Below are positions 1 through 64,000 of a stretch of DNA of 64,000 nt, piece after piece. The position numbers and the translations under genes are program-made. The stretch is taken from contig NZ_QNSB01000015.1 of NCBI RefSeq assembly GCF_003315415.1, positions 1 to 64,000 of the forward strand, given 5' to 3'. Below the pieces are notes generated by a model. The model worked only from the letters and a program-made list of their open reading frames with translations. It ran no database searches and was not told the origin of the DNA. Source of the DNA: Brevibacterium sanguinis (GTDB lineage: Bacteria; Actinomycetota; Actinomycetes; Actinomycetales; Brevibacteriaceae). Every line of letters begins with the position of its first letter. The stretch's first letter is position 1.

Positions 1-126
1 TATCACCGTCTCGATGCGGCGGAGCGGGCTCTGGGTGAGGTTGAGGGTCGGGAGCGGAAGAAGATCGCGACGCGGGAGGGCATGCTCGCCGAAGCCCGCA
101 CCCAGGTCGGTGCCGACACCCACTGA
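1..126 (+). CDS. C-terminal end of an unidentified protein (5' end outside the window)
   Basis: An open frame enters at base 1 and ends with TGA at 124-126, giving 41 residues rich in Glu, Arg and Ala that would form a charged helix. I do not recognise the family. Codons in the first half use more T in third position than the neighbours do. It could be the tail of a real gene or a chance open frame; only the sequence to the left can decide. Confidence 0.4.
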   Translation, partial: YHRLDAAERALGEVEGRERKKIATREGMLAEARTQVGADTH

Positions 127-153
127 ACCGGGGCCCATCGGGCCGAGTCCCAG

Positions 154-159
154 TACAGT
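154..159 (+). promoter_or_regulatory. -10 hexamer for a leaderless transcript of the FAD oxidase gene
   Basis: TACAGT fits TANNNT and lies exactly six bases before the ATG at 166, so transcription should begin at or next to the start codon. No Shine-Dalgarno sequence is visible between them. I see no convincing -35. Confidence 0.5.
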
Positions 160-165
160 GGCCCC

Positions 166-1278
166 ATGACCTCTCCCCGCATCGTCGTCATCGGAAGCGG
201 GATCGCAGGCGCCTCCGTCGCCTTCGGCCTCGCCGCCCGATCGGCCGCCGTCACCCTCATCGACGACGCCATGTCCGGTCAGGCCACCGCCGCCGGCGCC
301 GGCATCATCGCCCCCTGGGTGTCGTCGAGCGACGGAGCCTACTACGAGACCTACGCCGCGGGCGGCGCCTTCTACCCCGAACTGCTCAGTCGGCTCTCCG
401 CCTCGGGGATCACCGACGTCGGGTACCGGAGGACCGGGGCGATCGTCGTCGATCGTGACCCCTCCAGGCTCGCCGAGGCGGCCGTGCTCGTGCGCGAGAG
501 GGCGGCGGCCGCGGGCGCAGTCGCCGGTGAGGTCACCGAACTCGACCCCACGCGGCTGCGGCGGGCCTGTCCGCCCATCGACCCCGAGATGTCGGGACTG
601 CTCATCACCGGGGGAGGTCGGGTCGACGGGCGGATGCTCCGCGACGGTCTGCTCACCGCGGCAGCCGGATCGGGAGCCGAGCTCGTCCGCGACTCCGTCG
701 TCGGTCTCACCGCCTCGGGCGGGAGCTCATGGTCCGTGGCAACCGCCTCGGCGAGGGTCGACTGCGACGCGGTCGTCGTCGCGGCCGGAGCCCGCAGCCC
801 CGAGATCCTCGGCCGGCTCGGTCACCGGGTCGCGATCGCCGGGCAGCGCGGGCAGCTCATCCACCTGTCCCTGCCCGGAGCGAACACCGGGACCTGGCCC
901 ACCGTCCACCCCCTCGGCCACCACTACATCACTCCCTTCGACTCGGGCCGGATCGTCATCGGTGCGACCAGGGAGGACGGGACAGGGTTCGATGTCCGGC
1001 CGACCGCGGCGGGACTGCGCCAGGTGCTCGACGACGCACTGGCGATCGCCCCCGGACTCGCCGAGGCGACCGTGCTCGAGACCCGGGTCGGGATCCGGCC
1101 GATGTCGCAGCGGGACAACAGGCTGCCCTTCGCCGGACGGATCACCGACGCCTCCGGACTGTGGCTGGCGTCGGGGTTCGGCGCCGGGGGACTGACGATG
1201 GGACCGCTCATCGGTGACGCGATCGCCCGGGACATCCTCGGCGAACCGGCTCCGGAGATCGCGGCCCTCCAGCCCTGA
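166..1278 (+). CDS. FAD-dependent amine/amino-acid oxidoreductase (DAO/glycine oxidase-like)
   Basis: This 370-residue protein has the architecture of D-amino-acid oxidase, glycine oxidase (ThiO) and D-amino-acid dehydrogenase enzymes, which oxidise an amine or amino acid with FAD. The N-terminal Rossmann motif GSGIAG (residues 10-15) binds the ADP part of FAD, with acidic residues at the end of the second strand. The region around GATREDGTGF and the C-terminal GFGAGGLTMGP segment (about 337-347) are typical of the family's FAD/substrate region. No signal peptide is visible. The substrate cannot be told from sequence, and no thiamine gene is adjacent to support a ThiO role. The gene stands alone, convergent with the serine hydrolase gene downstream. 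Confidence 0.8.
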   Translation: MTSPRIVVIGSGIAGASVAFGLAARSAAVTLIDDAMSGQATAAGAGIIAPWVSSSDGAYYETYAAGGAFYPELLSRLSASGITDVGYRRTGAIVVDRDPSRLAEAAVLVRERAAAAGAVAGEVTELDPTRLRRACPPIDPEMSGLLITGGGRVDGRMLRDGLLTAAAGSGAELVRDSVVGLTASGGSSWSVATASARVDCDAVVVAAGARSPEILGRLGHRVAIAGQRGQLIHLSLPGANTGTWPTVHPLGHHYITPFDSGRIVIGATREDGTGFDVRPTAAGLRQVLDDALAIAPGLAEATVLETRVGIRPMSQRDNRLPFAGRITDASGLWLASGFGAGGLTMGPLIGDAIARDILGEPAPEIAALQP

Positions 1279-1305
1279 ACCGGCTGCTGACCCGGACCGG
1301 CGGCT

Positions 1306-2526
1306 CTAGCTCGACTCCGCCGACCGCGCCCGCGCGCCGGGGGAGACGGCGTTCGCGATCGCCTCGAAGGCGCGGATGGTCGGGAACAGCTTCGTCGCAT
1401 CCTGCGGCAGTCCCCAGCTCGAGAGCTTGACCCCGACGAAGCTGGCGCCGGGATTCATGTAGATCATCTGCCCGTGGATGCCGAGGGCGAGGAACGCGTG
1501 GGAGTCCGGGTAGGGGAACCAGAACTGGTTGCGGTACATGCCGCCGGGCATCCGGTTGTCGCCGGGGCTGTCGGCGAACGCCTGCCGGGTGTCCTCGCTG
1601 CCGGTGAGGGTGTCGCCGATCCAGGAAGTGGGAACCACCTGCTCACCGGTCAGGGACAGGCCGCGATTGGCGTAGAGGTAGCCGAACCGGGCGAGATCGC
1701 GCAGGGTCGAGTTGATCCCGCCGTCGAACATCCCCACCCCGTACTGGTCGGTGGCGATGACGGCGTCGTGCTCGGCACCGATGCGCGACCAGAGCACGCG
1801 CGACATCAGCGTCTGCATCGGCTCCCCGGCGGCCTTCTCGCACACCCATCCGAGCACATCCGTCTCACACGAGCGGTACTCGAAGGGACCGCCGTGCTCG
1901 GACTTCCTCTCCAGCGTGGTCAGGTAGCGGTACATGCCCAGCCCGGGGGACTCGGGCTCGTCCTCCGACCAGCCGATCGACGCCTCGATCTGCCTGACCT
2001 CCGAATTCGGGTCGAGGTAGTTCTCCGAGAACCTGATCCCCGAGCGCATGTCGAGCAGATGGCGGACCGTGGCGCCGGAGTACCCGGACTCCGCCATCTC
2101 GGGGACGTAGTCGGTGATGGGCCGCTGGGGGTCGAGGACCCCGGCTCCCGCCAGGATCCCGGCGACCGTGCCGACCAGCGACTTGCTCACCGACATGAGG
2201 AGGTGCTGGGTGTCGGGACGCATCGCCGCGAAGTACTCCTCGGCGAGCACGGTCCCCCGATGGAGGACGAGCCAGCCGTCCGTGTCGCTCGACTCGATGA
2301 CGCTGCGGACGCTGCGGGCCTCGCTGTAGGGAGTCTCGGGGATCTCGATCTCCCCGAGGTCCTGGAGGCCGACCGGAAGCTCCGCGACGGGTCCGGTGCC
2401 GCGGGAGATCGGCGTGGTGGGCAGGATCTGCGACAGGTTCTGGAACGACCACCGGACGTTGTCGGCATCCTGCCAGTTGTCCTTGTCGATGATGCTCACG
2501 GCCTGCGCCGAAGAAGTCTCAGTCAC
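1306..2526 (-). CDS. Serine hydrolase, beta-lactamase class C fold (6-aminohexanoate-dimer hydrolase-like)
   Basis: The GTG at 2526 follows an AGAGGG ribosome binding site and gives 406 residues; the frame stays open far upstream, but that part is shadow of the next gene. The nucleophile motif is S-V-S-K at 112-115 and the tyrosine of the YxN-type motif is Tyr217 in YRSCETDVLGW. From memory, the nylon-oligomer hydrolase NylB uses Ser112, Lys115 and Tyr215, and also Tyr170, which is a tyrosine at the same number here. That points to the NylB/EstB branch rather than to antibiotic-degrading AmpC. There is no obvious signal peptide, so the enzyme is probably cytoplasmic. The natural substrate is unknown; an amide or ester is likely. 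Confidence 0.78.
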   Translation of the reverse strand: MTETSSAQAVSIIDKDNWQDADNVRWSFQNLSQILPTTPISRGTGPVAELPVGLQDLGEIEIPETPYSEARSVRSVIESSDTDGWLVLHRGTVLAEEYFAAMRPDTQHLLMSVSKSLVGTVAGILAGAGVLDPQRPITDYVPEMAESGYSGATVRHLLDMRSGIRFSENYLDPNSEVRQIEASIGWSEDEPESPGLGMYRYLTTLERKSEHGGPFEYRSCETDVLGWVCEKAAGEPMQTLMSRVLWSRIGAEHDAVIATDQYGVGMFDGGINSTLRDLARFGYLYANRGLSLTGEQVVPTSWIGDTLTGSEDTRQAFADSPGDNRMPGGMYRNQFWFPYPDSHAFLALGIHGQMIYMNPGASFVGVKLSSWGLPQDATKLFPTIRAFEAIANAVSPGARARSAESS

Positions 2527-2644
2527 GGTCTGCCCTCTTGATCGTCCGGGTGTGCTCGATGGTCCGGGTGCGCCTGCCGGCCCCGGTTGCGGTTCGTTGC
2601 AGATTACCACCGCGGCGCATGCGAGGATGCGCGCGGAGTCGTCG

Positions 2645-2677
2645 GGACCCCCGGACGACCGTGGCCGCCGGGGGTCC
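2645..2677 (-). terminator. Hairpin after the ATP-grasp gene
   Basis: A perfect 10-bp inverted repeat (GGACCCCCGG / CCGGGGGTCC, 13-base loop) lies just past the stop of the ATP-grasp gene. There is no T-tract. Confidence 0.5.
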
Positions 2678-2690
2678 TCAGGAGTCCGGT

Positions 2691-4721
2691 TCAGTCGCCC
2701 TTGGCGCCGGGACCGCCCAGTGCCGGGGAGGGATCCTCGGCGGCGACGGGGACGCCGGCGTACATCGCCCGGATCGAGTCGATGAAGTGCTTGGCCCTGA
2801 TGCTCAGCGTCTTCGACTCCCCGTTGCTCGTCTGCAGCGGGTTCTTCGTCACGAGCACGCCGAGGTCGGCGCCCTTCCACCGGTACTCGCCGGCCCCGTA
2901 GATGCGCAGGAAGAATACCTCGTTGCCGTTCTGCAGCGGATGCCAGTCGAGGGCCGCCCGCTTGTACGTCAGGGTCCCGTACTGGTCGAGGTAGTACTGA
3001 CCGGTCATCGGCGAGTGGGTGATGTACTCGGTGATCGGAGCCGTCTCCTTGATGATCATCTGGCTCCACTCGTCGGCGCCCGAGAGCTCCTCCCACCGCT
3101 CGTTGATCTCGTCGATGTCGAGGTCGAACTCGACATCGAGGTACTCGAGGAGGTGGAAGAGGAACAGCGGGACGTCGGCATAGGCTCCGGCGGTGACGTT
3201 CGTGATCGCCGAGGCGCCCGAGATCCGGGGGTTGAGCTCGCCGAGGTAGACCTCGTCGGAGTCGGTGTCGACGAGCACGTCGACCTCGAAGAACCCGCGG
3301 TAGCCGCGCTTGCGCAGCCCATCGCCCATCCGGCGGACGAGGTCGCGGGCGCGCGAGCGCTGGTCGGCGGTGAGCACATCCGGGGTCATCTCATTGCCGC
3401 ACCAGCCGCCCTTGTACGGGGTGAGCTCGCTGAACCCGACCAGTTCGGTGAGGAACGGACCGACGACGACGCCGCTGGAGGTGATCACGGCCTCGACCGC
3501 GACCTGGAGGTTGTTGATCCGCTTCATGATCTTCAGCTGCTGACCGATGATGTCCTCGGAGTGGGCGTCCCAATCGGCCTCCGCGGCGATGAAGAAGGTC
3601 GTCTTGCCCGAGTCCCCATAGGGGGTCTGGACGACGAGATCGGTGCCGAGCCCCGCCTTCTTGCTCTCGGCGACGAGCTCCTCGTACGTGTCGGCGGTCG
3701 TGAGGACGTTGGGCACCGAGTACGCGCCGGCCTCGTTGCCGAGCTTCGTCGTCTCGATCTTCGAGTCGAGGAGGTTGCGGAGCTTCGCCGAGGGCAGGAT
3801 GAGGTCGTAGCCGAGTTCGCGGCAGATCCGCTCGGTCTCCTCGTCGAAGAACACCATCGCGACCTTGGGCCGCTCCCCGTGGGGGACGTTGCGCGTCATG
3901 TGGGCGCGCACCTCGGCGTTGAGCAGCAGCCAGTTGTTGATCGCCTCACCGCTCTCGAACTCGACGAAGGGCTTGTAGCGCGGCGAGAACACGCGCGGGT
4001 GGGCGCCGTCCCAGCCGTCGTAGTAGGTGATGTAGGAGAAGTTGCGGACCCAGCGGTCGAGGCCGAGGAGGTTGAACGGGGTCGCGCCGATGAAGTAGAT
4101 CGGCGTCTGGTTGGTGCGGAAGAAGTGGCGGACCTCGGAGATGTTGCGCAGCGGGCGCCGCAGCTGGACGCGATCGGCCTCGGCGCCGGCGTAGGCGGCG
4201 TCCGTGCCCACATGCACCTCGGCGTTGGTCGGGTCCGCCTCGGTGACGGGGAGGTCCGTGTCCGCTGTGGCCTGCGCGGCGGTGGCCGCACGGGTGGCCG
4301 GAGTGTCGACGGGACCGGCCGGCGGGGCATCGACGGCGGGGGCGGCCGCGGGAGCGGAATCGGCAGCCGGGGCGGAACCGGCGGGGGCCTGCTCGGCCGC
4401 GGGAGCGGTCTTCTCCGGGCGTCCGGAGCTGGGAACGGCGACGGCGTCCTTGACCACGCGATGGCCGGTGCCCGTCGTCTCTCCCTTGACCGGTTCGGCC
4501 TTGACGGCCTTCGCCGACGCGGCGCTCTTCGCCCCGGGCTTCTTCTTCTCCGACTTCTTCACCGTGGACTTCTTCGCCTCCGACTTCTTCGCCGGCGCGA
4601 CCGGTGCCGTGACGGCGGTTCCGAACGCCGAAGTCGATGCGCGGGTGCCGTTGTCCTGCGGATTCGCAGTCGTCTCGGTGGCAGTGGTCGATGGGGCCTT
4701 GGCCGATGAGTTGTTCGTCAT
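2691..4721 (-). CDS. ATP-grasp (biotin carboxylase-like) protein with a basic low-complexity N-terminal tail
   Basis: The ATG at 4721 is preceded by AAGGAG and gives 676 residues. Roughly the first 190 residues are Ala/Lys/Pro/Glu low-complexity sequence, including a run of AKKSEAKKS-type repeats like a histone H1 tail. The rest resembles ATP-grasp ligases of the carbamoyl-phosphate synthase/biotin carboxylase type: VVQTPYGDSGKTTF fits the flexible glycine loop, FFEVDVLVD and EVYLGELNPRISGASAI fit the metal- and nucleotide-binding acidic and asparagine residues. No biotin carrier domain (MKM motif) is present here or in neighbouring genes, so a carboxylase role is unsupported; a peptide- or amide-bond-forming role is equally possible. 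The gene is divergent from the HadA/HadB-like pair. Confidence 0.7.
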   Translation of the reverse strand: MTNNSSAKAPSTTATETTANPQDNGTRASTSAFGTAVTAPVAPAKKSEAKKSTVKKSEKKKPGAKSAASAKAVKAEPVKGETTGTGHRVVKDAVAVPSSGRPEKTAPAAEQAPAGSAPAADSAPAAAPAVDAPPAGPVDTPATRAATAAQATADTDLPVTEADPTNAEVHVGTDAAYAGAEADRVQLRRPLRNISEVRHFFRTNQTPIYFIGATPFNLLGLDRWVRNFSYITYYDGWDGAHPRVFSPRYKPFVEFESGEAINNWLLLNAEVRAHMTRNVPHGERPKVAMVFFDEETERICRELGYDLILPSAKLRNLLDSKIETTKLGNEAGAYSVPNVLTTADTYEELVAESKKAGLGTDLVVQTPYGDSGKTTFFIAAEADWDAHSEDIIGQQLKIMKRINNLQVAVEAVITSSGVVVGPFLTELVGFSELTPYKGGWCGNEMTPDVLTADQRSRARDLVRRMGDGLRKRGYRGFFEVDVLVDTDSDEVYLGELNPRISGASAITNVTAGAYADVPLFLFHLLEYLDVEFDLDIDEINERWEELSGADEWSQMIIKETAPITEYITHSPMTGQYYLDQYGTLTYKRAALDWHPLQNGNEVFFLRIYGAGEYRWKGADLGVLVTKNPLQTSNGESKTLSIRAKHFIDSIRAMYAGVPVAAEDPSPALGGPGAKGD

Positions 4722-5011
4722 CGCACTTCTCCTTGTGAAGACGTCAAGCGTCGCATCCTCGTTGATGTCCGCGTGCACATCCCCTCCGAGATCCTCGCCC
4801 CTGTGCGGGAGCTCCGACAGCGAAAGAGATGTGTAGTGGACAACATATACCAGTTGCCGTCGCCCGCGCACGAGCGCTCACCGCATGGTGTCGCGGACGG
4901 CGTCCCCCGGTCACCGACACGCGGATTCTCGCCGGTCTCGGCGGGAGGGCTACCCTGGAACACGCGAGGTCCGCCCCGAGCGGCACGAGAGACTGCGAAA
5001 GTGAGTGACTG
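4722..5011. promoter_or_regulatory. Divergent intergenic region between the ATP-grasp gene and the MaoC operon
   Basis: This 290-base gap must hold promoters for both directions. It contains an AT-rich patch (about 4838-4852) and a TACCCT at 4950-4955 that could be a -10 for the rightward operon. I could not assign convincing -35/-10 pairs. No rpmG-like gene, which precedes the MaoC pair in mycobacteria, is present. Confidence 0.35.
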
Positions 5012-5458
5012 ATGCCGGTGAACACGGACAAGCAGGGGTCGAGCTACCGCCTGCCGAGACCCTACGAGGTGTCCCGAGAGGCGATCGCGGAGTTCGCGCG
5101 CGCCACCGGAGCCCGAGCCGACTGCCATGTCGACGCCGAGGCGGCCCGCACCCTGGGCTATCCCGACGTCATCGCGCCGACGACCTTCGCCGTGATCGTC
5201 GCCCAGAGGAGCGAGTCGGCCTACATCCGGGACCCGGAGTCCGGCATCGACTTCTCCCGGGTCGTCCACGGCTCCGAGCAGTTCACCTACACCCGACCGA
5301 TCGTCGCCGGGGACCGGCTCGATGCGACGACCCACGTCGACGGCGTCAGGGCCGCGGGAAGCAACGCGATGATCACCACCCGGACCGAGATCACCGACGC
5401 CGAGGAGGCGCCCGTGGTCACCGTGACCTCGACGATCGTCGTGAGAGGAGACGTCTGA
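5012..5458 (+). CDS. MaoC/FAS1-type dehydratase subunit, UPF0336/HadA-like
   Basis: The 148-residue protein matches the N-terminal MaoC-like (hot-dog fold) dehydratase family of UPF0336, whose mycobacterial member HadA pairs with HadB to dehydrate 3-hydroxyacyl-ACP in fatty acid elongation. Conserved features are FARATGA, YPDVIAPTTFAV and the later F-TYTRPI-AGD segment. It lacks the D-x4-H hydratase motif, as HadA-type structural partners do. The stop overlaps the next gene's ATG by one base, so the two are probably co-translated as a heterodimer. Position before murB, tRNA-Trp and secE matches actinobacterial synteny. The ribosome binding site is weak. Confidence 0.75.
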   Translation: MPVNTDKQGSSYRLPRPYEVSREAIAEFARATGARADCHVDAEAARTLGYPDVIAPTTFAVIVAQRSESAYIRDPESGIDFSRVVHGSEQFTYTRPIVAGDRLDATTHVDGVRAAGSNAMITTRTEITDAEEAPVVTVTSTIVVRGDV

Positions 5459-5895
5459 TGATCGACCTGAGCACCCTGAGCGTCGGCGACACGGTCGTCA
5501 GCACCGAGATCCCGCTCTCGCGGGCCTCGCTCATCGACTACGCCGCCGCCTCCGGAGACCACAACCCCATCCACTGGTCCGAGCGCTTCGCCACCGAGGT
5601 CGGACTCGACGGGGTCATCGCCCACGGCATGCTCTCGATGGCCCTCGTCGTCGCGCCCATCGCCGAATGGCTCGGCGATCCGGGCAGGATCGTCGACTAC
5701 CGGACCCGGTTCTCGGCCCCGGTGCTCGTCCCCGACGCCGACGCCGGTTCGCCCGCCACCCCCACCGCCGCGCTCAGCCTCGAGGCGACGGTGGCCGCCG
5801 TCGACGCCGAGGCGGGAACCCTGCGCATCGACGCGACCGTGCGGGCGGGGGAGTCGGACGTGCTCAGCCGCACGCAGATTCGAGTCGCCCGGTGA
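5458..5895 (+). CDS. MaoC-like (R)-specific enoyl dehydratase, HadB-like catalytic subunit
   Basis: The 145-residue hot-dog-fold protein carries the hydratase 2 signature: ASGDHNPIHW supplies the catalytic Asp and His (D-x4-H), followed by GLDGVIAHGML. With the upstream subunit it should interconvert (R)-3-hydroxyacyl and trans-2-enoyl thioesters in fatty acid synthesis. Its ATG shares a base with the previous stop, and its own TGA overlaps the GTG of murB by four bases, making a tight three-gene operon. The organism may not make mycolic acids, so the chain specificity of HadAB should not be assumed. Confidence 0.78.
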   Translation: MIDLSTLSVGDTVVSTEIPLSRASLIDYAAASGDHNPIHWSERFATEVGLDGVIAHGMLSMALVVAPIAEWLGDPGRIVDYRTRFSAPVLVPDADAGSPATPTAALSLEATVAAVDAEAGTLRIDATVRAGESDVLSRTQIRVAR

Positions 5896-6965
5896 GACTG
5901 TCCGAACTGACGACGTTCCGCCTCGGCGGGCCCGCCCGGGCGCTGACCACCGCCCGCACCCGCGAGGAGCTGCTCGACTTCTGTGCCCGCCATCCGCTCG
6001 GGCTGGGCGCCGGCGGCGACGCCGACGTGCTCTTCATCGGGGGCGGGTCGAACCTGCTCATCTCCGACGCGGGATTCGACGGTGACGTCTGCCGGGTCGC
6101 GACGACGGGCATCGACATCGCGGAGACCACCGCCGCCGAGGCGCTCGTCACCGTCGAGGCGGGGGAGAACTGGGACGACGTCGTGTCCATGACGCTGTCG
6201 CGCGGCCTCAGCGGCCTCGAGGCCCTCTCCGGCATCCCCGGCTCCGTCGGGGCCACCCCGATCCAGAACGTCGGGGCCTACGGCACCGAGGTCGGCGAGC
6301 TCATCACCTCCGTCGAGGTCTACGACCGGATCGCCGGTCAGGTGCGCAGGCTCAGCGCCGCCGACCTCGAGTTCGGCTACCGGACCTCGATGCTCAAACG
6401 CACCCAGCAGCGCTCAGGCGCCTCGGCGCACCTCGTGCTCTCGGTGACGTTCGAGCTCAGGCGCGACACGGCCTCCCTGCCGATCCGCTACTCCCAGCTC
6501 GCCTCGGCGCTCGACCTCGAGGTCGGGCAGACCGCCCCGGCCGCCCTCGTCAGGGACACCGTGCTCGCGCTGCGCCGGTCGAAGGGAATGGTGCTCGACG
6601 AGGCCGATCACGACACGTGGTCGGCGGGGTCGTTCTTCACCAACCCGATCGTCACCGACGCCGGCATGCTGCCGGTCGAGGCCCCGCGCTACCCGGTCAC
6701 CGACCCCCTGAGCGGGGCGACGATCGAGGGGCTGACGAAGACCTCGGCGGCCTGGCTCATCGAGCATGCGGGCTTCTCCAAGGGCTATCGCCTCGGCGCG
6801 GGGCGGGCGAGCCTGTCGACCAAGCACACGCTCGCATTGACGAACCGGGGTGAGGCGAGCACCGAGGACGTGCTCGCGCTCGCCCGGGCGATCGTCGCCG
6901 GAGTCGAGGAGCGCTACGGGGTGACCCTCGAGCCGGAGCCGACCTTCATCGGCTGCTCACTCTGA
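5892..6965 (+). CDS. murB: UDP-N-acetylenolpyruvoylglucosamine reductase (MurB, type I)
   Basis: MurB uses FAD and NADPH to reduce UDP-GlcNAc-enolpyruvate to UDP-MurNAc in peptidoglycan precursor synthesis. The 357-residue protein has the FAD-binding GGGSNLLI motif near residue 50, the GIPGSVGATPIQNVGAYG block, GYRTS (substrate arginine), AGSFFTNP (proton-donor serine) and the terminal EPEPTFIG glutamate. The GTG start overlaps the preceding stop in GTGA. The frame is open further upstream only as a shadow of the MaoC gene. Its last nine bases overlap the end of the convergent adenosine deaminase gene. Confidence 0.93.
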   Translation: MRLSELTTFRLGGPARALTTARTREELLDFCARHPLGLGAGGDADVLFIGGGSNLLISDAGFDGDVCRVATTGIDIAETTAAEALVTVEAGENWDDVVSMTLSRGLSGLEALSGIPGSVGATPIQNVGAYGTEVGELITSVEVYDRIAGQVRRLSAADLEFGYRTSMLKRTQQRSGASAHLVLSVTFELRRDTASLPIRYSQLASALDLEVGQTAPAALVRDTVLALRRSKGMVLDEADHDTWSAGSFFTNPIVTDAGMLPVEAPRYPVTDPLSGATIEGLTKTSAAWLIEHAGFSKGYRLGAGRASLSTKHTLALTNRGEASTEDVLALARAIVAGVEERYGVTLEPEPTFIGCSL

Positions 6966-7982
6966 GCCGCGGTCCCTGCGCCACCGCGCGATGTCCGCGG
7001 AGGCCCGGGCCCGGACCTCCGCGGGCGCGGCCGAGACGGCGAACGAGTCCTCCGCGAGCCGGGCGAGGTCGGCGGCAGTCAGGCCCATCCGCATGGCGAA
7101 GCGGTACTGATCGGCCAACCGTGACCGGAAGATCAGCGGATCGTCGGCCCCGAGCGCGACCTTCGCGCCGGCGGCCATGAGCGTGGTGAGGGGAACGTCC
7201 TCGATGTCGGGACAGACCCCGAGGGACACGTTCGACCCCGGGCAGACCTCGAAGGCGACACCGGCGTCGACGAGCGCGGCGAGCAGGGCGGGATCCTCGA
7301 CCGCGCGCACCCCGTGGCCGAGCCGGTCCGGCCGAAGCGCCTCGGCGATCTCGCGGATGTGCGCCGGTCCGAGCAGCTCACCGCCGTGGGGCACCGAGAG
7401 CAGGCCCGCGCGCCGGGCGATCGCGAACGCCCGGGAGAACTCGGCGGTGACCCCACGGCGCTCGTCGTTGGACAGCCCGAAGCCGACCACGCTGCCGGGA
7501 CCGGAGCCGGCGAACCGCGCGGCGAGCCGGGCCAGCGTGCGGGCGTCGAGCGGGTGGCGCGTGCGGGAGGCCGCGACGACGATCGCCATGCCGAAGCCGG
7601 AGTGGCTGACCTCGGCGGCCTCGTCGAGGATGATCTCCAGCGCCGGGGTGATCCCTCCGACGAACGGGGCGTACGAGGTGGGGTCGACCTGCAGCTCGAG
7701 CCATCGCGACCCCTCGGCCCGGTCCGCCTCGGCGGCCTCCCTGACCAGTCGGCGCATGATCTCCTCGCCGCGCACGACCCCGCGCGCCATGTCGTAGAGG
7801 CGCTGGAACCGGAACCAGCCGCGCTCGTCGGGACTGAGATCGAGAGGCGTGGAGCCGAGCAGCGCCTCCGGCAGCGACACACCCGCCTCGGCGGCGATCT
7901 CGCGCAGCGTCGACACGGCCATCGACCCCGTGAAGTGCAGGTGCAGATGGGCCTTGGGCAGGGACACGATCGGATCCGTCAC
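6957..7982 (-). CDS. add: Adenosine deaminase family protein
   Basis: The protein hydrolytically deaminates adenosine (or a related purine or aminofutalosine) using a metal ion. The metal ligands appear in KAHLHLHFTGS, the later HGGELLG histidine, DRLGHG and the C-terminal GADDPLIF aspartates. I chose the GTG at 7982 (341 residues) because a -10-like TAGTGT lies seven bases before it; a GTG at 7991 would fall inside that hexamer. It converges on murB with a nine-base overlap and diverges from the metallophosphoesterase gene. Exact substrate is uncertain, since the family includes adenine and aminodeoxyfutalosine deaminases. Confidence 0.8.
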   Translation of the reverse strand: MTDPIVSLPKAHLHLHFTGSMAVSTLREIAAEAGVSLPEALLGSTPLDLSPDERGWFRFQRLYDMARGVVRGEEIMRRLVREAAEADRAEGSRWLELQVDPTSYAPFVGGITPALEIILDEAAEVSHSGFGMAIVVAASRTRHPLDARTLARLAARFAGSGPGSVVGFGLSNDERRGVTAEFSRAFAIARRAGLLSVPHGGELLGPAHIREIAEALRPDRLGHGVRAVEDPALLAALVDAGVAFEVCPGSNVSLGVCPDIEDVPLTTLMAAGAKVALGADDPLIFRSRLADQYRFAMRMGLTAADLARLAEDSFAVSAAPAEVRARASADIARWRRDRGSE

Positions 7983-7989
7983 CCCATCC

Positions 7990-7995
7990 ACACTA
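7990..7995 (-). promoter_or_regulatory. Candidate -10 hexamer of the adenosine deaminase gene
   Basis: Read on the minus strand this is TAGTGT, seven bases before the GTG at 7982. It suggests a leaderless or nearly leaderless mRNA. Confidence 0.4.
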
Positions 7996-8017
7996 ATGGC
8001 CGCGGGCCCGTCGTCCC

Positions 8018-8023
8018 TAGAAT
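8018..8023 (+). promoter_or_regulatory. -10 hexamer for a leaderless transcript of the metallophosphoesterase gene
   Basis: TAGAAT is exactly six bases before the GTG at 8030. GGAGCC fills the gap, too close to the start to act as a Shine-Dalgarno. Confidence 0.55.
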
Positions 8024-8029
8024 GGAGCC

Positions 8030-9655
8030 GTGTCAGTCCCGCGGAGAATCACAGCCCTCGTCGTCCTCCTGGCGTCCCTCGCCGTGATCACCCTGCCCTG
8101 GGCCGTGCTCAGCGCCCGTGCGGACCTGACGTTCGGTCCCCACGAGGCGCGCTACGAGGTGACCGCGGACTCCCGGCTGACCGTGGACTTCGGGCCCCTG
8201 GGCAAACTCCTCATGCCCGCCGAGGAGCACCTGCCCGCCGGACTCGGGCTCACCGTCGAGGTCGGAGAGATCCCCGTGTCCGGCGACAGGGACGAGGAGT
8301 CCCGGGCGGGGGCGTCCCAGCGCCGTGCCGGCGCCGCCGAGGGGCAGGGCACCGTCGACGCCCTCGGCGCCGATGTCGCCTCCTACGCCCTGCTCTTCTC
8401 CTCGCCGCAGACGCAGATCGACCAGATCGTCATCGGCCTGACCCGCGACATCCTCACCCGGTGGGCGCTGGCGGTGTGCGTGCTCAGCGGCGCGGCCACG
8501 GGCGCCGCGCTCGCGTTCGGTCCGCTCCGGGCCCGCGACGCCCTCCGGGTCGTGGCCGGCAGGGAGCTCGTGGCGGCCGGTCTCGTCGTGGTCACCGTCT
8601 TCGGCGTCGTCGGCATCGCGGTGCTCAACCGGCCCCAGCCGGTCGTCGGCGACCCCGCCTTCGACGGCACGCCGCTCGAGGGCGCGCAGGTCACCGGCCG
8701 CCTCGGCGGGGTCATCGGCACGGCGGTCGGCGCCGTCAAGGACTTCGCCGACGACAACGACGCGTTCTACGACGGCGTGCTCGCCCACCTCGACGAGCAG
8801 TGGGACGCCCGGCCCCAGACCGGGAACTGGTCCGACCGGGGCCTGGTGCCGGTCGCCGGCGCGGAGGCGGGGCGCGCCGACGTGTCGACGTTCGTGTTCG
8901 GATCCGACATCCACTGCAACATCGGGATGGCCCGGGTGGTCGGCGACGTCGCCCGGCGGACCGGCGCGGACGCCTACATCGACGGCGGCGACATCACCAT
9001 GACGGGCACCTCGGCGGAGAACTACTGCTTCGACGTCCTCGATCAGGAGCTGCCCGAGTCGATCCCGAAGATCACGGTCAAGGGCAATCACGACTCGACC
9101 GAGACGACCGATCATGCCGCGCGCAGCGGCTGGGAGGTGCTCGAGAACTCGACCGCGGAGCTGGCGGGGGTGACGTTCTTCGGCGGCCCCGACCCCAGGC
9201 GCACCGTGTTCGGGTCCGGTCCGGAGCTGGAGACGGGGATGACGGCCGAGCAGTACGCCCAGGCGCTGCGTGCGGAGGCGTGCGAGACCGAGTTCGACAT
9301 CATGCTCATCCACGACGCGCGCATCGCCGCCCCCTCGCTGCGCTCGGGCTGCGCCGAGTACTCGCTGAGCGGGCACTGGCATCGCCGCGTCGGCCCGGAG
9401 GCACTGGGCAGCGGGGTCAGGTATGTGAGTTCGACCACGGGCGGGGCGCTCGCGAACGCGCTGACGCCGGGTCCGCTGAAGATGGACGCGGAGCTGAGCA
9501 TCATCCGGATCGACAACCGGACGAAGCGGCCCATCGACCTCCAGGTCATCACCGTCGGGGAGGACCAGTCCCTGCGCATCGGGCCGTGGACGAGGTTCCC
9601 GGCCCCGATCCCGCTCGTCGGACAGCCCCCGGAGGGGGACGCCGAGGGCTCGTGA
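8030..9655 (+). CDS. Membrane-anchored calcineurin-like metallophosphoesterase
   Basis: The 541-residue protein starts with a transmembrane helix (about 8-28), then an exported segment, then two further helices around residues 145-165 and 182-205, then a catalytic domain. Metallophosphoesterase motifs are clear: FGSDIHCN (Asp293, His295), YIDGGDIT, VKGNHDS and SGHWHRR, with an additional histidine in IMLIHDAR. With three helices and an exported N-terminus, the catalytic domain may face the outside; this topology is an inference. The substrate is unknown. It is monocistronic and ends shortly before tRNA-Trp. Confidence 0.78.
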   Translation: MSVPRRITALVVLLASLAVITLPWAVLSARADLTFGPHEARYEVTADSRLTVDFGPLGKLLMPAEEHLPAGLGLTVEVGEIPVSGDRDEESRAGASQRRAGAAEGQGTVDALGADVASYALLFSSPQTQIDQIVIGLTRDILTRWALAVCVLSGAATGAALAFGPLRARDALRVVAGRELVAAGLVVVTVFGVVGIAVLNRPQPVVGDPAFDGTPLEGAQVTGRLGGVIGTAVGAVKDFADDNDAFYDGVLAHLDEQWDARPQTGNWSDRGLVPVAGAEAGRADVSTFVFGSDIHCNIGMARVVGDVARRTGADAYIDGGDITMTGTSAENYCFDVLDQELPESIPKITVKGNHDSTETTDHAARSGWEVLENSTAELAGVTFFGGPDPRRTVFGSGPELETGMTAEQYAQALRAEACETEFDIMLIHDARIAAPSLRSGCAEYSLSGHWHRRVGPEALGSGVRYVSSTTGGALANALTPGPLKMDAELSIIRIDNRTKRPIDLQVITVGEDQSLRIGPWTRFPAPIPLVGQPPEGDAEGS

Positions 9656-9687
9656 CCAGCCCGGGGACGACACGGTCGCCGGCCCGG

Positions 9688-9718
9688 TTCGACTAAACGC
9701 GGCCGGAGACGGTATGCT
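9688..9718 (+). promoter_or_regulatory. Candidate promoter of tRNA-Trp
   Basis: TTCGAC (9688-9693) and TATGCT (9713-9718) are separated by 19 bases and lie about 57 bases before the tRNA. The -10 is good, the spacing long. Confidence 0.4.
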
Positions 9719-9774
9719 CGTCTCTCGTGGTTGGGCACGACTCGGACGAACCGATCCGAGAGGTGCCGAATCGA

Positions 9775-9847
9775 AGGGGTGTGGCGCAATTGGTAGCGCA
9801 ACGGTCTCCAAAACCGTAGGTTGCAGGTTCGAGTCCTGTCACCCCTG
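9775..9847 (+). tRNA. tRNA-Trp (anticodon CCA)
   Basis: The 73-base sequence folds as a cloverleaf: acceptor arm AGGGGTG pairs with CACCCCT, the anticodon loop is CTCCAAA with CCA, and the T arm contains GTTCGAGTC. The 3' CCA is not encoded. tRNA-Trp directly before secE is a common actinobacterial arrangement. Confidence 0.96.
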
Positions 9848-9945
9848 CGCAGTTGATCGTCGTCGATTCGCATTCGGCGCGACGCAGTCCTCGACTGGCC
9901 AGAAGCAATTGTGCAGTCCCATGGAAACCAACCGAGTGAGGATGT

Positions 9946-10224
9946 GTGAGCGACACACCGGCAAAGAAGACCGACGCGGCACCCACGAGCGCCGGCGGTC
10001 GCAGGCAGCTCGGGTTCTTCGGTCGAATCCTCCAGTTCTTCCGTGAGGTCATGGCGGAGCTGAAGAAGGTCGTCACCCCGACTCGCAAGCAGCTTCTCAA
10101 CTACACACTCGTCGTGCTCGGATTCATCCTCGTCATGATGCTGCTCGTGACGGCGCTCGACCTCGTGTTCGGAAAGCTCGTCGGCTTCGTCTTCGCCGGC
10201 ACCCCGATCTGGCCCCTGTGGTGA
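9946..10224 (+). CDS. secE: Preprotein translocase subunit SecE
   Basis: SecE clamps SecY in the SecYEG protein-conducting channel of the plasma membrane. The 92-residue protein has a disordered polar N-terminus, an amphipathic helix FFREVMAELKKVVTPTRKQ and a single transmembrane helix (about 55-78), the usual short actinobacterial form. The GTG at 9946 is preceded by GAGGAT. It is followed by nusG after a 135-base gap. Its partner SecY is also in this window (57626). Confidence 0.95.
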   Translation: MSDTPAKKTDAAPTSAGGRRQLGFFGRILQFFREVMAELKKVVTPTRKQLLNYTLVVLGFILVMMLLVTALDLVFGKLVGFVFAGTPIWPLW

Positions 10225-10359
10225 GCGTCGCCCGGTCGCGATGATCTCCGCCCGGCAGCGAGCGGGCCGACTCGGATACGATGTCATAAGTTCAGCAGCA
10301 CATTCCCACAGCTCACCTCTTGACGAGTTGTCCCTACACGCGAAGCGAGGAAATGATCG

Positions 10360-11229
10360 GTGTCGGAAACCAGTTCATCCGAACATGATGCCCCTGAAGC
10401 TCAGAACGTCAGCGCCGAGGAGGCGAACGTCGCTGAATCGACCACTGCCGTCGAGGATGTGACCGAGACCGCCGGCGCCGAGGGAGAATCCGAGGCCCCG
10501 GCCGCGGAATCCGACGTCGACCCCGACTCCGAGACCGCCGCCGAGACCGCGTCCGGCGACGACGTCGACCCTGACGCGGAGCCCGCCGAGACCACCTCCG
10601 GCGACGACGTCGACCCTGCGGAGGAGTTCAAGTCGGAGCTGCGGATGCAGGAGGGTGACTGGTACGTCATCCACTCCTACGCCGGCTACGAGAACCGGGT
10701 CAAGCAGAACCTCGAGAACCGCGCCGTCAGCCTCAACCTCGAGGACTTCATCTTCGAGGTGCAGGTCCCGATGGAAGACGTCATCGAGATCAAGAACGGC
10801 CAGCGCAAGCAGGTCCGCCGTGTGCGCATCCCCGGCTACGTGCTCGTCCGCATGGAGCTCACCGACGAGTCCTGGGGCGCGGTCCGCCACACCCCGGGCG
10901 TCACCGGCTTCGTCGGCAATGCCTACGACCCGGTCCCGCTCTCGATCGACGAGGTCTTCACGATGCTCGCACCGGTCTTCGAGGAGCGGCAGGCCGAGGC
11001 CGCCGCCGGAGAGGGCGCGGCGAAGGAGCAGGCGTCCGCCCAGGCCCCCATCACCGAGGTGGAGTTCGAGGTCGGCGAATCCGTGCTCGTCAAGGAGGGC
11101 TCCTTCGAGGGCCACCCGGCGACGATCCAGGAGATCCGCCCCGACTCGCAGAAGCTCACCGTGCTCCTGTCGATCTTCGAGCGCGACGTCCCCGTCGAAC
11201 TCGGCTTCGACCAGGTGTCGAAGCTCTGA
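10360..11229 (+). CDS. nusG: Transcription termination/antitermination factor NusG
   Basis: NusG binds the RNA polymerase clamp and links it to Rho and to ribosomes. Of 289 residues, about the first 90 are an acidic, disordered extension (Glu/Asp/Ala/Thr) with a 15-residue tandem repeat centred on SGDDVDP. The NGN domain follows (DWYVIHSYAGYENRVK to GVTGFVGN), then the KOW domain (VGESVLVKEGSFEG to the C-terminus). Acidic extensions are known in actinobacterial NusG; E. coli NusG, at about 181 residues, lacks it. The GTG start has an AGCGAGGAAA ribosome binding site. Confidence 0.95.
   Translation: MSETSSSEHDAPEAQNVSAEEANVAESTTAVEDVTETAGAEGESEAPAAESDVDPDSETAAETASGDDVDPDAEPAETTSGDDVDPAEEFKSELRMQEGDWYVIHSYAGYENRVKQNLENRAVSLNLEDFIFEVQVPMEDVIEIKNGQRKQVRRVRIPGYVLVRMELTDESWGAVRHTPGVTGFVGNAYDPVPLSIDEVFTMLAPVFEERQAEAAAGEGAAKEQASAQAPITEVEFEVGESVLVKEGSFEGHPATIQEIRPDSQKLTVLLSIFERDVPVELGFDQVSKL
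10540..10618 (+). repeat. In-frame 45-bp tandem repeat inside nusG
   Basis: Two near-identical 34-base segments (10540-10573 and 10585-10618) are offset by 45 bases and encode the repeated SGDDVDP acidic unit. The offset is a multiple of three, so copy-number change would keep the frame. Confidence 0.75.
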
Positions 11230-11241
11230 GCCCTCGAGCCT

Positions 11242-11273
11242 GAGCGGAGCCCGGCGATGTCCGGGCTCCGCTC
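11242..11273 (+). terminator. Hairpin terminator after nusG
   Basis: A perfect 13-bp stem (GAGCGGAGCCCGG and its complement) with a six-base loop, CGATGT, starts 12 bases past the nusG stop. No T-tract follows. Confidence 0.7.
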
Positions 11274-11338
11274 GCATTCACCGCCGGGGGAGCGGGACCC
11301 GGTGGGCCCGGCCTCCGGGTGATCCGGCTCACCACGGT

Positions 11339-11368
11339 TTGCCCCCGGTGCTCCGCACATGGAATACT
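11339..11368 (+). promoter_or_regulatory. Candidate rplK promoter
   Basis: TTGCCC (11339-11344) and AATACT (11363-11368) are 18 bases apart, about 100 bases before rplK and after the nusG hairpin. Confidence 0.4.
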
Positions 11369-11466
11369 GGTGTGGTTTGATTGTCCGCCCTGTATCGGCA
11401 GGAGCGACGTCGAACGACGTGTCGGAAGTTTCGGACACGTGACAACTTTGAGATTAAGGACCGTAC

Positions 11467-11904
11467 ATGCCTCCCAAGAAAAAGGTAGCCGGCCTCGTCA
11501 AGCTCCAGATTCAGGCAGGTGCCGCCAACCCGGCTCCTCCCATTGGTCCGGCGCTTGCCCAGCACGGCGTCAACATCATGGAATTCTGCAAGGCCTACAA
11601 CGCCGCCACGGAATCCCAGCGCGGGAACATCGTTCCCGTCGAGATCACGGTGTACGAGGACCGTTCGTTCACCTTCGTCCTCAAGACCCCTCCGGCAGCC
11701 GAGCTCATCAAGAAGGCTGCGGGCGTGAAGTCGGGATCGGCCACTCCGCACACCACGAAGGTCGCTCACCTGAGCGCCGAGCAGGTGCGGGAGATCGCCA
11801 CCACGAAGATGCCCGACCTCAACGCCAACGACCTGGACCAGGCAGACCGCATCATCGCCGGCACTGCTCGCTCCATGGGCGTCACCACCGACATCAAGCT
11901 CTGA
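11467..11904 (+). CDS. rplK: 50S ribosomal protein L11
   Basis: L11 forms the GTPase-associated centre of the large subunit and binds 23S rRNA helices 43/44, where thiostrepton acts. The 145-residue protein begins [14 protein letters not shown] and has the proline-rich N-terminal [20 protein letters not shown] and the C-terminal rRNA-binding [24 protein letters not shown]. Start ATG with AAGGA upstream. It is co-transcribed with rplA 63 bases downstream. Confidence 0.97.
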
Positions 11905-11967
11905 CACCAGGGCACACCAGTGGAAGGGCTCACGCGGCCCGGACCACGACTGCAAGGAGAGAAGCAG

Positions 11968-12663
11968 ATGGCAAAGCGTTCCAAAGCCTACGAGGCCGCG
12001 GCGGAGAAGATCGCCGCCGACGTCAAGTACGAACCGGCTCAGGCGATCGCCCTGGCCAAAGACACCAACGTGGCCAAGTACGACGCCACCGTTGAGGTCG
12101 CCCTCCGCCTGGGAGTCGATCCCCGCAAGGCGGACCAGATGGTGCGCGGCACCGTCAACCTTCCGCACGGTACCGGCAAGACCGCCCGGGTCCTGGTGTT
12201 CGCCGCCGGCGACCGTGCAGAGGCTGCCCGCGAAGCAGGTGCCGACTTCGTCGGATCCGATGACCTGCTGGAGAAGGTGGCCGGAGGGTTCACCGACTTC
12301 GACGCCGCCGTCGCGACCCCCGACATGATGGGCAAGGTCGGCCGACTGGGCAAGGTGCTGGGTCCCCGCGGACTCATGCCGAACCCGAAGACCGGCACCG
12401 TGACCATGGATGTCGCCAAGGCCGTCACCGACATCAAGGGCGGAAAGATCGAGTTCCGCGTCGACAAGCACTCGAACCTGCACTTCATCATCGGGAAGGT
12501 CTCCTTCTCCGAGCAGGCGCTGCAGGAGAACTTCGACGCCGCGATCGACGAGGTGCTGCGCCTCAAGCCGAGCTCGTCGAAGGGCCGCTACATCACCAAG
12601 GCGAGCGTGACGACCTCGAACGGTCCCTCCGTTCCGGTCGACGCCTCGACCCTGCGCGCCTGA
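11968..12663 (+). CDS. rplA: 50S ribosomal protein L1
   Basis: L1 forms the mobile stalk at the ribosomal E site and in many bacteria represses its own operon. The 231-residue protein carries the L1 signature around [12 protein letters not shown] and [20 protein letters not shown]. The ATG at 11968 follows AAGGAGA; an in-frame extension back to 11920 is unlikely. The gene ends 56 bases before a strong hairpin. Confidence 0.97.
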
Positions 12664-12718
12664 CTCCCACCCTCCGGTCCGCTGGGACCGATCGAACAGG
12701 GAACAGGTGAGTGACCGT

Positions 12719-12758
12719 CCGGTGGGCGGGAAGCGAGTGATCGCTTCCCGCCCACCGG
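12719..12758 (+). terminator. Strong hairpin terminator after rplA
   Basis: A perfect 17-bp stem (12719-12735 with 12742-12758) and six-base loop AGTGAT closes the L11-L1 operon and separates it from the L10 operon. Confidence 0.75.
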
Positions 12759-12798
12759 CGTCTGTAGCCGGCGTCTCGCCGCAGCGGACGGCTCTCGA

Positions 12799-12829
12799 TT
12801 GGACTCGCCTCGGCGCGGTCCGCTAGACT
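12799..12829 (+). promoter_or_regulatory. Candidate rplJ promoter
   Basis: TTGGAC (12799-12804) and TAGACT (12824-12829) with a 19-base spacer would start transcription about 210 bases before rplJ, leaving a long leader. Confidence 0.5.
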
Positions 12830-12835
12830 GATACC

Positions 12836-13045
12836 ACCCAAGACCGTCGGTCTCCTCGGGTCAGCCGGACATCGCAATCGATTCCGGGTGCCCGCGGACG
12901 AAGACTCCTCGGAGTGACCTGCGCAGGTGAGCAAGAGATTCCTCCACGAGGACCCCGTGTCCCCGTACGAGCGTTTCGCGCATGCCTGCGTGGAGCGCTC
13001 TTTTTGGTGTCGGGACACGATCGGCGCCTGTACGAAAGGAATACC
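12836..13045 (+). promoter_or_regulatory. L10-type mRNA leader with attenuator-like hairpin
   Basis: The 382-base gap between rplA and rplJ holds a terminator, a promoter and this leader. CTGCGCAGGTGAGCAAGAG (about 12919-12937) resembles the conserved core of bacterial L10 leaders, which bind the L10-L7/L12 complex for autoregulation. Downstream, GAGCG (12969-12973) pairs with CGCTC (12996-13000) around an inner CGCA/TGCG stem and is followed by five T (13001-13005), as expected for an intrinsic attenuator. Family assignment is from memory of the motif; covariance was not tested. Confidence 0.6.
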
Positions 13046-13576
13046 ATGGCGAGGCCAGACAAGGCAGCCGCAGTCGAGGAGCTCAAGCAGCAGTTTGAGA
13101 ACTCCGACGCTGTATTGCTGACCGAGTACCGCGGTCTCACCGTTGCGCAGATGAAAGAGCTGCGCACTGCACTCGGTGAGAACGTCAGCTACGCCGTGGT
13201 AAAGAATACGCTTACTGCCATCGCAGCCAAGGAAGCCGGAATCAACGATCTCGATGAGCACCTGACGGGGCCCACCGCGATCGCATTCGTCAACGGTGAA
13301 CCGCCAGAGGCTGCGAAGGCATTGCGTGACTTTGCCAAGGCGAATGCTCAGCTCGTCGTCAAGGGCGGCTACTACGATGGCGCCGTCCTCAGCGCTGAGC
13401 ATGTCAACCAGCTTGCCGACCTCGAATCCCGCGAAGTGCTGCTTGCAAAGGCAGCAGGTGCCATGAAGGCAAGCCTCCACCAGGCGGCTTACCTCTTCAC
13501 CGCTCCGCTGGTCAAGGCCGCTCGCACCGTCGATGCCCTCCGCGAAAAGCAGGACGACGCTCCTGCCGACGCCTGA
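13046..13576 (+). CDS. rplJ: 50S ribosomal protein L10
   Basis: L10 is the base of the flexible L7/L12 stalk; its C-terminal helix carries L7/L12 dimers that recruit translation factors. The 176-residue protein begins ARPDKAAAVEELKQQF and contains LLTEYRGLTVAQMKELR and the K-NTL-A block. The ATG at 13046 follows GAAAGGA; the frame is open back to 12914 but that lies in the leader. Codon use is somewhat less GC-biased at the third position than in flanking genes. Confidence 0.97.
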   Translation: MARPDKAAAVEELKQQFENSDAVLLTEYRGLTVAQMKELRTALGENVSYAVVKNTLTAIAAKEAGINDLDEHLTGPTAIAFVNGEPPEAAKALRDFAKANAQLVVKGGYYDGAVLSAEHVNQLADLESREVLLAKAAGAMKASLHQAAYLFTAPLVKAARTVDALREKQDDAPADA

Positions 13577-13633
13577 GCATCACCCCAACAAACCGGTCAC
13601 CGATCGTGACCACCACAGGAAGGACTGGCCACC

Positions 13634-14017
13634 ATGGCTAAGCTCACCACCGACGAGCTCATCGAGGCTTTCAAAGAGCTCACCCTGATCGAACTCTCCG
13701 AGTTCGTCAAGACCTTCGAAGAGGTCTTCGAGGTCGAGGCAGCCGCCCCTGCCGCTGTCGCCGTCGCCGCCCCTGCCGGCGGAGCCGCCGAAGCCGCTGA
13801 AGAGCAGACCGAATTCGACGTCGTGCTCGAATCGGCCGGCGAGAAGAAGGTTCCCGTCATCAAGGAAGTCCGTGGACTCACCTCCCTCGGACTCAAGGAA
13901 GCCAAGGACCTCGTGGACTCGGCTCCGGCCGCCATCCTCGAAGGCGTGTCCAAGGAAGCCGCCGAGAAGGCCAAGGAAACCCTCGAGGGCGCCGGCGCCA
14001 CCGTCACCCTCAAGTGA
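13634..14017 (+). CDS. rplL: 50S ribosomal protein L7/L12
   Basis: L7/L12 is the multicopy acidic stalk protein that stimulates EF-Tu, EF-G, IF2 and release factors. The 127-residue protein has an N-terminal dimerisation helix region, an Ala-rich hinge (about 37-55) and a C-terminal factor-binding domain with [24 protein letters not shown]. The ribosome binding site is AGGAAGG. Confidence 0.97.
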
Positions 14018-14054
14018 TGACCTCTGCCGCAGCCTCGTGCTCGGCAGTGGCGTA

Positions 14055-14083
14055 GAGCCCCGCAGCTTCGTGCTGCGGGGCTC
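14055..14083 (+). terminator. Hairpin terminator after rplL
   Basis: A perfect 12-bp stem (14055-14066 with 14072-14083) and five-base loop TTCGT follow rplL by 37 bases. CTTCCC follows in place of a T-tract. Confidence 0.75.
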
Positions 14084-14146
14084 TTCCCGTGTCACCGATC
14101 AGGAACACCGGCGGCCCGACGGGCAACGCGGGAGATGCGCTCATAC

Positions 14147-14152
14147 TATGAT
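14147..14152 (+). promoter_or_regulatory. -10 hexamer for a leaderless transcript of the three-gene membrane operon
   Basis: TATGAT is five of six to consensus and stands exactly six bases before the GTG at 14159. This favours 14159 over an ATG at 14135, which would lie upstream of the promoter. Confidence 0.55.
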
Positions 14153-14158
14153 GGGGCG

Positions 14159-15409
14159 GTGAATACGACGCCGTCGAGGACTCAGGCCGAGCTGCTCGAG
14201 CGCTTGGCGACCCGTCTGCAGGAGTCCTGGGAGCGCGATCCGCTGGCCATCGAGCCCTCCATCCGGTCCGGCCTCACGACGAACCAGGTGACGGCGCTGG
14301 AGCGTGCCTCCGCCGAAGCGGGCGAATCCGGGCTGCCGCACTTCATCGCCATCGTCCCTCCGCTGCCGGTCCCCGCCCGCAGCTCGGAGGGCTGGAGCCG
14401 CTTCACGGCCGACCTCGCCTTCACGATGCACGAGAAGTCCGATTCCGAGCACACACTCGTCGTCTTCTCCGGGGCGGAGTCCGCCGCCCACACGCTGGCC
14501 TATCTCGTCGACGACAACGGACCGTCCATCCCGACCGGCTCGGATCAGCTGCAGCGCTCCGCCTCCGGCGACTTCCTGCCGGTCGAACTCGCCGTGCCCT
14601 ACCACCTCGGCGTGCTGCAGGCGACCGCGCAGGGAACCGAGCTGCCGTCCCTTCCGGACTTCAACCCGCCGGACGTGGGCGAGGAGGACGACGACTACAT
14701 CGAGGCCACCGGCCTCGATCGCGGGAACCCGGACGGCATCGTCTTCGTCGCGACCGCCGCCGCCACCGTCGGCCTCAGCGCGTGGCTGCTGCGCCGCCGA
14801 TCGAAGTACTCCTGGCGCGCCGCACTGACGACCGCACCCGAACTCACCCGGGAGCACGACCTCGTCCGGAGGGCCGCGCGCACGCTGACCGCCCTGCCGG
14901 AGCCGGCGACGACCGACGATGCCCGGTGGTCGCTGTTCGATCGCGGGCGCCGCGTGCAGGACGCCCTGACGGCGATCATCGACGCCCATCCGCAGTGGGC
15001 GAGCGCTCCCGACTTCTCCCATCGGCACGCCGTCCACGCCCTCACCCGGACGGACGCCTGGGTGCGCAGCGCTCTGCGGACCTCCTCGGCGACGCAGAGG
15101 GGGAAGGCGGCGGGGGAGCCGCAGTTCTGCTTCTTCTTCCCCTCCCATGACCTCGAGATCGAACCCTTCGCCTGGAAGCAGGCGCGGACGACCCTGACCG
15201 TGCTCCTGTGCGCCGCCTGCCGTCGCGACCTCAACGCCGGTCACGATCCGGAGAGCCTCATGGTGCCGAGGAACGAAGGGCTGAGGAAGTCCCTGCCCGT
15301 GCCCTACTTCCAACGTCACGATGCCTATGCGCTCTCGGGATTCGGCAGCTTCGCCAACCTCGAGGACGCCGTGGCCGAGTACGGTGCGCCGGGATCGGAG
15401 CGACGATGA
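14159..15409 (+). CDS. Unrecognised membrane protein A of a three-gene operon, with a C-terminal Cys/His module
   Basis: I do not recognise a named family. The 416-residue protein has an N-terminal domain (about 1-170) with the hydrophobic strand LPHFIAIVPPLP and HTLVVFSG, an acidic linker GEEDDDY, one transmembrane helix (about 190-208) and a basic, helical C-terminal part. Near the C-terminus Cys324, His330, Cys351 and Cys354 form C-x5-H-x20-C-x2-C. Protein C of the operon has the same pattern with identical spacing. The N-terminal strand pattern recalls TPM/YgcG-type domains. Its stop overlaps the next ATG by four bases. GTG start chosen from the promoter spacing. Confidence 0.7.
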   Translation: MNTTPSRTQAELLERLATRLQESWERDPLAIEPSIRSGLTTNQVTALERASAEAGESGLPHFIAIVPPLPVPARSSEGWSRFTADLAFTMHEKSDSEHTLVVFSGAESAAHTLAYLVDDNGPSIPTGSDQLQRSASGDFLPVELAVPYHLGVLQATAQGTELPSLPDFNPPDVGEEDDDYIEATGLDRGNPDGIVFVATAAATVGLSAWLLRRRSKYSWRAALTTAPELTREHDLVRRAARTLTALPEPATTDDARWSLFDRGRRVQDALTAIIDAHPQWASAPDFSHRHAVHALTRTDAWVRSALRTSSATQRGKAAGEPQFCFFFPSHDLEIEPFAWKQARTTLTVLLCAACRRDLNAGHDPESLMVPRNEGLRKSLPVPYFQRHDAYALSGFGSFANLEDAVAEYGAPGSERR

Positions 15410-16296
15410 CGGACCGAGGCCCACTCACCCGCAGAGATGCGGCAGCGCGAAGGACCGCGCGCAGGAGATCGGACCGCCACCCGGGGTGGATCCGCATCGG
15501 CATCGCCCTCGTCGTCCTCGCCGGCGTCGCGCTGGGCTCCACCGCCTACAGCGCCTCGCGGTTCGAGGAGGCGAAGCAGGAGCGCGTGGCGGTCTCGGAG
15601 AGCGACGACGTCCTCGTCGACTCGATCTACTCCGACCGCATCGAAGGCCAGTACGATCCCGACTACGACCGCGCCCGCTACCGGCAGATCACGGCGAGCT
15701 TCGACGACGACGCCATCCATGTCGACGAGTACCTCGCCTTCGAGATGGTCGACGCCGACCTCGACGCGATCCGCGACGAGGTCGAGGGGCTCGAGGTGCC
15801 GATCTACGTCGCCTTCGTCGCGAGCTCCGACATCGACGACGCCGACGGGGACCTCGATCTGACCGCCGCCCGCATCGCCACCGAGCTCGACGACGAGAAG
15901 GCGACCGTGCTCGCCTTCGGCAGCCTCGGCGCGGGCGTCGCGCACAAGGGCGTGGTGCGGGACGTGGAGCGGCCCGACCTCGGAGTGATCAACGAGCCCT
16001 ATTCCACGACGGGGCTGAGCTGGGTCCGCGCGCTCAAGCAGGCCGAGATCTATCACGACGGAGGGATGCTCGGCTCGTACGCCGATGAGAACGGCGACCC
16101 GATCATCGTCAACGAGCGGCCGGACGACCGCCCCCGCGACCTCGAGTACGGGACGGGGTCGGCGATCGCCGGAGCGAGCTTCGGACTGCTCATCGGCCTC
16201 ATCGTCACCGGGACCGGGGCGGCCGTCATCACCGTCGTCCGTCACCACCGGACCGGCGGACGGGACGCCCTGCAGACCACGAACCGAAAGGGCTGA
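15406..16296 (+). CDS. Unrecognised membrane protein B of the operon, two transmembrane helices
   Basis: The 296-residue protein has a basic cytoplasmic N-terminus, a transmembrane helix (about 27-47), an acidic exported domain of about 200 residues and a second helix (about 255-280) before a short basic tail. Inside the exported domain the pattern VPIYVAFVASSD followed by a helix and KATVLAFGS resembles the alpha/beta core of TPM-type domains and parallels segments in proteins A and C. Unlike A and C it lacks the C-terminal cysteines. It starts in an ATGA overlap with gene A and is followed after three bases by gene C, so all three are probably made together as one complex. Confidence 0.7.
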   Translation: MTDRGPLTRRDAAARRTARRRSDRHPGWIRIGIALVVLAGVALGSTAYSASRFEEAKQERVAVSESDDVLVDSIYSDRIEGQYDPDYDRARYRQITASFDDDAIHVDEYLAFEMVDADLDAIRDEVEGLEVPIYVAFVASSDIDDADGDLDLTAARIATELDDEKATVLAFGSLGAGVAHKGVVRDVERPDLGVINEPYSTTGLSWVRALKQAEIYHDGGMLGSYADENGDPIIVNERPDDRPRDLEYGTGSAIAGASFGLLIGLIVTGTGAAVITVVRHHRTGGRDALQTTNRKG

Positions 16297-16299
16297 GCA

Positions 16300-17454
16300 G
16301 TGGACGCACAGACCATCGCCGAGGCGCTGAAGACCGAGCCGTTCCACGTCGACCCGGCGGTCGCCGGCCACCTCGACCCCCGACTGCTGGAGACCGCGAA
16401 GTCGAAGGCCGAGGGCCTCGACTTCGACGTCTACGTCATCGCCGTGCCCGACGACCACATCGACCGCGACCTGCTCGAGCAGATCAAGGTGTTCAACGGC
16501 GGTGAGGGCTCCTTCATCATGGTCAACGGCAAGACCGACCTCGCCGTCGACGTGCACTTCGAGGACGACCACGACCTCCAGATGCAGGTGATGGAGCAGA
16601 TGTCCGTGGGCTACGACACGTGGAGCCACGGCACACCATCGCTGACGAAGCTCAACATCCTCCTCGACCTCTACGCCGATCCGCAGACCGCACCGGACGA
16701 GCTCCCCGGGGAGACCGTGGAGGAGGTGGGGCAGGGCGAGGTCGTCCAGGACACCTCGAGCAGCTTCGCCCCGCTCTTCCTCGGCGGGTCGGTCCTCGTC
16801 CTGGCGCTCGTCATCGCCGGCGTCTTCCTCCTCCGCGGCCTCCGGCAGAGACGGGCGCAGGCGCGCCGGCAGCAGGCGTACCAGCTGCCCGGCGAACTCC
16901 TCCGCAAGGTCGATTCGCTCCAGCGCAGGTCGCTGCGGGAGAGCATCCACGCCGATACCGCGAGCCTCGCCGAGAGACTGGACCGACTGCGACTGCGGAC
17001 CCTCGACGAGACGGATGCGGCCCGGGTCACCCGAGCCCTCGACGCCTATCAGTGGGCGCGGACGATCGTCGACGACGAGACCGCGGACCGCCTCGACCTC
17101 GCCGGTGCGATGGTGCTGCTGCGGCAGGCGGGGCGGGAGATCGCCGAGGTGAGTGAGCACCGGAGGAGGCGCGGTCGCCAGGGCGGTCTCCCGCAGAGCC
17201 TGTGCACGGTCAATCCGCTGCACGGGGAGGCGACGACCACCGCGCGCGTCGACGCCGATGCGCGCAGCGTTCGGGTCCCGGTCTGCGCGGACTGCTCCGC
17301 AGACCTGCGCGAGGGCAACCAGCTGCAGTGGATCTTCGACGGCGACCGGCCCTACGTCGAGGGCTCGAGCATCTGGTCGCAGACGCTGTTCGGCGTCATC
17401 GGCGGGGACCTCGTCACCGCCCTGCAGCGCCGGCGGCCCGACGCGCGGCGCTAG
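16300..17454 (+). CDS. Unrecognised membrane protein C of the operon, with a C-terminal Cys/His module
   Basis: The 384-residue protein has an N-terminal domain containing FDVYVIAVPDDHIDRDLL and SFIMVNGKTDLAVDVHF (TPM-like by pattern), one transmembrane helix (about 160-182), a long helical cytoplasmic region of about 100 residues and a terminal module with Cys302, His308, Cys329 and Cys332, that is C-x5-H-x20-C-x2-C. This would suit a zinc ion. The GTG start at 16300 is three bases past the stop of gene B. Downstream, the metallo-beta-lactamase gene converges on it after 13 bases. Function is unknown. Confidence 0.7.
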   Translation: MDAQTIAEALKTEPFHVDPAVAGHLDPRLLETAKSKAEGLDFDVYVIAVPDDHIDRDLLEQIKVFNGGEGSFIMVNGKTDLAVDVHFEDDHDLQMQVMEQMSVGYDTWSHGTPSLTKLNILLDLYADPQTAPDELPGETVEEVGQGEVVQDTSSSFAPLFLGGSVLVLALVIAGVFLLRGLRQRRAQARRQQAYQLPGELLRKVDSLQRRSLRESIHADTASLAERLDRLRLRTLDETDAARVTRALDAYQWARTIVDDETADRLDLAGAMVLLRQAGREIAEVSEHRRRRGRQGGLPQSLCTVNPLHGEATTTARVDADARSVRVPVCADCSADLREGNQLQWIFDGDRPYVEGSSIWSQTLFGVIGGDLVTALQRRRPDARR

Positions 17455-17467
17455 GACCGCGGAGAGG

Positions 17468-18259
17468 TCACGATTCCCGGGTCAGTGCGGACTCGCGGGG
17501 AACCGAGCGATCGTGCTCACCTGGCATCGAACGGGCCGGCAGCGCCACCTCGGCGTCGGCCCCCATCCGGCGGAAACCGTCGAGGTCGTCGCGCTGCCGC
17601 TCGACGAAGCCGCGGTCGACGGGCACCCCGTGCCCGGGCACGAACACCCGCGCCTCGGGGAAGGACAGGAGCGCATCGAGGCTGCGCGCCCACTCGGCCA
17701 GAGCGGCGTCCCCGCCGGCCTGCGGGGGATCGCCCTCCTCGACGAGGTCGCCGGTGAGGACGATCCCCTCGTCGGGCAGGCGGACGACGACGTCGGACGT
17801 GGAATGCCCGCCGAGGACATGGAACTCGGCCCGGGACCCGCCGAGGTCGAGGCCCCCATCCGGCACAGGGGTCACCTCGACGACGAGGTCGGACGGGTTC
17901 GCGGGCAGATCGGCGGCGAACCCCGCATGCTCGGGGTCGCGGCGCAGCGCGTCGAGGGCGATCCACGCCGTCGCCTCCTGATCGGCGGCGAACGCGGGCG
18001 ACGCCCAGACAGTCTCGGCCCCCTCGTCGCGCAGCGTCCGATTGCCGAAGAAGTGGTCCCAGTGGTCGTGGGTGGTGACGACGTCGACGGGCGTGCGCCG
18101 GCCGGTGGCCGCGACGCTGAGCTCGGCGGCGCGCGCGGCGAGGGTGCGGGCGGAGCGCGGCCCGGGGCCGGCGTCGACGATGAGGGTGCGGGACCTGCCG
18201 GTGATGATCGCGCAGTTGACGCGGGCAGGATCGAAGGAGAGAACGGTGACCGTGGCCAT
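17468..18259 (-). CDS. Metallo-beta-lactamase-fold hydrolase
   Basis: The 263-residue protein carries the binuclear metal motif THDHWDH near residues 83-89, then GGHSTSD, LTGDLVEE and FVPGHG, in the order of the metallo-beta-lactamase superfamily. Glyoxalase II, lactonase, phosphodiesterase or sulfur-dioxygenase activities are all possible; nothing identifies the substrate. There is no signal peptide, so a secreted beta-lactamase role is unlikely. The ATG at 18259 lies six bases after a -10 hexamer on its strand, so its mRNA is probably leaderless. It is divergent from the GNAT gene. Confidence 0.82.
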   Translation of the reverse strand: MATVTVLSFDPARVNCAIITGRSRTLIVDAGPGPRSARTLAARAAELSVAATGRRTPVDVVTTHDHWDHFFGNRTLRDEGAETVWASPAFAADQEATAWIALDALRRDPEHAGFAADLPANPSDLVVEVTPVPDGGLDLGGSRAEFHVLGGHSTSDVVVRLPDEGIVLTGDLVEEGDPPQAGGDAALAEWARSLDALLSFPEARVFVPGHGVPVDRGFVERQRDDLDGFRRMGADAEVALPARSMPGEHDRSVPRESALTRES

Positions 18260-18275
18260 GAGGGGAGTCTAGACT
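18246..18275. promoter_or_regulatory. Divergent promoter built on the palindrome AGTCTAGACT
   Basis: The 10-bp palindrome at 18266-18275 supplies TAGACT on both strands. On the minus strand it is six bases before the ATG of the hydrolase gene. On the plus strand it would start transcription near 18282, ahead of the GNAT ATG at 18306; GTGACC at 18246-18251 with an 18-base spacer is a possible plus-strand -35. Because the two -10 elements share two bases, only one polymerase could melt the site at a time. Confidence 0.6.
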
Positions 18276-18305
18276 GTGGGCGTTCCCACCATCGACGAGG
18301 ACCTC

Positions 18306-19364
18306 ATGCAGATCACCCGAATCCGGCCCGCAGCGCTCAGCGGCGCACAGCTCGACTCCCTCGTCGCCGAGGTGGTCGCCTTCGACACCCGGGAGAACGC
18401 GGCCTCGGGCCTCGGCCCCGACTTCGGCCCGCTGCCCACGCAGGTGCGGCAGGCGCTGCGGGCGTCGACCCGGTACACGACCCGCGAGTTCTGGGTCGGG
18501 CGCCTCGGCGGGGAGATCGTGGCGAAGGGGACCGCCCACCTCGGCCTCGTCGACAACACCGACCAGGCGGAGGTGTGGCTGGCCGTCGACCCCGCACGCC
18601 GGCGGCAGGGGCTGGGATCCGCGCTGCTCGCGCGGATGGAGGCCGACCTCACCGGCTCCGGCCGCACCCGACTGCTCAGCTTCAACGAGGTCCCGGTCGA
18701 GGAGTGCACGGCCGCACGCAGGCAGGCGCACCTCGCGGCCGCGTCCGGAGTCGGCAGCCTGTCCCTCGGCGTTCCCTCGGTGGCGTTCCTCGCCCGTCAC
18801 GGCTTCGTCCTCGAACAGCTCGAGCGCTGCTCGGCGGCGCGCACTGCGACCGCGGCGGGAATCGACATCGGCGACTTCGACCCCGACTACTCGATCCTGA
18901 CCTGGAGCGGAGCGACCCCCGAGGAGCATCTCGCGGGCATGGCCGTGCTCCATCAGCGGATGTCGACGGACACCCCGGGGGCGCAGCGGCTGTCCGAGGA
19001 GGAGCGGTGGGACGAGGAGCGGGTGCGCGAGCTCGACGCCGAACGGGCCCGGTCGGGGGAGCGGATGCACACCGCGCTCGCCCTGCACGGCGACGCGGCG
19101 GCGGGGTTCACCGAGGTCGCCGAGTCCCTCGACCGCCCAGAGGCGGGCTGGCAGGGAGCGACGATCGTCGCGAAGGAGCACCGGGGACACCGTCTCGGCG
19201 CGCACCTGAAGATCGCCAACCACACGGCGCTGGCGGCGGCGACCGGTGTCAGGCGGGTCTACACATGGAATGCGGCGGAGAACTCGTGGATGCTCGCGAT
19301 CAACGACCTGGCGGGATTCGCGACGCACGCGTGGACCGGGGTGTGGCAGAAACGCCTTGCATGA
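18306..19364 (+). CDS. GNAT-family acetyltransferase with two tandem GNAT domains
   Basis: GNAT enzymes move an acyl group from acyl-CoA to an amine. In this 352-residue protein the first domain has the acetyl-CoA loop VDPARRRQGLGSALL (about 95-110). The second, C-terminal domain has VAKEHRGHRLGAHLK followed by the NAAENSWMLAINDLAGF block near the end. The arrangement is like mycothiol synthase (MshD), but I would not assign that role without comparison. I chose ATG 18306, which has GAGGA upstream, over the GTG at 18276, which directly abuts the -10 hexamer and so should not be transcribed. Confidence 0.75.
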   Translation: MQITRIRPAALSGAQLDSLVAEVVAFDTRENAASGLGPDFGPLPTQVRQALRASTRYTTREFWVGRLGGEIVAKGTAHLGLVDNTDQAEVWLAVDPARRRQGLGSALLARMEADLTGSGRTRLLSFNEVPVEECTAARRQAHLAAASGVGSLSLGVPSVAFLARHGFVLEQLERCSAARTATAAGIDIGDFDPDYSILTWSGATPEEHLAGMAVLHQRMSTDTPGAQRLSEEERWDEERVRELDAERARSGERMHTALALHGDAAAGFTEVAESLDRPEAGWQGATIVAKEHRGHRLGAHLKIANHTALAAATGVRRVYTWNAAENSWMLAINDLAGFATHAWTGVWQKRLA

Positions 19365-19365
19365 C

Positions 19366-19394
19366 TTGACCGCGTGCTATAAGCTTGATATTTG
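19366..19394 (+). promoter_or_regulatory. Candidate rpoB promoter
   Basis: TTGACC (19366-19371) and TATTTG (19389-19394) are 17 bases apart. The leader to the TTG start is about 155 bases. TATAA also occurs at 19379-19383, so the -10 choice is open. Confidence 0.45.
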
Positions 19395-19557
19395 CGTTGC
19401 TCTGTCTGTGGCGTGCCTTCATATAGCGGGGGGCACTGCGATTCCACTCCAGTGAACCATGGTGTCGCCCGGTGTCGAAATCTGACACACCGGTCGATCA
19501 CGGTTCCTCGGGTGGGGAGCCTGCGCACTTAATGGTGAAGCACTCGGAAGGATCCCA

Positions 19558-23037
<3,480 letters not shown>

Positions 23038-23105
23038 GGACTTCCGCTTCAACCGACACAACTTTTTGATGAACGTCTCGTTCATCGCCAGGAAAGAGGA
23101 TTTAC

Positions 23106-26978
<3,873 letters not shown>

Positions 26979-26998
26979 GGACCTGAGAGTCTGAGCCG

Positions 26999-27052
26999 CT
27001 GAGACGCGAGAGGGGCATCCACCATCTGGTGGGTGCCCCTCTCGCGTCTCAG
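26999..27052. terminator. Very long bidirectional terminator between rpoC and the phosphofructokinase gene
   Basis: A 25-bp stem (26999-27023 with 27028-27052) contains one G-T wobble and an ATCT tetraloop. It lies between convergent genes and can act in both directions. Confidence 0.8.
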
Positions 27053-27112
27053 CGCCCGCCCCGCTTCGAGGTCGCGACGATCCCTGCGTCCGGCGGGGCG
27101 ACGGCTCCCGGC

Positions 27113-28138
27113 TCAGCCGAAGAGGATCCGCGCCTCGTCCCACCGGGACCGGGGCACGTACTTGATGCTGTGGACGGCATCCGACATCCGCGCGGCGACG
27201 ATCTCCGTGCCCTTGAGGCTGGCCATCGTGCCCCAGCGACGCTCGACGGCGAGGTCCACGGCGGCCATCCCGAACCTCGTCGAGAGCACACGGTCGTAGG
27301 CGGTGGGCGATCCGCCGCGCTGCAGGTGCCCGAGGATCGTCGCGCGGGTCTCGATGCCGGTGACCTCCTCGATCCGCGGGGCCAGGCGATTGGCGATCCC
27401 GCCGAGGCGGACCCGGCCCCTGCTGTCGAGCCCGTGGTCGGCGACCTGCTCGTCGAGCCCCTCGGGCACGAATCCCTCGGCGACGACGACGATCGGGGCG
27501 CGTCCGCGGTCCCTGGCCGACGTCACCCACGCGCCGATCTGCTCGAAGGTGACGGGGAACTCCGGCATGAGGATGGCATGGGCGCCCGCGGCCATGCCGG
27601 CGTGCAGCGCGATCCAGCCGACATTGCGGCCCATCACCTCGATGACCATGCAGCGGTGATGGGACTCCGCGGTCGTGCGGAGCCGGTCGATCGCCTCGGT
27701 GGCGATGGACTGGGCCGTGTCGAATCCGAAGGTGTAGTCGGTGGCGTCGAGGTCGTTGTCGATCGTCTTCGGCACCCCGATGATCGGCAGGCCCTCATCG
27801 CGGACGAGGCGGGCCGCACCCGAGAGCGTGCCCTCGCCGCCGATCGCGATGATCGCCTCGAGCTCGTGGCGGGCGATGACCTCACGCATCTGCGCGGGAC
27901 CGCCGTCCTCGTAGGGGTGGGTGCGGGACGTGCCGAGGATCGTGCCGCCGCGGCCGGACAGGCCGCGGACGTCGAGCATCGACATCTCGAACACATCGTC
28001 CTCGAGCAGGCCCCGCCAGCCGTCGCGGATGCCGACGAAGGACGACCCGTGCGCGATGATCCCCTTGCGCACGATCCCGCGGATGACGGCGTTGAGCCCG
28101 GGGCAGTCGCCACCGGAGGTGAGCACTCCGATCCTCAA
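27113..28138 (-). CDS. pfkA: 6-phosphofructokinase, group III type
   Basis: The enzyme phosphorylates fructose 6-phosphate to the 1,6-bisphosphate, the committed step of glycolysis. The 341-residue protein has LTSGGDCPGLNAVIR, IGGEGTL with Gly103, VPKTIDND with Lys124 and catalytic Asp127, and the later LGHLQRGGSPTAYDR. A glycine at the position of E. coli residue 104 favours ATP over pyrophosphate as donor, even though Lys124 is shared with pyrophosphate enzymes; this mix is known in actinobacterial group III enzymes. The start is a TTG that overlaps the DUF1707 stop in TTGA, implying translational coupling. Confidence 0.88.
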   Translation of the reverse strand: MRIGVLTSGGDCPGLNAVIRGIVRKGIIAHGSSFVGIRDGWRGLLEDDVFEMSMLDVRGLSGRGGTILGTSRTHPYEDGGPAQMREVIARHELEAIIAIGGEGTLSGAARLVRDEGLPIIGVPKTIDNDLDATDYTFGFDTAQSIATEAIDRLRTTAESHHRCMVIEVMGRNVGWIALHAGMAAGAHAILMPEFPVTFEQIGAWVTSARDRGRAPIVVVAEGFVPEGLDEQVADHGLDSRGRVRLGGIANRLAPRIEEVTGIETRATILGHLQRGGSPTAYDRVLSTRFGMAAVDLAVERRWGTMASLKGTEIVAARMSDAVHSIKYVPRSRWDEARILFG

Positions 28139-28812
28139 CGCAGCGACCTCTGATCCTTCGCCCGGTAGCCCTTGGCCAGGCGGACGTCATGGCCGGCCAT
28201 GAGGGAGAACCCCTTGAGGACGAGGGTGCCGTTCGATCCGTCGCCCCGGGCATCGCCCTTGACCTCGTTGCCGGCGAGGAGGTTGATCGTCTCGTCCCTG
28301 ATCCGCACTCCGGGCGGGACGTAGATGGAGTTGCCGGCCCACATCGCGAAGGAGGTGATCGTCACCGTCACTCCCGGGCCCATCACCTCGCAGAGGTCGA
28401 TGTCGTCGCCCCCCATGAGAGCGTAGGTGGTCAGCTCGGCGGTGCCCGGGGGGACGTCGATCTCACGGCCGGAGAGCACCGCGACGGAGTTGATCGGCGC
28501 GGCGGACCCCGGTTCGGCCCGGGGGGAGAGGAGTGCGGGTCCCCGCTGCAGGCGGTCGAGCTCGCCCGAGGGGGCGATTCCCGATTGCAGCTGGAGGGTG
28601 CGGTAGAGGTCGTGTCCTTCGGGGAGGTCCTCGATGAGGGGCATGAGGTCGTCGAGGTACTTCGCCGTGATCGCGGCGTCCTGACGTTCCGCGGTCTCCT
28701 CGGGGTCGAGCCGCCCGTTGCTCACGGCATCGGTGATGACCTTGAGCACGGCGTCTCGGTCCTTGTCGGCGGCGCGGATGCGTGGTGGGGGCGGGAGTTC
28801 GGGCTGGGGCAT
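28135..28812 (-). CDS. DUF1707-domain protein with a LiaF-like beta region
   Basis: The first 70 residues of this 225-residue protein match the DUF1707 pattern: RIRAADKDRD at about 10-19, then NGRLDPEETAERQDAA and a DDLMPLIEDLP ending. After a linker, the C-terminal half (GREIDVPPGTAELTTYALMGGDDIDLCEVMGPG onward in short blocks) resembles the beta-helical cell-wall-stress domain of LiaF/DUF2154-like proteins. No transmembrane helix is present. ATG 28812 is chosen because a -10 hexamer lies six bases before it; a GTG at 28848 lies upstream of that promoter. Its stop overlaps the phosphofructokinase start. Confidence 0.75.
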   Translation of the reverse strand: MPQPELPPPPRIRAADKDRDAVLKVITDAVSNGRLDPEETAERQDAAITAKYLDDLMPLIEDLPEGHDLYRTLQLQSGIAPSGELDRLQRGPALLSPRAEPGSAAPINSVAVLSGREIDVPPGTAELTTYALMGGDDIDLCEVMGPGVTVTITSFAMWAGNSIYVPPGVRIRDETINLLAGNEVKGDARGDGSNGTLVLKGFSLMAGHDVRLAKGYRAKDQRSLR

Positions 28813-28818
28813 GCCACC

Positions 28819-28848
28819 AGTGTAGTCGGCGGCTGTCGCCCGGGTCAC
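28819..28848 (-). promoter_or_regulatory. Leaderless promoter of the DUF1707-pfkA operon
   Basis: On the minus strand TACACT (28824 to 28819) is exactly six bases before the ATG at 28812. GTGACC (28848 to 28843) with an 18-base spacer is a possible -35. Confidence 0.5.
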
Positions 28849-28918
28849 AGCCCAGGGAACCGGACGCCCACCTGCGCGTCGTCGTCCGTGCTCACCTCCG
28901 CTCCTCCGGCGAGAAGGT

Positions 28919-28935
28919 CACAGGCTGAGCACAGG
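28919..28935 (+). promoter_or_regulatory. Direct-repeat operator before the glycosyltransferase/two-component operon
   Basis: CACAGG occurs twice with starts 11 bases apart, the geometry of OmpR/PhoB-family response-regulator sites. The second copy overlaps the -35 position of a possible -10, CATAGC, at 28952-28957. A 14-of-17 match lies at 34464-34480. The regulator could be the one encoded at 32225; that is inference. Confidence 0.5.
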
Positions 28936-28978
28936 TGCGGCCCATCGCCGGCATAGCGCCCGGTCGGAGCCTTGAGGC

Positions 28979-30199
28979 ATGAAGAGCCATGAAGACGCGG
29001 CCCGGCCCCCGGTCCCGGTCGCCACCCGCGAGCGCAGCTCCCCGCCGCACGCAGCCCAGGTCGATCTCGTCGTTCCCGTCCACAACGAGGAGTCGACCCT
29101 GGAACGGTCGATCCACACCCTCATCGACCATGTCGCGGACAGCCTGCACGAGATGACGATCGTCATCGCCGACAACGCGAGCACAGATGCGACGGGTCGG
29201 ATCGCCGAGGAGCTGGCCCGGTCGCACTCGAACGTCCGCGCCGTCCGCCTCGAGGAGAAGGGCCGGGGCCGGGCCCTGAGGACGGTGTGGCTGGAGTCGA
29301 GCGCCGAGGTGCTCGTCTACACCGATGTCGACCTCGCCACCGACCTCGCTCTCCTCGACCCGATGGTCACGGCGATCTCCGCGGGCACGGCCGACGTCGC
29401 GATCGCCGGCCGCCTCCATCCGCAGGCCCGGGTCCAGCGGGGAGTCGGCCGCGAGATCATCTCCCGCTGCTACAACCGTCTGCTCTCGATCGGCCTCGGC
29501 GCCGAGTACTCCGACGCCCAGTGCGGTCTCAAGGCGATCTCGCGACCCGCCGCCCAGGCGCTCCTCCCCGTCGTCGAGGACGACGGATGGTTCTTCGACA
29601 CCGAGCTGCTCACCCTCGCCCAATGGTCGGGACTGCGCATCCGGGAGTTCTGGGCGGACTGGACCGCTGACCCCGACTCCTCCGTCGACGTCGTCCGCAC
29701 CGCCGTCGACGACTTCAAGGGCATCCTCCGACTGCGCCGGGACGCCAGGCGCGGACGCCTGCCGCTGGCCCGGATCGGGGCCCGGCTGGGACGCGCTCCG
29801 GCGGTGCCGAACACCGGAGCCCAGATCCTCCACTTCGTCGACGTCGGGATCGTCTGCACGCTCGTGTACTCCCTGCTTTTCTGGTTCGCCTCGGGCCTCG
29901 TCTCGGCGGGGGTCGCCAACGTCGCCGCCCTGCTCATCTCGACGCTGCTCGGCACCGCGCTCAACCGGCGCCACACCTTCGGCCTCCGGTCGCCGCAGGA
30001 CCAGCTGGCGCATCACCTCAAGGACCTCGTCGCATTCGGCGTCGGCTGGGCGATGACCTCCGCTGCCCTGCTGGCCACGAGCGACTTGAACGGCGCCTGG
30101 ACGCTGGCTGTGCTCACCGTCGCCAACCTCGTCGCCACCGTGGTCCGATTCACCCTGCAGAAGCTCTGGGTCTTCGCCCGGGAAGGGAGCCTGCGATGA
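28979..30199 (+). CDS. Family 2 glycosyltransferase with C-terminal GtrA-like membrane domain
   Basis: The 406-residue protein joins a cytoplasmic GT2 domain (about 25-255; VDLVVPVHNEE, the VYTDVDLATD metal motif, and SDAQCGLKAISR) to a GtrA-like domain with four predicted helices (about 275-400). GT2 enzymes of this kind load a sugar from a nucleotide onto polyprenyl phosphate, and GtrA domains help flip or transfer the lipid-linked sugar. It is the first gene of a four-gene overlapping operon. It would supply the lipid-linked sugar donor used by the next gene's product. Confidence 0.82.
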   Translation: MKSHEDAARPPVPVATRERSSPPHAAQVDLVVPVHNEESTLERSIHTLIDHVADSLHEMTIVIADNASTDATGRIAEELARSHSNVRAVRLEEKGRGRALRTVWLESSAEVLVYTDVDLATDLALLDPMVTAISAGTADVAIAGRLHPQARVQRGVGREIISRCYNRLLSIGLGAEYSDAQCGLKAISRPAAQALLPVVEDDGWFFDTELLTLAQWSGLRIREFWADWTADPDSSVDVVRTAVDDFKGILRLRRDARRGRLPLARIGARLGRAPAVPNTGAQILHFVDVGIVCTLVYSLLFWFASGLVSAGVANVAALLISTLLGTALNRRHTFGLRSPQDQLAHHLKDLVAFGVGWAMTSAALLATSDLNGAWTLAVLTVANLVATVVRFTLQKLWVFAREGSLR

Positions 30200-32232
30200 G
30201 CGTGCAGACTGAAGCGACGATGCGCGAGAGGGCTGAGCAGTCCCGGGTGGCGCGGTGGTGGTACCCGGTCGGGCTCGCCGGCCTGTGCCTGGCCGTCGTG
30301 GCCGGCTACCTCGTCGACCTCACCGGAAACGGCTGGGCGAACTCCTACTACGCCGCGGCCGTCCAGGCGGGCTCCCAGGACTGGGAGGCCTTCCTCTTCG
30401 GATCACTCGACGCGGCCAATGCGATCACCGTCGACAAGCCCCCGGCCTCGCTGTGGCTGATGGCACTGAGCGCCCGGATCCTCGGCTTCTCCTCGTTCTC
30501 GATGCTCCTGCCGCAGGTGCTCCTGGCGGCGGCGACCGTGCTGCTGCTCGCCCATTCCATGCGGCTGGCCCTGCGCGGGCACGTCCGCGCCCGCATCGAG
30601 AAGGCCGCGGCCCTCGGCGTCGGCCTCGTCTTCGCGCTCAGCCCGGTCGCTGCGCTGATGTTCCGATACAACAACCCCGACGCGCTGCTCGTGGCACTGA
30701 TGACCGTCGCCGTCGTCGCGACCCAGCGGGCGCTGGCCGCGGTGAGGGTTCGGCGGGTCATCGGCCGGCTGGCGCTGACCGGCGTCGCGCTCGGACTCGG
30801 CTTCCTCACCAAGCAGTTCCAGGTCCTCCTCATCACCCCCGCGCTCGCGCTCGCCTGGCTGCTCTTCGCACGGGCATCCTGGCCCCGGCGCCTCCTCCTC
30901 GTGCTCGTTCCGATCGCGGTCATGGCGGTCTCGGCCGGGTGGTGGATCGCGCTGGTCGAGCTCCTGCCGTCCCACTTGCGACCCTACGTCGGCGGCTCCC
31001 AGACGGACTCCTTCCTCGAGCTCACCTTCGGCTACAACGGGTTCGGGCGCCTCAACGGGAACGAGGCGGGCTCCGTCGGCGGCGCGGGCGGTTGGGGAGA
31101 GACGGGAATCGCCCGCCTCTTCACCGGCTCCTTCGGCGCCCAGATCGCATGGTTCCTGCCCACCGCGCTCGTCCTCCTCGTCGTCGCGGCACTCGTGCTC
31201 GTCCTCCGGCGCCGGCAGGCAGCAGCCGGCCGGCGGCTCGCTGCGCCGGATGCGTCCCCCGGCTCGGCGGCCGCGGCCCTCGTCCTCTGGGGCGGGTGGC
31301 TGGTCGTCACGTGGCTGACCCTGAGCTACATGTCGGGAATCGTCCACGAATACTACGGGGTCGCCCTCGTGCCTGCGCTCGCCGCCGTCATCGGGCTCGC
31401 CGTCGCGCTCCTCGTCGACCGCGGCAGCAGGAACTCCCGAATCGTGCTCGGCCTCGTGCTCGCCCTCACGGTCACCTGGCAGTTCGTGCTCGCGTCCGGG
31501 ATGTCGGGAATCCCGACGCCGCTGACCTGGGGCGTGCTCGTCCTCGGCGTCGGCACGGGCATCGCCCTCGTCCTCCACGGGACGCTCTCGGGCCCGAGGT
31601 GGACGGCACCGGTCCGGGGCGCTGCGATCGCGCTCCTCGTCGCTGCTGTCCTCTCGACTCTCGCGCTGCCCGCCCAGCTCACGGCCCGGACCATCGCCCA
31701 GGAGACGCAGGGCTCGATCGTCACCATCGCCGGCACCTCGGCGAACGGCCCCGGCGGGGGAGGAGGTCCTGGCGGGGGCCGAGCAGGCGGCGGCCAGACC
31801 GACGGCGGCCAGACCGGCGGCCCCGGGGGTCAGGCCGGCGGGGGCGGAATGGGCGGTCTGCTCAACGGCAGCGCCCCCTCGGCGGAACTCGCCTCCGTGC
31901 TCGAGGCCGATGCCGACCAGTACACGTGGATCGCCGCGACGACCGGTGCGAACCAGGCGGCCGGCTACCAGCTGTCGACGGGAGAGCCGGTCCTGGCCAT
32001 CGGCGGTTTCAACGGCACGGATCCCTCTCCCACGGTCGAGGAGTTCGCGCAGCTCGTCGCCGACGGACGCATCCACTGGTACATCGCCGGCGGGAACGGC
32101 GGCCCCGGCGGGGCTCTGTCCTCGACGAGTGCGCAGATCCAGTCGTGGGTGGAGGAGAACTTCACCGCCACCGAGGTCGACGGCATCACGCTCTACGACC
32201 TCGGAGCCGGGGAGGGGAGCGGTGATGGATAA
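30196..32232 (+). CDS. GT39/ArnT-like membrane glycosyltransferase (YkcB-type)
   Basis: The 678-residue polytopic protein has about 11-12 transmembrane helices, with the conserved VDKPPASLW in its first exported loop, which holds the catalytic aspartate of GT39/GT83 enzymes. After the last helix (about 475-495) come a Gly/Gln-rich linker (about 515-555) and an exported domain ending YDLGAGEG. Such enzymes move a sugar from a polyprenyl-phosphate carrier to a protein or cell-wall polymer outside the membrane. It overlaps the GT2 gene by four bases (ATGA) and the response-regulator gene by eight. The acceptor is unknown. Confidence 0.82.
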   Translation: MSVQTEATMRERAEQSRVARWWYPVGLAGLCLAVVAGYLVDLTGNGWANSYYAAAVQAGSQDWEAFLFGSLDAANAITVDKPPASLWLMALSARILGFSSFSMLLPQVLLAAATVLLLAHSMRLALRGHVRARIEKAAALGVGLVFALSPVAALMFRYNNPDALLVALMTVAVVATQRALAAVRVRRVIGRLALTGVALGLGFLTKQFQVLLITPALALAWLLFARASWPRRLLLVLVPIAVMAVSAGWWIALVELLPSHLRPYVGGSQTDSFLELTFGYNGFGRLNGNEAGSVGGAGGWGETGIARLFTGSFGAQIAWFLPTALVLLVVAALVLVLRRRQAAAGRRLAAPDASPGSAAAALVLWGGWLVVTWLTLSYMSGIVHEYYGVALVPALAAVIGLAVALLVDRGSRNSRIVLGLVLALTVTWQFVLASGMSGIPTPLTWGVLVLGVGTGIALVLHGTLSGPRWTAPVRGAAIALLVAAVLSTLALPAQLTARTIAQETQGSIVTIAGTSANGPGGGGGPGGGRAGGGQTDGGQTGGPGGQAGGGGMGGLLNGSAPSAELASVLEADADQYTWIAATTGANQAAGYQLSTGEPVLAIGGFNGTDPSPTVEEFAQLVADGRIHWYIAGGNGGPGGALSSTSAQIQSWVEENFTATEVDGITLYDLGAGEGSGDG

Positions 32233-32956
32233 TCGTGACATGGACGGCACCGCGCAGACCACCGCACCCCGGATCCTCATCGTCGACGACGAGAAGAACC
32301 TCGCCGAACTCCTCGTCATGGCCTGTCAGGTCAGGGGGTGGTCGGCCGAGGGTGTGGGCACCGGGCGGGCGGCGGTGGCCCGGGCCCGGGCCAAGCGCTT
32401 CGACGCGATCGTCCTCGACGTCATGCTTCCCGACCTCGATGGGTTCGGCGTCATCGAGAAGCTGCGCGGTGAGGGCATCGAGACCCCGGTGGTGTTCCTC
32501 TCGGCCCGGGACGAGGTCGACGACAGGCTCACCGGGCTGCGCCTCGGCGGGGACGACTACGTGACGAAGCCCTTCAACCTCGACGAGGTGGTCGCCAGGA
32601 TCGAGGCCCGGCTGCGCCGCCGCACCGTCGGCCCCGAGGCCGAGGACGACGTGCTCAGGGTCGGCGACCTCGAGCTCAACGAATCCACGCACGAGGTGGC
32701 CCGCTCCGGTCGGCCCATCGAGCTGACCGCCCGGGAGTACGAGGTGCTCCTGCTGTTCATGCGCAATCCCCGGGTCGTCCTGTCGAAGTCGCAGATCCTC
32801 GACCGGGTCTGGGACTACGACTTCGGGGGGAACGGGAACATCGTCGAGCTCTACGTGTCCTACCTCCGCAAGAAGATCGACGCCCCGTTCCCCGACCTGC
32901 CGCCGCTCTTCCACACGAAGCGCGGGGCCGGCTACTCGATCCGCGCCGATCGATGA
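32225..32956 (+). CDS. OmpR/PhoB-family response regulator
   Basis: The 243-residue protein has a receiver domain beginning ILIVDDEKNL with the acceptor Asp65 in IVLDVMLPDLDG, switch residues in VVFLSARDE and the lysine of DYVTKPF, then a winged-helix DNA-binding domain (LTAREYEVLLLFM to HTKRGAGYSIR). It is phosphorylated by a histidine kinase, most likely the overlapping next gene. ATG 32225 has GGGGAGGGGA upstream and overlaps the previous gene; ATG 32240 is an alternative. Confidence 0.9.
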   Translation: MDNRDMDGTAQTTAPRILIVDDEKNLAELLVMACQVRGWSAEGVGTGRAAVARARAKRFDAIVLDVMLPDLDGFGVIEKLRGEGIETPVVFLSARDEVDDRLTGLRLGGDDYVTKPFNLDEVVARIEARLRRRTVGPEAEDDVLRVGDLELNESTHEVARSGRPIELTAREYEVLLLFMRNPRVVLSKSQILDRVWDYDFGGNGNIVELYVSYLRKKIDAPFPDLPPLFHTKRGAGYSIRADR

Positions 32957-34458
32957 CCCGCACGTTCCGGGCGAGGCGGATGACCCTGCGCAGCCGTCTC
33001 ATCGCCATCGCCGTGTCCGTCCTCGTCATCGTCGGCTTCGGCATCGGGGCGGCCTCCTATCTCACGGTCCGCTCCTCCCTCATGGGCGACCTCGACTCCC
33101 AGCTGCAGGAGATGGCCGCGCAGGCCGGCGGGCAGACCCGCCCGCCCGGCGAGCCCGGACCCGATCCCGGCGACGGTCCCGGACCCGGGCTGCGCTACCT
33201 GTTCCAGCCCGGCGTCGGCGACGGCGCCGTCGTCGTCGCCGAAGGCGCCGGCGAGGACCGCGGGCTCATCGCCCGCACCGGCTCGGGCGAGCCCCTCGAC
33301 CTGCCCGCCGAGGCGGTGGCCGCCTTCGCCGCGACTGCCCCCGCCGACGGCAGTCGACCGGAGACCGTGACCATCCCCGACCTCGGGGCCTACCGCGTGG
33401 TGAGCACGACCGAGGGGGTCGGGCCGGACTCGGTGACGACGGTCTTCGGTCTGCCGCAGGCGCGCGTCGACGCCTCACTGGGGCGCATCGCGGTGACCAC
33501 GGCCCTCGTCGTGACCGCCGGGGTCGTGCTCACGGCCGTCCTCCTCGGCGTGCTCATCCACCGGCAGCTCGGGGAGCTGCGCGACGTCGCCCGGACGGCG
33601 CGGAAGGTGACCGAGCTCGACCTCGGCGCCGGCCGCCCGGAGCTGTCGCTGCGGGTCCCGGACGAACTCGCGGTGCCCGGCACGGAGGTCGGCGACGTCG
33701 GGGCGTCGATGAACAGGATGCTCGACCACGTCTCCCGGGCGCTGGAGGAGAGGTACCGCGGGAACGAGCAGATGCGCCGCTTCGTCGCCGACGCCTCCCA
33801 CGAGCTGCGGACGCCGATCGCCACCATCCGCGGCTGGGCGGACCTGACGAAGCCCCACCGGGAGAACGTCCCGCCCGAGGTCAGCCTGTCCCTGTCGCGG
33901 ATCGACTCCGGGGCGGAGCGGATGTCGCGCCTCGTCGACGACCTGCTCCTGCTCGCTCGCCTCGAGGCCGGCCGACAGCCGGAGGAGGGGACGACCGATG
34001 TCTCGGCCATCCTCGTCGAACTCGTCGAGGACGCCCACGTCGTCCACCGCGATCACGACATCGCGCTCGACCTTCCGCCCCGTGCGCTCGAGGTGCGCGG
34101 GACCGGTGACAGGGTCCGGCAGGTCGTCTCCGCCGTGGTGACGAACGCCTGCGTCCACACCCCGCCGGGGACGCGGGTCAGTGTCGAGGCCCGCGCCGAA
34201 GGACGCGGCTCCGACGCCGAGGTGGTGGTCTCCGTCACGGACGACGGCCCCGGCATCCCCGAGGAGATCGTCGGCAGGGTGTTCGACCGCTTCGTCCGCG
34301 GGGACTCCTCCCGGAGCAGGGAGGACGGTGCCGAGGGCGGTTCCTCCGGGCTCGGGCTCGCGATCGTCAAGGGTCTGGTCGACCTCATGGGCGGCTCGGT
34401 CGCGGTCGACTCCTCGGCGTCGGGAACGACGTTCCTCCTGCGCTTCCGCGCGGTCTGA
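32953..34458 (+). CDS. Sensor histidine kinase
   Basis: The 501-residue protein has two transmembrane helices (about 15-37 and 177-199) enclosing an exported sensor domain with a Pro/Gly-rich segment, then a HAMP region, the dimerisation/phosphoacceptor box VADASHELRTPIATIRGW with His283, and an ATPase domain with N (VVTNACVHTP), G1 (DDGPGIP) and G2 (GSSGLGLAIVKGL) motifs. The start overlaps the regulator gene in ATGA. The general architecture resembles mycobacterial TrcS/TcrY-type kinases. The signal is unknown; co-transcription with glycosyltransferases suggests a cell-envelope cue. Confidence 0.9.
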   Translation: MTRTFRARRMTLRSRLIAIAVSVLVIVGFGIGAASYLTVRSSLMGDLDSQLQEMAAQAGGQTRPPGEPGPDPGDGPGPGLRYLFQPGVGDGAVVVAEGAGEDRGLIARTGSGEPLDLPAEAVAAFAATAPADGSRPETVTIPDLGAYRVVSTTEGVGPDSVTTVFGLPQARVDASLGRIAVTTALVVTAGVVLTAVLLGVLIHRQLGELRDVARTARKVTELDLGAGRPELSLRVPDELAVPGTEVGDVGASMNRMLDHVSRALEERYRGNEQMRRFVADASHELRTPIATIRGWADLTKPHRENVPPEVSLSLSRIDSGAERMSRLVDDLLLLARLEAGRQPEEGTTDVSAILVELVEDAHVVHRDHDIALDLPPRALEVRGTGDRVRQVVSAVVTNACVHTPPGTRVSVEARAEGRGSDAEVVVSVTDDGPGIPEEIVGRVFDRFVRGDSSRSREDGAEGGSSGLGLAIVKGLVDLMGGSVAVDSSASGTTFLLRFRAV

Positions 34459-34463
34459 GGAGC

Positions 34464-34480
34464 CACAGCCAGGGCACAGG
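34464..34480 (+). promoter_or_regulatory. Second direct-repeat operator, before the Gly-rich membrane protein gene
   Basis: CACAG and CACAGG start 11 bases apart. A related GACAGG follows two further helical turns on (34497-34502). The site lies just after the kinase stop and about 70 bases before the ATG at 34552. Confidence 0.45.
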
Positions 34481-34551
34481 TCGACCTGGGCCCGGCGACA
34501 GGATCGGGCGCGACAGTGGGATCACCAGTGAATCGAACAAGGAGGATCCCG

Positions 34552-35223
34552 ATGACCGACAATCATCCCGTCGGAAACCATGCCGCCGACCATCGTCCCG
34601 CCGACAGGGACACCGGCTGAGGCGGCGTCCCTGAGGTCGGCCCCCCGGAGTCGCGGACCGCGCACCCGCATCCGGCACCGCACAAGGCGCCGCCGGCGTC
34701 CACGACGCAGGCCGGATCGTCGATGCCGGCAAGGCCGAACTCCGCGCCACAGGCGGTCCCGACCCCGACGCAGGCGATGCCGGCCGGATCGTCGATGCCG
34801 GCGAAGCCGAAGCGGACGGTCGCCCTCGTCCCCGCCGTCGTCGCGGGAGCTGCGCTCTTCGTCGTCGGCGGACTGGCGGGCGGTGCGATCGGCTCCGTCG
34901 CCGGAGCGGGCCTGGCCGGGCAGACGACACAGGGGCCCGCCGGGGACGGCGGAGGCCCGGGAGGCATGCCCGGCCAGGACGGCGGCGGGCCCGGCAGGGG
35001 TGGGCCCCCGGGACGCGCGGACGGCGACGGCGCCGGGTCGACCAGTCAGGGAGGGTCCGCGAGCCAGGACGGTGCCGGCGCCCAGACCGGACAGACCGAC
35101 GGCACCCAGACCGACGATGGCCGGTCTTCCGAGGACACGGGCACGGCGCAGAACGTCGCACTGCTGAGAGCCGTGCTCGACCCGGCGGTCCTCGGCGCCG
35201 AGTACAGGCTCACCGAGGCCTGA
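34552..35223 (+). pseudogene. Gly/Gln-rich single-pass membrane protein gene interrupted by an in-frame TGA
   Basis: A strong AAGGAGG lies before the ATG at 34552, but after 22 codons the frame meets TGA at 34618-34620. The same frame then stays open to 35223, encoding a His/Pro-rich stretch, a 24-residue repeat starting AGSSMPA, one transmembrane helix (TVALVPAVVAGAALFVVGG and on), and a Gly/Asp/Gln/Thr-rich exported tail. Without the stop the product would be 223 residues. It may be a nonsense allele, a base error, or a gene starting internally at ATG 34723, which has no Shine-Dalgarno. It is probably linked to the preceding two-component operon. Confidence 0.5.
34711..34802 (+). repeat. 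In-frame 72-bp-offset direct repeat
   Basis: An identical 20-base segment occurs at 34711-34730 and 34783-34802. The 72-base offset keeps frame and repeats the AGSSMPA peptide. Confidence 0.7.
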
Positions 35224-35336
35224 GCCCGGACTCGCCGGTACACCTGACCAACCCCAACCAGCCGGGGACCCGGGCCGACCGGGAGCCCGGTCCGGCCCGA
35301 ACCAGGCACGAGCGGCGGAGCGTCTCGGCGTAATGC

Positions 35337-35375
35337 GACAGTGCCGGGTGCCCACGAGGGGCACCCGGCACTGTC
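35337..35375. terminator. Bidirectional terminator between the Gly-rich gene and katG
   Basis: A perfect 17-bp stem (35337-35353 with 35359-35375) with loop ACGAG sits between convergent genes, 36 bases beyond the katG stop. Confidence 0.8.
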
Positions 35376-35410
35376 AGCCGGTGGCGATCAGCTCACGCCG
35401 CTGCGCGCGC

Positions 35411-37660
35411 TCAGTGCGCGACGACAGGCCGCTTGCGCTGGCTCGCCGGAGCGCGGTCGAGATCGAAGCGGTCCGCCTCGACGACCTTCGACCAGGCCTT
35501 GGCGAAGTCGACGACGAACTTCTCCTTGGCGTCGTCAGAACCGTACACCTCGGCCAGCGCCCGCAGTTCGGAGTTCGCACCGAAGAGCAGGTCGAAGCGG
35601 CTTCCGGTCCACAGCTTCTCGCCTTCGGGGGAGTAGCACTCGAACACCGTGGCGGTCTCGGACTCCCCGACGGGCTTCCAGATGTTGCCGAGTTCGAGCA
35701 GGTTGACGAAGAAGTCGTTCGTCAGCACGCCCGGGCGGTCGGTGAGGACACCGAGGTCCGAGTCCTCGAAGTTGGCCCCGAGGACGCGCAGTCCGCCGAT
35801 GAGCACGGTCATCTCCGGAGCAGTGAGGCCGAGGAGGTTGGCGCGGTCGAGCAGCAGGAACTCGGCCTTGAGCGGCAGGCCATCGGTGAGGTAGTTGCGG
35901 AATCCGTCGTGAGTCGGCTCCAGGTAGGAGAACGATTCGACGTCGGTCTGCTCCTGGGTGGCATCCCCGCGGCCGGTCGAGACCGGCACGGTGATGTCGA
36001 CACCGGCGGCCTGGGCCGCGGTCTCGACGCCGACGGCTCCGGCGATCGCGACGACGTCGGCGAACGACGCGCCGGTCTGCTCGGCGATGCTCTCGAGCAC
36101 CTCGATGACGTGGGCGAGCTGGGTCGGCTCGTTGGCCTCCCAGCTGCGCTGCGGTTCGAGCCGCAGACGACCGCCGTTGACGCCGCCGCGCAGGTCGGAG
36201 ACACGGTGCGACGACGCCGCCGCCCAGGTGGTCTTGACCAGCTGCGAGACGCTCAGTCCGGACTCGCGCACGGCGGCCTTGACGGCCTCGAGCTGGTCGG
36301 CCGAGAGCGGGGTGCCGGCGGGAACCGGATCCTGCCAGAGGAGCTCCTCGCTGGGTGCCTCGGGGCCGAGGTAGCGCGTGGACGGTCCCATGTCACGGTG
36401 CGTGAGCTTGAACCAGGCACGCGCGAACGCGTCCTCGAAGGCCTGCTGATCGTCCTTGAAACGCCGCGAGATCTTCTCGTAGATGGGGTCGAAGCGCAGC
36501 GCCAGATCAGTCGTGAGCATGCGCGGCTCGCGGCGGCCCTCACCGTGGGCCATCGGCACCATGTCGTCACCGCCGCCGTCGATCGGACGCCACTGGAGGT
36601 GGCCGCCCTCGTTCTCGAAGACCTCCCACTCGTAGGCGAAGAGGATGTGGAAGAACTCGTTGTCCCAGCGGGTCGGGTGGTAGGTCCAGGTGACCTCGAT
36701 GCCCGAGCCGATGGTGTCGTTGCCGTGGCCGGTGCCGAAGTTCGACTTCCAGCCCAGGCCCTGGTCCTCGATCGGAGCGGCCTCGGGGTCGGCTCCCTTG
36801 TGGTCCTCGGGTCCGGCGCCATGGGTCTTGCCGAAGGTGTGCCCGCCGGCGATGAGGGCGACGGTCTCCTCGTCGTTCATCGCCATGCGACCGAAGGTCT
36901 CACGGATGTCATGGGCAGCCTTGACCGGGTCCGGCTCGCCCTCGGGTCCCTCGGGGTTGACGTAGATGAGGCCCATGTGGGTCGCGGCCAGCGGCTTCTG
37001 CAGCTCACGGTTGCCGAAGTAGCGCTTGTCGGTGGCCAGCCACTCGGTCTCGGAGCCCCAGTAGACGTCGTTGTCCGGCTCCCAGACGTCCTTGCGACCG
37101 CCGGCGAAGCCGAAGGTCTTGAATCCCATCGACTCGAGAGCGACGTTTCCGGCGAGGATGAAGAGGTCGGCCCAGGAGATCTTCTTGCCGTACTTCTTCT
37201 TCACGGGCCAGAGCAGACGGCGAGCCTTGTCGAGGCCGACGTTGTCGGGCCAGGAGTTGAGCGGAGCGAAGCGCTGCTGGCCCTCGCTGCCCCCGCCGCG
37301 TCCGTCCATGACCCGGTAGGTTCCGGCGGAGTGCCAGGCCATCCGGATCATGAAGGGACCGTAGTGGCCGAAGTCCGCGGGCCACCAGTCGAGGCTGGTC
37401 TTCTGCAGCTCTTCGAGGTCGGCCTTGAGCGCGTAGTAGTCGAGCTCGTTGAACTCGGCGTCGTAGTCGAAGTCGGGATCCATCGGATCGCCGGCCGGCT
37501 GGTTCTTGGCCAGGATCTTGAGGTTGAGGCGATTGGGCCACCAGTGGCTGTTCGCGTCTCCCTGCACCGGATTGACCAGGCCTGCGGGCGCCTCCTGCGG
37601 CGCCTTGGCCCCTGCGCCGTGGACTACCGGGCAGCCGCCCGTGACGGTGGTGTCGGTCAT
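35411..37660 (-). CDS. katG: Catalase-peroxidase KatG
   Basis: KatG removes hydrogen peroxide using haem and can also act as a peroxidase. The 749-residue protein keeps the distal triad Arg106, Trp109 and His110 (IRMAWHSAG), Tyr233 and Met259 which with Trp109 form the Met-Tyr-Trp crosslink required for catalase activity, and the proximal haem ligand His274 ([10 protein letters not shown]). The second, inactive domain is present, giving normal length. ATG 37660 follows AAGGAA. It lies 96 bases downstream of a Fur-family gene on the same strand, as in the actinobacterial furA-katG operon. Confidence 0.97.
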
Positions 37661-37678
37661 TGTGTTCCTTTCGCTGTC

Positions 37679-37696
37679 GAGCCCGCTTCCGGGCTC
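37679..37696 (-). other. Small hairpin in the furA-katG gap
   Basis: A 7-bp stem (GAGCCCG / CGGGCTC) with a four-base loop lies just ahead of the katG ribosome binding site. It could affect katG translation or mRNA processing between the two genes. Confidence 0.45.
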
Positions 37697-37756
37697 GGAT
37701 GTTGTCAACGCCTGATTGTCGACTTGATGGCCGAAGTGGCGGTGCCGCCGGCCATC

Positions 37757-38215
37757 TCAGACTGCAGAGGGCGATCGCACCGGGTCTGCGTCCGAGCTGG
37801 ACTCGGCACAGTCCGGGCACACTCCCCAGAACGTCACTTCGGCCTGCTCGACGGCGAAACCATGCTCGTGCGAAGGAGTCAGGCACGGAGCCCGCCCGAT
37901 CGTGCAGTCGACATCGACGATGACGCTGCACATTCGGCACACGAGGTGATGATGGTTGTCGCCGACGCGCCGCTCATAGCGCGCGACGGACCCGGACGGC
38001 TGGATGCACCGGACGAGCCCGACTTCGGTGAGAGTATGGAGTGAGTCATACACGGCCTGGTGGGAGACCTCCGGGAGGTCCCGCCGCACCGCGCGGATGA
38101 CGGTCTCGGTGTCGGCGTGCGGGTGGGCGTCCACCGCGCGCAGGACCGCGACCCGCTGTTTGGTCACACGCAGAGAACTGCTCCGCAGGGCAGCGGAGCA
38201 GTCCTCGGCGCGCAT
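37757..38215 (-). CDS. furA: Fur-family peroxide/iron-responsive repressor (FurA-like)
   Basis: The 152-residue protein has an N-terminal winged helix (RVTKQRVAVLRAV; SHQAVYDSLHTL) and a C-terminal metal-binding dimerisation domain with NHHHLVCRMC and CPDC, the two CxxC pairs holding structural zinc. Actinobacterial FurA represses its own gene and the adjacent katG and is inactivated by oxidation. ATG 38215 has GAGGAAGAG upstream; a GTG at 38233 has a poorly placed ribosome binding site. The operator-like palindrome at 38256-38268 is in its promoter. Confidence 0.9.
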   Translation of the reverse strand: MRAEDCSAALRSSSLRVTKQRVAVLRAVDAHPHADTETVIRAVRRDLPEVSHQAVYDSLHTLTEVGLVRCIQPSGSVARYERRVGDNHHHLVCRMCSVIVDVDCTIGRAPCLTPSHEHGFAVEQAEVTFWGVCPDCAESSSDADPVRSPSAV

Positions 38216-38239
38216 CGTCTCTTCCTCTGGCACCCCTCA

Positions 38240-38268
38240 AGTCTGACGGCCAGTCTTGAATCAGTCAA
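38240..38268 (-). promoter_or_regulatory. furA promoter with overlapping palindromic operator
   Basis: On the minus strand TTGACT (38268 to 38263), a 17-base spacer and CAGACT (38245 to 38240) form a promoter. The palindrome TTGAATCAGTCAA (38256-38268) covers the -35, as expected for an autorepressor site. Confidence 0.55.
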
Positions 38269-38353
38269 GGAAACGGATGCGTGTCCCACAGAGGGAGACG
38301 CGCAGGGGGAGACGTGTCCTTCGTCGCACTCCCGCGAGCGCACGCGCCCCGCT

Positions 38354-38383
38354 TTGACCGGATGGACGCGGCCGCGATATCCT
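38354..38383 (+). promoter_or_regulatory. Candidate rpsL promoter
   Basis: TTGACC (38354-38359) and TATCCT (38378-38383) with an 18-base spacer. The 463-base furA-rpsL gap contains this, the furA promoter and an approximately 290-base rpsL leader in which I see no further gene. Confidence 0.5.
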
Positions 38384-38678
38384 GAGATGCGACTGATTGT
38401 GTAATCTACGCTGTTTCGACGATCGCGCCGGGTGGTTTGTGAGGCCCGGAATCAGAGTGTGAGTTGGATGGAGTAGGCCGTCGATGAGACGTGCCCGGGA
38501 TGCGTGTGGCTTTGCGACACTCCCGACCGCGGGTCACGTACCGTCGCGCGGATACTGGCTTCGGGAGTCGAGCTTCACCCGTTGTTCAGTCGGATATGTC
38601 CCACGGTTCACAAACACGGCTGCCGCCGTGGCCGGATGTGGGAATTAGGTTTATCGAGAAGCAGATGGAGAACGCTTA

Positions 38679-39053
38679 GTGCCGACAATCCAGCAGCTCG
38701 TCCGCAAAGGGCGGCATAACAAATCCGCAGGATCGAACAGTCCTGCACTCAAGGGGAGCCCGCAGCGCCGTGGCGTGTGCACCCGCGTGTACACCACCAC
38801 CCCCAAGAAGCCGAACTCGGCTCTTCGCAAGGTCGCGCGTGTCAAGCTCTCGAGCCAGATCGAGGTGACCGCCTACATCCCCGGTGAGGGTCACAACCTC
38901 CAGGAGCACTCGATCGTGCTCGTGCGCGGCGGTCGTGTCAAGGACCTGCCCGGCGTGCGCTACCGGATCGTGCGCGGCTCGCTCGACACCCAGGGTGTCA
39001 AGGGCCGTCAGCAGGGACGCAGCCACTACGGTGCGAAGAGGGAGAAGAAGTAA
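38679..39053 (+). CDS. rpsL: 30S ribosomal protein S12
   Basis: S12 sits at the decoding centre and controls accuracy. The 124-residue protein has Lys43 in [13 protein letters not shown] and Lys88 in GRVKDLPG, both the streptomycin-sensitive residues. The GTG start is used; the stop TAA shares a base with the rpsG ATG. It is the first gene of the str operon. Confidence 0.98.
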
Positions 39054-39523
39054 TGCCACGTAAAGGTCCAGCACCCAAGCGGCCCATCGTCGTCGACCCG
39101 GTCTTCAACTCGCCGCTCGTCACGCAGCTGATCAACAAGATCCTCCTCGACGGCAAGCGCTCGACCGCCGAGCGCATCGTCTACGGCGCGCTCGAGGGCA
39201 CCCGCGAGAAGAACGGCAACGACCCGGTCGCCAACCTCAAGAAGGCCCTGGACAACATCCGTCCGTCCCTCGAGGTCCGGTCCCGCCGCGTCGGCGGCGC
39301 GACCTACCAGGTCCCCGTCGACGTCCGTCCCGCTCGTTCGACCACTCTGGCCCTGCGCTGGCTCGTGGGCTACTCGCGGCAGCGGCGCGAGAAGACGATG
39401 ACCGAGCGCCTCATGAATGAGATCCTCGATGCGAGCAACGGCCTCGGCGCCGCTGTCAAGCGCCGCGAGGACACCCACAAGATGGCCGAGTCCAACAAGG
39501 CCTTCGCCCACTACCGCTGGTAA
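39053..39523 (+). CDS. rpsG: 30S ribosomal protein S7
   Basis: S7 nucleates assembly of the 30S head and contacts the E-site tRNA. The 156-residue protein begins [10 protein letters not shown] and has [18 protein letters not shown] and the terminal NKAFAHYRW. It starts within the rpsL stop codon (TAATG). Confidence 0.98.
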
Positions 39524-39531
39524 TCGCCCGT

Positions 39532-39572
39532 CGTCCCGGACCGTCCCGCATGCGTGCGGGCGGTCCGGGACG
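39532..39572 (+). terminator. Hairpin between rpsG and fusA
   Basis: An 18-bp stem with a single bulged base and loop TGCG follows rpsG by eight bases. No T-tract; being inside the str operon it could attenuate or mark an mRNA processing site. Confidence 0.5.
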
Positions 39573-39610
39573 GGGGAGTCGATCAAGTCATCGATTGAGA
39601 GAGAGACACC

Positions 39611-41716
<2,106 letters not shown>

Positions 41717-41788
41717 TCTCCGGTCCCCGGTCTGTCCGCGGTGAGGAGAACCTCCCCACCGTGTATGAAAGAAAACCAACAAAGGTCT

Positions 41789-41809
41789 AAGATATGAACC
41801 GCATATCTT
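41789..41809 (+). promoter_or_regulatory. AT-rich hairpin in the tuf leader
   Basis: AAGATATG (41789-41796) and CATATCTT (41802-41809) form a perfect 8-bp stem with loop AACCG, 24 bases ahead of the tuf start. Its low GC stands out against the surrounding sequence. Confidence 0.5.
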
Positions 41810-41833
41810 TTGCCAACCACGAGGAGGAACCCA

Positions 41834-43027
41834 GTGGCAAAGGCTAGTTTCGATAGGACTAAGCCGCACGTCAACATTGGTACCATTGGCCACGTTGACC
41901 ACGGAAAGACCACCTTGACCGCCGCGATCACCAAGGTCCTGGCGGACAAGTACCCAGATCTCAACGAGGCTCGTGCCTTCGACCAGGTGGACAACGCACC
42001 TGAGGAGAAGGAGCGCGGCATCACCATCAACGTCTCGCACGTTGAGTACCAGACCGAGAAGCGTCACTACGCTCACGTCGATGCCCCTGGTCACGCCGAC
42101 TACATCAAGAACATGATCACCGGTGCTGCTCAGATGGACGGCGCGATCCTCGTGGTTGCCGCCACCGACGGTCCGATGCCCCAGACCCGTGAGCACGTGC
42201 TGCTCGCGCGTCAGGTCGGTGTGCCCTACATCGTCGTGGCTCTCAACAAGTCCGACATGGTCGAGGACGAGGAGCTCCTCGAGCTCGTCGAGTTCGAGGT
42301 TCGCGATCTGCTCTCGAGCCAGGACTTCGACGGCGACAACGCTCCCGTCGTGCAGGTCTCCGCTCTCAAGGCCCTCGAGGGCGACGAGAAGTGGGTCGCC
42401 ACCGTCGAAGAGCTTATGAACCAGGTCGACGAGTTCGTCCCGGAGCCGGAGCGCGACGTCGACAAGCCCTTCCTCATGCCCGTCGAGGACGTCTTCACGA
42501 TCACCGGTCGTGGAACCGTCGTCACCGGTCGTGTCGAGCGCGGTGTGCTCCTGCCGAACGAAGAGATCGAGATCGTCGGCATCAAGCCGACCTCCTCGAA
42601 GACCACCGTCACGGCGATCGAGATGTTCCGCAAGACCCTGCCTGACGCACGTGCAGGTGAGAACGTCGGTCTGCTTCTGCGCGGCACCAAGCGCGAAGAC
42701 GTGGAGCGCGGTCAGGTCATCGTCAAGCCGGGTTCGATCACCCCGCACACCAAGTTCGAGGGCCAGGTCTACATCCTCAGCAAGGACGAGGGTGGACGCC
42801 ACAACCCGTTCTACTCGAACTACCGTCCGCAGTTCTACTTCCGCACCACGGACGTCACCGGCGTCATCACGCTGCCCGAGGGCACCGAGATGGTCATGCC
42901 CGGCGACAACACCGACATGTCGGTCGAGCTGATCCAGCCGATCGCCATGGAAGAGGGCCTGCGCTTCGCCATCCGCGAAGGCGGACGCACCGTCGGCGCC
43001 GGTCGAGTGACCAAGATCGTCGAATGA
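41834..43027 (+). CDS. tuf: Elongation factor Tu
   Basis: EF-Tu delivers aminoacyl-tRNA to the ribosome as a GTP complex. The 397-residue protein has GHVDHGKTT (P-loop, about 18-26), [16 protein letters not shown] and domains II and III intact ([13 protein letters not shown]; terminal [11 protein letters not shown]). The GTG at 41834 follows GAGGAGGAA; the frame is open back to 41810 but that is leader. The first codons are less GC-rich than the rest. The usual next gene, rpsJ, is displaced about 5 kb by an ABC transporter operon. Confidence 0.98.
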
Positions 43028-43072
43028 TCCGACACCGTCGTCAGTCAGGCTCCGCCTGAGTGAATGACGCGA

Positions 43073-43100
43073 GAACCCCGGTCCGCAAGGGCCGGGGTTC
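43073..43100 (+). terminator. Hairpin terminator after tuf
   Basis: A 12-bp stem (one G-T pair) with a GCAA tetraloop ends the str operon, 45 bases past tuf. TTCTTCG follows directly. Confidence 0.7.
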
Positions 43101-43204
43101 TTCGCATTCACCGACCCTCGACCAGCCGCCTTGCCCTTACCTTGAGGTATGGTGTGAATGGACTGGCAAGTGAGGCAGATCACGGTGCAGGGTGGTGAGA
43201 GACG

Positions 43205-44518
43205 ATGACGCAGCGTTCCCGGTGGCCCCGACGCGGCCTCGGCATCGTCGTCGCGGCAGCGGCCAGCGCGGCTGCCGTCGCCCTCGGCGGGTGCTCCCCG
43301 GACGCGGCGACGCCCACGCTGACCTGGTACATCAATCCCGACAACGGCGGTCAGGCCCGCATTGCTGAAGCGTGCACGGACGAGGCCGGGGGTGCTTATC
43401 GCATCAGCACGAGCCTGCTTCCCAACGACGCGCCCGGGCAGAGGGAGCAGCTGGTCCGCCGGCTTGCCTCCGAGGACTCCTCGATCGACATCATGAGCCT
43501 CGACCCGGTGTACGTCGCCGAGATGGCTCATGCGGACTACCTGGCGCCCGTGCCCGCTCAGTACGAGGAGGAGTTCACCTCGGGGGTCATCGCCTCCTCG
43601 GTCGAGTCCTCGACCCGGAGGGACGAGCTGGTGGCGGCCCCGTTCTGGGCCAACACCCAGCTGCTGTGGTACCGGAAATCGGTCGCCGAGGCGGCCGGCC
43701 TCGACATGTCCCGGCCCGTCACCTGGGACCAGGTCATCGACGCGGCGGCCGGTCAGGGCAAGCGGGTGAGCGTCCAGGGCATCCGTGCCGAGTCCCTGAC
43801 GGTGTGGCTCAACGCGCTCATCGAATCCGCGGGCGGGCACATCGTCTCCAATCCCGATGCCGACAGTCCCGACGCAGTTGACCTCGGCCTCAACAGCGAC
43901 GCCGGCAGGGACGCCGCCGCGATCATGGCGAAGATCGGCGAGGCGGGAGTCGGCGGTCCGCAGCTGAGCAATCAGGACGAGAACGGCTCGATGCTCGAGT
44001 TCCAGTCCGACGACGGCGGGTTCATGGTCAACTGGCCCTTCGTCTACGCCGCGACGAAGGCCTCGGTCGACGAGGGGGCGCTCGACGCAGCGGTCCTCGA
44101 CGACATGGGCTGGGCCCTCTACCCCCGGGTCGACGCCGACACCGAATCGCGACCGCCCCTGGGCGGCATCAACCTCGGCGTGGGCGCGTTCTCCGAGCAC
44201 CGGGACCTGGCCTTCGACGCGGTGCAGTGCATCCGGACGCCCGAGCACCAGAGCGAGTACTTCCTCACCGACGGGAATGCGCCGTCGAACCTCGCGGCAT
44301 TCGACGACCCCGAGGTGCAGCGGGAGTTCCCGGCCGCGGCGGAGATCGCCGAATCGCTGCGCATCTCCGCGCCGCGGCCGCTGACCCCCTACTACAACGA
44401 GGTGACCGGGGGAGTGCAGAAGACCTGGCATCCGGTGACCGCCGCGGATCCGGAGACGACACCGGCCGCCTCGGCGACCCTGATCCTGGAGATCCTGCGA
44501 GGGGAGCGTCTGCTGTGA
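43205..44518 (+). CDS. lpqY: Lipoprotein sugar-binding protein of an ABC importer (LpqY-like)
   Basis: The 437-residue protein has a basic N-terminus, a hydrophobic helix and a lipobox ALGGC with Cys30 for lipid attachment, so it sits on the outer face of the membrane. The rest fits family 1 extracellular solute-binding proteins (TLTWYINPDNGG; SIDIMSLDPVYVAEMA; PPLGGINLGVGAFS). Together with the next three genes it has the arrangement of LpqY-SugABC, which recycles trehalose in mycobacteria. Trehalose is a likely but unproven ligand; other alpha-glucosides are possible. The stop overlaps the next start by four bases. Confidence 0.8.
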   Translation: MTQRSRWPRRGLGIVVAAAASAAAVALGGCSPDAATPTLTWYINPDNGGQARIAEACTDEAGGAYRISTSLLPNDAPGQREQLVRRLASEDSSIDIMSLDPVYVAEMAHADYLAPVPAQYEEEFTSGVIASSVESSTRRDELVAAPFWANTQLLWYRKSVAEAAGLDMSRPVTWDQVIDAAAGQGKRVSVQGIRAESLTVWLNALIESAGGHIVSNPDADSPDAVDLGLNSDAGRDAAAIMAKIGEAGVGGPQLSNQDENGSMLEFQSDDGGFMVNWPFVYAATKASVDEGALDAAVLDDMGWALYPRVDADTESRPPLGGINLGVGAFSEHRDLAFDAVQCIRTPEHQSEYFLTDGNAPSNLAAFDDPEVQREFPAAAEIAESLRISAPRPLTPYYNEVTGGVQKTWHPVTAADPETTPAASATLILEILRGERLL

Positions 44519-45426
44519 ACGGATCGACCGCTGTGCGGACCCGGCTGTCGGGGAGGGCCCGGGGGGAGAGGAGCCTCGGCTGGCTGCTGTCCGCCCCGGC
44601 GGTCATCGTCCTCCTCGCGGTCACCGGCTACCCCATCCTGCAGGCGTTCTACTACTCCCTATTCAACTACCGGCTCACCGACCCCGACAACCGGTTCCTC
44701 AACTGGGGACACAACTACCTCGTCGTCCTCACCGACCCCCTGTGGTGGCAGACGCTGGGCGTGACCCTGCTCATCACCGTCGTCACCGTCGCGATCGAAC
44801 TCGTCCTCGGCTTCGCCCTCGCGCTCGTCATGCTGAATGCGCTGCGCTCGGTGCGGCCGTGGCTGCGCACGGCGATCCTCATCCCCTACGGGATCATCAC
44901 CGTCGTCGCGGCCTTCTCCTGGAAGTACGCCTTCGACCTCGGGACCGGCTTCGTCGGGACCTGGACGGGTCTGACCGACTTCGACTGGTTCGGGGACTTC
45001 TGGTCGGCGTTCGTCGTCATCTGCGCCACCGAGATCTGGAAGACGACTCCGTTCATCTCGCTCCTCCTGCTCTCGGGCCTCGCGCAGATCTCCGGCGACA
45101 TGCTCGAAGCGGCCACCGTCGACGGGGCGACGTGGTGGCAGCGGATGTCGCGGGTGATCATCCCCAACATGAAGGCGGCGATCATGGTCGCGCTGCTCTT
45201 CCGCACCCTCGACGCGTTCCGCATCTTCGACTCGGTGTTCGTCATGACCGCCGGGGCCCAGAGCACGGCGACGGTGTCGTTCCTGACCTACAACCAGTCC
45301 ATCAGCCAGCTGCAGATCGGGATGGGGTCGGCGCTGTCGGTGCTGCTGTTCCTCAGCGTCGCGCTCATCTGCTTCGTCTTCATCGAGCTCTTCAAGGTCG
45401 ATCTGGCCCAGGCCAGGGGGGAGTGA
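44515..45426 (+). CDS. sugA: Sugar ABC transporter permease, SugA-like
   Basis: The 303-residue protein has six predicted transmembrane helices of the MalF/SugA type and an EAA loop (LEAATVDGATWWQRMSRVIIP) that docks with the ATPase. The GTG start lies in a GTGA overlap with the binding-protein stop. An open frame extends back to 44227 but is a shadow. It should form a heterodimeric channel with the following permease. Confidence 0.85.
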   Translation: MNGSTAVRTRLSGRARGERSLGWLLSAPAVIVLLAVTGYPILQAFYYSLFNYRLTDPDNRFLNWGHNYLVVLTDPLWWQTLGVTLLITVVTVAIELVLGFALALVMLNALRSVRPWLRTAILIPYGIITVVAAFSWKYAFDLGTGFVGTWTGLTDFDWFGDFWSAFVVICATEIWKTTPFISLLLLSGLAQISGDMLEAATVDGATWWQRMSRVIIPNMKAAIMVALLFRTLDAFRIFDSVFVMTAGAQSTATVSFLTYNQSISQLQIGMGSALSVLLFLSVALICFVFIELFKVDLAQARGE

Positions 45427-45429
45427 GGC

Positions 45430-46266
45430 ATGAACGGTCGTCGCCACCGGGTCTGGTGGATCGTCATCTCCGTCGTCGTCGCCGTCTACGCGCTGTTCCC
45501 CGTCGTGTGGATCGTGTCGCTGTCGCTGAAGTCCCCGGCCGACATCGCGAACAGGGGGTTCTGGCCCACCGAGGTGAGTTGGGAGAACTACCAGCTGATC
45601 TTCGTCGGGTCGGCCCGGGACCTGTTCGTCCCCGCCCTCGTCAACTCGATCGGGATCTGCCTGCTCGCGACGGCCATCGCGGTCGTCCTCGCCACCCTGA
45701 CCGCCTATGCCGTGGCACGGCTCGACTTCCCGGGCAAGAAGCTGGTCCTCACGATGGCCCTGGCCGTCTCCATCTTCCCCGTGATCTCCCTCGTCACGCC
45801 CCTGTTCCGGATCTGGTCGGCACTCGGCCTCTACGACACGTGGCTCGGCCTCATCATCCCCTATCTGTCGCTGACGGTGCCGATCTCGATCTGGACGCTC
45901 GCGGCGTTCTTCCGGCAGATCCCGTGGGAGCTCGAGCAGGCGGCGCAGGTCGACGGCGCCACGAGCTTCCAGGCCTTCCGCAAGGTCATCGTGCCGCTGG
46001 CCGCCCCCGGAGTGTTCACCACCGCGATCATCGCCTTCTTCATCGCGTGGAACGACTTCATCTACGGAATCTCCCTGACGTCGACCTCGGCGGCGAGGCC
46101 CGTGCCCGCGGCGCTGTCCTTCTTCACCGGGGCGAGCCAGTTCGAGGAACCGGCCGGAGCCATCGCGGCCGCGGCCATCGTCGTCACCGTTCCGATCATC
46201 GTCCTCGTCCTCCTGTTCCAACGGCAGATCGTCAGCGGTCTGACCTCCGGCGCGGTCAAGGGATGA
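45430..46266 (+). CDS. sugB: Sugar ABC transporter permease, SugB-like
   Basis: The 278-residue protein has six predicted helices of the MalG/SugB family and an EAA motif LEQAAQVDGATSFQAFRKVIVP. The start codon is three bases after the previous stop. It pairs with SugA to make the membrane channel of the importer. Confidence 0.85.
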   Translation: MNGRRHRVWWIVISVVVAVYALFPVVWIVSLSLKSPADIANRGFWPTEVSWENYQLIFVGSARDLFVPALVNSIGICLLATAIAVVLATLTAYAVARLDFPGKKLVLTMALAVSIFPVISLVTPLFRIWSALGLYDTWLGLIIPYLSLTVPISIWTLAAFFRQIPWELEQAAQVDGATSFQAFRKVIVPLAAPGVFTTAIIAFFIAWNDFIYGISLTSTSAARPVPAALSFFTGASQFEEPAGAIAAAAIVVTVPIIVLVLLFQRQIVSGLTSGAVKG

Positions 46267-46302
46267 GAGAACCGACACCGCAGAGAGAAGCGAGGTTGAC
46301 GG

Positions 46303-47556
46303 ATGTCCGAGATTCAGCTCAAGAGCATCGACAAGAGGTACGCCGACGGATACCAGGCGATCAGCGATGTCAGCCTGTCGATCGCCGACGGCGAGTTCGT
46401 GATCCTCGTGGGACCGTCCGGTTCGGGCAAGTCCACGCTGCTGCGGATGATCGTCGGCCTCGAGGACATCACCGGCGGGGAGCTCCTCATCGACGGCGAG
46501 CTCATCAACGACGCCCCGCCCCGTGACCGCGACCTCGCGATGGTGTTCCAGAACTACGCCCTCTACCCCCACCTGACGGTGGGGGAGAACATCGCCTTCC
46601 CGCTGCTCCTCGCGAAGGGCAGGTACACCCGGGCCGAGATCGACCAGCGGGTGCGCAGCGCTGCCAAACTGCTTGAGCTCGAGGAGCATCTCGACCGCAA
46701 ACCCGCCAACCTCTCCGGCGGACAGCGTCAGCGAGTGGCGATGGGTCGGGCGATCGTCCGCGACGCGAAGGCGTTCCTGTTCGACGAGCCGCTGTCGAAC
46801 CTCGACGCCAAACTGCGGATCCAGATGCGCACGGAGATCTCCCGGATGCAGAGGAGCCTCGGGGTGACGACCGTCTACGTCACCCACGACCAGACCGAGG
46901 CGATGACGCTCGGCGACAAGGTCGCCGTCCTCAAGATGGGCGTCCTCCAGCAGTACGCGAGCCCGCAGGAGCTCTACGACGAGCCGATGAATCTCTTCGT
47001 CGCCGGCTTCATCGGCTCCCCGCCGATGAACTTCCTCCCGGTGGAGAACGCCGACGGCGAGCTGAGGTCGCCGTTCGGGGCGTTCTCCCTGCCGCCCGAG
47101 CGGCAGGAGCGCCTCCACGACGCTCCCCGGTTCCTCATCGCCGGGGTCCGTCCCGAGGACATCCACGACGCGGCGCAGATGGACGACGCCGAGGTGGCCG
47201 CCGGTGCCGTGCTGCACGCCGAGGTCGACGTCACGGAATGGCTCGGCCACGAGGTCTACGCCTACATACCTTTCGAAGCCGCCCCGCAGGTGGCCGCGGC
47301 GCTCGAAGAGCTCGACCGGGACCTCGACGGAGAGGGCATGCGGACCCAGATCGTCGCGGCGCTCGACGCCTCGACGACGATCCGCGAAGGTGACGAGGCG
47401 AAGCTGTGGTTCGACCCGGCGAAGGTCAAGGTCTTCGACCCGGAGACCGGAAGGAACCTCACCCGGGACGAGTCCAATGCGGCCCGGCTCGCCGAGGCGT
47501 CGGAGGCGGCGCGGCGGCGGGCTCTCGAGCGCGCCGGCTCCCGCCGGGCGGACTGA
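46303..47556 (+). CDS. sugC: Sugar ABC transporter ATP-binding protein, SugC/MsmK-like
   Basis: The 417-residue ATPase has Walker A GPSGSGKST (about 38-46), the Q-loop VFQNYALYPHLT, signature LSGGQRQR, Walker B FLFDEPLSNLDA and the switch histidine in YVTHDQTEA. A C-terminal TOBE-type regulatory domain contains GVRPEDIH. A second, less conserved Glu/Ala/Arg-rich tail follows. CUT1-family ATPases with such domains energise oligosaccharide uptake. It ends the four-gene operon; a 378-base gap to rpsJ follows. Confidence 0.87.
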   Translation: MSEIQLKSIDKRYADGYQAISDVSLSIADGEFVILVGPSGSGKSTLLRMIVGLEDITGGELLIDGELINDAPPRDRDLAMVFQNYALYPHLTVGENIAFPLLLAKGRYTRAEIDQRVRSAAKLLELEEHLDRKPANLSGGQRQRVAMGRAIVRDAKAFLFDEPLSNLDAKLRIQMRTEISRMQRSLGVTTVYVTHDQTEAMTLGDKVAVLKMGVLQQYASPQELYDEPMNLFVAGFIGSPPMNFLPVENADGELRSPFGAFSLPPERQERLHDAPRFLIAGVRPEDIHDAAQMDDAEVAAGAVLHAEVDVTEWLGHEVYAYIPFEAAPQVAAALEELDRDLDGEGMRTQIVAALDASTTIREGDEAKLWFDPAKVKVFDPETGRNLTRDESNAARLAEASEAARRRALERAGSRRAD

Positions 47557-47934
47557 GCCGGAGCCCGCGAGGGCGGCCCCGGCGCGGCCCGCGAGACTTC
47601 CCTCACAGTGATCAGGCCCGGAATTGCGCGGTTCGGACGGAATGTGACAAGATAGTGAAGTTGCGTTTTGGGCGTTGACCCCTGCACTGCGGTGGCGACA
47701 CCGCGAACAGCCCGAAACACTATCGGATCGAAGAATCTGCCTGTACGCGGGTTCGGACCGAGCAGCCATTGAGTAGAAGCGCCGTCGGCGCGGAACCGGA
47801 TCCCTCGCGGATTCGAGCCTCCGAAACAGCCGACACGCCCGACCTCGGGGGTCGGTCATGGTCAGCCGGCACAGACCCCAACCGCCCTGGTTGGAGGTTG
47901 ATGGCCGGAAGGAACTAAAGAAAGAGACGACGCC
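47557..47934 (+). promoter_or_regulatory. Intergenic region and structured leader of the S10 operon
   Basis: This 378-base gap contains no gene. GATAGT at 47651-47656 could be a -10, but no matching -35 is clear. Three hairpins precede rpsJ: GCGCC/GGCGC (47779-47791), CCGACC/GGTCGG (47839-47855) and CCAACC/GGTTGG (47878-47894). They may be an autoregulatory leader; in E. coli the S10 leader is bound by L4, but no equivalent is established here. Confidence 0.45.
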
Positions 47935-48243
47935 ATGGCGGGACAGAAGATCCGCATCCGGCTCAAGTCGTACGACCACGCTGTGATCGACAGTGCCGCA
48001 CGCAAGATCGTGGACACCGTCACTCGCGCTGGTGCGACTGTTGTGGGCCCCGTGCCGTTGCCGACGGAGAAGAACGTGTACTGCGTCATCCGTTCGCCGC
48101 ACAAGTACAAGGACAGCCGTGAGCACTTCGAGATGCGCACGCACAAGCGTCTGATCGACATCGTCGATCCGACGCCGAAGGCTGTCGATTCGCTCATGCG
48201 TCTCGACCTCGCTGACGACGTCAACATCGAGATCAAGCTCTAA
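47935..48243 (+). CDS. rpsJ: 30S ribosomal protein S10
   Basis: S10 belongs to the 30S head and also acts with NusB in antitermination. The 102-residue protein begins [14 protein letters not shown] and contains [36 protein letters not shown] in two adjoining blocks, the family core. First gene of the S10 operon. Confidence 0.98.
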
Positions 48244-48256
48244 GGGGGAGGGAACT

Positions 48257-48931
48257 ATGGCGAACAACCGTTCTTCCGCTCTCCCCACCACCCGCAAGGT
48301 CAAGGGCCTGCTGGGGACCAAGCTGGGCATGACCCAGGTGTGGGATGAGCAGAACAAGCTCGTGCCGGTGACCGTCGTGGCCACCGGGAACAATGTCGTG
48401 ACCCAGATCCGCAACGAGGAGACCGACGGTTACCCCGCTGTGCAGATCGCGTTCGGCGAGATCGATCCGCGCAAGGTCAACAAGCCGCTCGCAGGCCACT
48501 TCGAGAAGGCCGGCGTGACCCCGCGCCGTCACCTCGTCGAGCTGCGCACCGCGGACGCCGCCGACTACGCGCTCGGTCAGGAACTCGGTGTCGACACGTT
48601 CGAGGCCGGAGTCAAGGTCGACGTGACCGCGAAGACCAAGGGCAAGGGAACCGCCGGTGTCATGAAGCGTCACGGCTTCGCCGGCGTCGGCGCCTCGCAC
48701 GGTGCGCACCGCAACCACCGCAAGCCCGGTTCGATCGGTGGAGCAGCGACCCCGGGCCGTGTCTTCAAGGGCATGCGCATGGCCGGTCGCATGGGTGCCG
48801 TCAAGCACACCACCCAGAACCTCACGATCCACGCCGTGGACACCGAGAACAACTTCCTGCTCATCAAGGGTGCCGTTCCCGGCCCCAAGGGTGCAGTCGT
48901 TCTCGTTCGCTCGGCCGCGAAGGAGGCCTGA
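48257..48931 (+). CDS. rplC: 50S ribosomal protein L3
   Basis: L3 is an early-assembly protein whose long loop reaches the peptidyl transferase centre. The 224-residue protein has [15 protein letters not shown] and the loop region [17 protein letters not shown] near residues 148-164. ATG 48257 follows GGGGGAGGGA. Confidence 0.98.
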
Positions 48932-48936
48932 ACGAT

Positions 48937-49590
48937 ATGTCTGAAGCACAGACAGTCGACATCGTCGATGCCACTGGCGCCAAGACCGGCACCGCGACTC
49001 TGCCCGCCGAGGTCTTCGGCGTCCAGACGAACGTGCCGCTGATCCACCAGGTCGTGGTGGCTCAGCTCGCAGCCGCTCGCCAGGGCACGCACAAGACCAA
49101 GACCCGCTCGGAAGTCCGTGGCGGCGGTCGCAAGCCCTACCGTCAGAAGGGAACCGGCAACGCCCGTCAGGGTTCGATCCGCGCCCCTCAGTACAACGGC
49201 GGCGGAATCGTCCACGGGCCGGTCCCGCGCGACTACTCGCAGCGGACCCCCAAGAAGATGAAGGCAGCCGCCCTGCGCGGCGCGCTGTCGGATCGCGCCC
49301 GTCTGGGCCAGGTCTTCGTCGTGAAGAACCTGGTCACCGGCGACGCACCGTCGACCAAGCAGGCGAAGACCGCTCTGGCGGGCCTGTCCGATCGCAAGAA
49401 CGCCCTCGTGGTGATCGACCGTGACGACGAGCTCACCTACCTGAGCGTGCGCAACCTGCCCGACGTGCACGTGCTCACCTCCGACCAGCTCAACACGTAC
49501 GACGTGCTGGTCGCCGATGACATCGTGTTCACGGAAGCGGCGCTGGCCACGTTCCTGGGTGGATACCGCGAATCGGAGGACGCATCATGA
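48937..49590 (+). CDS. rplD: 50S ribosomal protein L4
   Basis: L4 lines the peptide exit tunnel and in E. coli represses the S10 operon. The 217-residue protein has the tunnel-loop segment [18 protein letters not shown] and [17 protein letters not shown]. It starts five bases after rplC and overlaps rplW by four. Confidence 0.97.
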
Positions 49591-49886
49591 GTCTCAACCT
49601 CAAGGACCCGCGCGACATCATCATCGCACCGGTCGTCTCGGAGAAGACGTACAGCCTGATGGACGAGGGGAAGTACACCTTCATCGTCGATCAGCGCTCG
49701 AACAAGACCGAGATCAAGAATGCCATTGAATCGATCTTCGGCGTGCAGGTCGCCAAGGTGAACACCCTGAACCGTCAGGGCAAGCGCCGCCGCACCCGCA
49801 CCGGTTGGGGGAAGCGCAAGGACACCAAGCGTGCCATCGTCGCCCTCAAGGACGGATCGATCGACATCTTCGGTGGATCGCTCTAA
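49587..49886 (+). CDS. rplW: 50S ribosomal protein L23
   Basis: L23 stands at the tunnel exit and docks trigger factor and SRP. The 99-residue protein has [17 protein letters not shown] and [16 protein letters not shown]-like basic sequence ([17 protein letters not shown]). It starts in an ATGA overlap with rplD. Confidence 0.97.
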
Positions 49887-49915
49887 GCGATCCTTCGCAC
49901 AGAAGGACAAGACTC

Positions 49916-50752
49916 ATGGGAATCCGTAAGCACAAGCCGACGACCCCGGGCCGCCGTGGCTCGTCGGTCGCCGACTTCGTCGAAGTGACCCGGTCTACAC
50001 CGGAGAAGTCGCTTCTGCGCCCACTGCCCAAGCGCGGTGGCCGCAACAACCAGGGCCGCGTGACCACTCGCCACCAGGGCGGCGGTCACAAGCGTCAGTA
50101 CCGTGTCATCGACTTCCGTCGCCATGACAAAGACGGTGTTCCGGCGAAGGTCGCTCACATCGAATACGACCCGAACCGCACTGCGCGGATCGCTCTGCTG
50201 CACTACGCAGACGGAGAGAAGCGCTACATCATCGCCCCGCACAACCTCAAGCAGGGCGCACAGGTGGAAGCCGGACCGGGCGCGGACATCAAGCCGGGCA
50301 ACAACCTTGCCCTGCGCAACATCCCAGTCGGAACCGTGGTGCACGCCGTCGAGCTGCGCCCCGGTGGCGGTGCCAAGATCGCTCGCTCTGCCGGTTCGTC
50401 CGTGCAGCTCGTGGCGAAGTACGGCCGCTTCGCCCAGCTGCGCATGCCGTCCGGAGAGATCCGGAACGTCGACGCGCGCTGCCGCGCAACCGTCGGTGAG
50501 GTCGGCAACGCCGAGCAGTCGAACATCAACTGGGGCAAGGCAGGCCGCATGCGGTGGAAGGGCAAGCGCCCGACCGTCCGCGGTGTCGTGATGAACCCGA
50601 TCGACCACCCGCACGGCGGTGGCGAGGGCCGTACCTCGGGTGGTCGTCACCCGGTCAGCCCGTGGGGTCAGCCAGAGGGCCGCACACGCCGGCCGAAGAA
50701 AGAGAGCGACAAGTACATCGTGCGCCGTCGCCGGACCGGCAAGAAGCGCTGA
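49916..50752 (+). CDS. rplB: 50S ribosomal protein L2
   Basis: L2 is needed for subunit association and peptidyl transferase assembly. The 278-residue protein begins [17 protein letters not shown] and has the conserved C-terminal [19 protein letters not shown] containing the key histidine. ATG 49916 has AGAAGGA upstream; a longer frame from 49805 is a shadow of rplW. Confidence 0.98.
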
Positions 50753-50767
50753 TTGGAGTACTGACTT

Positions 50768-51049
50768 ATGCCTCGTAGCCTGAAAAAGGGTCCTTTCGTC
50801 GACGAGCACCTCTACCAGAAGGTGGCTCGCCAGAACGAGAAGAACACCAAAAACGTAATCAAGACCTGGTCTCGTCGCTCGATGATCATCCCGGACTTCC
50901 TGGGACACACCATCGCCGTCCACGACGGACGCAAGCACGTGCCGGTCTTCATCACTGAAGCGATGGTCGGGCACAAGCTCGGCGAGTTCGCACCGACACG
51001 GACGTTCCGTGGCCACGAAAAGGACGATCGCAAGGGCCGCCGCCGCTGA
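50768..51049 (+). CDS. rpsS: 30S ribosomal protein S19
   Basis: S19 is in the 30S head and contacts the 50S through bridges. The 93-residue protein begins [14 protein letters not shown] and contains [20 protein letters not shown] and [11 protein letters not shown]. Confidence 0.98.
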
Positions 51050-51091
51050 CGCGGGGCACTCTTTCGATCCTAGAGAAGAGAGAAGGAAGCG

Positions 51092-51478
51092 ATGGAAGCC
51101 AAGGCTAAGGCGCGGTACCTGCGCGTCACGCCTCGTAAGGCTCGGCGCGTCATCGACCTCATTCGTGGTCAGCAGGCGACCGAAGCACTTGCAGTGTTGA
51201 AGTTTGCAGAACAGTCGGCCTCTGAGCCGATCTACAAGCTCGTTGCCTCCGGCATCGCGAATGCGCGGGTCAAGGCGGACGAGGAAGGCGTTGCGTTCGA
51301 CGAGAACGAACTGGTCGTCTCGGAGGCGTTCGTCGATGAGGGTCCGACCATGAAGCGGTTCCGTCCGCGTGCCCAGGGTCGTGCGTTCCGCATCGAGAAG
51401 CGCACCAGCCACGTGACCGTGGTCCTGGCCAGCGGCGACGACCTGCCGCAGCGCAAGAACCGGAAGGGGAGCCGCTGA
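51092..51478 (+). CDS. rplV: 50S ribosomal protein L22
   Basis: L22 lines the exit tunnel with a long beta-hairpin near the macrolide site. The 128-residue protein has [18 protein letters not shown] and the hairpin region [19 protein letters not shown]. Its TGA shares a base with the rpsC ATG. Confidence 0.98.
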
Positions 51479-52293
51479 TGGGCCAGAAGATCAATCCCAA
51501 CGGATTCCGACTCGGAATCACCACGGATCACAAGTCGAAGTGGTTCTCTGACTCGAACAAGCCGGGTCAGCGCTACGCCGACTACGTGCTCGAAGACGTC
51601 AAGATCCGTCAGATGATGACCCAGGGCCTCGAGCGGGCCGGCATCTCGAAGGTCAACATCGAGCGCACCCGTGACCGTGTCCGCGTGGACATCCACACCG
51701 CCCGTCCGGGCATCGTCATCGGACGTCGCGGAGCAGAGGCCGATCGCATCCGCGGTCAGCTCGAGAAGCTCACCGGCAAGCAGATCCAGCTCAACATCCT
51801 CGAGGTGAAGAACCCCGAGATCGACGCCCAGCTCGTCGCTCAGGGTGTCGCCGAGCAGCTCGCCAGTCGTGTGGCGTTCCGCCGCGCGATGCGCAAGGCC
51901 ATCCAGAGCGCCCAGCGCGCCGGTGCCAAGGGCATCCGCGTGCAGTGCTCGGGTCGCCTCGGCGGTGCCGAGATGAGCCGGTCGGAGTTCTACCGCGAAG
52001 GCCGTGTGCCGCTGCACACCCTGCGCGCGAACATCGACTACGGATTCCACGAGGCGCACACCACCTTCGGGCGGATCGGCGTCAAGGTGTGGATCTACAA
52101 GGGCGATATGACCGACAAGGAGCTTGCCGCCGAGCAGGCGAAGGCTCCTGCCGCCCGTGGCCCCCGTGGCCGGGGGCGCGGCCGTGGCGGCCGTGGTCGT
52201 GGTCAGGAAGGCGCTCCGCGCCGGAACGACCAGCCTCGTACGACTGACAACAGCGCCGAAGCCCCTGCGGCTGAGGCCGGATCGGAGGGCTGA
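51478..52293 (+). CDS. rpsC: 30S ribosomal protein S3 with an RG-rich C-terminal tail
   Basis: S3 forms part of the mRNA entry channel and its helicase. The 271-residue protein begins [13 protein letters not shown], has the KH domain with [15 protein letters not shown], and the C-terminal domain [22 protein letters not shown]. From about residue 227 it ends in a disordered tail of repeated Arg-Gly ([13 protein letters not shown]) followed by an acidic Ala/Glu end. Length exceeds the E. coli form (233). Confidence 0.97.
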
Positions 52294-52296
52294 CCC

Positions 52297-52713
52297 ATGT
52301 TGATCCCTCGTCGAGTGAAGTACCGCAAGCAGCACCACCCCAAGCGGGGCGGCGCAGCCAAGGGCGGCACGACGGTGTCCTTCGGTGACTACGGCATCCA
52401 GGCTCTCGAGCCCGCCTACGTCACCAACCGGCAGATCGAGGCCGCGCGTATTGCCATGACCCGCTACATCAAGCGTGGTGGCAAGGTGTGGATCAACATC
52501 TACCCGGACCGACCGCTGACGAAGAAGCCCGCCGAGACCCGCATGGGCTCCGGCAAGGGCTCTCCCGAGTGGTGGGTCGCCAATGTCAAGCCCGGCCGAG
52601 TCATGTTCGAACTCGCCGGTGTGTCCGAGGAAGTTGCTCGCGAGGCCCTGCGCCTGGCGATCCACAAGCTTCCGCTCAAGGCCCGCATCGTGGCCCGCGA
52701 AGGTGGTGAGTGA
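52297..52713 (+). CDS. rplP: 50S ribosomal protein L16
   Basis: L16 helps position A-site tRNA near the peptidyl transferase centre. The 138-residue protein begins [18 protein letters not shown] and has [19 protein letters not shown]. It starts three bases after rpsC; its stop is next to the rpmC start. Confidence 0.98.
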
Positions 52714-52715
52714 GT

Positions 52716-52967
52716 ATGGCTATCGGTTCGAAGAACCTGTCCATGGACGCACTGGACGGTTTCGACAACGAGCGTCTGGCCGAGGAGCTCAAGAAGGCCA
52801 AGGCCGAGCTCTTCAACCTGCGGTTCCAGTCGGCCACCGGCCAGCTGGAGAACCACGGTCGGCTCAAGGCAGTGCGCCGCGACATCGCTCGTATCTACAC
52901 CGTGCTCAATGAGCGGGAGCTGGACATCCGTCCGAACCCTGCTGACGCCAAGGAAGAGAACAAGTGA
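52716..52967 (+). CDS. rpmC: 50S ribosomal protein L29
   Basis: L29 binds near the tunnel exit beside L23. The 83-residue helical protein has [31 protein letters not shown] in two adjacent blocks and [15 protein letters not shown] use ATG 52716; a GTG at 52710 overlapping the rplP stop is an equally placed alternative. The C-terminus carries a short acidic extension. Confidence 0.95.
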
Positions 52968-53254
52968 TGACTGAGTCCACCAACCCCGAAGCCACGCAGG
53001 CGGAGCGCAATTCGCGCAAGACCATGCGCGGATACGTCGTGTCCGACAAGATGGAGAAGACCATCGTCGTCGAGGTCGAGGAGCGCGTGAAGCACCGCCT
53101 CTACGGCAAGGTGCTGCGCAAGTCGAACAAGATCAAGGTCCACGACGAGGAGAACACCGCCGGTATCGGCGATCTCGTCGTCGTGGCCGAGACGCGGCCG
53201 GTCTCGGCCGCGAAGCGCTGGCGGCTCGTCGAGATCATCGAACGCGCCAAGTAA
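52967..53254 (+). CDS. rpsQ: 30S ribosomal protein S17
   Basis: S17 is a primary 16S rRNA-binding protein with an OB fold. The 95-residue protein has [19 protein letters not shown] and [23 protein letters not shown] 52967 shares a base with the rpmC stop; GTG 52964 is an alternative. Last gene of the S10 operon. Confidence 0.97.
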
Positions 53255-53273
53255 GCCATCGCCACCCCTCCCA

Positions 53274-53320
53274 CCCGGTCCCGCCCGCGGCCTGTTCGCA
53301 GGCCGTGGGCGGCCACCGGG
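53274..53320 (+). terminator. Hairpin between the S10 and spc operons
   Basis: A 14-bp stem with one G-T pair and a TTCG tetraloop (53281-53312) is extended by an outer CCCGGT/ACCGGG pairing. It is the only large gap between rpsJ and rplO. Confidence 0.65.
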
Positions 53321-53399
53321 AACGGGGTGAACTGTCCGAAAATCCGTTCCGCAAGGCTCATGCTCAGCGTGAGAACCAGCGCGACGACAGGAGAAAACT

Positions 53400-53768
53400 G
53401 TGATTCAGCAAGAGTCGCGACTCAAGGTCGCCGACAACACCGGAGCCAAGGAGATCCTGGCCATCAGGATCCTCGGCGGTTCCGGTCGGCGCTACGCCTC
53501 GATCGGTGACACGATCGTGGCCACCGTCAAGGACGCAATCCCCGGCGGCAACGTGAAGAAGGGTGACGTCGTCAAGGCCGTCATCGTCCGCACCGCCAAG
53601 GAGCGCCGCCGTCCCGACGGTTCGTACATCAAGTTCGACGAGAATGCAGCAGTCATCCTCAAGAACGATGGCGAGCCGCGCGGAACCCGCATCTTCGGGC
53701 CCGTGGGACGCGAATTGCGTGACAAGAAGTTCATGAAGATCGTGTCCCTGGCACCGGAGGTGTTGTGA
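53400..53768 (+). CDS. rplN: 50S ribosomal protein L14
   Basis: L14 lies at the subunit interface. The 122-residue protein begins [19 protein letters not shown] and has [28 protein letters not shown] in adjoining blocks. The GTG start follows ACAGGAGAAAA. First gene of the spc operon. Confidence 0.98.
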
Positions 53769-53770
53769 GC

Positions 53771-54139
53771 ATGGCGAACAAGCTCAAGATCAAGAAGGGC
53801 GACCTCGTCCAGGTGATCGCCGGCGCCCGTCAGTCGCGGGGCGGCGATCGTGGGAAGCAGGGCAAGGTCCTTGCCGTCTACCCGGAGCGCAACCGCGTCC
53901 TCGTCGAGGGCGTCAACCGAGTGATCAAGCACAAGAAGGCTACGCAGACTCAGGCCGGCGGTTCCGCCGGCGGTCGTGAGACCCACGAAGCCCCCATCCA
54001 CGTGTCCAACGTGGCGCTCGTCGACCCCAAGGACAACAAGCCCACCCGCGTCGGATACCGCGAGGAGACCGTGGAACGCGATGGTCGCACCAAGACCGTC
54101 CGGGTCCGCTACTCGCGTCGTACCGGGGAGGAGATCTGA
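53771..54139 (+). CDS. rplX: 50S ribosomal protein L24
   Basis: L24 starts 50S assembly and lies near the tunnel exit. The 122-residue protein has the KOW motif [20 protein letters not shown] and [18 protein letters not shown] 53765, overlapping the L14 stop and four bases from GGAGG, is a plausible alternative to ATG 53771. Confidence 0.96.
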
Positions 54140-54708
54140 TGACGGAGACAACCACCAACCGTCCAGCACCGCGCCTCAAGCAGGTCTACCGCGATGAGAT
54201 CGTGGCGAAGCTGCAGGAGGAGTTCAACTACGCCAACCCCATGCAGGTTCCCGGCCTGACCAAGGTCGTCGTGAACATGGGTGTGGGTGACGCAGCACGC
54301 GATTCGAAGCTGATCGAAGGCGCGATCAACGACCTCACTCTGATCACCGGTCAGAAGCCGGTCGTGACCCGCGCACGGAAGTCCATCGCCCAGTTCAAGC
54401 TGCGCGAAGGTCAGCCCATCGGGGCCCACGTCACCATGCGCGGTGCCCGGATGTGGGAGTTCGTCGACCGTGTCATCACTCTGGCCCTGCCGCGAATCCG
54501 TGACTTCCGCGGGCTCTCGGATCGTCAGTTCGACGGGAACGGTAACTACACCTTCGGCCTCACGGAGCAGTCGATGTTCCACGAGATCGACCAGGACCGG
54601 ATCGACCGTGTCCGAGGTATGGATATCACCGTTGTGACAACAGCGAAGACCGACGACGAGGGACGCGCCCTGCTGCGCCACCTCGGGTTCCCGTTCAAGA
54701 CCAAATAA
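54139..54708 (+). CDS. rplE: 50S ribosomal protein L5
   Basis: L5 binds 5S rRNA and contacts P-site tRNA. The 189-residue protein has [34 protein letters not shown] and [19 protein letters not shown]. It starts within the rplX stop. rpsN, which follows rplE in many bacteria, is absent: only 69 bases separate rplE from rpsH. Confidence 0.98.
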
Positions 54709-54777
54709 TCGCTACGTCGCAGGTCCAATCGCGTGAGCGCGGGCGGAAACCGTGACGAGGAAGGGCTAGAGCCCACC

Positions 54778-55176
54778 ATGACAATGACTGATCCAGTCGC
54801 AGACATGTTGACACGTCTGCGCAACGCCAACTCGGCTTACCACGAGGACGTCTCCATGCCGTTCTCGAAGCTGAAGTCCAACATCGCCGAGATCCTCAAG
54901 GCCGAAGGCTACATCACCGACTGGAGCGTCGAGGACGCTGCCGTCGGGAAGACCCTTCGCCTCGACCTCAAGTTCGGACCCAACCGCGAGCGTTCGATCG
55001 CCGGCCTGCGCCGTGTGTCGAAGCCCGGTCTGCGCGTCTACGCGAAGTCGACGAACCTGCCCAAGGTGCTCGGTGGACTCGGCATCGCCATCCTGTCGAC
55101 GTCGTCAGGTCTCCTGACCGACCGCCAGGCCGCCAAGAAGGGTGTGGGTGGGGAAGTCCTCGCCTACGTCTGGTAA
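54778..55176 (+). CDS. rpsH: 30S ribosomal protein S8
   Basis: S8 is a primary binder of the central domain of 16S rRNA and represses the spc operon in E. coli. The 132-residue protein has [18 protein letters not shown] and the C-terminal [29 protein letters not shown] lies about 13 bases upstream of ATG 54778; ATG 54784 is an alternative. Confidence 0.97.
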
Positions 55177-55191
55177 GGAAGGAGAGAAGAC

Positions 55192-55728
55192 ATGTCACGC
55201 ATTGGCAAGAACCCGATCTCCGTTCCCACCGGCGTCGAGGTCACGATCGACGGCCAGGACGTCTCGGTCAAGGGTCCCAAGGGCGAGCTGTCCGTCACCA
55301 TCTCCGAGCCGATCTCCGTATCGCTCGATGAGGGTGTCGTGACCGTGAGCCGTCCGAACGACGAGCGGGAATCCCGTTCGCTGCACGGGCTGTCCCGCAC
55401 CCTGGTCAACAACATGATCATCGGTGTGACCGAAGGCTACTCGAAGGCCCTCGAGATCGTCGGCACCGGCTACCGTGTGCAGGCCAAGGGATCGAACCTC
55501 GAGTTCGCCCTCGGCTACAGCCACCCGATCACCGTCGAAGCGCCGGAGGGCATCTCCTTCAGCGTCGACGGACAGACCAAGCTGGCTGTCCACGGCATCG
55601 ACAAGCAGTTGGTCGGCGAGACCGCCGCCAACATCCGGAAGCTGCGCAAGCCCGAACCCTACAAGGGCAAGGGTGTGCGCTACGCCGGCGAAAACGTCCG
55701 TCGCAAGGTCGGAAAGGCTGGTAAGTAG
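55192..55728 (+). CDS. rplF: 50S ribosomal protein L6
   Basis: L6 lies near the sarcin-ricin loop and L7/L12 stalk. The 178-residue protein begins [16 protein letters not shown] and has the signature [21 protein letters not shown]. Confidence 0.98.
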
Positions 55729-55730
55729 AG

Positions 55731-56111
55731 ATGGCCTTTGGCAAGAAGGAAAGCTACGGCAAGGGCAGGGCTGCGGCTCGCAAGCGCCGTCACGCTCGTC
55801 TGCGCAAGCATGTCAGCGGGACGCCGGAACGCCCTCGTCTCTCAGTGACGCGTTCCACGCGCCACGTGTTCGTCCAGGTCATCGACGACACCGTCGGCAA
55901 GACCCTGGCATCGGCCTCCACCATGGAAGCGGACCTGCGCGAGCTCGACGCCGACAAGACCAGCAAGGCCCGCCGGGTCGGCGAGCTGGTCGCCCAGCGC
56001 GCGAAGGAAGCCGGCATCGAGACCGTCGTCTTCGACCGTGGGGGCAACGCCTACCACGGCCGCGTGCAGGCGATCGCCGAAGGTGCCCGTGAAGGAGGAT
56101 TGGCCCTATGA
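55731..56111 (+). CDS. rplR: 50S ribosomal protein L18
   Basis: L18 binds 5S rRNA. The 126-residue protein has [29 protein letters not shown] and [23 protein letters not shown]. It overlaps rpsE by four bases. Confidence 0.98.
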
Positions 56112-56797
56112 GCACTGAAGAGAACAAGGACCAGCAGGCTCCGGCAGCAGAGAGCCGCAACGACAGCAGCGGCGACCGCGGTTCCCGCGGCCGCGGTGAC
56201 AATCGCGGTCAGGGCGGCCAGGGTCGTGGACGCGGCGAGGGCCGTGGACGCGGCGGTCGCGGCGACCGCGAGGAGAAGAACCAGTTCATCGAGCACGTCG
56301 TCACGATCAACCGCGTGTCGAAGGTGGTCAAGGGTGGACGTCGGTTCTCCTTCACCGCACTCGTCGTGGTCGGTGACGGCGACGGCATGGTCGGCATGGG
56401 CTACGGCAAGGCGAAGGAAGTCCCTGCCGCCATCGCCAAGGGCGTCGAGGAGGCGAAGAAGAACTTCTTCCGCGTTCCCCGCATCCAGAAGACCATTCCG
56501 CACCCCATCCAGGGTGAGGCCGCCGCAGGCGTCGTCCTGCTGCGTCCGGCCGCTCCCGGCACCGGCGTGATCGCCGGTGGTCCCGTGCGCGCCGTCCTCG
56601 ACTGCGCCGGCGTCCAGGACATCCTGTCCAAGTCGCTGGGATCCTCGAATGCGATCAACATCGTCCACGCGGCGATCAAGGCTCTCCAGAGCCTCGAGCG
56701 CCCCGAAGAGGTCGCGGCACGCCGCGGTCTGCCGGTCGACGAGGTCGCTCCTCACGCTCTTCTGCGTGCGGCTGCTGAAAGCGGGGCGAAGGCCTGA
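56108..56797 (+). CDS. rpsE: 30S ribosomal protein S5 with an RG-rich N-terminal extension
   Basis: S5 shapes the mRNA entry channel and decoding accuracy; changes in its loop give spectinomycin resistance. The 229-residue protein has about 55 extra N-terminal residues of repeated Arg-Gly/Gly-Gln ([14 protein letters not shown]). The normal domain follows: [21 protein letters not shown] and [12 protein letters not shown]. coli S5 has 167 residues. The Lys-Gly-Gly loop is intact. Confidence 0.97.
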
Positions 56798-56979
56798 TGG
56801 CGAAGCTCAAGGTAACCCAGCGCAAGTCCGAGATCGGCGGCAAGCAGAACCAGCGTGATTCGCTGCGTTCGCTCGGGCTGAAGCGGATCAACGATGTGGT
56901 GGTGCACGAAGATCGTCCGGAGATCCGGGGCATGATCAACGTCGTGCGTCACCTCGTGACAGTGGAAGAGGTGGATTGA
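56797..56979 (+). CDS. rpmD: 50S ribosomal protein L30
   Basis: The 60-residue protein has the L30 pattern [20 protein letters not shown] and [13 protein letters not shown]. Its ATG shares a base with the rpsE stop. Confidence 0.97.
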
Positions 56980-56980
56980 T

Positions 56981-57433
56981 ATGTCGAACTCCGACGCACT
57001 CAAGGTCCACGATCTCCGTCCTGCCCCCGGCGCCAAGACCGCCAAGACCCGTGTCGGTCGTGGTGAGGGCTCGAAGGGCAAGACCGCCGGCCGCGGAACC
57101 AAGGGCACGAAGGCCCGCTACCAGGTTCCGCACGGCTTCGAGGGTGGACAGACCCCGATGCACATGCGTCTGCCGAAGCTGCGGGGGTTCAAGAACCCCA
57201 GCAAGGTGACGTTCCAGGTTGTCAACCTCGACAAGCTGGAGGCCCTGTTCCCGGAAGGCGGCGACGTCACCGTCGCCGACCTGGTGGACAAGGGTGCTGT
57301 GCGTCCCAAGCAGCCCGTGAAGGTTCTCGGCACCGGTGAGATCACCGTGGCCCTGAACATCACCGCGGACAAGTTCTCCGGCTCCGCGCTGGAGAAGATC
57401 AAGGCCGCCGGCGGCAGCGCCACGGAAGCCTGA
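56981..57433 (+). CDS. rplO: 50S ribosomal protein L15
   Basis: L15 is a late-assembly protein. The 150-residue protein has [29 protein letters not shown] and [19 protein letters not shown]. It ends 36 bases before a terminator hairpin. Confidence 0.98.
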
Positions 57434-57469
57434 TCCGCACCCCCTTGCGAGGGGGAGGGTCGAGACATG

Positions 57470-57499
57470 AGGGGACGGTCACCGCGGTGACCGTCCCCT
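57470..57499 (+). terminator. Hairpin between rplO and secY
   Basis: A 28-base perfect palindrome (57471-57498) can form a 12-bp stem with a four-base loop, followed by TTCG. It implies that secY is at least partly transcribed separately. Confidence 0.65.
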
Positions 57500-57548
57500 T
57501 CGTCGTCCCCGGCTCCGGGCCGTTTCGCGAGCGGGGGCCGTACCCTGG

Positions 57549-57554
57549 TAGTCT
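57549..57554 (+). promoter_or_regulatory. Candidate -10 for the secY-adk-map operon
   Basis: TAGTCT lies about 70 bases before secY and after the rplO hairpin; TCGCGA 18 bases upstream is a weak -35. TACCCT at 57541-57546 is an alternative -10. Confidence 0.35.
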
Positions 57555-57625
57555 TTTGCAGGTATTTGTCTCATTCGCCAGGTCGTATCAGCGACCCTGA
57601 ATTCATCCCCCATTGAGGAGGACGC

Positions 57626-58927
57626 TTGATCGGCGCAATTCGGAGGGCCTTCAGAACGCCCGACCTGAGGAACAAACTCCTCTTCACCTTGGGTGTCCTC
57701 GTCATCTTCAGGCTCGGCTCGTTCATTCCCACTCCGGGGATCGACTATTCCCAGGTTCAGGAGTGCGTGGCGTCCCCGCAATTGAACTCCGGCGGCTTCG
57801 CGATGATCAACCTCTTCAGCGGTGGAGCGCTGCTGCAGCTGTCGATCTTCGCCCTGGGCATCATGCCCTACATCACGGCCAGCATCATCGTGCAGCTGCT
57901 GCGCGTCGTCATCCCGCGCTTCGAGGCCCTGCACAAGGAGGGCGCGTCCGGACAGGCCAAGCTCACCCAGTACACTCGCTACCTGACCATCGGCCTGGCG
58001 ATCCTCAACTCGACGACCCTCATCGCCACCGTGCGCTCGGGCGCCCTGTTCGGCAATGTCGAGGGCTGCACGAACCTCATCACGAACGACACCTGGTGGG
58101 GGATCACGATCATGGTCCTCACGCTGACCGCCGGCACGGGCCTGATCATGTGGCTGGGCGAGCAGATCACCGAGCACGGGGTGGGCAACGGCATGTCGCT
58201 GCTCATCTTCATCTCCGTGGCCGCGGCCTTCCCGTCGTCGCTGGGCGCGATCTTCCGCGAGCAGGGCGTCGACATCTTCCTCATCGTCCTTGCCGTCGGC
58301 CTCGTCCTCGTCGCCCTCGTCGTCTTCGTCGAGCAGTCCCAGCGGCGCATCCCCGTCCAGTACGCCAAGCGTATGGTGGGCCGGCGGATGTTCGGCGGAA
58401 CCTCGACCTACATCCCGATCAAGGTGAACATGGCCGGCGTCATCCCCGTCATCTTCGCCTCGTCGGTGCTCTACCTCCCGAGCCTCATCGCCCAGTTCTT
58501 CGATCCCCAGACGGCCTGGGTGGAGTGGATCAACACCTACTTCACCCGCGGCGACCACCCGCTCTACATCACGATCTACGCGCTGCTGACGATCTTCTTC
58601 GCCTACTTCTACGTCGCGATCACCTTCAACCCGGAGGAGGTCGCGGACAACATGAAGAAGTACGGCGGCTTCATCCCCGGCATCCGTGCCGGGCGGCCCA
58701 CGGCGGACTACCTGAGCTTCGTGCTCAGCCGCATCAACTTCCCGGGTTCGCTCTACCTGGCCTTCGTCGCCCTGATCCCGCTGATCGCGCTGATCCTCAT
58801 CAACGCGAACCAGAACTTCCCCTTCGGCGGCACCTCCCTGCTCATCGTCGTGGGGGTCGGCCTGGAGACGGTCAAGCAGATCGACGCCCAGATGCAGCAG
58901 CGCCACTACGAAGGTCTGCTGCGCTGA
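57626..58927 (+). CDS. secY: Preprotein translocase subunit SecY
   Basis: SecY is the channel-forming subunit of the SecYEG translocon. The 433-residue protein has ten predicted transmembrane helices and the family segments PTPGIDYSQ, LGIMPYITASIIVQLL (helix 2) and GEQITEHGVGNGMSLLIF. The TTG start at 57626 is supported by GAGGAG five bases upstream. adk follows after 31 bases. Confidence 0.97.
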   Translation: MIGAIRRAFRTPDLRNKLLFTLGVLVIFRLGSFIPTPGIDYSQVQECVASPQLNSGGFAMINLFSGGALLQLSIFALGIMPYITASIIVQLLRVVIPRFEALHKEGASGQAKLTQYTRYLTIGLAILNSTTLIATVRSGALFGNVEGCTNLITNDTWWGITIMVLTLTAGTGLIMWLGEQITEHGVGNGMSLLIFISVAAAFPSSLGAIFREQGVDIFLIVLAVGLVLVALVVFVEQSQRRIPVQYAKRMVGRRMFGGTSTYIPIKVNMAGVIPVIFASSVLYLPSLIAQFFDPQTAWVEWINTYFTRGDHPLYITIYALLTIFFAYFYVAITFNPEEVADNMKKYGGFIPGIRAGRPTADYLSFVLSRINFPGSLYLAFVALIPLIALILINANQNFPFGGTSLLIVVGVGLETVKQIDAQMQQRHYEGLLR

Positions 58928-58958
58928 CGGGCCGCGGACACCCAACGGAAGGACATCC

Positions 58959-59525
58959 ATGAGTTCACGCATCATCCTGATCGGCCCTCCCGGCGCCGGC
59001 AAAGGCACCCAGGCCGCCCGGCTCGCCGCGGCCCTGGACATCCCGGCGATCTCGACCGGCGACATCTTCCGGGCCAATGTCAAGGGAGAGACCGAGCTCG
59101 GGAAGCTCGCCAAGCGCTACATGGACGCCGGCGAGTACGTTCCGGACGAGGTGACCAACTCGATGGTCGCCGACCGGCTGTCCCAGGACGATGCCGTGAA
59201 CGGATTCCTCCTCGACGGATATCCCCGCACCGCTGCGCAGGTGAGCGAGCTCGACCGGATCCTCGCCGAGCAGGACGTGGAGATCGAGCATGTCGTCGAG
59301 CTCACCGCCGACACCGATGAGGTCGTGGCCCGGCTGCTCGCCCGCGCGCAGAAGGAAGGGCGCAGCGATGACAACGAGGACGTCATCCGCCACCGCCTCG
59401 ACGTCTACGCCGAGCAGACCCAGCCGCTGACGGACATCTACCGCGACCGCGGGCTGCTCCGCCAGGTCGACGGCCTCGGCGAGGTCTCCGACATCACCGA
59501 GCGCATCCTCGACGTCATTCGATGA
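58959..59525 (+). CDS. adk: Adenylate kinase (short form)
   Basis: The enzyme balances ATP, ADP and AMP. The 188-residue protein has the P-loop GPPGAGKGTQA (about 9-19), the AMP-binding STGDIFRAN and DGYPRTAAQ. It lacks the zinc-binding lid insert, so it is the short form. It overlaps map by four bases. Confidence 0.97.
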   Translation: MSSRIILIGPPGAGKGTQAARLAAALDIPAISTGDIFRANVKGETELGKLAKRYMDAGEYVPDEVTNSMVADRLSQDDAVNGFLLDGYPRTAAQVSELDRILAEQDVEIEHVVELTADTDEVVARLLARAQKEGRSDDNEDVIRHRLDVYAEQTQPLTDIYRDRGLLRQVDGLGEVSDITERILDVIR

Positions 59526-60352
59526 TCTTCGGTCCCCGGATCGAGCTGAAGAGCCCCGCCGAGCTGCGCACCATGCGCAGGGCGGGGCTCGTCACGCGTG
59601 CCGCCCTCGACGCCGCCCGTGCCGCCGCCGTGCCCGGGGCAACCACCGCCGAGGTGGATGCCGCGGCGGAGGCCGTCATCGCCGAGGCGGGTGCCCGGTC
59701 CAACTTCAAGGGCTACCAGGGGTTCCCGGCCGTCCTGTGCATCTCCGTCAACGAGGAGATCGTCCACGGGATCCCCGGGTCCCGGGTGCTCGCGGCCGGC
59801 GACCTCGTGTCCATCGACGGGGGCGCGATCGTCGAGGGATACCACGGGGACTCGGCATTCACGATGATCGTCGGCGGCGACGAGTGCGGCAGCGCCGCGG
59901 ACCGGGCGCTGTCCCGGGCCACCGAGGAGGCGCTGTGGGCCGGCATCGCGGCCTTCGCCATCGGCGCGCGGGTCTCCGACATCGGCGACGCCATCGACGA
60001 CCACGTCACCGACCATGCCCCCGACTTCGGTCTCGTCGAGGAATTCACCGGGCACGGGATCGGGACGGCGATGCACATGCCGCCCGAGGTGCTCAACTAC
60101 CGCGCCCGCTCGAACGGGCCGAAGATCCGGCCCGGAATGTGCCTGGCGATCGAACCGATGCTCACCGCGGGCTCTCCGGAGACCCGGACCCTGGCCGACG
60201 ACTGGACCGTCGTCACCGCCGACGGCTCGAGGGCCAGCCACTGGGAGCACAGCGTCGCCCGCCACGAGGGCGGGGTCTGGGTGCTCACCGCCGAGGACGG
60301 GGGAGCCGCGGGCCTCGCACCCTTCGGGATCACCCCGGTCCCCGTCGACTGA
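59522..60352 (+). CDS. map: Methionine aminopeptidase type I
   Basis: The enzyme removes the N-terminal methionine from new proteins. The 276-residue protein has metal ligands in VSIDGGAIVEGYHGDSAFT (two aspartates), the GHGIG histidine, AIEPML (glutamate) and the late EHSVA glutamate. It starts in an ATGA overlap with adk. A convergent aminotransferase gene follows, where infA is next in many actinobacteria. Confidence 0.95.
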   Translation: MIFGPRIELKSPAELRTMRRAGLVTRAALDAARAAAVPGATTAEVDAAAEAVIAEAGARSNFKGYQGFPAVLCISVNEEIVHGIPGSRVLAAGDLVSIDGGAIVEGYHGDSAFTMIVGGDECGSAADRALSRATEEALWAGIAAFAIGARVSDIGDAIDDHVTDHAPDFGLVEEFTGHGIGTAMHMPPEVLNYRARSNGPKIRPGMCLAIEPMLTAGSPETRTLADDWTVVTADGSRASHWEHSVARHEGGVWVLTAEDGGAAGLAPFGITPVPVD

Positions 60353-60362
60353 CCGCGGTCCC

Positions 60363-61511
60363 TCAGCCCAGCGCGGAGCCGATCCGCTTCACCGCCTCGG
60401 CGAGCAGGGGGCGGGGGAGGGCGAAGTTGAGGCGGATGTGGCCCTGGCCGACCTCGCCGCACAGCCGTCCCTCGGTGACGGCCACCTTCGCATCCGCCGT
60501 CAGCTGCCCGGCGATGTCGGAGCCGACGCCGTAGGCGCGCAGATCCACCCATGCCAGATAAGTGCCCTCGGGCGGGATGCAGGTGGCCCGGGGAAGATGC
60601 TCGGCGAGGAGATCGGCGAGCAGGTCCCGGCTGCCCCTGAGGTACTCGGTGATCTCGTCGAGCCAGTCCCCGCCGGCGATGTAGGCCGCGGTCGTCGCGA
60701 GGATCCCCGGGTTCGCCGCGGCCCCGGAGACGAATCCGCCGCGCTCCTTCCACACCCGGCGGTCGGCCTCGTTCGTGAGGATGAGCTGGGCGCACTTGAG
60801 GCCGGGGATGTTGAAGGCCTTCGATGCCGCCGTCGCCGTCACCGTGTGCGCGGCCGTCGCCTCGCTCAGCGACGCGTAGGGGATGTGCCGGGAGGGGGAG
60901 TAGACGAGCGGGGCATGGATCTCGTCGGAGAACACGCGGGCGCCGTTGCGGTCGATCACCTCGGCGAGGGCCGACATCTCCTCGGGTGTGTAGACCTTGC
61001 CGATCGGATTGTGCGGATTGCACAGGACGAGCACGGCCCCGGGGCTCAGGGCGGCGTCGACGGCGTCGAGATCGAGGGACCAGCTGTCCTCGGCCCGCCG
61101 CATCGGCACCTCGATCAGCCGGCGACCGGTGACCCGGGCGACGTCGAAGAAGGGCATGTAGGCCGGCGTCGGCAGGACGATGGGGGCGTCCGGGGGAGTG
61201 AGGAATCCGAGGACCCCGATGAACCCGGCGAGGACGTCGCTGGCGAGCTCGACATGCTCGGCCGGGAACCGCCAGCCGTAGCGGTCGACCGCGAATTCAG
61301 CGGTCGCCGACTTGAGGTCGGTGACCGTCTGATAGGGCGCGTACCCGTAGAGGTCGCGCTCGTCGAGCTCGCGCAGCGCCTCCCGCACGGCAGGGGCCAC
61401 GCCGAAGTCCATCTCCGCGATGAACGCGCCGAGGCTGCCCGGGAAGCTCGACCACTTCCGCCCGCCCTTGCGCACCAGCGATTCCTCAGTGATCGCGTCC
61501 AGTTCGTGCAT
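60363..61511 (-). CDS. MalY/PatB-type PLP-dependent C-S lyase (cystathionine beta-lyase-like)
   Basis: The 382-residue fold type I aminotransferase-like protein has AEMDFGVAPAVREAL and YGYAPYQ near the N-terminus, NPHNPIGKVYT, SDEIHAPLVY and the PLP lysine in TAASKAFNIPGLKCAQ, the pattern of MalY/PatB enzymes. These cleave C-S bonds in cystathionine and related thioethers; some act as regulators. ATG 61511 has GGAGGGAG upstream. It diverges from an MFS gene across a 210-base gap with a direct repeat, so the two may be co-regulated. Confidence 0.85.
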   Translation of the reverse strand: MHELDAITEESLVRKGGRKWSSFPGSLGAFIAEMDFGVAPAVREALRELDERDLYGYAPYQTVTDLKSATAEFAVDRYGWRFPAEHVELASDVLAGFIGVLGFLTPPDAPIVLPTPAYMPFFDVARVTGRRLIEVPMRRAEDSWSLDLDAVDAALSPGAVLVLCNPHNPIGKVYTPEEMSALAEVIDRNGARVFSDEIHAPLVYSPSRHIPYASLSEATAAHTVTATAASKAFNIPGLKCAQLILTNEADRRVWKERGGFVSGAAANPGILATTAAYIAGGDWLDEITEYLRGSRDLLADLLAEHLPRATCIPPEGTYLAWVDLRAYGVGSDIAGQLTADAKVAVTEGRLCGEVGQGHIRLNFALPRPLLAEAVKRIGSALG

Positions 61512-61620
61512 GCCGCTCCCTCCGTCTCCCGGTGTCTCTCGGTCGAGGCGGATCGGCCCGCCTCGTGAGTGCTGGGACTCACGCTAACAGCAGCCCGCGG
61601 GTGAGGGGACCGGGCGCCGA

Positions 61621-61672
61621 CATGCGCTGTCACCGGCGGGGTCGGCGGGGGCATGCACTGTCACCGGCGGGG
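61621..61672. repeat. Imperfect direct repeat in the malY-MFS intergenic region
   Basis: A 21-base motif beginning CATGC and ending CACCGGCGGGG occurs at 61621-61641 and 61652-61672 with one mismatch and a 31-base (three helical turns) offset. It may be an operator for the divergent pair. Confidence 0.55.
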
Positions 61673-61721
61673 CCATGAGACGATGGTGCGACCGGACAGT
61701 TGCACAGGGGAGAGGACGACG

Positions 61722-63014
61722 ATGTCGAAGACGACCGGTCACGCGGCGGGGCGACGGACCTTCCGCCGCAACCAGTGGGCGCTCAGCCTCGCCCAGCTGT
61801 TCTCCGGCATCGGGATCGCGACGGGGTTCGCCGTCGGCGGCATCCTCGCCGAACGCCTGACCGGGCGCACCGAACTCGCCGGCTTTGCGCAGACGGCCTC
61901 CATCCTCGGCGCGGGGCTCCTCGCGGTGCCGCTGGCGCGGGTCGCGGTGAGGCGGTCGAGGCGCCTGGCGCTGAGCCTCGGCTACGGAGTGGCCCTCGCC
62001 GGGGCCCTGCTCATCGTCGGCGCCGTCACCGCGGGCATCGACCTCCTCTTCTTCCTCGGCATGGGGTGCTTCGGGGCGGCGACCGCCGCGGGACTGCAGA
62101 GCCGCTATGCCGCGACGGATTCCGCCCCCGACCACCTCAAGGGCTCGGCCATGTCGGTCGTCGTGTGGGCGACGACCATAGGCTCGGTACTCGGGCCGAA
62201 CCTGTCGGAGCCGGGCGCGCGGCTCGGCCGGGCGCTGGGGATCGACCCGCTGTCGGGGCCCTTCATCATCTCGACCGTCGTCTTCGCCTGTGCCCTGCTG
62301 TGCGTCCTGTGCCTGCGCACGCTCACCGCGGCGCCTCGTGCCGACGCGGCAGGAGCCATGGGCGTCCTCCCGCCGTCACCGCACCGAGGCGGCACCTGGC
62401 AGGCCATCCGTCGCTCGCCAGGAGCGCTGCGGGGCCTGCTCGCGGTGGTCACCGGGCACATGATCATGGTCTCGACGATGGTGATGACGCCTCTCCACAT
62501 GGACCACCACTGTCTCGGCCTCGAGCTCATCGGGATCACCATCGGCGGGCACATCCTCGGCATGTACGGGCTCTCACCCGTCTTCGGGCTGCTCACCGAC
62601 AGGTTCTCGGCCTCGGCGGTCATCGCCCTGGGGCAGGGCCTGTTCGCCATCAGTCTGGTGCTCGGGTTCATCGACGCCCTCGGTGAGTCCTCCTTCGTCC
62701 GCCTCTCGATCTCCCTCTTCATCCTCGGACTCGGATGGTCGGCGTGCCTCATCGCCGGCTCCACCCTGCTCACCGCCGAGATCGACGAAGCTCACCGGGT
62801 GCCCGTGCAGGGCCTGTCGGATGCCGGGATGAACCTCGGCGCGGCGGGACTGGCGGCACTGGCCGGACCGCTGCTCGCCGCGGGCGGGTTCGCCTGGATC
62901 ACGATCGTCGGCGTCCTCGTGCTCGTCGGCGCCGTGCTCGCGAGCCTCGGGGCCGGACGTCGTTCACATCACACGGCTGACACGGCCGCGATGTGGAACG
63001 GTGCGCGCCCGTAG
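61722..63014 (+). CDS. Major facilitator superfamily transporter
   Basis: The 430-residue protein has 12 predicted transmembrane helices in two halves with a central basic loop (about 205-235). The helix 2-3 region has the short basic VAVRRSRRLAL, and HLKGSAMSVVVWATTIGSVLGPNLSEPG is in the helix 5 region. The family is a drug/metabolite exporter-like MFS group; no substrate can be named. ATG 61722 follows GAGAGGA. An in-frame upstream ATG at 61653 lies in the repeat region and is unlikely. Confidence 0.8.
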   Translation: MSKTTGHAAGRRTFRRNQWALSLAQLFSGIGIATGFAVGGILAERLTGRTELAGFAQTASILGAGLLAVPLARVAVRRSRRLALSLGYGVALAGALLIVGAVTAGIDLLFFLGMGCFGAATAAGLQSRYAATDSAPDHLKGSAMSVVVWATTIGSVLGPNLSEPGARLGRALGIDPLSGPFIISTVVFACALLCVLCLRTLTAAPRADAAGAMGVLPPSPHRGGTWQAIRRSPGALRGLLAVVTGHMIMVSTMVMTPLHMDHHCLGLELIGITIGGHILGMYGLSPVFGLLTDRFSASAVIALGQGLFAISLVLGFIDALGESSFVRLSISLFILGLGWSACLIAGSTLLTAEIDEAHRVPVQGLSDAGMNLGAAGLAALAGPLLAAGGFAWITIVGVLVLVGAVLASLGAGRRSHHTADTAAMWNGARP

Positions 63015-63016
63015 TG

Positions 63017-63022
63017 TAGAGT
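63017..63022 (+). promoter_or_regulatory. Candidate -10 of the infA operon
   Basis: TAGAGT lies just past the MFS stop and would give a leader of about 185 bases before infA. The -35 is poor. The leader (63030-63213) shows no gene. Confidence 0.35.
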
Positions 63023-63213
63023 TGATGATTGGTCTGTTCTCACTCAACTCACCCTGTCCCGGTTGTGGTCGGCATCTGCCCTCCATGGCCTTTCCGGTGG
63101 TGGGATGAACCGATCCGCGTGATGGGGAGAGCAGGGGTCGCCGACATTGAGTCGGGGATACACGATTACGTCGAACGCGAAGGTTTCGCGGGAATACGAG
63201 GTTAGCGAACGAT

Positions 63214-63435
63214 ATGGCCAAAAAAGAAGGGGTCATTGAGATCGAAGGCACCGTTGTCGAGGCTCTCCCGAACGCATCGTTCCGGGTCGAGCTGAGCAAT
63301 GGCCACAAGGTGCTTGCGCATATCTCAGGGAAGATGCGGCAGCACTACATCCGAATCCTTCCCGAGGACCGGGTCGTGGTGGAGCTGTCTCCGTACGACC
63401 TCTCGCGTGGACGGATCGTTTACCGCTACAAGTAA
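63214..63435 (+). CDS. infA: Translation initiation factor IF-1
   Basis: IF-1 occupies the ribosomal A site during initiation. The 73-residue OB-fold protein begins [19 protein letters not shown] and has [22 protein letters not shown]. rpmJ follows after 62 bases. Confidence 0.98.
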
Positions 63436-63497
63436 GGATCTTCGATCATTCGAGCCGCGCCTCCGCACAGAGGCGCAGGCCGGAAGAAGGAAAAACG

Positions 63498-63611
63498 ATG
63501 AAGGTTAAGCCCAGCGTCAAGAAGATCTGCGAGAACTGCCAGATCACCCGCCGTCACGGCCGGGTGATCGTGATCTGCTCCAACCCGCGCCACAAACAGC
63601 GTCAGGGTTGA
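63498..63611 (+). CDS. rpmJ: 50S ribosomal protein L36 (zinc-binding form)
   Basis: This 37-residue protein reads [19 protein letters not shown] at its start. Cys11, Cys14, Cys27 and His32 form the zinc site, so it is the zinc-containing type. AGAAGGAAAAA precedes the ATG. Confidence 0.97.
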
Positions 63612-63818
63612 GCACAGCTTCGAGCAGACAGGAGCACCTGTCAAGGGCTGAACCCCCTTCGGGTGCTGCAGCACCACACCCGCGCAGACCTCGCCCCCTG
63701 TCCCAGCCGTTCGCGGCATGAGACAGGACGATACCTTCGGTCGGGGGCCGAGGACCTCGGGGAATCCGAGGACAGGTCTGCATCAGCACCTCCGTGACAA
63801 CAACAGGAGTTAGTACCT
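63612..63818 (+). other. rpmJ-rpsM intergenic region with small hairpins
   Basis: No gene is seen in these 207 bases. GACAGG/CCTGTC (63627-63642) and CCTCGG/CCGAGG (63755-63771) are perfect 6-bp hairpins that could form a leader for the rpsM operon. Confidence 0.4.
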
Positions 63819-64000
63819 ATGGCACGACTTGCCGGAGTCGACATCCCGCGTGAGAAGCGCGTGGAAGTCGCCTTGACATACATCTATGGTGTGGGCCGCA
63901 CCCGTGCGCGCCAGACCCTGACGGAAACCGGGATCAACCCTGATACTCGGGTGAAGGACTTGAGCGATGCCGAGCTCGTCCAGCTGCGTGACTATATCGA
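63819..64000 (+). CDS. rpsM: 30S ribosomal protein S13 (5' part; continues past the window)
   Basis: Sixty codons are present, beginning [20 protein letters not shown] and continuing [12 protein letters not shown], the S13 N-terminal domain. ACAGGAG precedes ATG 63819. S13 contacts tRNA and the 50S through head bridges. Confidence 0.96.

Follow-up and report, generated by a model that had tools for sequence, protein, structure and literature searches.

What are the three adjoining membrane-protein genes, here called A, B and C, that stand among the ribosomal and RNA polymerase genes of Brevibacterium sanguinis, and what could they do together? They were analysed in a window of 64 kb, the whole stretch of DNA under study, in which rplL and rpoB flank a tight A-B-C operon. 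The sequence confirms the original prediction of three membrane genes that overlap or lie three bases apart: the end of A shares 4 bases (ATGA) with the start of B, and 3 bases separate B from C. The elements of the operon are listed below, with domains as predicted (TM, transmembrane).

14054..14084, + strand: perfect 12-bp inverted repeat (14054-14065 / 14073-14084), terminator-like in its sequence, 3' of rplL
14147..14152, + strand: TATGAT, putative -10 element, 6 bases upstream of the GTG start of A
14159..15409, + strand: gene A, 416 aa; TPM-like N-domain, single TM helix, helical region, Cys/His module
15406..16296, + strand: gene B, 296 aa; TM helix, TPM-like domain, TM helix; lacks the Cys/His module
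16300..17454, + strand: gene C, 384 aa; TPM-like N-domain, single TM helix, helical bundle, Cys/His module

The inverted repeat stands between rplL and the operon and is absent from the list returned by the terminator scan. The start of A at 14159 is supported by a TANNNT hexamer found 6 or 7 bases upstream of the start codon (TANNNT-N6/7-RTG) in 21 of the 22 loci tested; on the + strand of the window, TANNNT-N6-RTG is found four times. Transcription from the putative -10 element would give a leaderless A transcript.

Within the proteins, the following parts can be delimited.

14189..14653, + strand: A, TPM-like domain (about residues 11-165), by structure comparison
14735..14791, + strand: A, TM helix (residues 193-211 counted from the start at 14159, 201-219 if counted from 14135), negative charge before and positive after, by hydropathy and charge
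15128..15220, + strand: A, Cys324-x5-His330-x20-Cys351-x2-Cys354, from the sequence
15676..16044, + strand: B, TPM-like domain (residues 91-213), by hhalign with the C family
16300..16683, + strand: C, TPM-like domain (residues 1-128), block pLDDT 78-91, Z 11.2 to 5anp over 126 residues
16774..16830, + strand: C, TM helix (residues 159-177), charge -2 on the N-side and +6 on the C-side
16891..17160, + strand: C, predicted three-helix cytoplasmic region (residues 198-287), from the structure model
17203..17295, + strand: C, Cys302-x5-His308-x20-Cys329-x2-Cys332, from sequence and model

By hydropathy, B has two membrane helices with the TPM-like domain between them. A and C are predicted to be single-pass proteins with the N-domain outside and the Cys/His module in the cytoplasm, a topology suggested by the charge bias at the TM helix and by homologues that carry an N-terminal hydrophobic segment. 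Neither A nor C has a signal peptide in the window, and on C one is impossible because an in-frame TGA (16294-16296) lies directly upstream. The N-terminal tails of two of the trio proteins are strongly acidic (about 160-190 residues) and contain TPM-like domains of about 130-165 residues. Signal-less export of such large N-domains, if true, would be of interest for membrane-protein biology.

The three products had been proposed to be paralogous subunits, with A and C differing greatly outside their shared residues. Pairwise BLASTP bears out that difference, with no relation detected between A and C (best E 3.8), but at the profile level it disappears: hhalign aligns the two families with a probability of 99.2% over 350 columns, and A and C are thereby homologous over their length. 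B shares the N-terminal domain of C (97.5%, 117 columns), and paralogy therefore holds for A with C and for B with C, whereas B and A match weakly (46%, 49 columns). A quick tree of the modules, built from 64 chosen rows (two modules from each of 28 loci and eight proteins of a single-gene relative, D) with A and C labels set beforehand from gene position, showed neither A nor C as one clade (5 and 6 changes, against a shuffled mean of 21), partly because the labels were swapped in four loci with the order C-A-B. In this tree the two modules of a locus were never sisters.

A TPM-like pattern in all three proteins, also part of the original prediction, was upheld for A and C by comparison of predicted folds, and for B it is suggested by profiles. 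TPM-domain proteins occupy ranks 1-7 in the VIA-align fold list for the A model and ranks 2, 3, 7, 8, 14 and 17 in that for C, where they lead the matches to the N-domain. Z values for C and A, respectively, were 11.2 and 9.5 with 5anp, 9.3 and 9.4 with 3ptj, 9.7 and 8.5 with 7tbr, and 9.7 and 7.9 with 8c7i; the solved TPM domains matched by both models are those of Psb32/TLP18.3, BA41 and cg2496. Chains of the mycobacterial bcc:aa3 supercomplex gave Z 7.6-8.4 against C and 5.8-6.1 against A. The TPM reading rests on these Z values. A Foldseek search with the C model returned nothing at E 0.001 or better, the first match being 2kpt (E 0.044). Rank 1 for C was a helix-bundle protein aligned to residues 209-293, outside the N-domain, and this and other matches to residues 194-298 (DnaK lid, uranyl binder and further helix bundles, Z up to 11.3) were taken as generic.

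In sequence the resemblance is faint. The TPM profile PF04536 matches none of A, B and C at E up to 10 and is absent from all 25 Brevibacterium genomes scanned, that of the window included; it is present in 8 of 14 other genomes of the order. Alignment by hhalign with TPM proteins of the order was weak (34% and 37%, E about 4e-4) and used eight rows from PF04536 loci, of which one (L244) was wrongly delimited. The Rv1476 family PF20381 likewise gave no match to A, B or C at E up to 10, and a distant D-like relative (L152) was the only one among the relatives scanned to pass its cut-off (28.9 versus 26 bits). The trio had been said to match no described system, and Pfam and NCBIfam indeed returned only matches below cut-off and no family name. 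PHROGs and PADLOC gave one weak match each (spanin, E 0.006; LeoBC, E 0.05). The candidates SLATT (E 0.008), CwsA, Rv1733c (E 0.001) and spanin were set aside because they scored far under the cut-off or lay on a TM stretch, and a phage origin was rejected as no phage record matches C. Plasmid records hold a few relatives, named only 'hypothetical protein', and within the literature searches made no paper on the A-B-C trio was found.

The C-termini of A and C both read C-x5-H-x20-C-x2-C, with the residues at the positions originally given, and in the profile alignment of A against C the four residues fall in the same columns. The predicted structures place a beta-hairpin between the two pairs and a helix beginning at CxxC (strands 334-341 and 344-351 and helix 352-359 in A; hairpin 313-328 and helix 330-337 in C), which is the treble-clef element order of ligand pairs on a knuckle and a helix N-terminus, although model confidence here is moderate (block pLDDT 67-78 in A, 61-66 in C). 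Among 828 proteins encoded at the fetched loci but outside the family (268,950 residues in all, with many mutual orthologues), none has the exact pattern and one, L224_7, itself a relative, has a looser Cys/His pattern. The identical spacing of A and C, emphasized in the original prediction, is real in this genome but is not a conserved feature: among the matches listed for Brevibacterium operon orthologues, A keeps x20 while C ranges from x20 to x26, and A varies in other families (x17 in L226), so that the agreement at x20 is in part fortuitous. The ligands themselves are retained in full by intact Brevibacterium copies, CHCC being found in 32 of 38 operon module rows and the other six being fragments from two broken loci. 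Most likely each module of A and C holds one zinc ion through Cys-His-Cys-Cys.

Conservation of the operon, proposed as a check, was borne out. Strong orthologues of A, B and C occur together in only 34 of 57 Brevibacterium genomes (four of the 34 broken), and the trio or a fused trio in 19 of 20 class-level regions, chosen from the best matches and not at random, with the genes mostly overlapping or nearly adjacent. Several other actinobacterial families have the orders A-B-C, C-A-B or B-C-A, or fusions. The site between rplL and rpoB is that of Brevibacterium, and no client gene stands consistently beside the operon at the Brevibacterium site and the 20 class-level loci. Only three non-family groups recur in at least 4 of the 20 loci: a biotin-carboxylase-domain group and two named from their N-termini as lipoamide-dehydrogenase-like and acyl-CoA-dehydrogenase-like.

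The best explanation, held at a probability of about 0.45, is that the trio consists of paralogous membrane proteins of TPM fold, which together make up one complex and serve as a factor in the assembly, stabilization or quality control of some other complex of the membrane or envelope. Each would expose a TPM-like domain outside the membrane; A and C would cross it once (N-out/C-in), B would have two helices, and the cytoplasmic parts of A and C would each consist of a helical bundle and then a treble-clef-like zinc module. The outer domains would bind the client complex, and the pair of zinc modules inside would either keep the three proteins together or provide a docking site for a cytoplasmic partner. 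Computation shows the paralogy, the TPM-like fold of A and C, the gene order and the retention of the ligands, and the domain architecture is regarded as highly probable; the presence of zinc is inferred. Membership of one complex is probable, given the overlapping gene order conserved in many lineages. The assembly role is tentative and is drawn by analogy: PMC11237479 and PMC12419801 describe TPM domains as assisting the assembly of membrane-linked complexes, and titles cited in the former place Psb32 and TLP18.3 in photosystem II repair. Counting against the explanation are the lack of a PF04536 match, the weak profile alignment with TPM proteins of the order, the Foldseek result and the helix-bundle first rank for C, the missing consistent client neighbour, the nine modules without the Cys/His site, the incomplete distribution within Brevibacterium and the moderate model confidence of the modules.

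The same layout would also suit a transmembrane sensor, its outer TPM domains detecting the state of the envelope or a ligand and its inner zinc or thiol modules relaying this, for example by release of a regulator or by thiol oxidation. The N-out, single-pass, C-in arrangement, the conserved cytoplasmic cysteines and the two inner modules per trio agree with such a role, as do NCBIfam anti-sigma matches to B and a B relative, though these lie far below cut-off (12.5 and 13.5 bits against 100). No regulator, however, is found among the groups recurring in at least 4 of the 20 class-level loci, and a sensor is judged unlikely. In 9 of the 20 loci, under three family codes (f94, f87 and f85), the strand that carries the trio also has a gene of 593-600 aa for a biotin carboxylase/acyl-CoA carboxylase alpha subunit (the identity established for one protein, L226_13); it adjoins the trio in 7 of those, with a gap of 2 bases in L226 and a 4-base overlap in L240. 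The trio could accordingly anchor a cytoplasmic carboxylase to the membrane, its helical and zinc modules docking the alpha subunit, and couple precursor supply to envelope lipid synthesis, but the gene is missing at the other 11 loci and at the Brevibacterium rplL-rpoB site, and the loci come from best matches; such an anchor is improbable.

An outer-face hydrolase, in which the TPM domains have phosphatase or nucleotidase activity and the inner modules play a structural part, would agree with the Pfam description of TPM as a phosphatase family and with the ATPase/ADPase activity of a cold-adapted TPM domain named in a title cited in PMC11237479. A phosphatase role is nevertheless called unlikely in PMC12419801, and the hydrolase is quite improbable here. 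As for the Cys/His set, homologues without the residues, which the original prediction named as a refuting observation, do exist as a minority: nine modules outside the intact Brevibacterium copies lack the site, which an A or C can thus do without, and the D group mostly has CHCD in place of CHCC (17 of 24 rows); both facts would also suit a disulphide or a remnant. In eight of the nine losses, however, the His and both C-terminal Cys went jointly (CLSx/CRSA), Asp as a fourth ligand could still bind metal, and disulphides are less to be expected at the predicted inner location, leaving a non-metal set very improbable. A broader proposal, distinctly unlikely as a whole, is a previously undescribed three-subunit transmembrane machine of Actinobacteria, in which three duplicated outer TPM domains, two of them exported without a signal peptide, would be coupled via single helices to two inner zinc sites and would connect the building of an envelope complex with an enzyme of the cytoplasm, acyl-CoA carboxylase for example.

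Despite its conservation in several actinobacterial families, the trio belongs to no Pfam or NCBIfam family over cut-off. Because a single conserved operon here combines an inner metal-type site with the TPM domain, which is poorly understood, TPM function becomes testable in harmless, genetically tractable actinomycetes.

Compared with treble-clef zinc fingers, the A and C modules similarly put two ligands before a beta-hairpin and two where a helix begins, but their first knuckle is C-x5-H where C-x2-C is usual; a sequence search of the PDB with the A1 and A2 queries gave no solved relative. In the Rv1476 family, the PF20381 match to L152 spans the N-domain and TM helix and stops before the Cys/His module. 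PRSAF1/Msmeg_4692, which we take to be chain J/O/a of the matched bcc:aa3 entries, and Campylobacter jejuni CcoZ have in common with A and C the TPM-like fold; the aligned chains differ in being, to judge from their 142-145 residues, too short for an N-domain plus Cys/His module, and none of the gene groups that recur near the trio in at least 4 of the 20 class-level loci is respiratory. CcoZ, according to PMC8267372, resembles Msmeg_4692 and is a membrane protein that accompanies a respiratory complex. An assembly role has been proposed or reported for Psb32/TLP18.3 at photosystem II, CcoZ at the cbb3 oxidase and PRSAF1/Msmeg_4692 at bcc:aa3. From the TPM proteins of PF04536 (Psb32/TLP18.3, BA41/BA42, the cg2496 N-domain and Rhom172_1776) the trio differs in giving no sequence match, in having three paralogues per operon and an inner Cys/His module, and in that A and C of the window lack a signal peptide, whereas it resembles them in the predicted fold of the A and C N-domains, in an outside location and membrane anchor predicted from charge bias and hydropathy, and in the order of domain followed by TM helix, which the TPM proteins of the order also have.

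The C-terminal Cys/His set C-x5-H-x20-C-x2-C (the module, with its four ligands abbreviated CHCC) was found, as the original prediction had it, in both the first and the third protein (A and C) of a three-gene membrane operon, and the exact pattern occurs in none of 828 proteins outside the family in the loci fetched.

14159-15409, + strand: A, 416 aa, with module
15406-16296, + strand: B, 296 aa
16300-17454, + strand: C, 384 aa, with module

BLASTP gave no match between A and C. Profile-profile alignment of A-type (12 sequences) with C-type (20 sequences) proteins extends over 350 columns (probability 99.2%, E 1.9e-19), with the module of A falling on that of C; this upholds the proposal that A and C are paralogous; the four ligand columns also coincide in the HMM alignment. 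B aligns with C over 117 columns (97.5%) and with A over 49 columns (46%), and in iterative HMM searches, which draw A, B and C into one shared-domain profile, the N-domains match one another's models. The identical x20 spacing between the His and the third ligand holds in the window but is limited to some species, C orthologues ranging from x20 to x26 and the A spacing being variable outside the genus.

AlphaFold2 models of A and C, built on alignments of the window and the loci of one relatives search (22 and 29 sequences, respectively), have mean pLDDT values of 71.2 and 66.7, the C N-domain being better modeled (block means 78-91). In VIA-align, the top seven matches of A are all TPM-domain (Pfam PF04536) entries, namely 5anp (Z 9.5), 3ptj (9.4), 3pvh (9.2), 7tbr (8.5), 2kw7 (8.2), 8c7i (7.9), and 4oa3 (7.3). 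C matches the TPM entries 5anp (Z 11.2; 126 residues, 3.3 Å), 2kpt (11.0; rmsd 10.9), 8c7i (9.7), 7tbr (9.7), and 3pvh (9.3), together with the mycobacterial supercomplex chain 6adq_J (8.4); its rank 1 match is a helix bundle aligned to the cytoplasmic helices. Some of the matched entries are presumed by us to be TPM proteins. VIA-align itself notes that intermediate Z values occur often, so what counts is how consistent the list is, and on these predicted structures the TPM-likeness noted earlier was correct for A and C. The module is modeled in both proteins as a beta-hairpin and then a helix starting at CxxC, a predicted treble-clef order. A canonical PF04536 TPM protein was found in none of 25 Brevibacterium genomes searched (own included) and is present in eight of 14 genomes of other families of the order.

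A simple count of hydropathy and charge assigns one TM helix each to A and C in the window, with a negative flank before and a positive flank after it, and the N-domain is therefore predicted to lie outside and the module on the cytoplasmic side, where it had originally been placed. B has two TM helices with the TPM-like domain in between. Acidic stretches precede the last TM helix in all three (A -20, B -24, C -24). An in-frame TGA (16294-16296) lies one codon upstream of the GTG of C, and C in the window thus cannot carry a signal peptide; hydropathy likewise detected no hydrophobic N-terminus in A at either possible start. Relatives in loci of families f85 (nearest to the Nocardiopsis locus in the tree) and f21 (probably Streptomyces-like, with a match to a Streptomyces plasmid) often have an N-terminal hydrophobic segment, at gene starts that are gene-caller predictions.

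In the window, rplL is followed by A, B, and C, then by a metallo-beta-lactamase-fold gene (opposite strand), a GNAT acetyltransferase gene, and rpoB; rplL and rpoB are named from sequence. A perfect 12-bp inverted repeat follows rplL, and a TANNNT hexamer (14147-14152 in the window, with spacer and start codon 14147-14161) lies 6 bases (7 in some loci) ahead of the A start codon in 21 of 22 loci, comprising the window and 21 of the 24 loci L161-L184 (L164, L171, and L180 are left out, lacking a usable A call); the exception, L183, has TGGTCT. The repeat and hexamer point to a promoter specific to the operon and to a leaderless transcript beginning at 14159. Leaderless transcripts with such spacing are common among Actinobacteria. 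The leaderless promoter would fix the start of A, which is likely GTG 14159 rather than ATG 14135.

In a search of 60 family genomes (own included), C has matches in 49, A in 43, and B in 38. Strong orthologues of all three, by our own cut on the listed bit scores, are shared by one set of 34 among 57 same-genus genomes (own included), and in four of the 34 a gene of the trio is broken or truncated (G013, G015, G017, and G046). A contains one stop in G015 and is in two frames in G046, while in G017 (L087:7675-10508) a 1.2-kb gene, which to us reads like an IS110-type transposase, interrupts C just downstream of the codon for the module's first Cys. Only remnants of the trio are found in G020 and G025, and A and B are fused in L073, L075, L076, and L080.

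The 38 module rows from the window and Brevibacterium operon loci comprise 32 CHCC and six fragments, the latter from two broken loci, L087 (insertion element) and L098 (stops). Homologues that lack the Cys/His residues do exist; all non-fragment rows from the Brevibacterium operon are CHCC. The 88 other rows comprise 73 CHCC (two from the single-gene relative D, L235_12 and L236_6), four CHCD (all D), one SHTE (L070_3), two split rows of one protein with a long insert (L069_3), and eight partial losses, in which Cys1 is retained and His, Cys3, and Cys4 are lost together. Such set-wise loss fits a putative metal site better than independent residues. In G059, from another genus of the family (L070:7670-12922), the trio is accompanied by a second C-like/A-like pair, and the first C retains the His of the site but none of its three Cys. 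In some other genomes, a C-like gene is paired with an A-like gene, or an A-B-like fusion, whose site is lost, which shows that one subunit can drop the Cys/His site while the adjoining C-like protein retains its own.

Profile A1 matches 19 of 248 genomes of the order, 17 in the genus (some through the D type alone) and two, weakly, in another family. With a Nocardiopsis relative as query, matches, part A/C type and part D type, were obtained in 93 of 345 class genomes and 41 of 126 genera (own included). Twenty regions (19 genomes) were fetched around the best of these, from the top rather than at random, and 19 contain two module proteins in one cluster plus the B domain, separate or fused; in L229, gene calls and an HMM search of the fetched region found B and C and not A. 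With types taken from the module tree, the orders are A-B-C (L225-L228, L230-L232, and L240), C-A-B (L233 and L237-L239), B-C-A (L234-L236), and a fused B-C gene with A after it (L221-L224, two copies in L224). Except in L224, the genes mostly overlap or are closely spaced. D, which in many cases has a Gly-rich tail, lies near the trio in six regions (L226, L228, L231, L232, L235, and L236). It was detected in 22 of 198 phylum genomes (own included) with the first 212 residues of the window genome's copy as query, two weak matches (G298 and G404) overlying an unrelated gene by gene calls. The 24 rows of the D group are 17 CHCD, six CHCC, and one incomplete, some genes being counted twice since L146 and L157 overlap. 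The window genome's D (L065:8837-9673, contig C4), near a GroEL-like gene, has a TM helix, a Gly-rich tail, and the module CFFNPQHG...PVCAAD, in which Asp replaces the last Cys; an HMM search detected no TPM-like domain in it. The trio is a widespread actinobacterial family without a name, extending beyond this organism and built on a known domain kind.

A biotin carboxylase/acyl-CoA carboxylase alpha gene is on the same strand in nine of the 20 class-level loci and immediately adjoins the trio, upstream, in seven (within L225-L240; it overlaps A in L240), its identity being checked by search for L226_13 and assigned by likeness elsewhere. Groups that we named lipoamide-dehydrogenase-like and acyl-CoA-dehydrogenase-like occur in eight and six of the 20, respectively, and no further non-family group was found in at least four. 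All three kinds of gene are absent beside the Brevibacterium operon, and its function is therefore not settled by gene context. Elsewhere in the window (35411-38167), a small protein with a CxxC-containing end, presumably Fur-like, adjoins a presumably KatG-like gene on the same strand, both names being assigned from sequence.

Within the libraries and literature searched, the trio matches no described system, as first surmised. PRSAF1 and Msmeg_4692 are, we assume, the same protein. Passages of two papers propose that TPM domains aid the assembly of membrane-linked complexes (PMC11237479, PMC12419801), and in the second a phosphatase role is judged unlikely (PMC12419801). According to a passage on the TPM protein CcoZ (Cj1484), its loss lowers cbb3 oxidase activity without abolishing it, and CcoZ resembles Msmeg_4692 of the mycobacterial supercomplex (PMC8267372), in which another paper mentions lipids beside PRSAF1 (PMC11189923). 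By analogy with these systems, the trio is most likely an assembly or stabilizing factor for a membrane complex.
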